In this document: one piece after another, positions 1 through 47,807 of the stretch
Layout of the letters: each line of letters begins with the position of its first letter
Numbering within the stretch: position 1 is the first letter of the stretch
Assembly (NCBI GenBank): GCA_014237465.1
Contig: JABZFM010000032.1
Span: 1 to 47,807 of the forward strand
Reading direction: 5' to 3'
Origin: Desulfobacteraceae bacterium
GTDB taxonomy: Bacteria; Desulfobacterota; Desulfobacteria; Desulfobacterales; Desulfosalsimonadaceae
DNA length: 47,807 nt
Translations under genes and position numbers: made by a program
The notes under the pieces: model-generated
Database searches by the model: none
What the model was told of the DNA's origin: nothing
Seen by the model: only the letters and a program-made list of their open reading frames with translations

Positions 1-1
1 A

Positions 2-988
2 AATCAAATTTACGAGACCGATTTTATGGGGTTCAGCTATGGTTTCAGAGAAAAACGCAGCCAGCACAATGCCCTCGATGCTTTATATATAGGCATATCG
101 AGGTGTAAGATCAACTACATACTTGATGCGGATATTTCAGGTTTCTTCGACCAGATAAATCATGAATGGTTGTTGAAATTCGTGGGGCATCGGGTAGCAG
201 ATCGCAGAATGCTGCGGCTGATTAGAAAATGGCTCAAGGTCGGTGTTGTTGAAGAAGGCAAACGTTCGCCCCAAGAAATTGGTACCCCGCAAGGGTCGGT
301 GATTTCTCCAGTGCTGGCAAATGTGTACCTTCACTATGCACAGGATCTGTGGGCGCACCAGTGGAGAAACAGACATGCTGTCGGAGACGTTATTATAGTA
401 CGCTACGCCGATGACACAGTTGTGGGTTTTCAATACAAAAGTGATGCAGAAACGTTTTTGAAGGAGTTAATCGAGCGGATGGGTAAATTCGGCCTTAAAT
501 TGCACCCGGTCAAGACGCGGTTAATAGAGTTTGGGCGTTTTGCAGAGTCAGATCGCCGGAAAAGAGGCGAAGGCAAGCCCGAAACGTTTGACTTCCTGGG
601 TTTCACACACTCTTGCTCCAAGACAAGAAATGGAAAATTTACGATACGCCGCAAGACGATCAAAAAGCGGTTTGTCAAGAAGTGCAAGGAAGTGAAGCAG
701 GAACTGAAAGAACGCATGCATGATGATGTAAAGGAAACAGGTAAGTGGCTGAATTCAGTGATCAGGGGGTTCCAGAATTATTATGCAGTTCCCGGAAATA
801 TGGATTTGGTAAGAAGTTTTTATGATCAAACAACAAGAGCATGGTTGCACACACTGAGGCGCAGGAGCCACAAAGGGCAGAAGTTTACATGGAAGCGCTT
901 TGAGAAACTCATCAGATGGTTGATTCCAAGAGTGAGAGTTGTACATCCTTATCCGAGCCAGAGATTTAAGCGTTCTTACCCGAGGTAG
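2..988 (+). CDS. Group II intron reverse transcriptase/maturase, 5'-truncated by window edge
   Basis: Intron-encoded protein that would reverse-transcribe its intron and help it splice. The reading frame is open from base 2, so the gene starts outside the window; the ATG at 26 is internal. The segment carries the SYGFR block, the TPQGSVISPVLANVYLHY block and the RT catalytic YADD (404-415), followed by the thumb/maturase region with FLGFTHS. No HNH endonuclease domain follows: the protein ends at 988 with a basic tail, and intron domain V begins at the next base. This is the normal arrangement for a bacterial intron ORF ending in domain IV. Family call is firm; the intron class was not resolved. 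Confidence 0.93.
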   Translation, partial: NQIYETDFMGFSYGFREKRSQHNALDALYIGISRCKINYILDADISGFFDQINHEWLLKFVGHRVADRRMLRLIRKWLKVGVVEEGKRSPQEIGTPQGSVISPVLANVYLHYAQDLWAHQWRNRHAVGDVIIVRYADDTVVGFQYKSDAETFLKELIERMGKFGLKLHPVKTRLIEFGRFAESDRRKRGEGKPETFDFLGFTHSCSKTRNGKFTIRRKTIKKRFVKKCKEVKQELKERMHDDVKETGKWLNSVIRGFQNYYAVPGNMDLVRSFYDQTTRAWLHTLRRRSHKGQKFTWKRFEKLIRWLIPRVRVVHPYPSQRFKRSYPR

Positions 989-1061
989 GAGCCGTATGAG
1001 GTAGTTCCTCACGTACGGATCTGTACGGGGGGTGCCGGGTAACCGGCATTCCTACCGTGAC
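989..1061 (+). ncRNA. Group II intron domains V and VI (3' end of intron)
   Basis: Domain V is the 34-nt hairpin starting GAGCCGTATGAGG at 989, closing with CCTCACGTACGG near 1019. Domain VI follows as a stem GGGTGCCGG/CCGGCATTCC with GTAA loop and an unpaired A before CCGTGAC. The intron probably ends at the AC of 1060-1061. The direct abutment to the maturase stop codon supports a single intact 3' intron end. Confidence 0.85.
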
Positions 1062-1381
1062 AAGCTAATTGTTTAAAATAAAGAGAAATAAACCTGAATT
1101 TAGCCTTTGAATGCGAGAAATGGGGTCAACCTTGATTATTTTACTATATAAAAAGATTGTGGGCCATAACAGGCTGTTTTTGGGGGGGGATGGTGCCAAG
1201 AGATCTGATAAACAGAGTGATTCCTTTTATGATTATCTGATTTTTTATGTTATCGGAATTGTGCCTGAGGGTGCAAAATTATGAAATATATCTCATAAAA
1301 TACAGTTGTTTTTCAGCCTGTTTTTAAATTAAATATCACATAAAATCAAAAATTTAAGTATTGACCTGCGATTTATTTCAT
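1062..1381. other. Intergenic region with one REP-like motif
   Basis: This is the 3' exon side of the intron and is AT-rich. The only structure seen is GGGGTCAACCTTGATTATT at 1122-1140, which is nearly repeated in inverse orientation at 20930-20948. No convincing ORF or RNA gene was seen. Confidence 0.5.
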
Positions 1382-2473
1382 TTATCGGCGACGAATCATT
1401 TCCTCTATCGGCCGGATGCGATCCCGAATCCGGCCGTTTTCCACACATTCCATAAATTCATCCGCCATATTTGCCCCTATATCCACCGCAGTATTCCAGT
1501 AGGAAATGCGCTGTGCATCCTGTCCCTTGAACTTGTAAAAGTCATTGCGGTCCGGGATTTTTTGGTATGGCAGGCGGTCTAAAAATTCACGGGAGGGGGT
1601 GATCAGCAGCACGTTATCCATGTGTGGCAGGGCAGGGCGCCGCCATGGGATCTGTTTGTCCAGCCAACCGGGGATAATCCGGTTGGTGAAATGGGGGAAC
1701 AGAACAATGCCGCTGTTATCGTTTAAAAACGGGATATCCAGGTGATAGTCAATCACACCGCCGTCGCGGTAAAGCCCGGCTGGTGCACCGGCAATATCTT
1801 TGACACCGGCCATGACCAAAGGGATGGATCCGGAAGCCATGAGCGCGGGTTTGAGGTTTTTAGGGGAAAGCCCGACCCGGTGAATGGGAAATTCGTTCAT
1901 GTCATAAAATGGCGGGAGATCCCGGGCATCATAAAAAAGGGCTCTTTCAAAAAATATTTTCAGGAATTTTCGGCTGATGGTATTTCCCAAAGCGGCCAGG
2001 AGTAGCCCGGGCAGCAGGGTTGATTTTCTGTCCTGTCCGGTCATCCCTTTGCTTCGCACAGTCATGATGTTCAGCCGGAGATACGGATGGGATAAAACAG
2101 CAGTTTCTCCATCACCATCCATCATCCGGTTCAAGATTTTTTTACTTTCCCGGCTGACGTCCGCCGGGGTGGGTTTTGTTTCATAGGCCTGGTGAATGTA
2201 GGCGTGCTGAAACCGGTCTATGGCGGTTAAAAAATCGTTTTGCGATGCAGCTGCAAACCGCCATGCGCCAATGGACGCGCCGATCAGAAACAGTGGTTTT
2301 TTTCGGCCTGCAAACCATTGGGAAAACAGCGCGCGGTCCAGGTTGGCCAGGATCAGCCACTTGGGACCGCCAGCCGCGCCAGCCACGACTTTGACATCAT
2401 CCGGTGTTAGCCCGGAACCTTTGATTTTCGCGAACGCGTTTTTCCCGGCCCAGAGGGTTGTTGCTTGTAACAT
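1382..2473 (-). CDS. Patatin-like phospholipase (acyl hydrolase)
   Basis: 363-aa protein of the patatin family, which hydrolyses acyl esters with a Ser-Asp dyad. Seen: glycine-rich oxyanion segment AGAAGGPKW (about residues 31-39), nucleophile elbow GASIG with Ser67, and DGG with Asp237. The frame stays open upstream to 2527, but that extension is encoded by a 125-bp dispersed repeat (2487-2611), so I start at the ATG at 2473. That start lacks a clear Shine-Dalgarno sequence. No signal peptide is seen, so cytoplasmic or membrane-peripheral action is inferred. It follows the carboxylase gene on the same strand and may turn over lipids for that acyl-CoA operon. Confidence 0.8.
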   Translation of the reverse strand: MLQATTLWAGKNAFAKIKGSGLTPDDVKVVAGAAGGPKWLILANLDRALFSQWFAGRKKPLFLIGASIGAWRFAAASQNDFLTAIDRFQHAYIHQAYETKPTPADVSRESKKILNRMMDGDGETAVLSHPYLRLNIMTVRSKGMTGQDRKSTLLPGLLLAALGNTISRKFLKIFFERALFYDARDLPPFYDMNEFPIHRVGLSPKNLKPALMASGSIPLVMAGVKDIAGAPAGLYRDGGVIDYHLDIPFLNDNSGIVLFPHFTNRIIPGWLDKQIPWRRPALPHMDNVLLITPSREFLDRLPYQKIPDRNDFYKFKGQDAQRISYWNTAVDIGANMADEFMECVENGRIRDRIRPIEEMIRRR

Positions 2474-2486
2474 ATTTAAATTTTTT

Positions 2487-2611
2487 GATGGCTTCGCAAA
2501 AAGTCCAACTTCTGCGTAGCGCTGCATCCTTCATCTCTTCATAGTATGCTAAATACGAATCATCATTCAGGATTTGCGCGTCTTGAATTTAGAGCTTTTT
2601 TCTTTGCCATC
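2487..2611 (-). repeat. 125-bp terminally inverted element, copy A (diverged)
   Basis: Begins GATGGCTTCGCAAAAAGTCC and ends CTTTGCCATC, so the ends are inverted repeats. Same length as copies B (9596-9720) and C (19631-19755), but its interior is more diverged. It ends 13 bp upstream of the patatin start. Confidence 0.85.
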
Positions 2612-2630
2612 AGACTCCTATTGGTAAAAA

Positions 2631-5600
2631 TTACCATGTATCGATGTTAGGTCGCTTCTTCCCGGTGCGGGGTGCAAGCGGCGGCAGCGACCGTGCGCCG
2701 CGCATGATCCAGCGCCGGGTGTCTTTGGGGTCGATCACATCGTCAATTTCCAGAAACGACGCCATGTTAATGGCTTTACCATGATCATAGGCCATTGTCA
2801 CAAGGGAATCAAACAGGGCTTTTTCCTTTTTGGAATCTTTTGCCGCATCCAGTTCCTTTTTAAAGCCCAGCCGGACAGCGCCCTCCAGTCCCATGCCGCC
2901 GAACTCGCCGGTGGGCCAGGCCACATTAAAGACCGGCCGGTGATAGCCGCCGCCGACCATGGCCATGGCCCCAAGCCCGTATCCCTTGCGCAGTATTACG
3001 GAGAACATCGGAATGGTGGCGCCGGCAGCGGTCACGAACATGCGGGCGAAATGGCGGACCTGGGCGCTTTTTTCCGCTTCCGGGCCGACCATGAACCCCG
3101 GGGTGTCGGAAAGGGTGACCAGGGGAATATCAAATGCATCGCAAAGCTGGATAAACCGGGACGCTTTGTCGGCCGCGTCCGCATCAATGGCACCCCCCAA
3201 ATGCAGGGTATTGTTCGCTATCATACCAAATGCCATCCCCTCGATCCGGATAAAGGCGGTAATAATTCCAATGCCGAATGCCTGGCGCAGTTCCAGGACA
3301 GAATCCGTGTCTGACAAAGTGGTAATCACGTTTCGGATATCATAAGCTAAAAGCCGGTTTTCCGGAATGCATTGGCGCAAAAGCCGCTGGTCTTCACATT
3401 CCCATTTTGATATTGGCCCCTGGAAATAGGAAAGGTATTTTTTGGCTGTTTTAACCGCTTCGGCCTCGTCTTCCACCACAATGTCGACCACGCCGTTGGG
3501 GGCTTGAGTATCAATGGGACCGATATCATCGGGCCTGCATTTTCCCAGGCCGCCCCCTTCGATCATGGCCGGACCGCCCATGCCGATATTCGCGTTTTTC
3601 GTGGCAATGATCACATCGCTGCACCCCAGCAGGGTCGCGTTACCGGCAAAGCATCGGCCGGACACGATGCCGATCAGCGGCACAAGACCACTGAGCCGGG
3701 CATAGCGTGTAAAGGTGTCCAGATCCAGCCCGGCAACTTTTAGTTCCATGATATCCACGTCCCCCGGCCGCCCGCCGCCGCCTTCGGCAAACAATACCAG
3801 GGGGAGCCGCCATTCTTCCGCAAGACCTAGCATTCGGTCTGTTTTCATATGGTTGAATGCCCCCTGGGTGCCGGCCATGACCGTGTAATCATAGGACATC
3901 ACCATGCACCGGGCCAGTGACGCATCAAACAAATCTCCGTTAACACTACCGATTCCGGTGATCAGACCGTCGGCCGGACTTTTTTTGATTAAATCATCGA
4001 TTGACAGCCGCCGCCGCTGGGCCGCCACTGCCAGTGCGCCGTATTCGATGAAACTGTCCGGGTCCAACAGGTCGGCAATATTTTTCCGGGCGGTCCGCTG
4101 CCCGGATTTTTGACGCTTTTTAACCGCATCCGGCCGGGCCTCATCCAATCCGACCCGATGGCGGGCAATCACTTCTTCCAGGTCCGGGCGGATTTCATCC
4201 GGATCTGCTTGTTTTTCAGCATCAAGGCTTGAAACATCCACTTCCATAGGTTCAATGAACAGGATGGCCTGGCTCTTAAACAGGGTATCTCCTTCGTCAA
4301 CGCATATCATCCGGACAATACCGCTGATCCGGGCTTCAATGATGTGATGCATTTTCATGGCTTCAACAATTGCCACTGACTGTCCCCTGTGCACAAGGTC
4401 GCCCTCGGTCGCTGAAACACTGACCACGGTGCCTATCATAGGAGCCCGAACGGCTTGTGTGTTTTCCGGGCCCTGGATGTCGCTGCCGGGTGTTTCCGGC
4501 AGGGAATTTTCCTTAGCGCCGGATGGATTTTTGTTGTCAAAAAACAAAAACGGGTGACCGGTATTGGCCGGATCGGCCAACTCCTGGATATGATTTTCCA
4601 CAAATCGGGTGGTCACATTATTTGCTTTAACATCCGGATGGTTAAGGATGTTTTGTAGCAAGGGGATATTGGTGTTAACGCCGTTAATTTGAAACTCGCA
4701 CAAAGCCCGGCAGGCTTTTGTCAGAACGTCGGCATAATCTGAGGAGCGTGAGCAGCAGATCAGCTTTGCCAGCAATGAATCAAAGGCCGGGCTGGTGACA
4801 TACCCCGGATACCCGAAAGTGTCCACGCGAATTCCAGGCCCCAGGGGCGGGCTGAAAACGGTAAGCGTTCCGCCTGATGGTTGGATACCGCCGTTTTTGT
4901 CAATTTCTTCCATGTTGACGCGGAGTTGAATGGCATAACCTGACGGCAGTGCAATGTCCTTCTGCTGCAACCCCAAATCCGCCAGTGATTGCCCGAAAGC
5001 GGTTTGAATCTGCACTTTTACCAGATCAGTGCCGGTCACTTCCTCGGTCACCGTATGCTCCACCTGGAGCCTGGGGTTGACTTCCAGAAAATAAAAGGCG
5101 TTTGCGCCTGTGACTGTGTTTGTTTTTATGTCCGGTTTTATATCTGGGTCTGCATCCACTAAAAACTCAACCGTGCCGAGCCCCTTGTATTTGACTTCTT
5201 TTGCCAGACGAACAGCTGCGCTTGTCAGTTGTTTCCGAAGGCTTTGATCAATGGCTGGGCTTGGGGCAATTTCCATAATTTTCTGGTTGCGGCGCTGCAA
5301 CGTGCATTCTCGCTCCCATAGATGGGAGACGTGGCCGAACCCGTCACCCAGAATCTGAACTTCAATGTGCCGGGCTTGGCGGATGAGTCTCTCCACATAG
5401 ACTTCACTGTTGCCAAAAGCCGCAAGGGCTTCTGACTGGCAGAGATGATACGCTTCGTCAATATCTTCGATGCAATATACCGGCCGTATGCCGCGCCCGC
5501 CGCCGCCGGCAAGCGCTTTGATCATGATGGCCCCTTTTTCCCCGAGAGACGCAAAGAATTCTTTGGCCTGTTCCAGACTGGTCGGACCGACAGTTCCGGA

Positions 5601-5993
5601 CAGCAGCGGTATGTTGCAATTTTTCGCTAATTCGCGCGCCCGGGTTTTGTCCCCAAACAGCGCAAGCGTTTCTGCGGTTGGACCGATAAAAATGATGCCC
5701 TCTGTTTCACATCTGCTGGCGAATTCCGCATTCTCCGCCAGAAAACCGTAGCCGGGATGAATAGCGGAACAATCAAATTTTTTTACTGCCGCGATCATTG
5801 ATTTAATGTCTAAATATGCCTGAACGCCTTTTTGGGGAAGGGCAGCGCTTTCATCAGCCAGGCGGAGGTGAAGAGATGCTGCGTCATCTTCGGAATAGAC
5901 CGCAACCGTGGGAATGCATAATTCTGCAGCCGCGCGCAGGATGCGCACCGCGATTTCACCCCTGTTTGCCACCAGAATTTTCATTTTCTTCAT
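2631..5993 (-). CDS. Single-chain biotin-dependent acyl-CoA carboxylase (BC-BCCP-CT)
   Basis: 1120-aa fusion carrying all functions of an acyl-CoA carboxylase. The biotin carboxylase comes first (about 1-450: ILVANRGEIA, ATP-grasp loop GGGGRG near 163-168, EVNPRLQVEH near 304). A biotinyl domain with VEAMKM follows, biotinyl lysine K547. The carboxyltransferase fills about 600-1120, with GGGGRPGD near 738-745 and DTPGFMVGPEAE. This architecture resembles the single-chain long-chain/propionyl-type carboxylases; the acyl substrate cannot be read from sequence. It starts 21 bp after the SDR gene, indicating co-transcription. An AAGGGC motif precedes the ATG at 5993. Confidence 0.93.
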   Translation of the reverse strand: MKKMKILVANRGEIAVRILRAAAELCIPTVAVYSEDDAASLHLRLADESAALPQKGVQAYLDIKSMIAAVKKFDCSAIHPGYGFLAENAEFASRCETEGIIFIGPTAETLALFGDKTRARELAKNCNIPLLSGTVGPTSLEQAKEFFASLGEKGAIMIKALAGGGGRGIRPVYCIEDIDEAYHLCQSEALAAFGNSEVYVERLIRQARHIEVQILGDGFGHVSHLWERECTLQRRNQKIMEIAPSPAIDQSLRKQLTSAAVRLAKEVKYKGLGTVEFLVDADPDIKPDIKTNTVTGANAFYFLEVNPRLQVEHTVTEEVTGTDLVKVQIQTAFGQSLADLGLQQKDIALPSGYAIQLRVNMEEIDKNGGIQPSGGTLTVFSPPLGPGIRVDTFGYPGYVTSPAFDSLLAKLICCSRSSDYADVLTKACRALCEFQINGVNTNIPLLQNILNHPDVKANNVTTRFVENHIQELADPANTGHPFLFFDNKNPSGAKENSLPETPGSDIQGPENTQAVRAPMIGTVVSVSATEGDLVHRGQSVAIVEAMKMHHIIEARISGIVRMICVDEGDTLFKSQAILFIEPMEVDVSSLDAEKQADPDEIRPDLEEVIARHRVGLDEARPDAVKKRQKSGQRTARKNIADLLDPDSFIEYGALAVAAQRRRLSIDDLIKKSPADGLITGIGSVNGDLFDASLARCMVMSYDYTVMAGTQGAFNHMKTDRMLGLAEEWRLPLVLFAEGGGGRPGDVDIMELKVAGLDLDTFTRYARLSGLVPLIGIVSGRCFAGNATLLGCSDVIIATKNANIGMGGPAMIEGGGLGKCRPDDIGPIDTQAPNGVVDIVVEDEAEAVKTAKKYLSYFQGPISKWECEDQRLLRQCIPENRLLAYDIRNVITTLSDTDSVLELRQAFGIGIITAFIRIEGMAFGMIANNTLHLGGAIDADAADKASRFIQLCDAFDIPLVTLSDTPGFMVGPEAEKSAQVRHFARMFVTAAGATIPMFSVILRKGYGLGAMAMVGGGYHRPVFNVAWPTGEFGGMGLEGAVRLGFKKELDAAKDSKKEKALFDSLVTMAYDHGKAINMASFLEIDDVIDPKDTRRWIMRGARSLPPLAPRTGKKRPNIDTW

Positions 5994-6014
5994 GGTATTG
6001 CCCTTTTTGTATGG

Positions 6015-6773
6015 TTAAGCTAAGTACCCCCCGTCGCAGGTAATACATGTCCCGGTAGTAAACGATGCGGCATTGGACACCAGGTACAGCGCGGCCCCGA
6101 CCATTTCCTCCGGTTCGGCATGGCGGCCCAAAGGGATCTGGGCGACAACATATTTATAAACTTCATCCTGCTGCATCAGGGCGGCTGAAAATTTTGTGTC
6201 CGTGAATCCCGGCAGCAGGGCATTGACCCGGATTTTATGCGGTGCCAGTTCCTTGGCATAGGCTTTGGTCATGGTGATCAGCGCCCCTTTGGTGACAGAA
6301 TAGATTCCCTGGAACTGGGCCGGTTTGATGCCGTTGACCGACGCTACATTGACAATAGCGCCCCCGTCGGCCGCTTTCATCAGGGGGATGGCATTCTGGA
6401 TCATGAAAAAAGGGCCCTTTAAATTGACGTCAAAGGTTTTGTCCCAAGCGCTTTCATTTACACCGTTCATTTCTCCAAAATAGGGATTGGTCGCCGCGTT
6501 GTTAACAAGGATATCCAGGCGGCCATAGGTTTTTTCAATAAATTCATAAAGCGCTTTGATTGCATCGATATCACCCATGTGGCAGGCAACCGGGTGCGCT
6601 TTGCCGCCTTTTGCGGTAATGGCTTCTGCGGCTGTAGTTAAGGTTTCAATTTTTCGGCTCACCAGCACCACTTCGGCGCCGTATTCGGCAAACGTTTCGG
6701 CAATCGAACGGCCGATGCCGCGGCTGGCGCCAGTGACAATGGCGATTTTTCCGTCTAAATTAAATGATAACAT
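6015..6773 (-). CDS. SDR family NAD(P)-dependent oxidoreductase
   Basis: 252-aa classical short-chain dehydrogenase. Seen: Rossmann TGASRGIG (about 14-21), NNAA at 91-94, catalytic Ser145, Tyr158 and Lys162 (YSVTK), and a C-terminal TGTCITCDGGY that fits the family's TGxxxxVDGG end. The frame extends upstream to 6842, but AAAGGAT precedes the ATG at 6773 and the protein from there begins directly with the Rossmann fold. Its position between the acyl-CoA dehydrogenase and the carboxylase suggests oxidation of a hydroxyacyl-CoA or related alcohol; this is inferred from context. Confidence 0.9.
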   Translation of the reverse strand: MLSFNLDGKIAIVTGASRGIGRSIAETFAEYGAEVVLVSRKIETLTTAAEAITAKGGKAHPVACHMGDIDAIKALYEFIEKTYGRLDILVNNAATNPYFGEMNGVNESAWDKTFDVNLKGPFFMIQNAIPLMKAADGGAIVNVASVNGIKPAQFQGIYSVTKGALITMTKAYAKELAPHKIRVNALLPGFTDTKFSAALMQQDEVYKYVVAQIPLGRHAEPEEMVGAALYLVSNAASFTTGTCITCDGGYLA

Positions 6774-6813
6774 GTATTTTATCCTTTTTGAATTATTATG
6801 AAAATATTTTTTT

Positions 6814-6880
6814 TTACCACAAGGGCACAGAACACAGAGCAATATTTTTATGAAATCCGTCTCTGCTTTCTGTGGTTAGA
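6814..6880. repeat. Inverted CTCTG..TTCTGTGGT-type motifs
   Basis: TACCACA-GGGCACAGAACACAGAG near 6815-6839 faces CTCTGCTTTCTGTGGTTA near 6861-6878, an imperfect inverted repeat. A related CTCTGTGTTCTGTGGTAAAA lies at 40451-40470. It looks like a short dispersed intergenic repeat. Confidence 0.5.
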
Positions 6881-6892
6881 TTTCAGTAAAAG

Positions 6893-6948
6893 GCCGGGTT
6901 TCTTACCCGGCGAGAGACAGGTTCCTTTGTCGGGATTGGAATCCCGAC
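6893..6948. repeat. Two adjacent hairpins in the 277-bp gap before the SDR gene
   Basis: GCCGGGT-TTCTT-ACCCGGC spans 6893-6911, and the nearly closed palindrome GTCGGGATT-GG-AATCCCGAC spans 6929-6948. Neither has a clear T-tract on the minus strand, so they could be RNA-processing or partial-termination structures or repeat units rather than classical terminators. Confidence 0.6.
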
Positions 6949-7050
6949 GATGACAGCAAGAAAAAAATATAATTGAGGCACTTTGCGTTCAGGCACTGTT
7001 TAATTACCGGGAGATGCTAACCCGGTTTCCCCTCACGTGTGAAATTCGGG

Positions 7051-8241
7051 CTAATATCGTTTGAGAATCTGCTTTGCCACGGATACCTTGTGTACTTCAT
7101 CTGCCCCGTCATATATGCGGGCAGCGCGTTCGTGGCGGAAGAAGAACGCCAGGATGGTGTCATCGGTCATGCCCAGACCTCCGTGAACCTGAAGCGCTTT
7201 GTCAATCACCATCTGCATAACATTGGCCACCTTGAATTTGATCAGGGAGATATCTTTTCGGGCAGCCTTTGCGCCTTCATTATGAATCCGCCATGCCGCA
7301 TGCAGGACCATGAGGCGGGCGGCCTGGATTTCCGCCGCGCATTCCGCGATCCAGGACTGGATAATCTGCCGGGTGGCAAGGGTCCGCCCGTCCGGGGAGA
7401 TGACACGTTCCTGGGCCCGCGCGCACATGAGATCAAACGCCCGGTTGCAGATGCCGATCCAGCGCATGCAGTGGTGGATGCGTCCCGGTCCCAGCCGTTC
7501 CTGGGCAAGGACAAATCCCTGGCCTTCTTCGCCGATCAGGTTTTTTTGCGGCACCCGGCAGTTCTGGTAGAGAATTTCTGCATGGCTGAAATAGCCTTCT
7601 CCGGAGTGCCCCATGACCGGAATGTTGCGGACCAGGTTAAAACCCGGGGTATCGCATGGCACAATGATCATGCTGGCCTGGAGATACGGGTGTGCGTCCG
7701 GGTTGGTCTTGGCCATCACAATAGCAAACTTTGCCCCATCCGCGGATGTTGTGTACCACTTCTGCCCGTTGATGACATAATCCTCCCCGTCTTTGACTGC
7801 TGTGGTATCCATCATCAGGGGGTTGGACCCGGCCAGGTCCACCTCGGTCATGGAAAAACAGCTGCGGATATCCCCGGCCACCAGGGGATGGAGGTAGGTT
7901 TTTTTTTGCTCTTTGTTTCCGAACATTTCCAGCAGTTCAATGTTTCCCACATCCGGGGCCTGGCACCAGAAAACAAAATGCCCTAAAGGGGTTCGTCCCA
8001 GTGCCTCGGAAACCAGGGCATGTTCCATGAGATTGAGTCCCATGCCGCCCAGTTCCTTTGGATAGCAGGGGCCCCACAGTTCCATCTGCCTGACTTTTTT
8101 TTGTTTTTCTTCAATCACCGGCATGATTTCAGACGAGGGCTGGGTAAGAAACGCCGGCTCAAGGAGAATCAGCTCCTTGTCCACAAATTCTTTGATCATT
8201 TCCAAAATGACCTGCATTTTTTCAGTAACGGTAAAATCCAT
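7051..8241 (-). CDS. Acyl-CoA dehydrogenase, ACAD10/11-like
   Basis: 396-aa FAD-dependent acyl-CoA dehydrogenase. Seen: CFSMTEVDLAGSNP (FAD/substrate segment near 129), NGQKWYTTSADGAKF, and near the C-terminus VHGGLGMTDD followed by YDGADEVHKVSVAKQIL. The DGADEVH form of the C-terminal motif recalls ACAD10/11-type enzymes rather than classical short-chain ACADs with YEGT.EI; this is from recall, not alignment. GGAGGAAAGA precedes the ATG. It lies 45 bp downstream of the histidine phosphatase. Expected role is alpha,beta-desaturation of an acyl-CoA with electrons passed to ETF. Confidence 0.92.
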   Translation of the reverse strand: MDFTVTEKMQVILEMIKEFVDKELILLEPAFLTQPSSEIMPVIEEKQKKVRQMELWGPCYPKELGGMGLNLMEHALVSEALGRTPLGHFVFWCQAPDVGNIELLEMFGNKEQKKTYLHPLVAGDIRSCFSMTEVDLAGSNPLMMDTTAVKDGEDYVINGQKWYTTSADGAKFAIVMAKTNPDAHPYLQASMIIVPCDTPGFNLVRNIPVMGHSGEGYFSHAEILYQNCRVPQKNLIGEEGQGFVLAQERLGPGRIHHCMRWIGICNRAFDLMCARAQERVISPDGRTLATRQIIQSWIAECAAEIQAARLMVLHAAWRIHNEGAKAARKDISLIKFKVANVMQMVIDKALQVHGGLGMTDDTILAFFFRHERAARIYDGADEVHKVSVAKQILKRY

Positions 8242-8286
8242 TCTTTCCTCCTTTTAAAAAAATAAATTTTTTTAAAATTTTGATAG

Positions 8287-8997
8287 TTAGCGATAAGTTA
8301 ATAATTGTTCGTCTTTTGCTATTTCCAGATGGGTAACATCATTAAACCCGAAGAGCGCCATTTGATTGCCGCTGTATTTTAACCGGGTGATGGATGTGTT
8401 CATGATCTGCCAGGTCAGCTGTAATGTATTTCCATCAGAAAGGCTTAAGGCTTTTTGAACACATACGGAAATCGGGCCACCGGAGGTAAACACGGCGATT
8501 TTTTTTCCCGCACCCGCTGATGCCATAATTTCGTCAAGCCCGGTGCGTACCCGATTGGAATAGGTTTTCCAGGTTCCCAGGTTATTTGCCGGGTTTTCAC
8601 TATTGATCCACTTGCGCATGACTTTTTCATACACTGTTTGAAATGATCGCTTATCGGCCAGCATCATCGTGACATCCGTTTCAAACGCCGCATCATCCCG
8701 GATCATCTCCGGAATCAGGGTTTTTAAAATATTCTCCGAATTATATTCGTTAAAGGCATCGGTTTTATGGACAGGTGGCATCGCATTTTCCGGTTTGGAA
8801 AATTTTTTAAGATATGCGGCCAATGTCTGTTCATGGCGCAGCTGGCCGCCCGAGTAAATTGCGTCAAACTCAAGGTCCAGAGCCTGAAAATGATCGGCTA
8901 AAATTTTTGCCTGGCACTGTCCCAGGTCCGAAAGGCGATCATAATTTGCCTGACCGAATGAGGCCTGTGCATGGCGGATTAAATAAATGATACTCAT
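8287..8997 (-). CDS. Histidine phosphatase family protein
   Basis: 236-aa protein opening with IIYLIRHAQASFG, the RHG-type phosphohistidine motif with Ala instead of Gly at its third position. YDRLSDLGQCQA follows, and the second catalytic segment reads VFTSGGPISV, where the usual His is not evident. First gene after the probable promoter of the acyl-CoA operon. Its substrate is unknown. In related acyl-CoA gene clusters such a protein often sits beside an aminoglycoside-phosphotransferase-like kinase; no kinase is present here. Confidence 0.82.
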   Translation of the reverse strand: MSIIYLIRHAQASFGQANYDRLSDLGQCQAKILADHFQALDLEFDAIYSGGQLRHEQTLAAYLKKFSKPENAMPPVHKTDAFNEYNSENILKTLIPEMIRDDAAFETDVTMMLADKRSFQTVYEKVMRKWINSENPANNLGTWKTYSNRVRTGLDEIMASAGAGKKIAVFTSGGPISVCVQKALSLSDGNTLQLTWQIMNTSITRLKYSGNQMALFGFNDVTHLEIAKDEQLLTYR

Positions 8998-9025
8998 ATG
9001 CGTTCATTTCCTGTGTTTTACTAAA

Positions 9026-9054
9026 TGAATAAAAGACTTTGAAATGGTTGTCAA
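9026..9054 (-). promoter_or_regulatory. Sigma70-like promoter of the acyl-CoA operon
   Basis: On the minus strand TTGACA (9049-9054) is followed after 17 bp by TATTCA (9026-9031), about 30 bp before the histidine phosphatase ATG. Confidence 0.55.
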
Positions 9055-9066
9055 TAAAAAATAGAG

Positions 9067-9076
9067 CGAACGTTCG
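9067..9076. promoter_or_regulatory. TetR-like operator palindrome
   Basis: Perfect palindrome CGAACGTTCG, 12 bp upstream of the -35 hexamer of the operon promoter. Such sites are typical of TetR-family regulators of acyl-CoA genes, but no TetR gene lies in the window. Confidence 0.5.
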
Positions 9077-9094
9077 TTTTTTTTATTTTAATTT

Positions 9095-9120
9095 AAAAAA
9101 CCTGACCCAAAGGGCCAGGT
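9095..9120 (-). terminator. Rho-independent terminator of hpf
   Basis: Read on the minus strand: CCTGGCCC-TTT-GGGTCAGG (one mismatch) followed by TTTTTT, 66 bp after the hpf stop. A similar hairpin lies at 16480-16498. Confidence 0.7.
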
Positions 9121-9185
9121 TTAGCTGTTTTAAATAAAAAGATTTAAAGAATCAGTCGGAATTTAAACTAACTTGATGAAAAATA

Positions 9186-9560
9186 TTATTCCAGAACAGG
9201 CTCAGGTATTATTTCCGCGTGGGTTTTGACTTGACCTCTTTGTTTCTGCTTCAGTTTTTTCAGCTGGCGGCCGATCGTTTTAAACGCATCGGTAATAACA
9301 GTTCGAAGGGATTCTCCGGTTCCTTTTTCACCGGATTTCTGGCGTACCACCAGTTCTTTGCCGGGCGGGACCCGCAGGCCAATACGGACATGATACTGGT
9401 TGCCGGAACGCTTACTTTCCTGGTCCTGCTCGATGGAAATCCGGCAGGAAACAATACCATCGTGAAAATCGTTGAGTTTGTCGGCTTTGTCATGAATCAG
9501 TTTTTCAATTTCATCGCTTTTGGACACGTTACGATAAGTAACTTCAATAGGAACTCTCAT
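9186..9560 (-). CDS. hpf: Ribosome hibernation factor, HPF/RaiA family (short form)
   Basis: 124-aa protein of the S30AE/HPF family, which binds the 30S decoding region and stabilises idle ribosomes. Seen: N-terminal beta strand with VTYRNVSKSDEIEKLIHDKADKL, a central RISIEQDQE strand, and a basic helix DAFKTIGRQLKKLKQKQRG. There is no long C-terminal dimerisation domain, so it is a short-type protein with an acidic tail. GAGAGGTGGTATC precedes the ATG. The 125-bp repeat B lies 35 bp upstream. Monocistronic, with its own terminator. Confidence 0.88.
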   Translation of the reverse strand: MRVPIEVTYRNVSKSDEIEKLIHDKADKLNDFHDGIVSCRISIEQDQESKRSGNQYHVRIGLRVPPGKELVVRQKSGEKGTGESLRTVITDAFKTIGRQLKKLKQKQRGQVKTHAEIIPEPVLE

Positions 9561-9595
9561 GATACCACCTCTCTTTTTAAAAAAAGATTATATTT

Positions 9596-9720
9596 GATGG
9601 CTTCGTAAAAAGTCCAAATTTTGTGTTGCACTGCATTTTTCGTCACTGCGGAGTAGGCTAGCTACGCCTCATTCCTCAAAATTTGTGCGCCTTAAATTTG
9701 GAATTTTTTTATTTGCCATC
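9596..9720 (-). repeat. 125-bp terminally inverted element, copy B
   Basis: Ends are GATGGCTTCGTAAAAAGTCC and, inverted, GATGGCAAATAAAAAAATTCC, giving about 26-bp imperfect terminal inverted repeats. The interior holds a near-palindrome around GGCTAGCTACGCC. Very similar to copy C. It lies directly upstream of hpf in the same orientation as copies A and C relative to their genes. Confidence 0.9.
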
Positions 9721-10195
9721 CGAATCTGACTTTTTATCAGTTTATCATATTTAAGTCAGTAATTTCTTACTGGGACAACAATAAATGGTTAAGGGGTTTT
9801 GAAGCAGTCTCCTTTTGATTTTAGATGTGAAAAAATGTCTTTATAAACTAATGTAAATCATCCTGAGCCGATCGTCAAAATAAAATTACTGGGCAAAGCC
9901 TGAAAAAGGCGATAAAGATAGTCAATGAAAAACGACGCGCATTACGCATTGATGTTTTGCCTGCCCTATGCAAGTGAGGCCATTAAAGTGGAAAAAATTT
10001 TGAAAAAAACATGATATTCCCTTGCTTTCTATTGAAACGGATTACAGTATGGACGATATTGAGCAGCTTAAACAAGGGTGGAAGCATTTGTTGAAATTGG
10101 TGTCTTCACGGGAGGCACTAATAGCATTTAATTAAACCACCAGCTCTGCTGGTGCGACCCTAAAAGGTTTTACCGTTCCGGGGAGGGGGAATTTT
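9721..10195. other. Intergenic region with short open frames and one hairpin
   Basis: Contains a 29-codon ORF (9925-10014) overlapped by an out-of-frame open stretch, which could be a decayed gene I cannot identify. A hairpin CACCAGC-TCT-GCTGGTG is at 10138-10154. The ribosome-binding sequence GGGGAGGGGG precedes the next gene. Confidence 0.4.
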
Positions 10196-11161
10196 ATGGC
10201 CAATGATTTTATTCATGCGTTTTTGTTTCAGGATGCCACGATAAAAAACGACGGCAGGACAATTGCGGCTGCCATTGAAATGGATTATAGCAAAGAAGGA
10301 TGGGTCGGAATCCCTCATGGCGGTATCGGTATGGGCGCAATTATGGAACTTGCTGCCGGCTTTGCACATTGTACAGACAACGGGGAGTTGCAATATCCGG
10401 TAAGCTGTTGTTTTCGTATGGGCGGTTCCGGAGTCCGGGTAGGGGATATGGTCGGTATTACAGCGGCGGCTTCCGATGTCGGGATATCCGGGAGCGTTTT
10501 GGTTGAAGGGGCAGACATGCCTTACATTACCGGTGATATTGCTTTTGGAGATCGGATTGCAGAAATTGATGAATACACGCGGGATTATGTGCCGTCAGAC
10601 TTTTCCCGGATTGAAGATAAACTTGAGCATCTTCCCCATTACCTGAACTGTTTTGTCTGCGGAGTGGATCGGAAGCTGCCGGGCCTGAAACGACGGTTTC
10701 ATCTGTGGAAAAGTACGCACGGCAATATTGTGTGTGCCTTTGCCGGATTCAACGATGAAGACCAGGACACGTTTTACCGGTTTGAACGAAATGGTTTTAT
10801 TCATCCCATGGCACTGCTTGCCGTGCTGGACGAAACCATGGGCTGGGGCGGATTTTTTGCATCGGCAAACGGTGGCGTCTCCGTCCGGCTCAATTATAAG
10901 CTTTTGAGAAAAATCGGTATCAATGAAAAACTGGTGTTCTTCGGGCGGGGTGAAAAGGTCATGGGGCGGATTGATAAACGGATGCTTTTCTGGGCATCCG
11001 GTTGCGGGGCCGTGATGGCCGAAGACGGGTCATTTGAAAAGGTCGTTGAATCTTCAGGCCAGTGGTATGCCATGGCCGAATTGACCGAACAGATGAGAAC
11101 AGAGCTCATACCCGAATCGCTGACCCAAAATGCGTTTTCAGTGGTCCAGGCAAAGGGGTGA
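10196..11161 (+). CDS. Double-hotdog (PaaI-like) thioesterase superfamily protein
   Basis: 321-aa protein with two hotdog-like halves. The N-terminal half carries PHGGIGMGAIMELAAG (about 40-55), matching the HGGxxxxxxE helix of PaaI-type hotdogs. The middle has NCFVCGVDRKLPGLKRRF, a pattern often seen in PaaI-like proteins. The C-terminal half has ALLAVLDETMGWGGF, the second hotdog helix with Asp and Glu. It probably hydrolyses or binds an acyl-CoA thioester. It is divergent from hpf and monocistronic. The GGGGAGGGGG sequence 7 bp upstream fixes the start. Substrate unknown. Confidence 0.65.
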   Translation: MANDFIHAFLFQDATIKNDGRTIAAAIEMDYSKEGWVGIPHGGIGMGAIMELAAGFAHCTDNGELQYPVSCCFRMGGSGVRVGDMVGITAAASDVGISGSVLVEGADMPYITGDIAFGDRIAEIDEYTRDYVPSDFSRIEDKLEHLPHYLNCFVCGVDRKLPGLKRRFHLWKSTHGNIVCAFAGFNDEDQDTFYRFERNGFIHPMALLAVLDETMGWGGFFASANGGVSVRLNYKLLRKIGINEKLVFFGRGEKVMGRIDKRMLFWASGCGAVMAEDGSFEKVVESSGQWYAMAELTEQMRTELIPESLTQNAFSVVQAKG

Positions 11162-11731
11162 AATACAAAAAAATGCATGATTGAGATAATGCCATATAGC
11201 TATTCAATATACCCATTTAATGTTTTGTATCTTTTTTCTCGTGTCCAGGCAAAGCCGGGCTCTCCTGACCCGGATCTTTACTCATAACACCCGGTACGGT
11301 CAGAGATCTTCGTATTTTTCGATTAATGATCATTTTATGCGTTATTAGAACTGTCATGATGACATCGAATAATGAGAATCCAGGTGTTCTAAAATTTGGT
11401 ATTAACCACCAGATGAAGATCTGTGCGTTTTTTTTCGGTATATTTTGCTTGACAATGAAACATAGTTAGCGGAAAATACAATAAATTTTACTTAAAGTGG
11501 GCTCAGATTTAAACAGTTTTTTTGTACTATCTTATGAACACCCAAAAATTGCTCGGTGCCGGCCGATCAGTTTAAAAAGTTCCAAACGGCACCCTCTGGG
11601 TAAATTTTGTCAGTAGCTGAACACTGTTTGTTACTGCGGCCACTGATTTTTTTACATAAAGATGTTTTTTGCTTGATAGGCGAAGGGGTATCATTACTCA
11701 CTACTCAACCAACATGATCTGAGGGGGGCTT
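11162..11731. other. 570-bp intergenic region upstream of the DUF1302 gene
   Basis: No ORF or RNA gene recognised. A weak hairpin CCGGG-CTCTCCTGA-CCCGG is near 11254-11271. A TTGACA at 11449-11454 is a possible distal -35 element without a good -10. GAGGGGGGC lies just before the next ATG. Confidence 0.4.
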
Positions 11732-13633
11732 ATGAAAAACAAACCATTGAATCAATTTTTTGTTTGCGTGTTATCGGTCGGATTTATTTTATTTGCGGCA
11801 ATTCTTTTACCTGTTTTTTCGAATCCGGCGTCTGCCTTTCAGTTTGAAAAAGGAGAATTACAAGGCAGTCTTGATACCACGGTTTCCTATGGCTTGCGAT
11901 GGCGCGTGCAAGACCGCGACCAAGACATTATCGGTTTGACAAATGGCGGCAATGCATTTTCTGTTAACGGAGATAATGGGAATCTTAATTTCACCACAGG
12001 AATAGTCAGCAATGTGCCTAAAATAACATCAGACCTGGAACTCGATTATAAAAATTTCGGAGCGTTTGTCCGGGGGTCGGCATTCTATGATTTTCAAGTT
12101 GAAGACGGCCACATGAACAAGATTGAGCTGACAGATGGTGCGTTGGATCTGGTGGGGAGTGATATTAAACTCCTTGATGCTTATATTTCCGGCAGTTTTG
12201 AAATTGCTGAAAAACCGCTTGAAATTCGCGTGGGTGATCAAGTGGTCAGCTGGGGGGAGGGCACCTTTTTTCAAGGGGGCATTAATGCCATTAATCCTAT
12301 TGATGTCGGCGCCATCCGGCTTCCCGGTGCCGAGCTCCGTGAAGCATTGGTCCCCGAAGGCATGGTCTATGCTGCCATGGGTGTTACCGATAATCTTTCT
12401 TTTGAGGGTCTGTATCTGTATAACTGGGACAACACCGACATTGACCCGCCGGGGTCTTATTTTGCTACCACTGACGTAGCCGGCGAAGGCGGAGAAAAGG
12501 TGATGCTCGCGTTTGGATCTATTTCTGATGAAGGAACAGATCTGGGGCCTTTGGGGTTTGATCCTGATTTTCTGGCGGTAAAACGCGGGCCGTCGGACAA
12601 CGCTGATGATGATGGCCAGTACGGGATGGCGTTTCGATATTTTTCAGAAGCGTTAAATGATACGGAATTCGGTTTCTATTACCTTAATTATCACAGCCGT
12701 GTTCCCATCTTAAGTGCCCGCACAGGAACCGAGGAAGGCGTGGCAGGATCGACAACAGCCGCATTCCTGCAAACCCTGGCCGCAGTGGGGGGAGATGTCC
12801 CCACTGCGGCAGGATTGACCGTCAATAATTATTCAAAAACAGGCTACTATTTTACCGAATACCCGGAAGACATTCAAATGTTCGGGATCAGTTTTAATAC
12901 CGGTCTGGGGGCCAGCGGAATTGCCCTTCAAGGGGAAATCGCATATCGTAAGGACCTTCCGCTGCAAGTGGATGATGTGGAGCTTGTTCTGGCGTACCTA
13001 TCGCCCATTGGATTTAACCCGGCCTATAAAGATAACCAGGTTGGTGTTTATTCAGCAGATGAAATTATCCACGGATATATTGAAAGGGATGTCGGACAGG
13101 TGCAGATGACCGCCACCAAGGTGTTCGGCCCGACGTTTGGGGCTGATATCTTCCTGCTGCTCGGAGAAGTGGGCGTGACCTATGTGGATGACATGCCAGA
13201 TCAAAGTGAGATTCGTCTGGAATCAGCCGGTACTTATACTTCCGGCAACCCGTCTCAGGCAGTTTTGCCGGCGACAGATCCGACAAAACCCTTTGGCGGC
13301 GCCCATGCCGGCAAAGCGTATGAGCCGGCCAGTCATTTTGCCGATGCGACTTCATGGGGATATCGGCTGGTTAGCAAACTGGTATATGAAGATGCTATCG
13401 GCCCGGTGGGCCTGGCCCCCCGCGTTGTCTGGCAGCATGATGTATCGGGAAATTCACCCGGCCCCGGCGGTAATTTTATTGAAAACCGCAGGGCCATTAC
13501 AGCGGGTCTTACGGGGACCTATTTAAGTGTCTGGTCTGTGGATGTGAGCTATACGAATTTTTTCGGCGCGGATCGGTATAACCTGATTAATGATCGCGAT
13601 TTTATTCAAACCAATATTAAATATTCATTCTAA
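11732..13633 (+). CDS. DUF1302 family outer-membrane beta-barrel protein
   Basis: 633 aa. Signal peptide of about 35 residues (basic start, long hydrophobic stretch, cleavage near PASAFQ). Then DUF1302 features: FEKGELQGSLDTTVSYGLRW, alternating aromatic beta strands, VGDQVVSWGEGTFFQGG with the INPIDVGAIRLPG segment, and a terminal phenylalanine (IKYSF) typical of BAM-inserted barrels. First gene of a four-gene envelope module with DUF1329, YCF48 and MMPL, a combination that recurs in Proteobacteria. A channel or lipid-export partner role is inferred; cargo unknown. GAGGGGGGC precedes the ATG. Confidence 0.85.
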   Translation: MKNKPLNQFFVCVLSVGFILFAAILLPVFSNPASAFQFEKGELQGSLDTTVSYGLRWRVQDRDQDIIGLTNGGNAFSVNGDNGNLNFTTGIVSNVPKITSDLELDYKNFGAFVRGSAFYDFQVEDGHMNKIELTDGALDLVGSDIKLLDAYISGSFEIAEKPLEIRVGDQVVSWGEGTFFQGGINAINPIDVGAIRLPGAELREALVPEGMVYAAMGVTDNLSFEGLYLYNWDNTDIDPPGSYFATTDVAGEGGEKVMLAFGSISDEGTDLGPLGFDPDFLAVKRGPSDNADDDGQYGMAFRYFSEALNDTEFGFYYLNYHSRVPILSARTGTEEGVAGSTTAAFLQTLAAVGGDVPTAAGLTVNNYSKTGYYFTEYPEDIQMFGISFNTGLGASGIALQGEIAYRKDLPLQVDDVELVLAYLSPIGFNPAYKDNQVGVYSADEIIHGYIERDVGQVQMTATKVFGPTFGADIFLLLGEVGVTYVDDMPDQSEIRLESAGTYTSGNPSQAVLPATDPTKPFGGAHAGKAYEPASHFADATSWGYRLVSKLVYEDAIGPVGLAPRVVWQHDVSGNSPGPGGNFIENRRAITAGLTGTYLSVWSVDVSYTNFFGADRYNLINDRDFIQTNIKYSF

Positions 13634-13650
13634 ATAATGGGGGATTGATT

Positions 13651-15012
13651 ATGCTGAGAAGAACACTTGTAAGTATCAGTCTTGCGATACTGTTTGTTTT
13701 TATAGCCGCCTCGGCCGGAGCAAAGATGACAGCGGAAGAAATCGCCCGGTTGGGCAAGGACCTGACCCCTTTGGGCGGTGAAATGGCCGGCAATAAAGAC
13801 GGTACCATCCCGCCTTTTGAAGGTGGCATTGCCTCGCCGCCGGAAGGATATGAGCCGGGCATGCATCACCCGGACCCGTTTGCCGATGACCCGGTTTCGT
13901 TTACCATTACCAAACAGAATATGGATCAGTATGCCGATAAATTGACTCCCGGTCATAAGGCCATGCTGGATCTTTATGATTCATTTAAAATGAATGTATA
14001 CCCGTCACAGCGGAGTGCGTCTTTTCCTGCGCGTATTTACGAGGCAACCAAGAAAGTAGCGGCAACCGCTGAACTGTTGGAACATGGCTACGGGGTGAAG
14101 AATACCGTTGTGGGTATCCCTTTTCCGATACCTGAAAATGGTCTGCATGTGATCTGGAACCACATTCTTCGCTATCGCAGCGATATTGCCGCGCGCTACA
14201 TCGCCCAGGCCGTTTTAACCAGAGGCGGCAAATACACACTGGTTCAACTTGGAGATGAGTTTAACATGCTCTATTCCCATGAGGGGATGACTGAAGAGGA
14301 ACTGGGTAACCGAATCTTGTTTTTTAAACAAAAAGTAACCGCACCGGCCCGACTCGCCGGTGGTATTTTGCTGGTTCATGAAACAATGAATCAGGTAAAA
14401 GAACCCCGGTCGGCATGGTTGTACAACCCGGGCCAGAGACGGGTCCGGCGGGCGCCCAATGTGGCGTATGACAACCCCGGAACCGCTGCCGACGGTGTAC
14501 GAACAAGCGATCAGTTTGACATGTTTAACGGGGCCACGGACCGGTATGACTGGAAGCTGGTGGGCAAAAAAGAAATCTACGTACCCTATAATTCCTATAA
14601 GCTTCACAGTGATAAGCTGACCTATAAAGAGATCCTCACCCCCCTTCATATTAATCCGGAATTTTGCCGCTATGAACTCCATCGGGTATGGGTTGTGGAT
14701 GCGACCTTAAAGGAAGGGAAGCGGCATCTTTACAAACGAAGAACCTTTTATGTGGATGAAGACTCCTGGCAGGTGCTTCTGGTCGATATCTATGATAACC
14801 GCGATCAGCTCTGGCGGGTTTCCGAAGGTCATGTGATCAACTACTATGATGTCCCGGCCATATGGACAACGTTAGAAGTGCATGTGGACCTGCAGTCCGG
14901 CCGATATCTTGCCATTGGTCTGGATAATGAGAGCAAAATGTATGATTTTAATATCAAGCGGACCATGAAGGATTATACGCCGGCTGCGTTAAGGCGGGAA
15001 GGAAAAAGATAA
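13651..15012 (+). CDS. DUF1329 domain-containing protein (periplasmic LolA-like)
   Basis: 453 aa. Signal peptide with cleavage near SAGAKM, then the DUF1329 core: TAEEIARLGKDLTPLGGE, AWLYNPGQRRVRRAPNVAYDNPG and HRVWVVDATLKEGKRHLYKRR. The frame is open from a TTG at 13645, but the ATG at 13651 has GGGGG 7 bp upstream and is preferred. It starts 17 bp after the DUF1302 stop. The family is predicted to have an outer-membrane lipoprotein-sorting-like fold; a periplasmic carrier between the MMPL pump and the DUF1302 barrel is inferred. Confidence 0.85.
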   Translation: MLRRTLVSISLAILFVFIAASAGAKMTAEEIARLGKDLTPLGGEMAGNKDGTIPPFEGGIASPPEGYEPGMHHPDPFADDPVSFTITKQNMDQYADKLTPGHKAMLDLYDSFKMNVYPSQRSASFPARIYEATKKVAATAELLEHGYGVKNTVVGIPFPIPENGLHVIWNHILRYRSDIAARYIAQAVLTRGGKYTLVQLGDEFNMLYSHEGMTEEELGNRILFFKQKVTAPARLAGGILLVHETMNQVKEPRSAWLYNPGQRRVRRAPNVAYDNPGTAADGVRTSDQFDMFNGATDRYDWKLVGKKEIYVPYNSYKLHSDKLTYKEILTPLHINPEFCRYELHRVWVVDATLKEGKRHLYKRRTFYVDEDSWQVLLVDIYDNRDQLWRVSEGHVINYYDVPAIWTTLEVHVDLQSGRYLAIGLDNESKMYDFNIKRTMKDYTPAALRREGKR

Positions 15013-15062
15013 TCTAAGTACACGATTTCATATATAGAGTTGCGAATACAAAAAAGTTACCC

Positions 15063-15081
15063 GGGAGGGCATAAAGCCCTC
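15063..15081. repeat. Hairpin downstream of the DUF1329 gene
   Basis: GGAGGGC-ATAAA-GCCCTCC, a perfect 7-bp stem about 50 bp after the DUF1329 stop. No T-tract follows on the plus strand, so it may only protect mRNA 3' ends or attenuate. Confidence 0.5.
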
Positions 15082-15119
15082 CCCCTACATAGTCACTGAA
15101 CGAAAAGTCCATTTATTGG

Positions 15120-15181
15120 TAGTGTCTCGTCAAGGATGAAATGGCGCAATCTTGCGCCATTTCATCCTTGACGAGACACTA
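15120..15181. repeat. Perfect 30-bp-arm palindrome
   Basis: The left arm begins TAGTGTCTCGTCAAGGATG, and the right arm (15152-15181) is its exact complement over 30 bp with only two bases (TC) between. There is no T-tract. It sits between the DUF1329 and YCF48 genes. Confidence 0.9.
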
Positions 15182-15217
15182 AACGGTTTTTAATATGACG
15201 ACAGGAGTTTCACTTTA

Positions 15218-16216
15218 ATGGACCGGTTAAACGTTTTTTCCTATTTGGGGCGGTTTTTCAGAAAACGAACCGCTTATGCGTTGTCTTTTTTTCTTATTTT
15301 ATCCATGCCCTTATTCTCTGCATTGCATGCGGCCGAACCGGAGTTTTCAGTTATCGCGCCCCTGGCATCGAAATCACTTTTGCTGGGTGGTGTTTATACG
15401 GATGGCCGGGCGGTTGTTGTGGGTGAAAGAGGGCATATTCTTTTTTCTGATGATCAGGGTGATACCTGGATACAGGCCAGGGTGCCGACCATTGCCACGC
15501 TGACAGGTGTTTATTTTCATGATAAAAATCTGGGGTGGGCAGTGGGCCATGATGCGGTGATCCTGAGAACAACCGATGGCGGGAAAAACTGGGAGCGGGT
15601 TCATTATGCGCCGGAAGAAGAACGCCCCCTGTTTGATGTCTGGTTTAAAAATGAAAAGATCGGTATTGCGGTGGGTGCCTATGGATTTTTCCTGACAACA
15701 AAAGACGGCGGCACCCACTGGTCTGCTGCAAGTATCAGTGAAGATGACTGGCATTTGAACCAGATCATACCCTCTGATACGGGAAAACTGTATTTAGCTG
15801 CTGAGGCGGGGATGGTTTACCGGTCCGATGATGAGGGACAAACCTGGACAAATCTTCCGTCGCCGTATGAAGGGTCTTTTTTCGGCACCCTTCCCATTGG
15901 CGGAGATACGGTGTTTATCTTTGGACTCCGGGGGAATTTATACCGATCGGAAAATGCCGGAAAAAGCTGGCAAAGAATTACTACCCATACGAAATCAATG
16001 CTTAATAGCGGTCTCCGGTTGCCGGACGGAAGGATTTTCATCGTGGGACAGGGCGGCACCGTGCTGGTCAGCAATGATGACGGAAAAAGCTTTACGCTTC
16101 GTCACCAGCCGGACCGAAGGGGCATATTGTCGGCATTTCCAATTGAAAACAATATGTTGATGCTGGTCGGCGAAGGCGGCGTAAAGAAAATACCGGTTAG
16201 TGAAAAGGATAAATAG
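15218..16216 (+). CDS. YCF48-like BNR-repeat beta-propeller protein
   Basis: 332 aa. N-terminal hydrophobic segment (about 18-40, LILSMPLFSALHAAEPEF) consistent with a signal peptide. Then at least six BNR/Asp-box motifs of the form S/T-x-D-x-G-x-x-W, for example FSDDQGDTW, RTTDGGKNW, TKDGGTHW, RSDDEGQTW and RSENAGKSW. The fold is a YCF48/photosystem-assembly-type propeller, acting here in the periplasm. Third gene of the DUF1302-DUF1329-YCF48-MMPL module, probably an accessory assembly factor. Separated from DUF1329 by 205 bp of hairpins. Confidence 0.85.
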   Translation: MDRLNVFSYLGRFFRKRTAYALSFFLILSMPLFSALHAAEPEFSVIAPLASKSLLLGGVYTDGRAVVVGERGHILFSDDQGDTWIQARVPTIATLTGVYFHDKNLGWAVGHDAVILRTTDGGKNWERVHYAPEEERPLFDVWFKNEKIGIAVGAYGFFLTTKDGGTHWSAASISEDDWHLNQIIPSDTGKLYLAAEAGMVYRSDDEGQTWTNLPSPYEGSFFGTLPIGGDTVFIFGLRGNLYRSENAGKSWQRITTHTKSMLNSGLRLPDGRIFIVGQGGTVLVSNDDGKSFTLRHQPDRRGILSAFPIENNMLMLVGEGGVKKIPVSEKDK

Positions 16217-16552
16217 AAGATAGAATATTTTTTTCAGTAAAAATCCGGGTCCAGAGGGCTCGGCTTTGAATTGTCCTTGGAAGGGATTTCTTTAAAAAAC
16301 CGGAAAGTTTGAAGTTGAAAGTGAACTAAAGTGCCTAAAGTTAATGTAATGCCTTTGGCATTGCCTGTTTTTAATAAAATAAGCGCGTGTTTAGCGCAGT
16401 CCGGAACTTTAGTCACTTCAAACTTTAGTCACTTTAGATCACTCGTTTTCTTTTATCGGTCAGAGCCTTCTACCTCTGACCTGGCCCAAAGGACCAGGTT
16501 TTCTAAAATTAAATAAAGTATACGAAAACAATTATTTATCAACCAAACGCAA
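16217..16552. repeat. Structured intergenic repeat with imperfect inverted arms
   Basis: CCGGAAAGTTTGAAG at 16300 with ACTAAAGTG.CTAAAGTT beyond it is inverted at 16401-16436 (CCGGAACTTTAGTCACTTC). Between the arms are the hairpin AATGCC-TTT-GGCATT (16348-16362) and GCGC repeats. At 16480-16498 CCTGGCCC-AAA-GGACCAGG followed by TTTT could terminate plus-strand transcription, like the one after hpf. Confidence 0.6.
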
Positions 16553-18901
16553 ATGGGTCCAACTATTATGAAGAATGCTTCCACCCCGTCTAAATTTGAA
16601 GGTCTGGTTTTCAATAATCGTATATGGGTAATCGGTTTTTTTATCGTTATCACGCTTTGCATGATCTATTCAGTATCTCATCTGCACATTGATGCTGGTT
16701 TCAGTAAGCTGCTCCCGCTGGAACACGAGTACATGAAAACCTATGTTGAGCATCGGCAGGAATTTGGCGGTGCCAATCGAATTCTCATCGCCGTGATGAC
16801 AAAAGAAGGGGACATTTTTACGCCGGAGTTTTTTGAACTTCTGAAAAATGTCACGGATGATGTATTTTTTATTCCAGGCGTGGAGCGCGCCCAGGTAAAG
16901 TCAATTTTTACGCCCAATGTGCGTTATACGGAAGTGGTTGAAGACGGCATTGCCGGCGGCAATGTCATACCCGATGATTTCAGACCTGATCCTGAGGGCT
17001 TTGCGCGTGTCAGGGGAAATATTCTCAAAGCCGGTATTCTCGGACGTCTGATTGCCAACGATTTTTCAGGCGCGATTGTCAGCGCGCAGCTCATGGAATT
17101 TCATCCCACCACCGGAGAGCGGCTCGATTATGTTGAAGTGGCCCATATTCTTGAAAAAGAGATCCGGGCCAAATATGATGAAAAAGATATTAATGACCAA
17201 TATGAAATTCACATCATCGGATTTGCCAAGGTGATCGGTGATATCGCAGATGGGGTTGCCCGGGTGGTCCAGTTTTTCGGGTTTACTTTTTTGATCACGG
17301 CGATTTTGATTTATTTGTATACACTTTCTTTCAAGCTGACATTGATCCCTTTGGCCGCATCGCTGATGGCGGTGATCTGGCAGCTGGGACTGTTGACCGC
17401 TCTCGGATTCGGCATTGATCCCATGGGTATTCTTGTTCCGTTTCTCATTTTTGCCATTGGCGTGAGCCATGGCGTTCAAATGGTCAGTGTCGCGAAAACA
17501 AGAATTATTGCCGGTGCCGATGGAATGGATGCAGCGCGTGAAAGCTTTCGGCGGCTGCTTGTTCCGGGCAGCGTTGCTTTGCTTAGTGATACCATCGGAT
17601 TTGTCACGATTCTGTTTATCAAAATTCGCATTATTCAAGAGCTTGCGATAACGGCCAGTATCGGTGTGGCGGTCATTATTCTGACCAACCTGATCTTGAT
17701 CCCGGTGCTCATGTCCTATCTTAATTATAATGAAAAATACCGGCAGCGCATCAAAACGCAACGTCGGATTCTGCACCCTTTATGGAACGGGCTGGCTAAA
17801 ATCACGACACCCAAGGCAGCCGGTGTAACCATTCTTATGGCAGTCCTGCTTCTTGTTTTTGGCGTTTGGAAAGCCACGGATGTTAAAATCGGCGATCTTC
17901 ACCGGGGGGTGCCGGAACTTCGATCCAATTCCAGGTATAATATTGACAGTGATGTGATCAGCAGCCGATTTTCCATTGGGGTGGATATTATTACGGTCAT
18001 TGTGGAGACGATTCCCGAAGGGTGCATTAATTATGAGGTGATGGCCACCATTGATCGTTTTGGATGGCACATGCGAAATGTGGATGGTGTCCAGTCCGTT
18101 GTGTCACTGCCGGATATCGCAAAAAGAATCAATTCCGGTTGGAATGAAGGGAGCCCTAAGTGGCGGGTATTGCCCCGAAATCAGCATGTGATGGTTCAAT
18201 CGGTTGCTTATGTTCCCACCAGCAGCGGTCTTTTAAATGCGGATGGGAGTGTCATGCCGGTACTGATTTTTACAAAAGATCATAAAGCCGAGACCATAGA
18301 GGGGATTGTTTTGGAAGTAAAGCGGTTTCGTGAAAAATACGGAACGGACAAGGTGAAATTTCGGCTGGCCACCGGCAGTGTCGGGGTGATGGCGGCAACC
18401 AATGAAGAAGTCTCCGCCTCCCAATTTCCCATCCTTTTTTATGTTTTTGCTGCAATCATCGGCCTGTGCTTGATTACATTCCGGTCAATCCGTGCCATGT
18501 TATGCGTTGTGCTGCCCCTGGGCCTGGTTTCGATTTTGGCGTATGCCTTGATGAGCATGCTTGAAATCGGACTCAAGGTGTCGACACTTCCTGTGGTGGC
18601 CCTGGGAGTTGGTGTCGGGGTTGATTATGGCATTTATATATTCAGCCGGATGCGCACCTTTTTATCCGAAGGCATCCCACTTTATGACGCGTATCGAAGG
18701 ACGCTCGGTGTTACCGGCATGGGTGTATTGTTTACCGGGGTAACGCTGGCCATCGGGGTGGTGACCTGGATTTTTTCTCCGCTTAAATTTCAGGCAGACA
18801 TGGGGATTCTGCTCACCTTCATGTTTTTCGTGAACATGCTGGGTGCCCTGTTCCTTCTACCGGCACTTGCGTGTTTTTTAGTAAAATCGAAATCCGTTTA
18901 A
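16553..18901 (+). CDS. MMPL/RND family transporter
   Basis: 782 aa in two similar halves. Each half has one N-terminal transmembrane helix, a large periplasmic domain and a block of five helices (about 230-390 and 625-780). Half one has GFAKVIGDIADGV; half two has GVGVGVDYGIYIFSRMRTF, the charged helix typical of MMPL/HpnN-type exporters. Translation could start at 16553 or at the ATG at 16568; neither has a strong ribosome-binding site. As the energy-using member of the four-gene envelope module it probably exports a lipid or hydrophobic molecule; the substrate is not evident. Confidence 0.9.
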   Translation: MGPTIMKNASTPSKFEGLVFNNRIWVIGFFIVITLCMIYSVSHLHIDAGFSKLLPLEHEYMKTYVEHRQEFGGANRILIAVMTKEGDIFTPEFFELLKNVTDDVFFIPGVERAQVKSIFTPNVRYTEVVEDGIAGGNVIPDDFRPDPEGFARVRGNILKAGILGRLIANDFSGAIVSAQLMEFHPTTGERLDYVEVAHILEKEIRAKYDEKDINDQYEIHIIGFAKVIGDIADGVARVVQFFGFTFLITAILIYLYTLSFKLTLIPLAASLMAVIWQLGLLTALGFGIDPMGILVPFLIFAIGVSHGVQMVSVAKTRIIAGADGMDAARESFRRLLVPGSVALLSDTIGFVTILFIKIRIIQELAITASIGVAVIILTNLILIPVLMSYLNYNEKYRQRIKTQRRILHPLWNGLAKITTPKAAGVTILMAVLLLVFGVWKATDVKIGDLHRGVPELRSNSRYNIDSDVISSRFSIGVDIITVIVETIPEGCINYEVMATIDRFGWHMRNVDGVQSVVSLPDIAKRINSGWNEGSPKWRVLPRNQHVMVQSVAYVPTSSGLLNADGSVMPVLIFTKDHKAETIEGIVLEVKRFREKYGTDKVKFRLATGSVGVMAATNEEVSASQFPILFYVFAAIIGLCLITFRSIRAMLCVVLPLGLVSILAYALMSMLEIGLKVSTLPVVALGVGVGVDYGIYIFSRMRTFLSEGIPLYDAYRRTLGVTGMGVLFTGVTLAIGVVTWIFSPLKFQADMGILLTFMFFVNMLGALFLLPALACFLVKSKSV

Positions 18902-19115
18902 TATGTCCGGCGGTATTTATAAAACTTATCCAAAGATATTTGAAATTTTATGATAACTATTTGTTGTTTTGTGATTTATGGCTTGGGCCCGGTATTCAGG
19001 GGTCAGGGGTCAGGAACGGGAAATGCAACTGAAACCTGAAATATGATCAAACATTTGTGAGAGATAAACTCTCAGAGTATTTTGTGTAAAAATCTAAGTT
19101 AGTAAAAGTCAGGCA

Positions 19116-19139
19116 GGGTGGCCCACGGATGGGCCACCC
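19116..19139 (-). terminator. Terminator-like hairpin downstream of hsp20
   Basis: Perfect 9-bp stem GGGTGGCCC/GGGCCACCC with loop ACGGAT. On the minus strand it follows the hsp20 stop by about 30 bp; TTTTAC comes 9 bp later, so termination is plausible but not textbook. Confidence 0.55.
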
Positions 19140-19168
19140 GCTGGTTTGGCTTTAATCGGTTGAAATAA

Positions 19169-19612
19169 TTATTGAACGGTAATATTTTTTGGCTGTTTTG
19201 TTTCCGGTTTCGGGATGGTGATTTTTATCACGCCATCATTATAATCAGCTTTAATGTTATCCGCATCTACGCCTTTTGGAAGAGCGAAAGATCTTTGAAA
19301 TGTGCCGTAAGTCAGTTCCTTTCGGTAATAATTTTCCTCTTTCAACTCCTTGTCTTCGGTCCGTTCACCTTTAAGAACCAGGACGTTGTCTTCAACGTCA
19401 ACATGAATATTTTTTTTGTCAACACCCGGCAGTTCGGCTTTGATTACATAATGAGTGTCTTCTTCATAAACATCTGCCGAAGGGTTCCAGTTCCGGACAG
19501 TTAATTCGTCATTCGTGCCCACTGCCGGTGTAAAAAAATCATCAAAAATCCGGTTCATTCTGTTATGCATCTGCCATATATTTCGCTGGGGCGCCCATCT
19601 GATTAATTCCAT
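19169..19612 (-). CDS. Hsp20/alpha-crystallin small heat shock protein
   Basis: 147-aa chaperone that holds unfolding proteins in an oligomer. Seen: N-terminal arm MELIRWAPQRNIWQMHNRMN, alpha-crystallin domain from NPSADVYEEDTHYVIKAELPG to YNDGVIKITIPK, and the C-terminal IKITIP motif. The frame runs upstream to 19681, but that part is encoded by the 125-bp repeat C. The ATG at 19612 has GGGAGGT 7 bp before it and is the right start. Monocistronic; the repeat makes up the region where a promoter or leader would be expected. Confidence 0.92.
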   Translation of the reverse strand: MELIRWAPQRNIWQMHNRMNRIFDDFFTPAVGTNDELTVRNWNPSADVYEEDTHYVIKAELPGVDKKNIHVDVEDNVLVLKGERTEDKELKEENYYRKELTYGTFQRSFALPKGVDADNIKADYNDGVIKITIPKPETKQPKNITVQ

Positions 19613-19630
19613 AATTTTACCTCCCTTTTT

Positions 19631-19755
19631 GATGGCTTCGCAAAAAGTCCAAATTCTGTGTTGCACTGCATTCTTCGTCACTGCGGAGTAGGTTAACTAC
19701 GCCTCATTCCTCAGAATTTGTGCGCCTTTAATTTGAAGCTTTTTTCTTTACCATC
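19631..19755 (-). repeat. 125-bp terminally inverted element, copy C
   Basis: Begins GATGGCTTCGCAAAAAGTCC and ends CTTTACCATC, with an interior nearly identical to copy B (TTGCACTGCATTCTTCGTCA). It ends 18 bp upstream of the hsp20 start. Confidence 0.9.
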
Positions 19756-19919
19756 CGATTCATTAAAATTTGTTTTGCCATTACTTCCACTTTGTTTATA
19801 TAAAAAATATGGACGATTTATTTTATGTCAATAGAATTTTATTATTTTTTATTGCATTATTTTAAAAAATAACTATACTAAAGTAATAAAAAAGAAAAAA
19901 TCAACAGACGGGGTGCGCC

Positions 19920-20510
19920 ATGAAAAAGTTTAAAAATAAAGACGTGAATTTACCACCGGCATCTTCTTTGGAACTTACCGGCATGCAATCGGTGCGGGCA
20001 ACATTTAAACTGTCAAAACGAACCATTAAAACCATCAATGTGGTTGCCGCACAATTGGGTATTCGCCAAAAGTCTTTGTTCGACCATCTCATGGATGATG
20101 CCGAGAGTCTCAAGGCGGTGGCCGATGAAATACAGCAGGTCGACCCGGTTGCAAAAGAAAGGATTCATAAAACATATGTGATCAGCAGAAAATCGCTGAC
20201 ATGCCTGGAAAAAATATCCCAAACCAGTAATGCGCCTCGGGATATATTGATCGAGTATTCCGTTCAAAGGTTGATGCCGATTATTGAAAAGGAACAGGAA
20301 AAACAAAAAAAGCGAAAAGAAATCGTCAATGAATTTAGACAATTAGTTCAACAGGGCCAGCAATTATTGGAAAAATCAGGGGAATTATTGGACGAAGACG
20401 ATGCGGTCTTCAATCGCCTGGCATCGGCAATAGTCTATAATGTGAATGCGTATCAGCATATGGCGGAATATGTCAAAAAGGGGGAGGGGCTGGACGACTA
20501 TTCCTTTTAA
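19920..20510 (+). CDS. Tandem ribbon-helix-helix-like protein with coiled coil
   Basis: 196-aa protein I do not recognise by name. Two successive segments fit the ribbon-helix-helix pattern: residues about 24-62 (VRATFKLSKRTIKTINVVAA with a following LGIRQKSLFDHLMDD helix) and about 83-122 (KTYVISRKSLTCLEKISQT with APRDILIEYSVQRLMP). A charged coiled coil (about 122-160, KEQEKQKKRKE) follows, then a short helical end. Two RHH units in one chain could form an intramolecular DNA-binding pair. No signal or membrane segment. It is divergent from hsp20. ACGGGGTG precedes the ATG. Function inferred only as possible DNA binding. Confidence 0.6.
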   Translation: MKKFKNKDVNLPPASSLELTGMQSVRATFKLSKRTIKTINVVAAQLGIRQKSLFDHLMDDAESLKAVADEIQQVDPVAKERIHKTYVISRKSLTCLEKISQTSNAPRDILIEYSVQRLMPIIEKEQEKQKKRKEIVNEFRQLVQQGQQLLEKSGELLDEDDAVFNRLASAIVYNVNAYQHMAEYVKKGEGLDDYSF

Positions 20511-20694
20511 TGACTTCGCTTCACCTGGTGGCAGTATAAACCTGGGGAGTGGATGTCGGCAAATCAAAAAACGCTGAAGAACCCACGATACTGATGGTCA
20601 GTGTGTAAATGGTTGAAAATTTAAGGATTTTAGTGATCCCCGACTTGATAACCAGGCATCTGCGTGGACCGACCCAATTTCCCCACCAATGATT

Positions 20695-20838
20695 TCACGC
20701 CGATTTCACAGCAGCCAGGTAATGTTGATCCATGGCTTGTCTAAGATATGTCTTAATAACGGCCTGACGGCTGATATTTAACTCTCTGGCAATGGTGTCC
20801 AATTCATTGAGCATGGTTTCAGTAAAATCAACAAACAT
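20695..20838 (-). CDS. Small ribbon-helix-helix (CopG-like) protein, possibly a relic
   Basis: 47 codons from the ATG at 20838. One short strand (MFVDFTE) and two helices (TMLNELDTIARELN, then SRQAVIKTYLRQAMDQHYLA) fit a minimal RHH antitoxin. The frame extends to 20889, but those residues look like noise and run into an inverted repeat (20885-20948), so the 5' end may be disrupted. No toxin partner lies next to it, and no good ribosome-binding site is visible. An orphan antitoxin or truncated gene are equally possible. Confidence 0.45.
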   Translation of the reverse strand: MFVDFTETMLNELDTIARELNISRQAVIKTYLRQAMDQHYLAAVKSA

Positions 20839-20884
20839 GAAAACAAAGAGAAATCTTTTCACAATCGGGGACATCCAGCGGGGT

Positions 20885-20948
20885 GTCAAAACCTTGATTG
20901 CTGACTTAAATCGACACCAGATTTATATTGTAATAATCAAGGTTTGAC
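20885..20948. repeat. REP-like inverted repeat
   Basis: GTCAAAACCTTGATT (20885-20899) and AATCAAGGTTTGAC (20935-20948) are inverted with a one-base bulge. The right arm matches the motif at 1122-1140. Confidence 0.7.
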
Positions 20949-21127
20949 CCTGCTTTACGCAGCAATTTTCAATGCATTCTGTCAAGCGACAATTACTTTT
21001 TTAACTCAATATATTGTGTTATTCACAACAATAAAACAATGATGACTTATCGATAGTGCTCGCTTCATAAAATTTCCGCAATAGTGTCGGTTTAACCACA
21101 AAACAATCAATGATAATTTGCAGGTTT

Positions 21128-21403
21128 TTATAGCAAGGAAACATGAATTTTTCGTCCCAAAGCCTTGGCAAATTTTTCGAGCGTCGAAAGACGAATATCA
21201 GTTGCATGGTTTTCGATGCGAGAAATGACTGACTTTGTTGTCTTTAAGCTTTTTGCGATCTGCTCCTGAGTCAGGCCGGATTCAAGACGGGCTTGCTTTA
21301 GCATAATGCCAAGCTTAAAAGTCTCAAGGCGGTCATCGTATCCTGACCAAAATTTGGGATCTTGTTCCGCACGTTTTTTTTTATATTTTTGTAAATCACT
21401 CAT
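21128..21403 (-). CDS. XRE-family antitoxin (HigA-like)
   Basis: 91 aa with a helix-turn-helix of the Cro/C1 type at about 33-87: LKQARLESGLTQEQIAKSLKTTKSVISRIENHATDIRLSTLEKF in segments, ending FAKALGRKIHVSLL. The ATG overlaps the stop of the upstream toxin gene by 4 bp (ATGA), the usual coupling in toxin-first HigBA pairs. Expected to neutralise the toxin and to repress the shared promoter at 21760-21790. Confidence 0.85.
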   Translation of the reverse strand: MSDLQKYKKKRAEQDPKFWSGYDDRLETFKLGIMLKQARLESGLTQEQIAKSLKTTKSVISRIENHATDIRLSTLEKFAKALGRKIHVSLL

Positions 21404-21753
21404 TCTTTTACCTTTCGGCTAAAATAATCTTGTTGGCGTTTTTCGGCAACGGCAATTTCCTTTTGAGGAATTTTTTGAGATTTTTTTGTGAAAGCATGGT
21501 TTAAAATCACAAGATCTTTCCCATCAAAAAAGCCCAGTATTCGGAAAATATTATTGCCTTGCTGAGCCCTAACTTCCCAAATGTCATTAGTCCCTTGAAG
21601 TTTCTTGAAAAATTTTCGTGGTACAATGTCAAGTTGTTCGATAATATCAAGTACAAAGGCTATTTTTTCAAATTGTTTATTTGTAAGCGAATCGAAATAC
21701 TTCTCAACAGGGCAATTACCAGTTTCAGATCTATAGAATTTAATTTTTCGCAT
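21400..21753 (-). CDS. RelE/HigB-type (Gp49-like) toxin
   Basis: 117 aa. Features of the phage-derived Gp49-like/HigB group of RelE-superfamily mRNA interferases: N-terminal KIKFYRSETGNCPVEKYFDSL, then KKLQGTNDIWEVRAQQGNNIFRI and FDGKDLVILNHAFTKKSQKIP, with a basic C-terminus. First gene of the pair, coupled to the XRE antitoxin by a 4-bp overlap. Likely cleaves mRNA at the ribosome when freed from antitoxin; activity inferred from family. Confidence 0.85.
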   Translation of the reverse strand: MRKIKFYRSETGNCPVEKYFDSLTNKQFEKIAFVLDIIEQLDIVPRKFFKKLQGTNDIWEVRAQQGNNIFRILGFFDGKDLVILNHAFTKKSQKIPQKEIAVAEKRQQDYFSRKVKE

Positions 21754-21759
21754 AATTGT

Positions 21760-21790
21760 AAGTTAGCATATGTGCGAACTTGTTTCAAGT
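21760..21790 (-). promoter_or_regulatory. Toxin-antitoxin promoter with embedded operator
   Basis: Minus strand: TTGAAA (21783-21788), 17-bp spacer, TAACTT (21760-21765). The palindrome ACTTG-TTT-CAAGT (21778-21790) overlaps the -35 hexamer, as expected for XRE autorepression. Confidence 0.6.
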
Positions 21791-22149
21791 ATTTGTTTAA
21801 TTTAAAAACCCACAACATTTTTTAACAATTCGGCAAAATCGCAGTTAAAAAACGTTTTTCCAAAATAAGATCAGAAGATTTTTAAAAAATTCGGCAAAAA
21901 TCTCAATCAATATATGGTATGCCTAAACAACAAGGAATGTTACATAAGAAATTAGACAACCACTATATATAGCGTTTTCCCAAATCGCAATTTTCTGCTG
22001 CTCTCCAAATATCGGGGAAAATTCAGTTCACTCCTGACTGACACAATATATTGGATCACGCAGAAATATTTTTAAAGATGATGACTATTGCCGTTCACAG
22101 TTCCCATAGGCATGGCAGATAGACGAATTAAATGTGACGAAAAACCGGG
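21791..22149. other. AT-rich intergenic region
   Basis: No gene recognised. The short direct repeat AATTCGGCAAAA occurs near 21828 and again near 21889 with an extra A. Nothing else stands out. Confidence 0.4.
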
Positions 22150-23079
22150 TTAACTACTGTATTTTTCCTGCAAATTGGTTAATGTATCCAGATATTGATC
22201 CTGAAATAACAGATTGTTTTGACTTGTAATATTATCCAGAGCCAGATCAATATAGGGGCGGATGTCAATACCATACTGATTAATTTCCGCATCATTGGCC
22301 CTGTCAAGAACCAGCACCGCATAGTAATCTGTTAAGCAACGGATAGCCGAACTCCTGCGGAATAAATAGCTTTTGCCGGCAAACGTGTTCATAAAAAAGC
22401 CGGCATACTCGTATAATGTGTTTAAGGAAACGCAGGGCTCGTCGTCATTTTTGCAGCAATCCCCGGTTACGTAATAGGTATAAAAATCCGCCATGGCATG
22501 TTCCAGCACATCATTTTCAGCCGCCATAATGTTTTTGACCATTGCAATCCTCTCTTTGTGCAATATCCGGTAAAAATGGGCCAGGTTATGCTTTAAGCTG
22601 ACAAGATCGCGTGTCTCATCAACAATCATAGGCGGATGTGCGGACAATGCCCGAACCATCTGAAGGAACACATCGGATGGATTTTTTTCGGATTGATTGG
22701 CATCGACATAGGAATTCTGGTGCAAATACGTGAAAAAAGATGTAATTTTGTGTTTCATGGCATCACATGAATGATCCGTTTCTGCAGCAATATATGACTG
22801 TGGCTTGCCGAAAACTTCTGTTATGCGATCATCTGAAACAGGGGGTGGTTCCAGCATAGTCAGTTTATTCTGCAAAGTAATAATCTGATATTCAAGATCC
22901 GCACTTTTTTCCGCCATTTTCTGCTGTTGTTCGGAAACAGCGGCTTGAAGCTTATTTTCATGCCACTTCATGAACTGGTGATATCCCATATAGCCGATAG
23001 CCGCGGAAATTATTATGGCAATGATAATAATAACTATTTGTTTTTCATGATTTATTGTTTCCGGCAGGTCATAGTCCAT
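22150..23079 (-). CDS. Membrane-anchored coiled-coil protein of unknown function
   Basis: 309 aa from the ATG at 23079, which has AAAGGACAG upstream; the longer frame to 23148 lacks a ribosome-binding site. One transmembrane helix at about 14-34 (IVIIIIAIIISAAIGYMGYH), then a coiled coil (about 40-75, EQQQKMAEKSADLEYQI). A proline break is followed by a helical domain of about 220 residues with several Cys (CDAMK, CCKNDDEPC, IRCL). The domain is predicted to face the periplasm, where the cysteines could form disulfides. I recognise no family. It is on the same strand as the radical SAM gene 260 bp upstream but may not be co-transcribed. Confidence 0.7.
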   Translation of the reverse strand: MDYDLPETINHEKQIVIIIIAIIISAAIGYMGYHQFMKWHENKLQAAVSEQQQKMAEKSADLEYQIITLQNKLTMLEPPPVSDDRITEVFGKPQSYIAAETDHSCDAMKHKITSFFTYLHQNSYVDANQSEKNPSDVFLQMVRALSAHPPMIVDETRDLVSLKHNLAHFYRILHKERIAMVKNIMAAENDVLEHAMADFYTYYVTGDCCKNDDEPCVSLNTLYEYAGFFMNTFAGKSYLFRRSSAIRCLTDYYAVLVLDRANDAEINQYGIDIRPYIDLALDNITSQNNLLFQDQYLDTLTNLQEKYSS

Positions 23080-23337
23080 TGCAAAACTGTCCTTTTTTAA
23101 TAATTGGGGAAGACGTAAAAAACGTTTTAATAACCTTGATGTCACCATAAAAAGTCGGATTTTTGGAGAATAGTTTTTTTAACATATTGAATTTATTGAT
23201 GGCAGAAATCAAGAAACAGCCGTTTTTTGACTTTTTACGAATCCATTAACCTTAATAATAAAAAATAAGTACTTCCGCGTCAAGTGCCCCTGACATAATA
23301 ATGCATTAAACTATTGAAATAAATTATTTTTAAGTGA

Positions 23338-24951
23338 TTATGAAAAATATTCAAAAAACAGACGGACCATGTCATTATCCGCATTGGGAACCGGAATAAT
23401 TGCCCGGGTGCCGCCTTTCTTAACAAGGGTGTAAAGCCTTTGTTTTTTTGTAATTTTTTGGATTAACGTCTCTTCATCTTTTGATTTTATTTCAGATTTT
23501 AAAAGATTGACAAACCGACTCAACCGGAATGCGGTGACCAGTTCTGCAGTATTCAGGGACTGATTCCAGGGAAATGCGGAAGAACCCGCGCAAAGGAAGG
23601 GGGGATGTTTATCAAAGAGAACTTTATCAGTGAAGTCCGGAATACCGGGGACCGGGTAAAAAAGGGAAATTCCGATGCGTGTGGGATGCTTGGCCAGGTA
23701 AGCAATATTGGCTGCCACTGTTTTCTTTGAATCTTTTTTAAAACCGCAGATAAAATAGGTGATGCTCTGGATTTTATGTTTATTCAGAATTTGAAGCACT
23801 TTTTCATACAAGGAAAATGTGGAATCCCTTTGTTCATCTTCAAGAATCGGAAGATGGGTTGATGCAATGGACAGATTAAATTGCTTCATCCCAAGATCAA
23901 TAAGGTTTTTGACAAGTCCGGGTGTAAGTTTCGTATAATCCACACCGTTTTCAGCTAAAAAAAGGACCTTGGAGAATTTTTTTTTAAATATTTTCAAAAC
24001 ATTTAGGAAATATTCCGGATCCAGAAGAAGATTGTCATCTTCAAAATTAACATAAACCGGTTTGTCGCAGTCTTCGGGATTGAGGGATATAATGGATAGG
24101 CCTTTTTGAATCTTTGTGATTGGAATGACCCTGAATTTGCGGCCGTGGCATAGAAAATTCGAACAAAACCGGCATCTTTTCGGGCATCCCCGGGATAAAG
24201 ACGTTGTAAAATAAATGGCTTTTGGGGTTGTGTTGGTTTTTTTCAGGACAAACCCAATCTCATCCGCATCCGTCTGTTTTTTTATGAGTGGTGCAATAAT
24301 ATTGCCGTTGTTTTTTTGGTAAAGATTGGGAACCCCAAATGGAACACCGGATAAATCTTTTTCATTTGATCTCAGGGCGTTTAAAAAAGATGAAACAGAG
24401 ACTTCCGCTTCACCGGCAAGCGCATAATCAATATTCGGGTTTTGGATAAAAAAATCAGGATACGCACTGACCCCGGCGCCGCCGATGGCAATGGTAATTT
24501 CCGGATTGATGGCCCGGATATGTGATGCCAGTTCCAGCGCGGTATCGGCGTAGCAAAAAGCAAAGCAGGAAATAAAGACAATGTCCGGCGAAGAAGCAAT
24601 AACCTGATCCGCGCATTCGGAAAGCGGCGGGCCGAACCGCTGATACCGGGTAAAAAATGAAAGTCTGCCTTCTTCGTTTTCAATGATGTGGGGATTTAAA
24701 AAATCAAGCGCTTTTGGCAGCGGGAGATGCCCGCCTTTTTTTCTCTGATGCGGGAAATTAAATAATTGAACCTCACAACCATTTTTTCGCAGAAGGTTGT
24801 ATAAAATTTCACTGCCCAGTCCTGAAAACCGGTGCCGAGTAAAATAAAAATCAAACACCGGCGGAACGGCAATAGTTGCTTGTATAGGTTTTTCTCCATA
24901 AATTTGGATTGTTGTCAATTGTTTCAGTCCGAAAAGGGGGCGTTGGTTCAT
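23338..24951 (-). CDS. B12-binding-type radical SAM protein
   Basis: 537 aa. The N-terminal part resembles a cobalamin-binding Rossmann domain: SGLGSEILYNLLRKNGCEVQ, SPDIVFISCF, then IAIGGAGVSAYPDF with DYALAGEAE. There is no DxHxxG motif, as is common in this subgroup. The radical SAM domain starts near 250 with GCPKRCRFC (Cys256, Cys260, Cys263). EDDNLLLDPEYF, LAENGVDY and FICGFKKDSKKT fit the rest of the barrel. The C-terminal PVPGIPDF and helical end are typical of the B12-binding/radical SAM group. The only Shine-Dalgarno match (GAGG) is very close to the ATG, so the start is uncertain. Substrate unknown. Confidence 0.85.
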   Translation of the reverse strand: MNQRPLFGLKQLTTIQIYGEKPIQATIAVPPVFDFYFTRHRFSGLGSEILYNLLRKNGCEVQLFNFPHQRKKGGHLPLPKALDFLNPHIIENEEGRLSFFTRYQRFGPPLSECADQVIASSPDIVFISCFAFCYADTALELASHIRAINPEITIAIGGAGVSAYPDFFIQNPNIDYALAGEAEVSVSSFLNALRSNEKDLSGVPFGVPNLYQKNNGNIIAPLIKKQTDADEIGFVLKKTNTTPKAIYFTTSLSRGCPKRCRFCSNFLCHGRKFRVIPITKIQKGLSIISLNPEDCDKPVYVNFEDDNLLLDPEYFLNVLKIFKKKFSKVLFLAENGVDYTKLTPGLVKNLIDLGMKQFNLSIASTHLPILEDEQRDSTFSLYEKVLQILNKHKIQSITYFICGFKKDSKKTVAANIAYLAKHPTRIGISLFYPVPGIPDFTDKVLFDKHPPFLCAGSSAFPWNQSLNTAELVTAFRLSRFVNLLKSEIKSKDEETLIQKITKKQRLYTLVKKGGTRAIIPVPNADNDMVRLFFEYFS

Positions 24952-25059
24952 GCCTCAAAATTGATCCGTTTTTTTAGCTGATACAGACATTATCATTTTT
25001 TTTAAGGAGAAAAACCATTATTTTTTTATTTTCTGCCCGTTGCCTACAAACATGCCGGA

Positions 25060-27219
25060 TTAAAGCCCAAGTGATGTACGAATGCGGCTTATCAGTGCTT
25101 TTTCCTCGTCGTTGAATACCTGGTCGGCCAGGGCCACCTGTTCGGCAATTTTAATGGCCGCCGCCTGATCTTTTTTATCCGGTATCAGTTTTGGGAGCGC
25201 GTTTAAGGCTTTGTCCCGATCGGCGTGAAGTATGCAGGATTGCTGACGGACCATTTGTTTAAATTCGCCCTCTTTCAGGTTTTTTAATCGTTTATCGGCG
25301 GCGATAATTTGTTTGTAGGTTTTCAGGACCTGCCGTTTCAGACTTTCATCCGTATGCGCCATGGCGACCATGATCCGGACCACACCTTCCGCAAAACCGC
25401 CATCTTCAAGCATATCAAGCCATTCGACAAGACAGGTGTTTTCTTTGTCAGTATCGTCAGCTGTCTTTTCTGCCGATTTCTTGAAAAATGAAAGCATCCA
25501 GGGGTTGCCATAGACGGCTTTGAACCAGAATTCCTGATTTTGGTCGCGGACATCCCGATACAGGTTTAGCGAATCGGAAATCAGCTGGGAAACGTTTTTT
25601 TCCAGTTTGACAAACGCATTTTCCGGTGACACCGGACGGCGGTTTTCTTTGACCTGTGGTGCGAGAAATTGAAATATATGCATCCATGGATTGATGTCTG
25701 CAAAAGCATAGCGAGATATCCTTAATGGATGGAGCTGACGCAGCCATTCGGCTGAAAAATCATTTACCGCCGACTGTACCCAGGGGCTTACAAATGTTCG
25801 ATATAAGCCATCGTTAATTTCTGAAATCGCGGCCACCGGAAGAAAATCGTCTTCATCCTTTAAACCATCATCTAAAGCTAAAATATCGTCCATGCCCCGG
25901 GTTTCAAACCGGACCTTATGCCGGTCTTCTGATTCGTCTTTTTCAATTATCATTTCATAGAGGCCGGGGGAAAGATATTCGATTAAGTCAATACTGGCGA
26001 TAATCTCCTTGTGTTCTTTTCGGGAGACTTGGCCGGATACGAAGATACCCAGATGGCCGATGGTTTCATGAACCAAGTATACCACAACCTGCTGGCGCTG
26101 TTTGATTTCGTCGACGGATTTCCAGACTTTGACAATCCAGTTCAACGCCTGCTGGGGCGGGGTAATGTTGTCTCCGTTGGAAGCAAATACCAATACCGGG
26201 TCTTTAAGATTTTTCAGGTCGATGCGCCGGCCTTCTAACTCCAGCTGGCCTTCTTCAAGTTTGTTGCCCACAAACAGATTGTCGACAATATAATGAATCT
26301 CCTCCCGGGTCATCATAAAATAGCCATTCCACCATCGTTCAAAATCAAGGTAGCGTTGTTCCTCTGTGTCGACATTGGCATACAGGTTATACTGTTTATT
26401 CCAAAAGGTGTTTGCCGGGTTAAGATCCTCGAAGCCGGCCACCAGGTTGGCTCCGTCAAAAATACCATTTCCCAGGTCATTCCAGAGAGAAGTCAGCCAT
26501 ACACCGCCGTAGAGTCCGCCCTTATACCGCATGGGATTTTTACCGTCAACGCCGGCCCAGTAGGAAAGGGGAGAACCGTTGAAAACCATGGGGCCTGTGA
26601 TGTCCGGCCGGTCAGCGCCGATAAGTGCGCTTGCCCATCCTGCCTGGCAGTTGCCGATGATGGCCGGCTTTTCAGCTTCGGGGTGCCGCCGGATAATTTC
26701 TTCGATAAAATTGATCTGTGCATGATGGACATCCGTGAGGGTCTGGCCCTTCACCGGGTCTGCGCTGAAGACGAAAAAATAAACCGGATGCCCCTCGTTA
26801 AGGGCCATCCCGATTTCAGAATCACGCTTGGCGCCGCCAATCCCCGGACCATGGCCGGCACGGGGGTCGACAACGATAATCGGTCTTTTTTGGGGATCAT
26901 AAGGGGCCTGTTCCACCGGATTTTGCCTTTTATCAAGGCCCTCAGAAAGTTTAAGCTCCTTGTTGCGCCGGTCGCTGATACGGACCAGTGAAAAATTGAC
27001 AGGCCGCTCAAGGTCGCGGCCATCCATAATAACATCATAGTCAAAAGTCAGCACCGGGGGTTTATTATTTTTTTTGTGCTCAAAATAGATGTTGCCCCGC
27101 TTCCGCATGATATCCATGAAAAGCACTGACCGCTGGAATGCATCCACAAAATAATCATAGGCATCATTTAAGTAGTCGGTCGGGTTGAATCCATCGTGTG
27201 AATTGTTTATCGGGTTCAT
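25060..27219 (-). CDS. DUF3141 protein: PhaC-like alpha/beta hydrolase with TerB-like tail
   Basis: 719 aa from the ATG at 27219, chosen because GGAGG lies 6 bp upstream; a second ATG at 27231 is upstream of that site. The alpha/beta-hydrolase core has PIIVVDPRAGHGPGIGG and the nucleophile elbow GNCQAG, with Cys191 in place of Ser as in PHA synthases. LVFASNGDNITPPQQAL and ETIGHLGIF probably supply the acid and histidine. The last about 120 residues (TDESLKRQVLKTYKQIIAAD, VFNDEEKALISRIRTSLGL) look TerB-like. Related proteins are annotated as DUF3141 or 3-hydroxyalkanoate synthetase; the reaction is not known. Monocistronic here. Confidence 0.85.
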   Translation of the reverse strand: MNPINNSHDGFNPTDYLNDAYDYFVDAFQRSVLFMDIMRKRGNIYFEHKKNNKPPVLTFDYDVIMDGRDLERPVNFSLVRISDRRNKELKLSEGLDKRQNPVEQAPYDPQKRPIIVVDPRAGHGPGIGGAKRDSEIGMALNEGHPVYFFVFSADPVKGQTLTDVHHAQINFIEEIIRRHPEAEKPAIIGNCQAGWASALIGADRPDITGPMVFNGSPLSYWAGVDGKNPMRYKGGLYGGVWLTSLWNDLGNGIFDGANLVAGFEDLNPANTFWNKQYNLYANVDTEEQRYLDFERWWNGYFMMTREEIHYIVDNLFVGNKLEEGQLELEGRRIDLKNLKDPVLVFASNGDNITPPQQALNWIVKVWKSVDEIKQRQQVVVYLVHETIGHLGIFVSGQVSRKEHKEIIASIDLIEYLSPGLYEMIIEKDESEDRHKVRFETRGMDDILALDDGLKDEDDFLPVAAISEINDGLYRTFVSPWVQSAVNDFSAEWLRQLHPLRISRYAFADINPWMHIFQFLAPQVKENRRPVSPENAFVKLEKNVSQLISDSLNLYRDVRDQNQEFWFKAVYGNPWMLSFFKKSAEKTADDTDKENTCLVEWLDMLEDGGFAEGVVRIMVAMAHTDESLKRQVLKTYKQIIAADKRLKNLKEGEFKQMVRQQSCILHADRDKALNALPKLIPDKKDQAAAIKIAEQVALADQVFNDEEKALISRIRTSLGL

Positions 27220-27531
27220 ATTTACCTCCATGTGATCTCCGGTAAATCTATATATTTTATTGTGCTCTGCAACATAATAAGACGGCTTCGGACCGGTGTC
27301 AATATTAAGTCAATCAATAAAACATATAACCCATTTATTTTATTGACATAGCTATTATTAATGGTGTCGCATAACTTTTCCAATCTTTTTAATTTTACTC
27401 ATGAGAAATTCGGGTGAGTGCAGGCGGGATAGATCCAGGGTGTTTTGTGCAGTGCAAAATTATTCCCAAATTATTGAGAAAGCATGCCGGCAGATTATTG
27501 ATGGGGGGAAGTTTTAACTCAGAATAATAGG
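27220..27531. other. Intergenic region
   Basis: About 300 bp, AT-rich; no ORF, repeat or terminator recognised beyond the ribosome-binding site of the DUF3141 gene at its left edge. Confidence 0.4.
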
Positions 27532-30453
27532 TTAAACTCCTTCTAAGCGATGATTAATTGAATTCTTCGCGTTCACGCCATCCAGAACTTTTCGAATGGT
27601 TCTGGCGATTTGTTCGATGCTGATTGGTTTCATGACAAACGCCCGAAAGCCGATTTTTAATGCCTGGTCTTCGTTTATGGATTGGCTGAATCCCGTACAC
27701 AGAATAATCGGAATATCCGGCCGGATTTGCATGAGTTCCCGGGCCAGTTTTGCACCGGTCATGTGCGGCATGGTCATATCGGTTATGACCAGATCAAAAT
27801 CATCCGGAAAATTTTTAAATAATTCAAGCGCTTCTAGACTGCTGGTCCGGGCTTCAACCTGATAGCCCAATTGTTCCAGCACCTGACAGCCCAGGTCCAT
27901 AATGCTTTTTTCATCATCAATGAAAAGAATACGCTCATTTCCTGTCGGAACCTGCAAATTGATTTCAACTCCCGGCTGAATCTGTTTTTCGATAACCGGA
28001 AGAAAGACGTTAAAGCTGGATCCTTTTCCCGGTTCACTTTGAACAGTGATCACGCCCCCATGACTTTTAACGATTCCATGCACAACAGAAAGACCCAGGC
28101 CGGTTCCTTTATCCGGTGCCTTTGTGGTAAAAAAAGGATCGTACAGCCGTTTTATCAGTTCTTCTGACATCCCATTGCCGGTATCACTAACCGTCAGGCA
28201 GAGATAGCGGCCGGGAGTTATCTCGGGGTTTCTTGCCGCAAAGTCCTGGTCAAGCTCAACATTGTTCAAGCTGACCTCGAGGATTCCCCCGGATTCGCTC
28301 ATTGCATGTTCGGCATTCGTACCCAGATTCATCAAAATTTGATGAATCTGGGTCGGATCCGCCAATACCATTGCCTTGCTCATTAAATTTTGACGAATTT
28401 CAATGGTTGTCGGAATGGACGCCCTGAGCAGTTTGAGCGCTTCGTTGATGATCAATTTGGCCTGTACGGTTTGCTTTTTATGTTCCGCCTGGCGGCTGAA
28501 AGCGAGAATTTGTTTGACAAGATCCCGGGCCCGGTAGCCTGCTTTCAGAATCTCGTCTAATTTTTTCTTAAGACCGGGATGATTTGCGGCTTCATTTAAT
28601 CCCAGTTCCGTGTAGCCGATGACCGCCGACAGGATATTGTTAAAGTCATGGGCAATACCACCGGCCAGCGTACCGACGGCTTCCATCTTATGTGACTGCT
28701 GGAGTTTTGTTTCCAGATTTTTCTTTTCCGCTGCCGCCTTTTTTCTTTCGGTAATGTCGCGCGAAATCCCCAGCACACTGATGGCCCGCTTATTGTTGTC
28801 CCGGATGAATTTTGCGGTGATTTCAACCCATATGGTGGAACCATCCTTGCAATATTGTTTTAATTCTAGAGTCCTGGATCTTGATAACTCGGCAGTCCCG
28901 GTTTTATCTATTTTCAGTTCATCTGATATCAATTTTTTTGCGATCTTTAAAGATTGGGGGTGAAAAATTGCTTCAGGACTGAGTTTGGAGAACGCTTCAG
29001 GTGTATACCCAAGTATATGTTCAATCGAAGGACTGACATATGTAAACCTTGGCTCGGAAAAATCCAGTATCCAGATAATGTCGGAAATATTATCTGCCAG
29101 CAGGCGGTATTTTGCCTCGCTTTCCCTGATTTTTTTAAAAGATCTGGCATTGATGATACTGATCGCCATTTCAGAGGCAACCCCCATTAAGAGGTTCATA
29201 TCGCTTTGTCGTAAATCCATTTTGGATTTACTGTTATCCACGGCCAGAATGCCGATTGATTTTTTTTCATACACAATCGGTACGCAGATCAGCGACTGAC
29301 CGCCCAGTCGTTTGGAAAATTCCAGGCTTTTTTGGGAAAATGTATTTTCAATATCATTGAGGTTTTCAATGAGAAACGGTTTGCGCTTTCTTAAGGCCAT
29401 GACAAAAAGCCCTTTGGAATCAGGTTTGTCAATGTGAAATTCAGTGCTGTTTAATAACTTTTCCTCTTCCTTTGTATGACCATAGCCGCCTTTATAAATC
29501 AGCCGGGTCTCTTGTTCGTTTGTCAGCATAAACATGCCACGATCAAAGCCAAGACGATTTTTCATAACACCGGCAACCCTCTTGATAACCGAATCAACAT
29601 CCCGGATGGTTGATGTCGCATGGCCGATTTCCTGGACCAGCAGGGCATTGTTGTAGCGGATATTGCTTTCGGTTAAATGATCCTGGGCGGCTTCTTTTTG
29701 GTCATTTATTGTTTTAACCAGGCTTTTATTTTCAAGTTTTTCACATTTATACGCCAGCAGGAATACCAGGAATGCACCGGCCAGCGTGACAATTGTCCAG
29801 AGAGTATGGGGTATAAAGAAAAACAAAAGACCGCACGCCAGAATGCTCAACGGTGTAAAATAATTTTGTATCCGTTTCCAGAAATTCAGCTTTGATGGCT
29901 GCCAGGCTATAATGTAGCGACAGTGAGGATCTCCTTTGTGGAAACATTCCGGATGATCAATTTTAGCATACTGCCCGGTAAATAATTCTGCTACTGCCTC
30001 ATAAAAACCGGTTCGATTCTCACATTGATATGGTTTTTCAGCAATTCCCGGTTTGGGTGTTGAAACTATTTCTACTTTATTCGGCCCTGTTTTTCGGGTT
30101 TTTACACCTGCCCCCCGGCTTAGCAGTAAAGTTAATTTATCTGCTAGAAGATACATAGCCGTGGGATTCATAAATCCTAAAAAATATTGTTTTGCCGCCC
30201 CCAATCCTTCATAAGAAGCATATCTGCCGGCCTTTCGAGCGATATGCGGGTCTCCTGTCTGTTTGACCATGACATCATGAAAACGGTCGACCTGCTCCTG
30301 CGAAAACCAGTGGGACGGATCATCGATCATATATTTTTCAATTCCCGCTTCTTTTAGAACAGAGTCCTGATTGACATCAGGATGATAAATGAGAAGGTAT
30401 TGAAAGAAAATTTTAAGGATTCGACTGTTATAAGGCGATAATTTATTGTTCAT
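27532..30453 (-). CDS. Hybrid histidine kinase: N-terminal sensor, 2 TM, GAF, PAS, HisKA-HATPase, REC
   Basis: 973 aa. The N-terminal about 180 residues end with [13 protein letters not shown], a Cys-x8-Cys pattern typical of V4R/heme-NO-associated sensor domains. Two transmembrane helices span about 203-236. GAF follows (about 275-435, [23 protein letters not shown]), then PAS (about 445-570, ending [15 protein letters not shown]). The kinase H-box [19 protein letters not shown] has phospho-acceptor His602; ATPase motifs are [16 protein letters not shown] and [12 protein letters not shown] receiver domain ends the protein with DD near the start, phospho-acceptor Asp892 and Lys941 (MKP). No output domain, so the signal must pass to another partner. 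Monocistronic. Confidence 0.92.
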
Positions 30454-30905
30454 TGGCTTTTTGATTTGTTGGATATGATTGTTATGGTCAACAAAATGCT
30501 CAGTATAAATTTTTTTATATCGCTATGATTGAACAATAAGGAATAATAATCTGTAAATATTTAAATTTGTTAAGTTAATTTATGGATGCGATTTCCCTTT
30601 TTATTATAACAATATGTGCTGGCCAACAGTCTAAAGATTTGTAATGTTTTAAAATTCATATAACATTTTTTATTTTAATGCAATTCTTTTTGCCGAAGAT
30701 CGATTACAGATGCGAAAAGGTGAGCGCAGAAAGGTCGATGAACAAACTATTCTTGAGCCAACCGGATTAGCAGATTTTCTTTTTTATTGAGAAAAAGCAT
30801 TAAACAATATATTTTCCAGTGTTGATAATAAACAACTTTGATAAAAACCATTTATTGGGTCGAAAAATAAGATTTTTATTTTTCTCCAAATAACATTTTA
30901 AGCGA
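30454..30905. other. AT-rich divergent intergenic region
   Basis: 452 bp between two divergent genes. A 26-codon ORF (30710-30790) starting MRKGERRKVDEQ is not supported by any recognised feature. No terminator or repeat was seen. Confidence 0.4.
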
Positions 30906-32396
30906 ATGGAAGAAATGAAAATAGTTTTAGTAAATCTATCCAGTACAATGTCTTCTGATGGTTCACGGCTTATTTCTGCACTGCTAAAACGATCTGGTTA
31001 TTCTGTTACAAATATTTTTCTGGCAAGATCAAATCCTTTTAATTATGACAAAAGCGAATTGATGTTATTAGACCCGATTCTTGAAAAAACGAAACTTGTT
31101 TTGATCGGTGTATATAGCAGTTACGTCTTAAGAGCGATTCATATAACAGAATATATTAAAAAGACTTTTCCTGAAATAATCGTTGTCTGGGGAGGGCCCC
31201 ATTGTACCGCCGCACCTGAAATGGCTTTAGAGTTTGCCGACGGTGTTTGTTTTTCCGAAGGTGATGAAGCCGTCATTGATTTTGTAAATAAAATGGCAGG
31301 GGATAAGGACTATAGCGATATTCCGAATATGGCTTTCCGAAAAGGTGATAAAATTATAATTAATAAGGTATTGCCGCCATTTAAAGATTTAGACAGCCTG
31401 CCATATTATGATTATGATTTTAATAATGCATATCTCTTAGATAAGCAGCTCGTTCCTTTAAATAGAGAGATAATAAAAGAAAGATTTGCTTACTACCCGT
31501 TTTATGAACCGACATTTTATTTTCTATCATCAAGAGGCTGCCCTAATAAATGCACATATTGCAACAATTCCCGTTACATTTCCATGTTCGGGAAAAATTC
31601 GATTCGGTTCCATTCAGTCGACCGCATTTTTAACGAGCTTGAGGTGTCTTTAGAAAAATTAGATTTTTTTAAATATATACTGATTGCCGATGATGATTTT
31701 TTTATGAGACCCCTTGATCAGATAGAAAATTTTTCAAAACAGTATAAAGGAAAAATTGGGATTCCTTTTGGCGTTGCCGTTAGTCCCAATACGTATAATT
31801 CAAAAAAGATGAGACTTCTTGTTAATGCCGGACTGCGGTTTATTCAGATGGGCGTTCAGACAGGAAGCCAGAGAGTCCTTGATGATGTTTTTAAAAGAAA
31901 TACAAATGTTAAAAAAACACTTGCTGTTATCCGGGAACTTACTGAATATAAAAAATCAGATGGCATTGATCTTCTCGTGGATTTTATAATTGATAATCCA
32001 TATGAAACGCGTGAAGATGTTTTTCTAACATATAAATCACTTCTTGAACTCCCCATTCATGTTATTACAAATATATTCTATTTGACTTTTTTCCCTGGAA
32101 CACCGTTATATGAACAGGCTGTCAAAGACGGTTATACAGAACCCTTTGGGAAAAAGACATCCAGGCTTAGATTTTTTACAAGACAGGGTGTGAAGGTCCG
32201 ATATCAAAAAAATTATGAAATGTTTCTGATTCTTCTTATAAAAAAATTCAGGCTCCATTGCATTGATCATCAGTTTCGTTATCGAAGATGGATCCCGCTG
32301 GCTGTTTTTCGGTTTTTAGGAATAAAGCCGTTACGGGCGATTGCCTCCTTGTTCCCCGAATCTTTTTTTATGTTTTTATTTAAAAAAATTGATTAA
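30906..32396 (+). CDS. B12-binding-type radical SAM protein (AT-rich)
   Basis: 496 aa. Cobalamin-binding-like N-terminus (MKIVLVNLSS, ALLKRSGYSV, IIVVWGGPHCTAAPE, FSEGDEAV), radical SAM cysteines in RGCPNKCTYC (Cys212, Cys216, Cys219). ADDDFFMRPLDQI, LRFIQMGVQTGSQRVLD and FFPGTPLYEQA follow. The C-terminus is basic and hydrophobic (IPLAVFRFLGIKPLRA, SLFPESFFMFLFKKID). Codon use is clearly more AT-rich than the neighbours, suggesting separate acquisition. It may start at 30906 or at the ATG at 30915. A relic of a related gene's C-terminus lies at 34263-34358. Substrate unknown. Confidence 0.85.
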   Translation: MEEMKIVLVNLSSTMSSDGSRLISALLKRSGYSVTNIFLARSNPFNYDKSELMLLDPILEKTKLVLIGVYSSYVLRAIHITEYIKKTFPEIIVVWGGPHCTAAPEMALEFADGVCFSEGDEAVIDFVNKMAGDKDYSDIPNMAFRKGDKIIINKVLPPFKDLDSLPYYDYDFNNAYLLDKQLVPLNREIIKERFAYYPFYEPTFYFLSSRGCPNKCTYCNNSRYISMFGKNSIRFHSVDRIFNELEVSLEKLDFFKYILIADDDFFMRPLDQIENFSKQYKGKIGIPFGVAVSPNTYNSKKMRLLVNAGLRFIQMGVQTGSQRVLDDVFKRNTNVKKTLAVIRELTEYKKSDGIDLLVDFIIDNPYETREDVFLTYKSLLELPIHVITNIFYLTFFPGTPLYEQAVKDGYTEPFGKKTSRLRFFTRQGVKVRYQKNYEMFLILLIKKFRLHCIDHQFRYRRWIPLAVFRFLGIKPLRAIASLFPESFFMFLFKKID

Positions 32397-32482
32397 ATCA
32401 GCGTTACAGTCGTAAAATAGATAATTTACAGGAATGCGGTTGTGCCGGAAGAGTGCACCGTAAAGCAGGGTAAATAATTTTT

Positions 32483-32527
32483 AAAAAAAAAGTCCGAAAC
32501 AGATAAATTATCTGTTTCGGACTTTTT
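32483..32527. terminator. Bidirectional rho-independent terminator
   Basis: GTCCGAAACAGATAA and its exact inverse (32492-32522, one base between) flanked by A9 on the left and TTTTT on the right. It serves the plus-strand radical SAM gene and the minus-strand EEP gene, which converge here. Confidence 0.9.
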
Positions 32528-32540
32528 GCGTTAACTGGAA

Positions 32541-33755
32541 TTATTCAGGAGTTACAAACTTGACTTTCGCAACCACGCCGGCATGGTCAGACGGCCATAG
32601 AAAGTAACCGGGCGCATTGGTGTTGGGCACCATGTCAGACACTTCATCTCCGACAACATCGCATGAAACCTTGTCTAACATCAGATCTAATGGATCCACG
32701 AAGATGAGATCGATGCGTGAAGTGAGTTCAGCAAACGGGTCACTGACTAAATCGTCGAAGCCACTGGTGTAGCCCTCATCATATTTACTCTGCAGAAGCC
32801 ATGTATCCAGGTAACCGGCACCCACTGCCAGCATATAGGGCGGTACATACGGGAAACACCCGAGGCCTGGATGACAGCCCATGCCTGGAACATCTTCCGG
32901 AGAGCTGTTGAAATCGCCGACCATGATGATCGGTTTGGGACCAATAAGCCCTGATAGATAGTCTAAAGTGCCCAGTAATTCCTGCATTTGCCAACTCTGG
33001 AATACCCTAAAGATGCTTTCCGGTGAACTGCGCACTTCAAGGTGTGTATTAACGAAACGGAAGGTTTCGCCTTTGATATCAACATCAACGATAACATAAC
33101 CCCGGGTGAATTCAGCGTAAATGCCTCCGAGATCATATCCCACGTTATAAGTATAGTGATTGGCGAGTACCTCATAGGCAGCATGGCCCTTACGTACCAG
33201 GACAATATCATGGTCTACTAGGCGCACATCATCAAAAGTGGGAATCCCTTCCGGAGTAAACCCGGTCAGCATGGGCATTTCAATGTTGGCATTTTCAATA
33301 ATAAAAGCGTCATATTCCATTCCGCGTGCTTTTAATGCGTCATCAAGAACCGTATAAAAGTCAATGACAACATCCGTTGCCGGGACCGTTCCGCCCCATG
33401 CCATATCACCGGGGGACTGTATGTAGTAGGCTTCCACTTCCTGCAGACCGACAACCTGCGGTTTGACTCTTGCGATTTCGTCGGCAAGTGCTTCAGCGCG
33501 CGCGGGGAAGTTGGTAAAAAGCATTGTCTGAAAAATCTCTGCAACCGCAATTGGAACATCTAAACCACCGAGCGCAGGATCCGGATTCTGTGCGGCTTCG
33601 ACCACTTTGAAAATATCCGCACCCAGGTAAAGATTTCGTGTCATGGTTTTAAATTTGATGTCCTCGGCCAAAGCGGATGAAAGCGGTGCCGCAAGAATCG
33701 CGATGCCGATGCACAGGCAGAGGGTAAGTTTTAAGATGGAAAATTTTTTGTTCAT
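32541..33755 (-). CDS. Secreted endonuclease/exonuclease/phosphatase-family hydrolase
   Basis: 404 aa from the ATG at 33755, which has AAAGGAGGAG upstream; the frame to 33809 is an extension. Signal peptide with cleavage near SSALAED, then the EEP fold: FKTMTRNLYLGADI, GLQEVE (metal Glu), IIMVGDFNSSPED (Asp/Asn), RIDLIFVDP and WPSDHAGVVAKVKF (terminal SDH). It is exported, so nucleic acid, phospholipid or inositol-phosphate substrates outside the cytoplasm are all possible. It may share transcription with the small arginine-rich ORF 68 bp upstream. Confidence 0.88.
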   Translation of the reverse strand: MNKKFSILKLTLCLCIGIAILAAPLSSALAEDIKFKTMTRNLYLGADIFKVVEAAQNPDPALGGLDVPIAVAEIFQTMLFTNFPARAEALADEIARVKPQVVGLQEVEAYYIQSPGDMAWGGTVPATDVVIDFYTVLDDALKARGMEYDAFIIENANIEMPMLTGFTPEGIPTFDDVRLVDHDIVLVRKGHAAYEVLANHYTYNVGYDLGGIYAEFTRGYVIVDVDIKGETFRFVNTHLEVRSSPESIFRVFQSWQMQELLGTLDYLSGLIGPKPIIMVGDFNSSPEDVPGMGCHPGLGCFPYVPPYMLAVGAGYLDTWLLQSKYDEGYTSGFDDLVSDPFAELTSRIDLIFVDPLDLMLDKVSCDVVGDEVSDMVPNTNAPGYFLWPSDHAGVVAKVKFVTPE

Positions 33756-33800
33756 AATAACTCCTCCTTTTTGGTGACTATTTTTTTTATGGTCTATCGG

Positions 33801-33821
33801 AAAAGGCAAAGTCTTTTTGCC
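33801..33821 (-). terminator. Weak hairpin with T-run between the small ORF and the EEP gene
   Basis: Minus strand GGCAAA-AAGAC-TTTGCC followed by TTTT, directly after the stop of the 47-codon ORF. Possibly an attenuator. Confidence 0.4.
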
Positions 33822-33823
33822 GG

Positions 33824-33967
33824 TCAGTCTGTTTTTCTTCTGTCTTTTCCGGATCGTTCATCCCAGCCGCTCCGGCGTTCAGGCCCATTATAATTCGGGG
33901 CATTATGTTTCCGTCGGGGTTTGTCCGTCCGCCGGTCTTTACCGGAACGCCGCTCAATGTTATTCAT
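33824..33967 (-). CDS. 47-aa arginine-rich small protein with RRSGxDRR repeats
   Basis: ATG at 33967 with AGGAG 6 bp upstream; the stop is at 33824. The protein begins MNNIERRSGKDRRTDKPRRK and later repeats PERRSGWDERSGKDRR, so the block RRSG(K/W)D occurs three times in variant form. It is strongly basic with no hydrophobic segment. Small proteins and protein termini with such blocks are known to me from deltaproteobacteria, but I know of no assigned function. It lies upstream of, and on the same strand as, the exported EEP hydrolase. Confidence 0.6.
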   Translation of the reverse strand: MNNIERRSGKDRRTDKPRRKHNAPNYNGPERRSGWDERSGKDRRKTD

Positions 33968-34121
33968 TGGCAGTCTCCTAGTCTCACCAATTCATTATGT
34001 TGGTTTGGGTTATCTGGTTATTAAACGGGCATACCGACAACAAAATTATAATAATTTTACTATATCGGAAAGGTGAAGAAAAACAATGGGTCGGAGGTAT
34101 GATTTTTTCATACAAAAAAGA

Positions 34122-34136
34122 CCCTGCCGGGCAGGG
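34122..34136 (-). terminator. Terminator downstream of the radical SAM relic
   Basis: Minus strand: CCCTGCC and GGCAGGG in a tight hairpin followed by a run of T. It lies 127 bp beyond the relic's stop and may have belonged to the lost gene. Confidence 0.55.
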
Positions 34137-34262
34137 CATATTCAGACCAAAGGCCTAACCCTTCGGGCTAAATCCGGTCAAAGCGGGATACGGCAAAAAA
34201 CCAGATTTGAAAACAGCGGTCCGGCTTTTCTCCAAAACAGGCGCATGAATACGACAGAGTCC

Positions 34263-34358
34263 TTACTGGATTTTTTTGCAGAGAAATTCGTAAAAAGATT
34301 CAGGAAAAAGTGATGCCACAGCACGCATTGGCCAGCTTCCCAGAATACGAAAAACAGA
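34263..34358 (-). pseudogene. C-terminal relic of a radical SAM gene
   Basis: 31 codons plus stop encode SVFRILGSWPMRAVASLFPE followed by SFYEFLCKKIQ. Aligned by eye with the last 31 residues of the radical SAM protein at 30906-32396 it shares 21 identical residues and the same stop position. No catalytic part remains upstream, where the GntR promoter begins. This looks like the end of a deleted paralogue on the opposite strand. Confidence 0.75.
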
Positions 34359-34462
34359 CGGTTTTATCAACGACCTCTCTTTTATCACTTTTTTAATAGA
34401 GAGTAAAATGCATTTTACAGGTATTTCCGAATTGGGTTCTTGAATCTCCAAAAAAAAATGTG

Positions 34463-34498
34463 TTGACAAAGAAATTTTTGACTGTCATGGTAATACCA
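34463..34498 (+). promoter_or_regulatory. GntR/FadR promoter and operator
   Basis: TTGACA at 34463-34468 and, 19 bp later, the palindrome TGGTA-A-TACCA (34488-34498), which fits the TGGTnnnACCA-type operator of FadR-subfamily regulators and overlaps the expected -10 region. Autoregulation of the glycyl radical operon is likely. Confidence 0.6.
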
Positions 34499-34526
34499 CC
34501 AGCCAAAAGAAGGAGAAGTAAATTCG

Positions 34527-35249
34527 ATGTTTGACGGATTATATCCTGTTAAAACAGACAGTTTAAAAGAAATTTGTATAAAGCGCTTTGAGGGGTCGAT
34601 TTTATCGGGTGCTTTTACAGTTGGTGAGAAACTGCCGCCGGAACGGGAACTGGCCAAACGCCTTGGCGTGAGCCGGCCGGTGGTACACGAGGCGCTGGTG
34701 GACATCGCCGCCAAAGGGCTGGTGACCATGACGCCGCGGAAAGGAACCATGGTCAATGACTTCCGCCGCCAGGGGTCTGTGTCTCTACTGATATCTTTGC
34801 TGGAATATCATGACGGAAAGCTTGATTCCAAGCTGTTAGACGGTTTGCTCAATATGCGGCTGCTGGTTGAGATTGAAAATGCGCGCCTGGCAGCCAGAAA
34901 TCGCACGGAAGCTCAGCTTGAAGAGTTTAATAATGTGCTGCGCCGCGAATCGGCGGTGGGTCATACGGATATTGAAGTCATCATCCAACTTGATTTTGAG
35001 TTTCACCTGATCCTTGCGATTGCCACTGATAACCTGCTTTACCCGCTTTTGTTAAATTCTTTTAAACCGGTGTATACGAATTTTTCCGGTCAGTTTTTTC
35101 AGGATCCCACCGTGGTCGATATTGTGTTTGATTTCCACAGAAAATTTGTCGCCGCCATTTCAGACCAGGATGAGGAGAGAGCCGCGGATATCATGCATAA
35201 GATGTTAAGCCATGGAGAAGATCGTTTAAGAAAGATTATCTCGAAATAA
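34527..35249 (+). CDS. GntR-family (FadR subfamily) transcriptional regulator
   Basis: 240 aa. N-terminal winged helix (about 9-75) with the GntR signature GEKLPPERELAKRLGVSRPV and VHEALVDIAAKGLV. C-terminal all-helical FCD-type ligand domain (about 85-235), with possible metal/ligand residues Asp and His in LDFEFHLILA and the late FHRKFVAAI. FCD domains usually bind small organic acids. It is 13 bp upstream of the glycyl radical enzyme gene, so it is almost certainly the operon's regulator. AAGGAGAAG precedes the ATG. Confidence 0.92.
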   Translation: MFDGLYPVKTDSLKEICIKRFEGSILSGAFTVGEKLPPERELAKRLGVSRPVVHEALVDIAAKGLVTMTPRKGTMVNDFRRQGSVSLLISLLEYHDGKLDSKLLDGLLNMRLLVEIENARLAARNRTEAQLEEFNNVLRRESAVGHTDIEVIIQLDFEFHLILAIATDNLLYPLLLNSFKPVYTNFSGQFFQDPTVVDIVFDFHRKFVAAISDQDEERAADIMHKMLSHGEDRLRKIISK

Positions 35250-35262
35250 GAGGAGGTTACTG

Positions 35263-37776
35263 ATGAGTATAGCCGCAAAAGAAATACAACACCAGATCAA
35301 GGAACCCAAAGGGCTTTCCAGCCGGATTGCCAGACTCCGGGATTATTATTTTAAAGGAGCGGACCGGGCATGGAACAACCAGACCACCTCCTGGACCACC
35401 GGAACGCCGTGGGATGTTCAATTCAATGAGATAACGTTTTATATCGTTCCGGAGACCTATATGCTGATGCAGACCCTTCGCAGCTCCTACCGTCAGTCTG
35501 CACGGCCGGTTATACTGCCGGAGGATTTCTGGGAAAAATCGCTTGTGGAACGCCGGGCATGGTTTATCCGGGAGGTCATGGTCAATTATCTGCCAAAAGA
35601 GATTTTGCCGGGGGACCTGCTGGCCGGCGGCCGGTTTAACATCATGGCTTCCATGTGCCTGACCGAAAAAGAGCAGAAGGAATTTGACCGCCTGACCATA
35701 GGCAAAAAAGGCGCTCGTGAAGCGGTGTTCTGGTTTCACGGGCATGGGTATGGCAACGCCGGTGCCACCAGCGGGCACCTGGTTCCGGGCCACGAAAGGG
35801 CGTTGACCCTTGGCTGGAAAGGGATCCATGCGGATCTGGAATCTAAGTACAACAGCTTATCTAAAGAAGATCAAGACGGTGCTGCCGGCGCCCAGCTTCG
35901 CGCCATGATGACGGCAGCGACCATGCCCCGGGATCTGGCGGCTGAATATGCAAAGGTGTGCCAAAGGCTTGCTGTGAAGGAAACCGATTCGGACCGCAAG
36001 GCCGAGCTGAAGCAGATGGTTCAGAATTTAAGCCGGGTGCCGTGGGAACCGCCAAAAACATTCTGGGAAGCGGTCCAGGCCCTGTGGCTCAATCATATGC
36101 TGATCATGAGTGATGAAAACTACCCCGGCCCGGGCGTTTCCTTTGGCCGGATCGATCAGTACCTGCTGCCCTACTGGGAATATTCGATAAAGAACGGCAT
36201 GGATCGCGAGTTTGGCAAAGAAATCCTAAAATGCTTCTGGGTCCATTCAAACACCGCCTATGATTACATGATTCGAAGCGGCAACCAGGGAATTTCCGCC
36301 GGATTCGGTCAGCTCATCACCCTTTCCGGGCTGGGTAAAAACGGGGCGGACATGACCAATGATCTGACCTATGCCATTCTTGAGGTCATCGACGAGATGA
36401 CGCCCATTTTAGAACCCAAGCCCAATGTCCGTATGCATCGAAATTCGCCGGAGGTCTTGATGGATAAGATGGTGGATATGATCTCATCAAGCCAGGGGGC
36501 GCCGTTTCTGATTAATTTTGATGAGCGGTCCATGGCCGGAATGATGAGGGAAGCCAAAGTGGCCGGCATTGAGCACCTGATCAATAAGGAGAATGTCCAT
36601 GAATATGCGCCGGTAGGGTGTCTCGAAAATACCATGGTGGGCAATGATCGGTCCGGTACGGTGGATAATAATCTGAATTTGCTAAAAGCCGTAGAACTGG
36701 CGCTGACCGGCGGCAGAGATCTGATTCCATTTGTGGATCCCATGACGTTTAAGACCGAAAAGATACGCCAGGACGGCCCGGAAACCGGAGATGCGACCCG
36801 GTTTAAAACCTGGGACGAGTTCTGGGAAGCATACAAACAGCAAAATGCCTATATTATCAAAAAATGTGTGGATTTGTATGAGAAGTCCGAGTCAATCCGG
36901 GTAAAATTTCTGCAAACCCCTTATCTGTCATGCCTGGTTAAGGGGTGTGCGGAAAAAGGACTGGATATTACCCAGGGCGGGGCGGAGATCAGTTTGGTTA
37001 CCATGGAAGCAGTAACGTATGCCACCACTGTGGATGCGCTGCTGGCCATTAAATACCTGGTGTTTGATGGAAAAAAATGTACCATGAAAGAACTGATTCA
37101 GGCATTAAAAGACAACTGGGAAGGCCATAACGTGCTTCAGGCGCTGGCGAAAAACCGGGCGCCTAAGTATGGTCGGGATGATGATGCGGCGGATGCCATG
37201 GCAAAACAGGTCATGGACCTCTGGACCGTTGAAACCTGGAAGCATCGGACAATTTCCACCGGCCGACAGTTTCGGCCGGGGATGCTGAGTTGGAACTACT
37301 GGGTGGGTGACGGGTATGTGATGGCAGCCAGTGCCGACGGACGGGCTAAAGGACAGTTTTTGTCCAATGCCATCTGTCCGTCCAATGGGGCGGATATTAA
37401 CGGTCCCACGGCAAACGCCAATTCCGTTGGAAAAGCATTGGGCGGCATGGCGGTGAAGGGACAGGGCGATTGGGAAGACTACTTAAACAGCCTGCCCAAT
37501 GGCGCCAGCCACACGATTACCTTTAATCCGTCGATTATCAAAGATCCCGAGCACAGAAACAAGTTCAAGGCGTTTTTAAAAGGATACGCGCAAAACGGCG
37601 GTACCTGCCTTCAGGTGAATATGCTGGATTCGGACATGTTAAGGGATGCCCAAAAACATCCCCAGGACTACCGGCACCTGCTGGTGCGGATTACCGGGTA
37701 CAATACGTATTTTACGTCTGTTGGTAAGGAACTGCAGAATGAGGTGATTGCCAGGTTGAGTCATCAAAAATTTTAA
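35263..37776 (+). CDS. Glycyl radical enzyme (pyruvate formate-lyase superfamily), function unassigned
   Basis: 837 aa. Active-site thiyl cysteine in APVGCLEN (Cys453) with Glu455, the CxE arrangement of dehydratase, C-N lyase and arylacetate-decarboxylase-type enzymes. The glycyl radical loop is VRITGYNTYF (Gly812). The usual superfamily blocks GADMTNDLTYAILEV, PNVRMHRNSPE and PKYGRDDDAADA are present. The N-terminus is unusual (RDYYFKGADRAWNNQTTSWT, then TGTPWDVQFNE). The Cys-to-Gly spacing of 359 is longer than in PFL or choline lyase as I recall them. No small iron-sulfur subunit gene is adjacent, which argues against classical hydroxyphenylacetate decarboxylase or benzylsuccinate synthase. 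Strictly anaerobic chemistry is expected; the substrate is unknown. Confidence 0.9.
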   Translation: MSIAAKEIQHQIKEPKGLSSRIARLRDYYFKGADRAWNNQTTSWTTGTPWDVQFNEITFYIVPETYMLMQTLRSSYRQSARPVILPEDFWEKSLVERRAWFIREVMVNYLPKEILPGDLLAGGRFNIMASMCLTEKEQKEFDRLTIGKKGAREAVFWFHGHGYGNAGATSGHLVPGHERALTLGWKGIHADLESKYNSLSKEDQDGAAGAQLRAMMTAATMPRDLAAEYAKVCQRLAVKETDSDRKAELKQMVQNLSRVPWEPPKTFWEAVQALWLNHMLIMSDENYPGPGVSFGRIDQYLLPYWEYSIKNGMDREFGKEILKCFWVHSNTAYDYMIRSGNQGISAGFGQLITLSGLGKNGADMTNDLTYAILEVIDEMTPILEPKPNVRMHRNSPEVLMDKMVDMISSSQGAPFLINFDERSMAGMMREAKVAGIEHLINKENVHEYAPVGCLENTMVGNDRSGTVDNNLNLLKAVELALTGGRDLIPFVDPMTFKTEKIRQDGPETGDATRFKTWDEFWEAYKQQNAYIIKKCVDLYEKSESIRVKFLQTPYLSCLVKGCAEKGLDITQGGAEISLVTMEAVTYATTVDALLAIKYLVFDGKKCTMKELIQALKDNWEGHNVLQALAKNRAPKYGRDDDAADAMAKQVMDLWTVETWKHRTISTGRQFRPGMLSWNYWVGDGYVMAASADGRAKGQFLSNAICPSNGADINGPTANANSVGKALGGMAVKGQGDWEDYLNSLPNGASHTITFNPSIIKDPEHRNKFKAFLKGYAQNGGTCLQVNMLDSDMLRDAQKHPQDYRHLLVRITGYNTYFTSVGKELQNEVIARLSHQKF

Positions 37777-37796
37777 TTTTTGGTAAAAAACGGCGT

Positions 37797-37895
37797 ATTT
37801 GACTTCAATACGGCGTTGCAGGCCGCTTCAAAATGCTCACAACCATTCGTATGCTCCGCTTTTTCATTGGCTTGTGCCTTGTCTTGAAATCAAAT
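37797..37895. repeat. Palindromic intergenic element between GRE and activase genes
   Basis: Ends ATTTGACTTCAA (37797) and TTGAAATCAAAT (to 37895) are inverted repeats with one mismatch over 12 bp. The interior is GC-richer (CGGCGTTGCAGGCCGC). It lies within the 180-bp gap of an otherwise compact operon and resembles a small non-autonomous repeat. Confidence 0.65.
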
Positions 37896-37956
37896 TCTTG
37901 TTTTTAAATAAAATTTGTTTTGCAGGATTTTGATGAAATTAAGCTAAAGGTAATAA

Positions 37957-39018
37957 ATGTTAACAGAAAACTTAAATAAAGATCAGGCAACCATTCTTGA
38001 GATCGTCCGGATGTCCACCGAAGACGGGCCGGGAATCCGGACAACGGTTTTTTTTAAAGGATGCACACTCAATTGCGCCTGGTGTCATAATCCGGAAAGT
38101 ATATCTATAAAACCGCAACTACAGTGGGTGGGCAGCCGGTGTATCGGGTGCAAAACGTGTTTGTCGGTTTGCAAAGAAAATGCCCTGACGCTCACGGAAA
38201 CAGGGATGCAGATTGACCGGAGCCGGTGCACCGGGTGCGGAGATTGTGCGGTGGAATGCCCGGGCACTGCCCTGGAACTGATGGGAAAGATCTGGCAGCT
38301 GGATGATCTGGTGGACGAAGTCATCAAGGACCGGGCGTATTTTGAAACGTCGGGGGGTGGCATTACCATATCCGGCGGTGAACCGACCATGCAGGCCGGA
38401 TTTGCCGGCGCGTTTTTAAAGTCCCTCCGGGCAAAGGGGTTGCATACGGCGCTGGACACCTGTGGGCAGTGCAGCCGGAATGCGCTGGACCAAACATTGC
38501 CTTATGCGGCCATGGTGTTGTTTGATATGAAATTGATTGATCCTGAAGCGCATAAAAAATTTACCGGGCATGACAATAAACGGATTTTAGATAACCTGTT
38601 ATACGTGGCGGACTATATCCGATCGCATGTTTACCCCAGTGGAATGTGGGTCCGAACCCCCATCATACCGAATGCCACGGCAGATTCCGAAAATATTTCC
38701 GGGATCGGACAGTTTATTGCCTCGTATCTGGATGGCGTGGTTCAGCGCTGGGAGTTGTGCGCATTCAACAATTTGTGCCAAGACAAGTACCAGCGGCTGG
38801 ATCAGCCGTGGGCATTTGCCGATGAAAGTTTGCTGACAAAATCGTTTTTAGATGAACTGACGGATACGGCAAAGCAGTCCGGTGTGGACCCGGATATTGT
38901 ATTTGCAACCGGTGCCACCCGTCTGGAAACCCCGGAAAATATGCAAAAACCGGAAACACAAGAAAAACAGGAAACCCAACAGGAGGTCGGCGATGGCGTA
39001 TCATCTGAAAGAATTTGA
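37957..39018 (+). CDS. Glycyl radical enzyme activating enzyme (radical SAM)
   Basis: 353 aa. Radical SAM motif CTLNCAWC (Cys36, Cys40, Cys43), preceded by the activase signature EDGPGIRTTVFFKGC. A ferredoxin-like insert has two CxxCxxCxxxC sets (Cys62-Cys72 and Cys91-Cys101) for two more [4Fe-4S] clusters. ISGGEPTMQ and the barrel continue. It installs the glycyl radical on the enzyme upstream. The last about 30 residues are a Glu/Gln/Lys-rich tail (KPETQEKQETQQE) that runs 26 bp into the next gene, so activase and flavoprotein are translationally close. AAAGGTAAT precedes the ATG. Confidence 0.93.
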   Translation: MLTENLNKDQATILEIVRMSTEDGPGIRTTVFFKGCTLNCAWCHNPESISIKPQLQWVGSRCIGCKTCLSVCKENALTLTETGMQIDRSRCTGCGDCAVECPGTALELMGKIWQLDDLVDEVIKDRAYFETSGGGITISGGEPTMQAGFAGAFLKSLRAKGLHTALDTCGQCSRNALDQTLPYAAMVLFDMKLIDPEAHKKFTGHDNKRILDNLLYVADYIRSHVYPSGMWVRTPIIPNATADSENISGIGQFIASYLDGVVQRWELCAFNNLCQDKYQRLDQPWAFADESLLTKSFLDELTDTAKQSGVDPDIVFATGATRLETPENMQKPETQEKQETQQEVGDGVSSERI

Positions 39019-39850
39019 CAATCAAACGATCGAAGCATTTGCCCCGGCGGAAAAAATCGGGCTGGTGGCATCAGTAAACCCGGATGGTCTGCCCCATATT
39101 ACGCTGATCACATCCATTGGCGCAGCCGGGCCGAAACAGGTTGTTTTAGGGGAGTTCTGCAAAGGAAACAGTAAATCGCATATCCAGAAAAACCCAAAGA
39201 TCGGTTTTCTGGTCCTGACCATGGATCGGAAGATGTGGCGGGGGCATGCGAAATGGACGCATTTTCGCAAGGAAGGGCCTGAGTACGAGATATACAATGA
39301 TCAGCCCATGTTCCGGTATAACGCCTATTTAGGTATCAATACGGTGCATTATTTAGACCTTATTGATGCGCAGGGGCCTGACGGACTGCCGCTGCCCAAA
39401 ATTATTTTTTCCGCGCTGATGACGAAAATCGCCAAGGGCGGTGTGGCATCCGAATCCAGGGACCGGATTCTTACATCATTTGGCGAAGATCTATTCAACC
39501 GGCTGGATGCATTGAAATTTATCGCCTATATCCGGGAAGACGGGTATCCGGAAATCGTGCCGCTCCTTCAGTGCCAGGCGGCAGACAGCCGGCGGCTGGC
39601 ATTTTCCACAATGGCATACAAAGAAGAGCTCCAGAAAATTCCACCGGGACAGACAGTGGCGGTTTTCGGGCTGACCATGAAGATGGAAGATGTGATGGTC
39701 CGGGGAACATTCAGGGAGGTTGCGCGGTCAAGGGGCATTCAGACAGCAACCGTTGATATCCGGTGGGTGTATAATTCCATGCCGCCCTGTCACGGGCAGA
39801 TTTATCCGCCGGTGAAACTGGAGCCGGTGACGGAGTGGGGTGATTTTTAA
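38993..39850 (+). CDS. Pyridoxamine-phosphate-oxidase-like FMN split-barrel protein (two barrels)
   Basis: 285 aa from the ATG at 38993, fixed by AGGAGG 6 bp upstream. N-terminal split barrel (AEKIGLVASVNPDGLPHITL, then NSKSHIQKNPKIGFLVLT) and a second barrel-like half (ALKFIAYIREDGYPEIVPLL, with VRGTFREVARSRG). The fold binds FMN or another flavin. The gene overlaps the activase by 26 bp, so it belongs to the glycyl radical operon. It may reduce or handle the product, or help keep the activase reduced. That role is inference. Confidence 0.78.
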   Translation: MAYHLKEFDNQTIEAFAPAEKIGLVASVNPDGLPHITLITSIGAAGPKQVVLGEFCKGNSKSHIQKNPKIGFLVLTMDRKMWRGHAKWTHFRKEGPEYEIYNDQPMFRYNAYLGINTVHYLDLIDAQGPDGLPLPKIIFSALMTKIAKGGVASESRDRILTSFGEDLFNRLDALKFIAYIREDGYPEIVPLLQCQAADSRRLAFSTMAYKEELQKIPPGQTVAVFGLTMKMEDVMVRGTFREVARSRGIQTATVDIRWVYNSMPPCHGQIYPPVKLEPVTEWGDF

Positions 39851-39857
39851 AAATTGA

Positions 39858-40076
39858 TTAAGCGGATATTTTTTGAGTTTGTATCGGCAATCTGTTGATA
39901 ATGAGTTCATTTAAGTTTAGCTTTTGACTTGCATTATCAATATCAATACCGACAAGGTTTCCATCAGAATCATAATCCAATACGACACCTTCTGCAACTT
40001 CTCTGCTATCAGCACTGGGTTTGGATGATAAATCTATGTACAGCGAATCTGTTTCGGCATAATAATTTAAATTCAT
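39858..40076 (-). CDS. DUF2283 small protein (putative antitoxin-like partner)
   Basis: 72 aa with the DUF2283 pattern YYAETDSLYIDLSSKPSADS, then VVLDYDSDGNLVGIDIDNAS. Its ATG overlaps the stop of the upstream 80-codon gene by 4 bp (ATGA). DUF2283 proteins are commonly paired with small basic partners in toxin-antitoxin-like arrangements. It converges with the flavoprotein gene, with 7 bp between stops. Confidence 0.75.
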   Translation of the reverse strand: MNLNYYAETDSLYIDLSSKPSADSREVAEGVVLDYDSDGNLVGIDIDNASQKLNLNELIINRLPIQTQKISA

Positions 40077-40315
40077 AACTTAAACCCCCTGTCGGGAAAT
40101 GCGTTATGGATGGTTTGTTTATCTTTTAAAGTAATCACACGCAAATAGCGTCCTTCTAATTCTTCAATGGGACACCAAAACCGAAAACGATTATTTTCTT
40201 GAGGTTCAACTTTAACTGGGCTTTTAACTGTTTGAATACACCATTCTTTCTTGAGATAAGGGCGTTTTCGCGATACTTCTTTCTCAAAATATTCAGTAAA
40301 TCCATATTGTTCCAT
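40073..40315 (-). CDS. Small partner of the DUF2283 protein (DUF4258-like, putative toxin)
   Basis: 80 aa, basic: SRKRPYLKKEWCIQTVKSP, RFRFWCPIEELEGRYLRVIT and IHNAFPDRGFKL. The RYLRVIT..IHNAFPDR end resembles DUF4258/BrnT-type proteins that pair with DUF2283. Translationally coupled to it. Toxin activity is inferred from the pairing only. Confidence 0.6.
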   Translation of the reverse strand: MEQYGFTEYFEKEVSRKRPYLKKEWCIQTVKSPVKVEPQENNRFRFWCPIEELEGRYLRVITLKDKQTIHNAFPDRGFKL

Positions 40316-40487
40316 AGTAAAGTATTTAGCATAATTAATTGATCGTGGAAAGGATATTTATAGCTTTGTCATCCATCCTTTCCTCTACAGTCTGATGCCG
40401 GTAACACCCCGCGTTCAAAACTGGTTTCCGGGTGAATGACTTTTTGTTTTCTCTGTGTTCTGTGGTAAAAAAAGGTTATAAAATGCC

Positions 40488-41687
40488 TTATATCCGTTTG
40501 TCCACCAGGGCGTTTCTTTGATATGTGCGCAATCCGAAAAAGGGCATGGCAGCCAGGATATGATCAAAGATGTCCGCCTGGATCGATTCATACTGATTCC
40601 ATCTGGTATCGTTTATAAAACAATATATTTCCAGCGGCAGGCCTTTGTTGGCTTCGGGCTGAAGATGCCGGACAATCAGGGTTAAATCTTTTCTTACATG
40701 GGGGTTGCGGTTTAAGTATTGCTCCACATAGGCCCGAAACGTTCCCAGGTTTGTCAGGCTGCGTCCGTTTAACGGGCTGTCCGAAGAAACTGCGTGTTTC
40801 TGATTGTCTTCGGAAATATCTTTTTGTTTATTATTCAGATAGTCTTTGAGTAAATCAACGTTTTCCAGGTTTTCCAACATGTTTTGATCCAGAAAAGTTA
40901 CGCTGGACTGGTCGATCAGAATGGATCGTTTGATGCGGCGGCCATCCGCTTCGTACATCCCCCGCCAGTTTTTAAATGAATTGTCCAGAAATTTATGGGT
41001 GGGAACGGAAACACTTGTTTTGTCAAAATTTTGTACTTTAACGGTATGCAGGGAGATGTCGACTACATCACCATCCACACCAAATGCCGGCATTTCAATC
41101 CAGTCGCCGACGCGAATCAGATTGTAGCTGGCAATCTGGAGGCTGGCAACAAAGGAAAGCAGGGTGTCTTTGAAAATGAGCATGAGAATGGCGGTCATGG
41201 CGCCGATACTGCTGATAAGACCCCAGGGAGATTTATCCAAAATCAGGGCAATGATAAAAATCCCCCCCATAATAGTGATAAACATTTTTAACAACTGGCC
41301 CCAGCCTTTTAACGGCCATTTATAAGACAGGGGCCGGGAGCTGTATATGTCGACAAAGGCATCGAGAAAGCTGTTTAATATAGCAATGATGACAAAATAA
41401 ACATAAATATGGATTGTTTTGGACAAAAAATCATAAAATTCGGGTACCAAAGGTAAACCGTAATGAATGATCATGGCCGGTATGAGCAGCATCAGGCGGC
41501 CGAACACTTTGTTATCAGTCAGCAGATCGTCCCATGTAACCTGGGTGCGTTTGAAAAATTTATGGACCAATGGCAGAATAATTTTTTTGCTGATATAAAA
41601 TCCAATGATTGCAACAATAATCAGGCATAAAAGTTTAATGAATTCAATAAAGTATTCGTTTTTTACCAGAAGGAGCCATTCTTCCAT
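40488..41687 (-). CDS. Mechanosensitive ion channel, MscS family (YbdG-like)
   Basis: 399 aa inner-membrane channel. Several N-terminal transmembrane helices (for example FIKLLCLIIVAIIGFYISKK, then IYVYFVIIAILNSFLDAFV). The pore-lining third helix of MscS lies near SSIGAMTAILMLIFKDTLLS, followed by the beta domain signature LIRVGDWIEMPAFGVDGDVV and TVKVQNFDKTSVSVPTHKFL. FKNWRGM and LEIYCFI resemble the YbdG/YnaI subgroup. GGGGAGGTAATG precedes the ATG. It likely opens under hypo-osmotic stress. It lies 49 bp after the phosphoesterase gene on the same strand. Confidence 0.9.
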   Translation of the reverse strand: MEEWLLLVKNEYFIEFIKLLCLIIVAIIGFYISKKIILPLVHKFFKRTQVTWDDLLTDNKVFGRLMLLIPAMIIHYGLPLVPEFYDFLSKTIHIYVYFVIIAILNSFLDAFVDIYSSRPLSYKWPLKGWGQLLKMFITIMGGIFIIALILDKSPWGLISSIGAMTAILMLIFKDTLLSFVASLQIASYNLIRVGDWIEMPAFGVDGDVVDISLHTVKVQNFDKTSVSVPTHKFLDNSFKNWRGMYEADGRRIKRSILIDQSSVTFLDQNMLENLENVDLLKDYLNNKQKDISEDNQKHAVSSDSPLNGRSLTNLGTFRAYVEQYLNRNPHVRKDLTLIVRHLQPEANKGLPLEIYCFINDTRWNQYESIQADIFDHILAAMPFFGLRTYQRNALVDKRI

Positions 41688-41736
41688 ACATTACCTCCCC
41701 AAGAATTGAATCGTTAGCTGGTTTTTCAACACCCTG

Positions 41737-42228
41737 TTATATTGGAATTCGTTGAATATTCTGACTGGGAATATCAAATATGCAAAATCCCGGATCACCG
41801 TCTTTTCCCATGATATCTCCGGGATTCAATACAATGGTCGTTTTGATATGCTTCAGCACATACTGATGGGAATGGCCAAAGCAGACCAGGTGATACTTTC
41901 CGCTTGCGGCAAGACCTTGTGCAACAGGCCATTCATGGGTGAACCCGATCTTGAACCCGTCTTGATCCACCTCGCCGATAATGCTGTGCAGGGTGATTAA
42001 CCCGTTGCTTTCAAGGGCAAATCGGGTCAGCAGGTGTTTGTCTCCGTCATTATTGCCGAACACGCAGTGGACCGGAATGCCGGCCTGCTCCAGTTCTTTA
42101 AACATAAACGGCGCCACAAAATCACCGCAGTGAATAATTTTCTGACAGTTTTCCGATTTAATAATTCCAAGTGCTTTTCGCAGCTTCCAGATGTTGTCAT
42201 GGCTGTCACTCATGACGGCAATTTTCAC
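41737..42228 (-). CDS. YfcE/MJ0936-family metallophosphoesterase
   Basis: 163 aa, GTG start with GGGAGAAG upstream. All metal-binding motifs of the calcineurin-like fold are present: MSDSHDN, HCGDF, FGNNDGD, FTHEWP and FGHSHQY, ending VLNPGDIMG. It hydrolyses phosphodiester or phosphomonoester substrates with divalent metals; the physiological substrate is not known. It probably forms a two-gene unit with the MscS channel. Confidence 0.9.
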   Translation of the reverse strand: MKIAVMSDSHDNIWKLRKALGIIKSENCQKIIHCGDFVAPFMFKELEQAGIPVHCVFGNNDGDKHLLTRFALESNGLITLHSIIGEVDQDGFKIGFTHEWPVAQGLAASGKYHLVCFGHSHQYVLKHIKTTIVLNPGDIMGKDGDPGFCIFDIPSQNIQRIPI

Positions 42229-42372
42229 GGGGCTTCTCCCTGAATATGTTTGGGATTTGACTGTTTGCGTTGTTTTTTAAGATTGTTGAATCTATGATAA
42301 CCGCCATATTCAAAAAACAAAACAATTATTTTAAGGTGATATTAAGCTTCAGCGATCTGTAGGCAAAAGGCG

Positions 42373-43329
42373 ATGAGCATACCAATGGTTTTTCGAAAAT
42401 CATATAACAAAGCAGGAAAGGAGACTGCGGAAATAATGAATGCCCCTTCTTTACTTGCCAAATTGCCGTCAAGGCTGATTGTAATTCTGGGATGCCTGTC
42501 AATTTTAGCCTCAGCCGTTTTTTTTTATATATCCACGGTATTTATTCGAAGGGCCGAAGCGGAAGTGGCCATTGATGCCTCTTTTTTTGTGTTTTTCAGA
42601 TTTATAATGGGTTTTTTCGTGATTTGCGGGATTTTAATATTGCAGAGAAGGTCTTTAAAACCCCTGCGATATAATCTGCTGGTCGGCCGGACGGTATTCA
42701 ACTGTATTGCCGTGTTTTGTTTTTATCGAGCGGTGACAGTCACTTCTCTGGCGGAAGCCAATATACTGAATATGACGTATCCGATTTTTCTGGCGATTTT
42801 ATCGTGGTTTTTATTAAAGGAACAGCGGGATCTTGTCGCTATTATAATGGTAGGGGTCGCGTTTTCCGGGATCTGGCTGATTCTTTCCCCGGGCAGTATC
42901 GCGCCGAATCTGCAGAATTTGTGGGGTCTGGCATCAGGAATCAGTGCCTCCCTGGCCATCCTGTATTTAAATATTAGTCGTCAGTATCACGACACGGAAA
43001 CCATATTATTTTATATGTTCGGGTTGGGGAGTATTATTATATTCTGCCTGTTTTATGAGCGAATTTTTTGGCCAAACACGATTGAGTTTAAGTATTTATT
43101 TCTGTGCGCGGTGTTCGGGGTGGGCGGTCAGTATCTGCTGACCATCGGGTTCCGTTATGTCACAGCCGTGGAAGGCGCCATCCTTTCTTCTGTTCGGATT
43201 CTGATGGCCGCCATTTTGGGGCCCTGGATCGCTTTTGACCCACCCCTGGGAGTCGCCGGATGGATCGGCGCAATCCTGATTTTTCTGGCAAATGTGGTGC
43301 TGGCATTTCGGAAAACCGGCAACGCTTGA
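42373..43329 (+). CDS. EamA/DMT-family transporter
   Basis: 318 aa with ten hydrophobic segments in two EamA repeats: LIVILGCLSILASAVFFYIS, then ILNMTYPIFLAILSWFLLKE in the first, and AVEGAILSSVRILMAAILGP with LIFLANVVLAFRKTGN in the second. Probably an inner-membrane metabolite or amino-acid exporter. It could start at 42373 or at the ATG at 42436, which has AGGAGA 13 bp upstream. Divergent from the phosphoesterase gene. Confidence 0.88.
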   Translation: MSIPMVFRKSYNKAGKETAEIMNAPSLLAKLPSRLIVILGCLSILASAVFFYISTVFIRRAEAEVAIDASFFVFFRFIMGFFVICGILILQRRSLKPLRYNLLVGRTVFNCIAVFCFYRAVTVTSLAEANILNMTYPIFLAILSWFLLKEQRDLVAIIMVGVAFSGIWLILSPGSIAPNLQNLWGLASGISASLAILYLNISRQYHDTETILFYMFGLGSIIIFCLFYERIFWPNTIEFKYLFLCAVFGVGGQYLLTIGFRYVTAVEGAILSSVRILMAAILGPWIAFDPPLGVAGWIGAILIFLANVVLAFRKTGNA

Positions 43330-43424
43330 TTTTAAGCTTGAAACCTCTTTTGTTAAAATAATAATGGGAAGGTGGGGACGCCCATATAAGTTTCCTGGGG
43401 GGATAGTTTTTTTTGTAAAAATCG

Positions 43425-43560
43425 TGTTGAAGTCAACCAATGAAGCATTTAATCGAAGTTACCGGCTGAAAGCCGCGGGATACGATATTCACCAGGTGTC
43501 AAAGTTTCTCATCCTGCTGTTAGTGGTTCAGTCAAAGAAGAAACTTATAATTTTATGGAT
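43425..43560 (+). pseudogene. Decayed REP-associated (RAYT-like) transposase C-terminus
   Basis: One frame reads NEAFNRSYRLKAAGYDIHQV; a shifted frame continues GVKVSHPAVSGSVKEE to a stop near 43570. GYDIHQV..VSHPAVSGSVK fits the C-terminal helix-turn-helix seen in RAYT/Y1-type transposases (GxSxxAVSxSVxRGE). REP-like direct repeats lie just downstream. Identification rests on a short motif. Confidence 0.4.
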
Positions 43561-43586
43561 GTCCCCTAATTCCGTTCTACATCTTT

Positions 43587-43677
43587 TGAGCTGTCAAGAA
43601 TGAAGACCTGACCCTCTTATTTCCTGACCCTCTTATTTCCATGAGCTGTCAAGAATGAAGACCTGACCCTCTTATTT
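43587..43677. repeat. 36-bp direct repeats, 55 bp apart
   Basis: TGAGCTGTCAAGAATGAAGA and the following ACCTGACCCTCTTATTT occur at 43587-43622 and again at 43642-43677. A third partial CCTGACCCTCTTATTTCC lies between them at 43624. They are REP-like and follow the RAYT-like relic. Confidence 0.8.
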
Positions 43678-43739
43678 TTCTCTTATTTCTGATTGAATTA
43701 TGGACTAAACTGTTACCTTTTGTTCAATGACACTTTTTG

Positions 43740-44678
43740 TTAGCTTAACTGTTGCCCTTTGTATTGGGGGCATCCAGCCAGCACCCGATTGTTATTGTAA
43801 AGATCAATTTTTGTGTTTAATGATCGCAAATTAAAAATATCCTCAAGCGATTGCGATGATATATTGCCGATCATCCCGCCGGAAAGATAGTTGCATGTGC
43901 CGACCTGACCACTGGTTGAGATATAGATCTTATTGATACTGCCGCATGCCTTGGCCGGTAGCCCAAATGCTTCTTCCGGCGGAAAACAGAGAATTTCCGG
44001 AATGGTAGAGGTGCGGCGAACTTCATTCGAAAAGTCATTAATCACGCGTAACAACTCTCGGCGGCCCAACCCTGCCCCGCACATTTTGCCGCGACCGGCT
44101 GCTATCAATGCTTTGACCTGAAATCTTGATGCACCTATTGATGTCGCATACTCATAGCACCTGACAAGTTCGTGCTTGTTTAAACGGGATAAGGTAAAAC
44201 GAATGATCACCTGAAATTCGGCTTCAATTGATATGCGGATTCCATTTAATGTATTTTCCAACGAAGCGCCAGAACCGCAAATTTTCTTAAACATATCGGG
44301 TTCCAACGTGTCCAGCGAAATTTTCGCAACCTTCATTCCGGCATCCTTCAGGCGACATGAAATATCGTTTGCCAGAAGCGACCCGTTTGTATTGATTCCT
44401 GAGATTATTCCAATCGAACTGCATCCATTGATCATCGCCATCGTACCCGATTCATTCAACAGCGGTTCTCCGCCTGTTATCCTCACTTCATTTATCTCCC
44501 AGGTCGATTTTTCAGCAGAATGCCGCCATTCTCTCAGGCGTTCCATAAACAGTGCATGATCAATATCACTGCCGCCGGAACCGCCATCCGAATTCACACA
44601 GTATAAACAATTTTGGTTACAGCGATCCGTAACCTTGACTTCAATTCCGATTTTTTTTGATCCATTGATGCTGTTCAT
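43740..44678 (-). CDS. Radical SAM protein with SPASM/twitch-like C-terminus
   Basis: 312 aa. Radical SAM cysteines in CNQNCLYC (Cys20, Cys24, Cys27 from this start), then ITGGEPLLNE, GINTNGSLL and ISLDTLEPDMF. The C-terminal part has CGSINKIYISTSGQVGTCNY and a late CPQYKG, Cys positions that fit an auxiliary-cluster (SPASM/twitch-like) domain as in MoaA and peptide-modifying enzymes. Open frame from a TTG at 44681; the ATG at 44678 with AAGGAT upstream is preferred. Last gene of the adenylase/radical SAM operon; overlaps the gene before it by 38 bp. Confidence 0.88.
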   Translation of the reverse strand: MNSINGSKKIGIEVKVTDRCNQNCLYCVNSDGGSGGSDIDHALFMERLREWRHSAEKSTWEINEVRITGGEPLLNESGTMAMINGCSSIGIISGINTNGSLLANDISCRLKDAGMKVAKISLDTLEPDMFKKICGSGASLENTLNGIRISIEAEFQVIIRFTLSRLNKHELVRCYEYATSIGASRFQVKALIAAGRGKMCGAGLGRRELLRVINDFSNEVRRTSTIPEILCFPPEEAFGLPAKACGSINKIYISTSGQVGTCNYLSGGMIGNISSQSLEDIFNLRSLNTKIDLYNNNRVLAGCPQYKGQQLS

Positions 44679-45471
44679 CAATGAAATCCTTTTCTTTTAA
44701 AGCGTTACGATTTAATTCCACTGCATGCAATAGTGCCTCAATCCCGCCAAGGGGTTCTCCGGAAGGGATATGACCGAGAGTCGGGTATACAAGCAACTCA
44801 CCATTTTCCTGAGCATCAATCGCTAAAAAACCATATTCCCTGGGACGATTTGCCGGATCCGCCCTAAAACGAATCAGATAGACCGGCACATCACCTATAT
44901 CTGCCATGTATCGTCCTGCTTCTGAAATCGATCCTTTGAATGCAAAGTCAAAATTACCGCCTGGCACCGCTTCAAATGAAAGCATGGCATCCATAAAAAG
45001 ACGTGCTTTTTGTTTTCGTTGGTTTTCGACAGCTTCCAGGCGTTTCCCGTCCACGAATCCATCAACAGCCAGCAGCGCCCCTTCAGCATGCTGGCGATCC
45101 AGTGAAAACCGTATCAGTACATTCTTGCCGACAAATAATGATTTCAATTTCCGCTGCCAGCCTCGGGAGCCGATCCAGTCGCCATTGGTAAATACAGCAA
45201 TGTGTGCATTCGGCAGCTCTTCAGAAGCATATCGGATAAGGGACGGCAAATCCTTGTGAAACGTCGGCTCACCCCCTGAAATATTGAGTATCCCTTCAAA
45301 ACTGCAGGAAGCAAGAATGTCGATGGCCCTTTTGAAATCAGCTAGCCGGACGGCGCCTTTGCGTTTTATATGGCTGAAAGTGCAACACCCGGGACAGTCA
45401 AAATTGCAACGGCGAATGATTCGAAATGTAATTTTAGGTTCGAGATGTTTTGAGCAAGCAGGAATTGGCAT
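44641..45471 (-). CDS. Radical SAM protein, second enzyme of the operon
   Basis: 276 aa. Radical SAM cysteines in CNFDCPGC (Cys22, Cys26, Cys29), followed by ILNISGGEPTFHKDLPSLI, VFTNGDWIG and LIRFSLDRQHAEG. The C-terminus has no cysteine cluster, so it appears to hold only the SAM-binding [4Fe-4S] cluster. It overlaps the downstream radical SAM gene and starts 22 bp after the adenylase stop, with GGAGG 10 bp before the ATG. Sequence is clearly different from its neighbour, so this is not a recent duplication. Substrate unknown. Confidence 0.88.
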   Translation of the reverse strand: MPIPACSKHLEPKITFRIIRRCNFDCPGCCTFSHIKRKGAVRLADFKRAIDILASCSFEGILNISGGEPTFHKDLPSLIRYASEELPNAHIAVFTNGDWIGSRGWQRKLKSLFVGKNVLIRFSLDRQHAEGALLAVDGFVDGKRLEAVENQRKQKARLFMDAMLSFEAVPGGNFDFAFKGSISEAGRYMADIGDVPVYLIRFRADPANRPREYGFLAIDAQENGELLVYPTLGHIPSGEPLGGIEALLHAVELNRNALKEKDFIDEQHQWIKKNRN

Positions 45472-45493
45472 TTTTCAAAACCTCCGGTGAATG

Positions 45494-47068
45494 TTAGCTT
45501 GATTCTTTTAAAACAGGGACTAACTTCCCCCGTTGGGTCGGTTTGGGAAATTCGCGTATCACTGTAATCACACCTGACTGTCGCCAGATTTCAGACATCA
45601 CACGTTCACCTTCGCCGCTTTTTTGCATTTCGTTGAGCACGTCGCAAATGACCTGTTCTTCATCAAGGAAACCCAGGTCCGGAGAAATCCTTAATTTCAG
45701 ACCGCTCTGTCCCCGCTTGTTTTCTACCTCAACCCACTGGTAATCGAGTGATGTGCCCCCATATTTAATGGTAAGTAAATCATCGACTGCCCGCTCAAGG
45801 AATAAACAGGGGACAGCCATGCCCTGGCTTGTTAACCGCTCATAACTTCTTACCATCGAAAGGTGTGTGTGAAAACCTAATTTTTCGAATTCACAACCGC
45901 AAGACCTGTGGTAGACCCTTGCCCTGTCTCCAAGCTGCACGTTAATCAATATTTTTGGCATCACCGGGTGGAGAGATGAAAAAAACAAAGGGCCTGTTTC
46001 TTTTGACCGGATGTCTTTTGGTTGAATAAGGGCGATCATATCAGACATCAAATGAACCTCGTCACTGTCTGACGGATTTCCGCACCCCATTGCAATTGTC
46101 CCGACTTCAGTCGCCATATACCGATGATATACTTTTGCGCCGGTCTTTTCGAGCTCTCTTCTTTTGGTTGCTGTCAGGGGTTCACTCCCGACAATGGTCA
46201 CCAGGCCGCTTAGGTCGGGATGCCGTTCCCATGACGCCCTGGCAACCCGAACTGCCTGGCTGACGTAACTTTGAAAAGCACAACGACCTTTTTTTTTCAA
46301 CCATACGATCAGTTGATGAGCGATGCGGTCGATCTGATCCAAAGCCAGGGGCTCAGGACGAGGCAGTGGACGTCCGATCCATCTGCTGAGTCGAATGATC
46401 GCATTTGTGGCCAATCTGGTTTCCAAGCTGAGATGAAAGTGCGAGTCAACGAGCATATTAAACCAGCGGTCAGGGATATAGCCCGCTTTCGCATAACGCA
46501 AGGTGTTGGCGATGCCTGTCGAGGCCGGAAGCACAGGATACCAAAGGGCAATGGGAACATTTTCAAGGTCGAGCATATCCAGCATCACACTGTCGTAGCA
46601 TGTTCTGGCAGCCATAAAGTCCAAATCAAAACGCGTTTTAACGGAACGCCCGGATGTCCCGCCGGTTGAGACACCAAAGCTTTTGGTCAGATACGGATTG
46701 TCAAAATCATTTGGATTGGCTTGAAATGCCGAATTTCCCCGTTTAATCGGATTTTTGCCTTTGAACTCATCTAAAGACACCCAAACACCGGCTTCCAGAA
46801 GTTGTTGAAGCATCTGCTCCAGCCCGTTTTTTTCAACTCCATTCACAAGATCGCCATACTCACAACCGGCCATATTTAATAGATAATTATACGGGCTATT
46901 GGAATTTTCATAAATGGCGTGCTTTGCCAGACTTAAAAATTTTTCATTCCTTCTGTTCAGGCGATTTTTCAGTTCTTTTTTTGCCTGATTAAGGCTTACC
47001 GGTTTTTTTAAATAACGGGGGAGCTGACCGATAAAACGGCTATAGGTTAGAAATCGGTTTCTGTCCAT
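45494..47068 (-). CDS. PaaK/CapK-like adenylate-forming enzyme
   Basis: 524 aa. Adenylation loop FGVSTGGTSGRSV (Ser134-Gly140), then TIVGSEPLTATKRRELEKTG, KVYHRYMATEVGTIAMGCG (the YGxTE-like step) and LGDRARVYHRSCGCEFEK (TGD plus cysteines, as in PaaK-type ligases). The N-terminal about 100 residues are helical and basic. The family activates a carboxylate as an acyl-adenylate, then passes it to CoA, a carrier or another acceptor. It heads an operon with two radical SAM genes and no separate acceptor protein. No ribosome-binding site is obvious before the ATG. The carboxylate is unknown. Confidence 0.85.
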   Translation of the reverse strand: MDRNRFLTYSRFIGQLPRYLKKPVSLNQAKKELKNRLNRRNEKFLSLAKHAIYENSNSPYNYLLNMAGCEYGDLVNGVEKNGLEQMLQQLLEAGVWVSLDEFKGKNPIKRGNSAFQANPNDFDNPYLTKSFGVSTGGTSGRSVKTRFDLDFMAARTCYDSVMLDMLDLENVPIALWYPVLPASTGIANTLRYAKAGYIPDRWFNMLVDSHFHLSLETRLATNAIIRLSRWIGRPLPRPEPLALDQIDRIAHQLIVWLKKKGRCAFQSYVSQAVRVARASWERHPDLSGLVTIVGSEPLTATKRRELEKTGAKVYHRYMATEVGTIAMGCGNPSDSDEVHLMSDMIALIQPKDIRSKETGPLFFSSLHPVMPKILINVQLGDRARVYHRSCGCEFEKLGFHTHLSMVRSYERLTSQGMAVPCLFLERAVDDLLTIKYGGTSLDYQWVEVENKRGQSGLKLRISPDLGFLDEEQVICDVLNEMQKSGEGERVMSEIWRQSGVITVIREFPKPTQRGKLVPVLKESS

Positions 47069-47124
47069 GACTTTAAATAATATCTATACGCTTGGCATAA
47101 CGTCTTCAGCGAAATAATATTTAT

Positions 47125-47195
47125 GAACCGCCCGGTGCGGACCCGCATGCCGGGCGGTGTGGGAGCTGGGGGAGAAAAACCCCCGGCTACCCGAT
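47125..47195 (+). mobile_element. Group II intron tail (domains V and VI), 5'-truncated
   Basis: Domain V hairpin: ACCGCCCGG/CCGGGCGGT with inner TGCG-GACC-CGCA and the two-base bulge (47127-47158). Domain VI: AGCTGGGGG/CCCCCGGCT, followed by an unpaired A and CCGAT. No maturase or 5' intron precedes it: the adenylase gene on the other strand begins 56 bp to the left. Its domain V differs from the intron at 989-1061, so it is a separate intron type. Confidence 0.8.
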
Positions 47196-47200
47196 TAGAT

Positions 47201-47530
47201 TTAATGGCTCACTGTTTTTGAGAAAACATGAATTACTACCACGCCTGCTACGATTAAACCCATACCTATAAGCGCAGGAATGTCTGGCATTTGCTTGTAT
47301 AGTAACGCACCTACAATGGCCACCAAAACGATGCCTAAACCAGCCCAAACTGCATATGTAATGCCAATTGGTATGGTTCTAAGAACAAGGGTCATGAAAT
47401 AGAATGCAACCCCATACCCAACAACAACTATTAGGCTTGGTAACAGCTTGGTAAACTCCACCGATGCCTTTAATGCACTTGTCGCAGCAACTTCTGCAAC
47501 TATTGCTATTGCTAAATATAGGTATGTCAT
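47201..47530 (-). CDS. Small multidrug resistance (SMR) family transporter
   Basis: 109 aa with four transmembrane helices. The essential membrane glutamate is Glu13 (IVAEVAATSALKAS), followed by GYGVAFYFMTLVLRTIPIGI and YAVWAGLGIVLVAIVG, all standard for EmrE/Qac-type proton-coupled exporters of cationic compounds. It is flanked by a group II intron tail 5 bp beyond its stop and by an attC-like palindrome upstream, a setting typical of mobile gene cassettes. Confidence 0.93.
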   Translation of the reverse strand: MTYLYLAIAIVAEVAATSALKASVEFTKLLPSLIVVVGYGVAFYFMTLVLRTIPIGITYAVWAGLGIVLVAIVGALLYKQMPDIPALIGMGLIVAGVVVIHVFSKTVSH

Positions 47531-47552
47531 AAATTTCTCGCTTTCAATCTAA

Positions 47553-47650
47553 CGGAGAGCTAACCAGCGGCGGGTTAACGCCTGAAGCCTTATGGAAGTT
47601 CAAATAATGATAACTGCGATACCGGCCAAAACGCCTCGGTGTTAGCCGTC
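47553..47650. repeat. attC-like imperfect palindrome upstream of the SMR gene
   Basis: GCTAAC (47559-47564) and GTTAGC (47641-47646) are inverted, with partly complementary flanks (CAGCGGCGGGTTAACGCC against GGCGTTTTGG..CCGAGGC). ATCTAAC at 47548-47554 lies just outside. GTT/AAC cores about 80 bp apart with imperfect pairing resemble an integron attC site; no integrase gene is seen. Confidence 0.4.
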
Positions 47651-47702
47651 TGAGTTAAGCGCTTGGTTGAACGAAGCCGCTACGCGGCGGAAAAATCAAA
47701 AT

Positions 47703-47760
47703 AGTGTATACTCCCTTTATGTGTCCAATTTCGGGCATTTATAAAAAAGGAGTATACACT
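47703..47760. repeat. 12-bp inverted repeat flanking the promoter of the last gene
   Basis: AGTGTATACTCC (47703-47714) and GGAGTATACACT (47749-47760) are perfect inverted repeats; the second ends directly at the ATG. It may be a mobile-element end, an operator or a 5' leader hairpin that hides the ribosome-binding GGAG. Confidence 0.65.
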
Positions 47761-47807
47761 ATGAAGGAATCAGAAGTAAATCGTTTTAACAAACTCTACC
47801 AACGTCA
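47761..47807 (+). CDS. Start of a probable tyrosine recombinase/transposase, cut by window edge
   Basis: The first 15 codons read MKESEVNRFNKLYQR and run off the window. The start resembles core-binding regions of phage-type integrases found with IS91-like elements, but this is too short to be sure. GGAG lies within the inverted repeat just before the ATG. Confidence 0.35.
   Translation, partial: MKESEVNRFNKLYQR

Follow-up and report, generated by a model that had tools for sequence, protein, structure and literature searches.

A glycyl radical enzyme (GRE) encoded together with a PNPOx-like protein of the FMN split-barrel type raises two questions: which kind of radical chemistry the enzyme performs, and whether the flavoprotein (here termed FLV) is a genuine part of it. 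We consider both for a locus in a 47,807-nucleotide stretch of DNA from a Desulfobacteraceae bacterium, referred to throughout as the window. An earlier note on this DNA had proposed that a regulator, a GRE, an activase and a flavoprotein form one operon. This is borne out by the coordinates of the four genes (34527-39850), their shared + strand and their Pfam domains (Table 1). The regulator and GRE genes are 13 nt apart and the GRE and activase genes 180 nt apart, while the FLV gene, whose start is taken as the ATG at 38993 (a GTG at 38882 would extend it upstream), shares 26 nt with the end of the activase gene. The description of the GRE as having no adjacent small subunit also holds, as the 180-nt gap contains only two TTG-initiated ORFs of 35 and 44 aa and no small-subunit gene. 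The order of GRE and then FLV is repeated in those orthologous loci that are sufficiently long, with the activase in between in all but four of them, which belong to a single genus, and because this order recurs the arrangement is not a chance one.

Table 1. Coordinates (in the window) of the genes, codons and candidate sites discussed in the text
Feature	Position	Strand	Basis
TTGACA, -35-like hexamer	34463..34468	+	Read from sequence; weak
Operator-like palindrome TGGTAATACCACCAGCC, core TGGTAATACCA at 34488-34498	34488..34504	+	Candidate site from sequence
Regulator gene, GntR/FCD (FadR-type), 240 aa	34527..35249	+	Pfam GntR, FCD, FadR_C
GRE gene, 837 aa	35263..37776	+	Pfam PFL-like and Gly_radical; tree; profile against PDB
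Codon of His172, aligned with GD His164	35776..35778	+	H in 10/10 group-A and 7/7 group-B rows
Codons of C453-L454-E455 (Cys loop, CxE motif)	36619..36627	+
Codon of Gly812 (radical glycine, TGYN loop)	37696..37698	+
GRE activase gene, 353 aa, radical SAM with two ferredoxin-type cluster motifs	37957..39018	+	TIGR02494; Pfam Radical_SAM, Fer4
FLV gene, PNPOx-like (FMN split-barrel type), 285 aa, probably two barrels	38993..39850	+	PF01243; AF2 model; Foldseek

The GRE carries both domains of its superfamily (PF02901, 395 bits; PF01228, 75 bits), and the Cys453, Glu455 and Gly812 named in the earlier note were verified in the sequence. The Cys-Gly spacing of 359 is likewise correct and is long: the host has eight further GREs, seven of which have 329-345, and in a distant group of relatives (group B) it is 333-334. 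Gly812 is invariant in subgroups A1 (14 rows) and A2 (32 rows), and the CxE motif and His172 are conserved in all 17 rows counted (10 of group A, 7 of group B).

With regard to family, the GRE scores below every NCBIfam equivalog cut-off. Membership of the named eliminase families was rejected on this basis (bits against cut-off: CutC 315/1050, HypD 372/1100, HpfG 377/1000, HpsG 360/1000, PFL2-3 391/678), and the scores against the decarboxylase models were 232/1100 for indoleacetate decarboxylase (IAD) and 186/1150 for HPAD. Profile comparison with PDB entries placed CutC, HypD, IseG, GD and HpsG highest (325-368 bits), with HAD at 231 bits, HPAD at 159 bits and the fumarate-adding enzymes BssA and MasD/AssA at 204-210 bits. 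In a phylogenetic tree, from which L200 was omitted as a near relative of L199, the GRE falls in a clade with 100/100 support that is separate from all reference GREs placed, a set without HPAD, PhdB, BssA and AssA. The earlier view that this enzyme lies outside the known loci therefore stands for each of the clades tested, and placement inside a characterised clade was not seen among those in the tree. We are confident that it represents a new subfamily. A search for TIGR04003 in 198 genomes gave no match, but this is not informative on absence because the controls gave none either.

The same scores disfavour both the fumarate-adding and the arylacetate-decarboxylase readings. Fumarate addition was rejected as a family assignment on the 204-210-bit profile scores, the 167 bits of the activase against the BssD model (cut-off 496) and the lack of small-subunit genes in the operon. 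The activase itself scores 294 bits with TIGR02494 (cut-off 174), has Radical_SAM and Fer4 domains and belongs to a cluster present in 94 of 100 loci. On balance we lean, by a little, towards an enzyme of the eliminase type rather than one that adds fumarate or decarboxylates.

Further detail comes from positions aligned with the active sites of characterised enzymes; these pocket readings are drawn from alignment only, because the loops of Cys453 and Gly812 have pLDDT values below 50 in the predicted structure. The equivalent of GD His281/HypD Asp278 is Pro in 14 of the 17 rows and Ala in the other 3, and that of GD Asp447 is Val in all 17. We take these positions to hold the second polar substrate group in the characterised dehydratases, and since they are changed a classical diol or hydroxyproline dehydratase appears unlikely. 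The first of these, the polar β2 residue that contacts the substrate in GD and HypD, also varies among eliminases: CutC and IseG have Thr there, 8id1 has Ala and AfPFL2 Gln. Extra aromatic residues (Phe415, Phe419, Trp677, Tyr679 and Trp680) align with the pocket strands and suggest a hydrophobic or aromatic substrate; Glu582, at another position aligned with these strands, is invariant in 17/17 rows. Such residues, and a CLE motif compatible with the reaction, are what could be expected of an arylacetate decarboxylase resembling PhdB, IAD or HPAD, as the earlier note had suggested. That suggestion is not supported: the IAD and HPAD model scores are low, HAD and HPAD fall short of the eliminases among the PDB profiles, and there is no HPAD-type small subunit. 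In the tree, the phylum's five GREs nearest to IAD group in a separate clade (100/99) away from the window GRE, although with 503-634 bits they lie under the IAD cut-off and serve as stand-ins only. On these comparisons with IAD and HPAD we consider the assignment quite improbable.

The second question concerns FLV. It matches the PNPOx_N domain (PF01243, 34.7 against a cut-off of 28.1), as do all 42 aligned orthologues. Its AF2 model (pLDDT 87.5) has the same pattern of secondary structure in both halves, so that it probably comprises two barrels. Foldseek matched it to HupZ, the F420 reductase MSMEG_3380, the Desulfovibrio vulgaris FMN-binding protein and PhdC (E 1e-7 to 2e-4), none of which has, to our knowledge, any link to a GRE. 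FLV is predicted to bind FMN, its best fold matches including HupZ and F420 proteins besides FMN proteins. Residues G58 and K61 are invariant and S60 is conserved in at least 90% of 42 sequences, which, with the retention of PF01243, hints at a preserved ligand site.

Whether FLV belongs with the GRE was assessed in 691 genomes of two phyla (395 and 296), with thresholds of E up to 1e-100 for the GRE and up to 1e-3 for FLV. The GRE occurs in 40/395 and 30/296 genomes, hence in 70/691 or about one genome in ten. FLV matches were found in 42/395 and 31/296; three partial ones of 19-22 bits over 66-83 residues (G161, G212 and G377) were dropped as generic PNPOx proteins, leaving 70/691 genomes with a full FLV. 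Both genes are present in 69 of the 71 genomes with either, the two exceptions being contig ends (Fisher p of 3e-53 in the set of 395 and 3e-40 in that of 296). In a genome collection FLV is present at 73 of 80 loci, nine of which are contigs also counted among the G-numbered genomes, and the remaining seven are again contig ends. A profile built from group-A FLV finds a homologue at 11/11 group-B loci, the GRE being on a separate contig in two. Further relatives of the GRE occur in metagenome-assembled genomes that their depositors titled Anaerolineae, Myxococcales, SAR324 and Poribacteria. The flavoprotein, singled out in the earlier note as the unusual part, is therefore a conserved partner, and its absence from orthologous loci was seen only where contigs end. 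We have little doubt that it and the GRE are genuine partners in function; that it is a hitch-hiker with no functional link, for which only the general possibility of shared regulation speaks, is highly improbable given this joint occurrence and its preservation between groups A and B.

What the partner does is less certain. It could replace flavodoxin in supplying the electron by which the activase cluster is reduced. An activase depends on a one-electron donor, electron transfer is within the capacity of the split-barrel flavoprotein of sulfate reducers (flavoredoxin), and the two genes overlap in the window; against this, the host has a single FLV despite eight other GREs (nine in all), and in the four loci mentioned above, from three genomes, FLV adjoins the GRE with no activase between. 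We regard a donor role as improbable. A non-catalytic or protective subunit, which would stabilise, gate or quench the radical enzyme, is a weightier alternative, if still an unlikely one. The near-strict linkage would be expected of a structural subunit no less than of an enzyme, and the small subunits of fumarate-adding GREs and GrcA are parallels that act in other ways. FLV also varies more among orthologues (43-86% identical to that of the window in 41) than the GRE does (70-90% in 31), as is common for accessory subunits, and the PNPOx-like LssP is encoded in a fumarate-adding GRE operon (PMC12583861). The apparent ligand site is, however, something that a scaffold would not need. That FLV instead acts on the product of the GRE is the reading we adopt, tentatively and with not quite even confidence.

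Regulation of the locus appears to be its own. The regulator has GntR and FCD (FadR_C) domains but is under the cut-off of all 25 NCBIfam models listed, and FadR proper (TIGR02812) was rejected as its identity (89.9 against 249.2). The candidate operator has no mismatch in the window, and at up to one mismatch this is the single match in the 5.09-Mb host genome. Of 53 loci, 49 carry a match upstream of the regulator gene; in the scan of upstream regions 51/104 were counted, including L116, a contig-end artefact, and L100, which has the site but no regulator gene found there. The -35-like hexamer is rated weak because a consensus scan found no full promoter at this position.

The surroundings offer few clues to the substrate. 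The largest cluster of neighbours outside the four genes is present in 18/100 loci, and no pathway emerged from neighbour annotation. Lying upstream are a glycerol-kinase cluster in 6/100 loci (the member tested, L122, scores 685 with TIGR01311, cut-off 590) and, in 5/100, a sulfatase with an export-type start. These could point to cleavage of a glycerol-bearing or sulfate-released compound such as an alkyl or aryl ether, yet both associations are uncommon and have little to do with one another, most operons stand alone, and the sulfatases tested are under every NCBIfam cut-off shown. No paper on a GRE acting on ether lipids came up in the open-access literature searched, and we think this substrate class very doubtful.

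Taken together, the locus may be a self-contained, substrate-inducible module for anaerobic catabolism or detoxification, in which radical cleavage by the GRE is followed by flavin redox chemistry by FLV; we advance this as a working model, at slightly less than even confidence. The regulator would sit on the palindrome at 34488 until released by a substrate-derived effector. GRE activases generate the glycyl radical, here presumably on Gly812, from which it would pass to Cys453; the resulting thiyl would abstract a hydrogen from a substrate held or deprotonated by Glu455 and His172, and the bond cleaved would be C-X (X being O, N or S) or C-C, a new lyase activity of the kind that the earlier note gave as its alternative. 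FLV, as a predicted FMN binder, would then perform a dedicated redox step on the product, making a two-step unit. The bolder proposal, that this widespread pair couples radical cleavage and flavin redox obligately for a new substrate class, with no described precedent in either enzyme class, we rate as rather unlikely. A GRE family that is this common, and that has a regulator, a palindrome and a flavin-type partner to itself, should mark a frequent anaerobic transformation, and a unit of three proteins and a regulator is small enough for direct assay.

Among known systems the GRE eliminases (CutC, HypD, GD, IslA/IseG and HpsG/HpfG) are alike in their PFL-like domain, CxE Cys loop, Gly loop and an activase with two extra Fe4S4 motifs. 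The CxE motif is given as an eliminase feature in PMC8473560, and C453-L454-E455 conforms to it. The window GRE differs in that its matches to them begin only at about residue 170, with about 30% identity and an N-terminal 165 residues without match, in Pro/Ala290 and Val467 at the GD/HypD substrate positions, in an inserted YP at 287-288, an inserted residue giving NFDE, and the SWNYW and TGYN motifs, and in having FLV as partner. The arylacetate decarboxylases HPAD and IAD share the Cys-x-Glu (PMC6181972), but their cut-offs are far off, an HPAD-type small subunit is absent here and the IAD-nearest proteins branch elsewhere. The fumarate-adding GREs (BssA, MasD/AssA) are also encoded in GRE operons, whereas in the window operon neither small-subunit nor CoA-transferase genes were seen. 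The split-barrel proteins HupZ, MSMEG_3380, the D. vulgaris FMN-binding protein and PhdC share the fold with FLV over about one barrel length, at 8-18% identity; the matched chains have about 118-156 residues, whereas FLV has 285. Benzene-activation proteins were rejected as a counterpart of FLV, since PMC13101534 and PMC13416013 describe FAD/Fe-S proteins that consist of several subunits and are relatives of glycolate oxidase. A further parallel is LssP, which is encoded in the operon for limonenylsuccinate synthase; it is a putative protein of the pyridoxamine 5'-phosphate oxidase type, and its role was unclear to its authors (PMC12583861). Likened by description only, it is one precedent in kind, in the open-access literature searched, for a PNPOx-like protein in a GRE operon, although its GRE is fumarate-adding and its operon a 17-letter one. 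The GRE-FLV pair provides a first systematic case for asking what a split-barrel protein contributes to a GRE, a question that LssP raises as well.

Translation of the window agrees with the residues (Cys453, Glu455 and Gly812) that the earlier note assigned to the 837-aa glycyl radical enzyme (GRE). It also confirms the four-gene operon proposed there, in which a regulator, the GRE, an activase and a PNPOx-like protein of the FMN split-barrel type (FLV, 285 aa, predicted to bind FMN) lie on one strand with matching Pfam domains, on a contig belonging to a 5.09-Mb host genome. The regulator and GRE genes are 13 nt apart, the GRE and activase genes 180 nt apart, and the activase and FLV genes overlap by 26 nt; a small-subunit gene was sought in the 180-nt gap and is absent there, as had been claimed.

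Features of the operon and of its surroundings in the window
Feature	Position	Strand	Annotation
Group II intron match	987-1061	+	RF00029, 40.3 bits (gathering score 40), directly after ORF 26-988; may be an intron and, in that ORF, its maturase gene at the contig edge
B12-binding radical SAM protein	30906-32396	+	under the cut-offs of all 25 NCBIfam models listed
Endonuclease/exonuclease/phosphatase-family protein	32541-33809	-	signal-peptide-like start; cluster in 3/100 loci
Regulator gene	34527-35249	+	Pfam GntR/FCD
GRE gene	35263-37776	+	Pfam PFL-like and glycine radical
Activase gene	37957-39018	+	Pfam radical SAM and ferredoxin
FLV gene	38993-39850	+	Pfam PNPOx_N
Two small ORFs just 3' of FLV	39858-40315	-	72 and 80 aa, 4-nt overlap; by eye resembling a DUF2283/DUF4258-type toxin-antitoxin pair

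We consider the case for a new GRE subfamily, accompanied almost obligately by a split-barrel protein, to be well founded. Our maximum-likelihood tree of 44 GREs took in the references GD, PflD, YbiW, HypD, CutC, IseG, 8id1 (N-methyl-hydroxyproline dehydratase), AfPFL2 and PFL (HPAD, PhdB, BssA and AssA were not among them), five IAD-nearest proteins and the host's eight other GREs. Ten close orthologues (group A, 66-90% identity to the window GRE) and seven more distant relatives (group B, about 43-50%) form one clade there with 100/100 support and a long stem (1.28), separate from the references, the IAD-nearest proteins and the other host GREs alike and with a weakly supported sister group (90/82). 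With midpoint rooting, group B is a grade from within which group A branches. Since identities of 40-50% fall, according to the available text of PMC11528403, under the threshold separating most functionally distinct GREs, group A probably has one function, and that of group B may differ. Three host GREs of 1008-1022 aa (L004, L007, L009) are extended at the N-terminus by about 200 aa and form a tight clade of their own, and three IAD-nearest GREs of the phylum (L199, L200, L203) carry the Cys loop GCIQT or GCVST, lacking the glutamate of the Cys-x-Glu (CxE) motif.

That the GRE stands outside characterised clades is thus borne out for the references placed, and equally by the NCBIfam models, every named cut-off being missed (bits/cut-off): the PFL2-3 subfamily, which scores best, 391/678, HpfG 377/1000, HypD 372/1100, HpsG 360/1000, CutC 315/1050, IAD 232/1100 and HPAD 186/1150. 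The last two speak against the arylacetate-decarboxylase-like activity that the earlier note had entertained beside a new lyase; its interpretation survives in the placement outside the tested families and in the flavoprotein partner. A profile of 32 orthologues, scored on solved GRE structures, gave 368 bits for CutC, 347 for HypD, 340 for AfPFL2, 331 for IseG, 328 for GD, 325 for HpsG, 231 for HAD, 210 for MasD, 204 for BssA, 159 for HPAD and 62 for PFL. Because the better-scoring matches start at about profile position 157-170, the first ~165 residues are unmatched. Among the 50 Foldseek matches listed for the GRE model (pLDDT <50 at loops), the GRE family appears at 18-27% identity. No description of this family was found in the open-access literature searched.

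Signature residues were counted in 17 aligned rows (groups A and B) against reference GREs, with residue roles in GD and CutC taken in part from general background. The roles in IslA and HypD follow the available text of PMC8473560. His172, Cys453 and Glu455 are kept in 17/17 rows. Other positions depart from the references compared: Val467 stands in all rows at the position of GD Asp447, and at position 290 (GD His281, HypD Asp278) 14 rows carry Pro and three Ala. An inserted Tyr287-Pro288 is present (each residue in 16/17), a further inserted residue gives NFDE, with Phe415 and Phe419 found throughout, and so are Trp677, Tyr679, Trp680, Glu582 and Asn814. The Cys loop consensus, from a subset of loci, is GCLENT[ML]xG[ND]DRSGTVDxN. 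These residues suggest a CxE enzyme whose pocket is unusual and richer in aromatic side chains, a reading from the alignment, since the loops of the GRE model have pLDDT <50.

The survey of the flavoprotein, whose pairing the earlier note had singled out, found its gene in orthologous loci of two phyla, with exceptions at contig ends. Among 395 genomes of the host phylum, the GRE occurs in 40 and FLV in 42; once three FLV matches of 19-22 bits (G161, G212, G377) are dropped, the remaining 39 all fall among the 40, sharing a contig with the GRE in 37 (separate contigs in G068 and G116), and the contig of the 40th GRE genome, G275, stops 49 nt beyond the activase match. In a second phylum (296 genomes, reached through a MAG titled Spirochaetes), all 30 GRE genomes have FLV on the same contig, 967-1678 nt away, and in the 31st FLV genome (G534) the contig ends inside the GRE. 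Fisher tests give p = 3e-53 and 3e-40 respectively, values that overstate independence because the genomes are related. The best 80 of 546 relatives in a genome collection (9 of the 80 contigs recur among the surveyed genomes) have FLV in 73 loci, the other seven stopping at a contig end. A group-A FLV profile finds a homologue in 11/11 group-B loci (57-145 bits; GRE on the same contig in nine) and none in 22 loci of other GREs, which amount to 14 distinct places, eight being represented twice. Flanking sequence there extended no further than 1.5 kb and was in some cases truncated; more telling is the host genome as a whole, which has nine GREs but one FLV match.

FLV might instead serve as electron donor for activases. 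Against this, four loci (L048, L052, L061, L069; three genomes of one genus) keep FLV after the GRE with no activase between; two of these genomes have an activase at 47-49% identity on another contig, and in the third (G041) the best matches reach 39%, or 47% in a match confined to residues 11-215. FLV belongs with the GRE rather than with the activase.

Among the 53 loci that have a regulator gene and long enough sequence ahead of it, 49 carry a palindrome TGGTnnnACCA (best form TGGCTGGTGGTAATACCACCAGCCA) upstream of that gene; the four lacking it are L046, L059, L063 and L116 (truncated by a contig end), and the loose pattern turns up in 7% of shuffled upstream regions. Allowing one mismatch, the host genome contains the 17-mer a single time, and 15 of 16 chosen genomes carry it at the GRE operon, with four stray sites against 14 matches of a reversed control pattern, so the predicted regulon is probably the operon itself.

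Across 100 loci, ORF clusters comprise GRE (100), activase (94), FLV (90) and regulator (54); the next neighbour, sensor- and regulator-like by eye, reaches 18. A glycerol-kinase cluster (identified by model in L122 only) lies upstream of the GRE in six MAG-derived loci without the FadR-type regulator, immediately so in L115, L122, L131, L137 and L140 and about 1.6 kb off in L129. Five loci (L083, L098, L101, L121, L144) have, up- or downstream, a sulfatase with a CxPSR motif and export-type start, beside which a small membrane-like protein clusters in four, with a similar-looking one in the fifth; those of L098, L121 and L144 had no match in Pfam. A second GRE stands close to the operon in L046, L059, L152 and L042 (in two frames); the first three group with host GREs L003 and L005 and adjoin both group-A and group-B operons. 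For function, these neighbours are hints at best.

FLV carries only the PNPOx_N domain (42/42 aligned members) and matched no NCBIfam model. In its structure model (pLDDT 87.5), barrel-like strands fall into two runs, and Gly58 and Lys61, invariant in 42 sequences, with the nearly invariant Ser60, are read as the putative phosphate-binding turn of the split-barrel fold. The GRE would perform a radical cleavage and FLV then a flavin redox step, a sequence of events to which we give a little under an even chance. By Foldseek, FLV resembles HupZ, an F420 reductase, the D. vulgaris FMN-binding protein and PhdC over about one barrel's length. The limonenylsuccinate synthase operon offers one precedent in kind for a partnership of GRE and PNPOx-type protein: its LssP is a putative pyridoxamine 5'-phosphate oxidase, of which the authors say, in the available text of PMC12583861, that the role is unclear.
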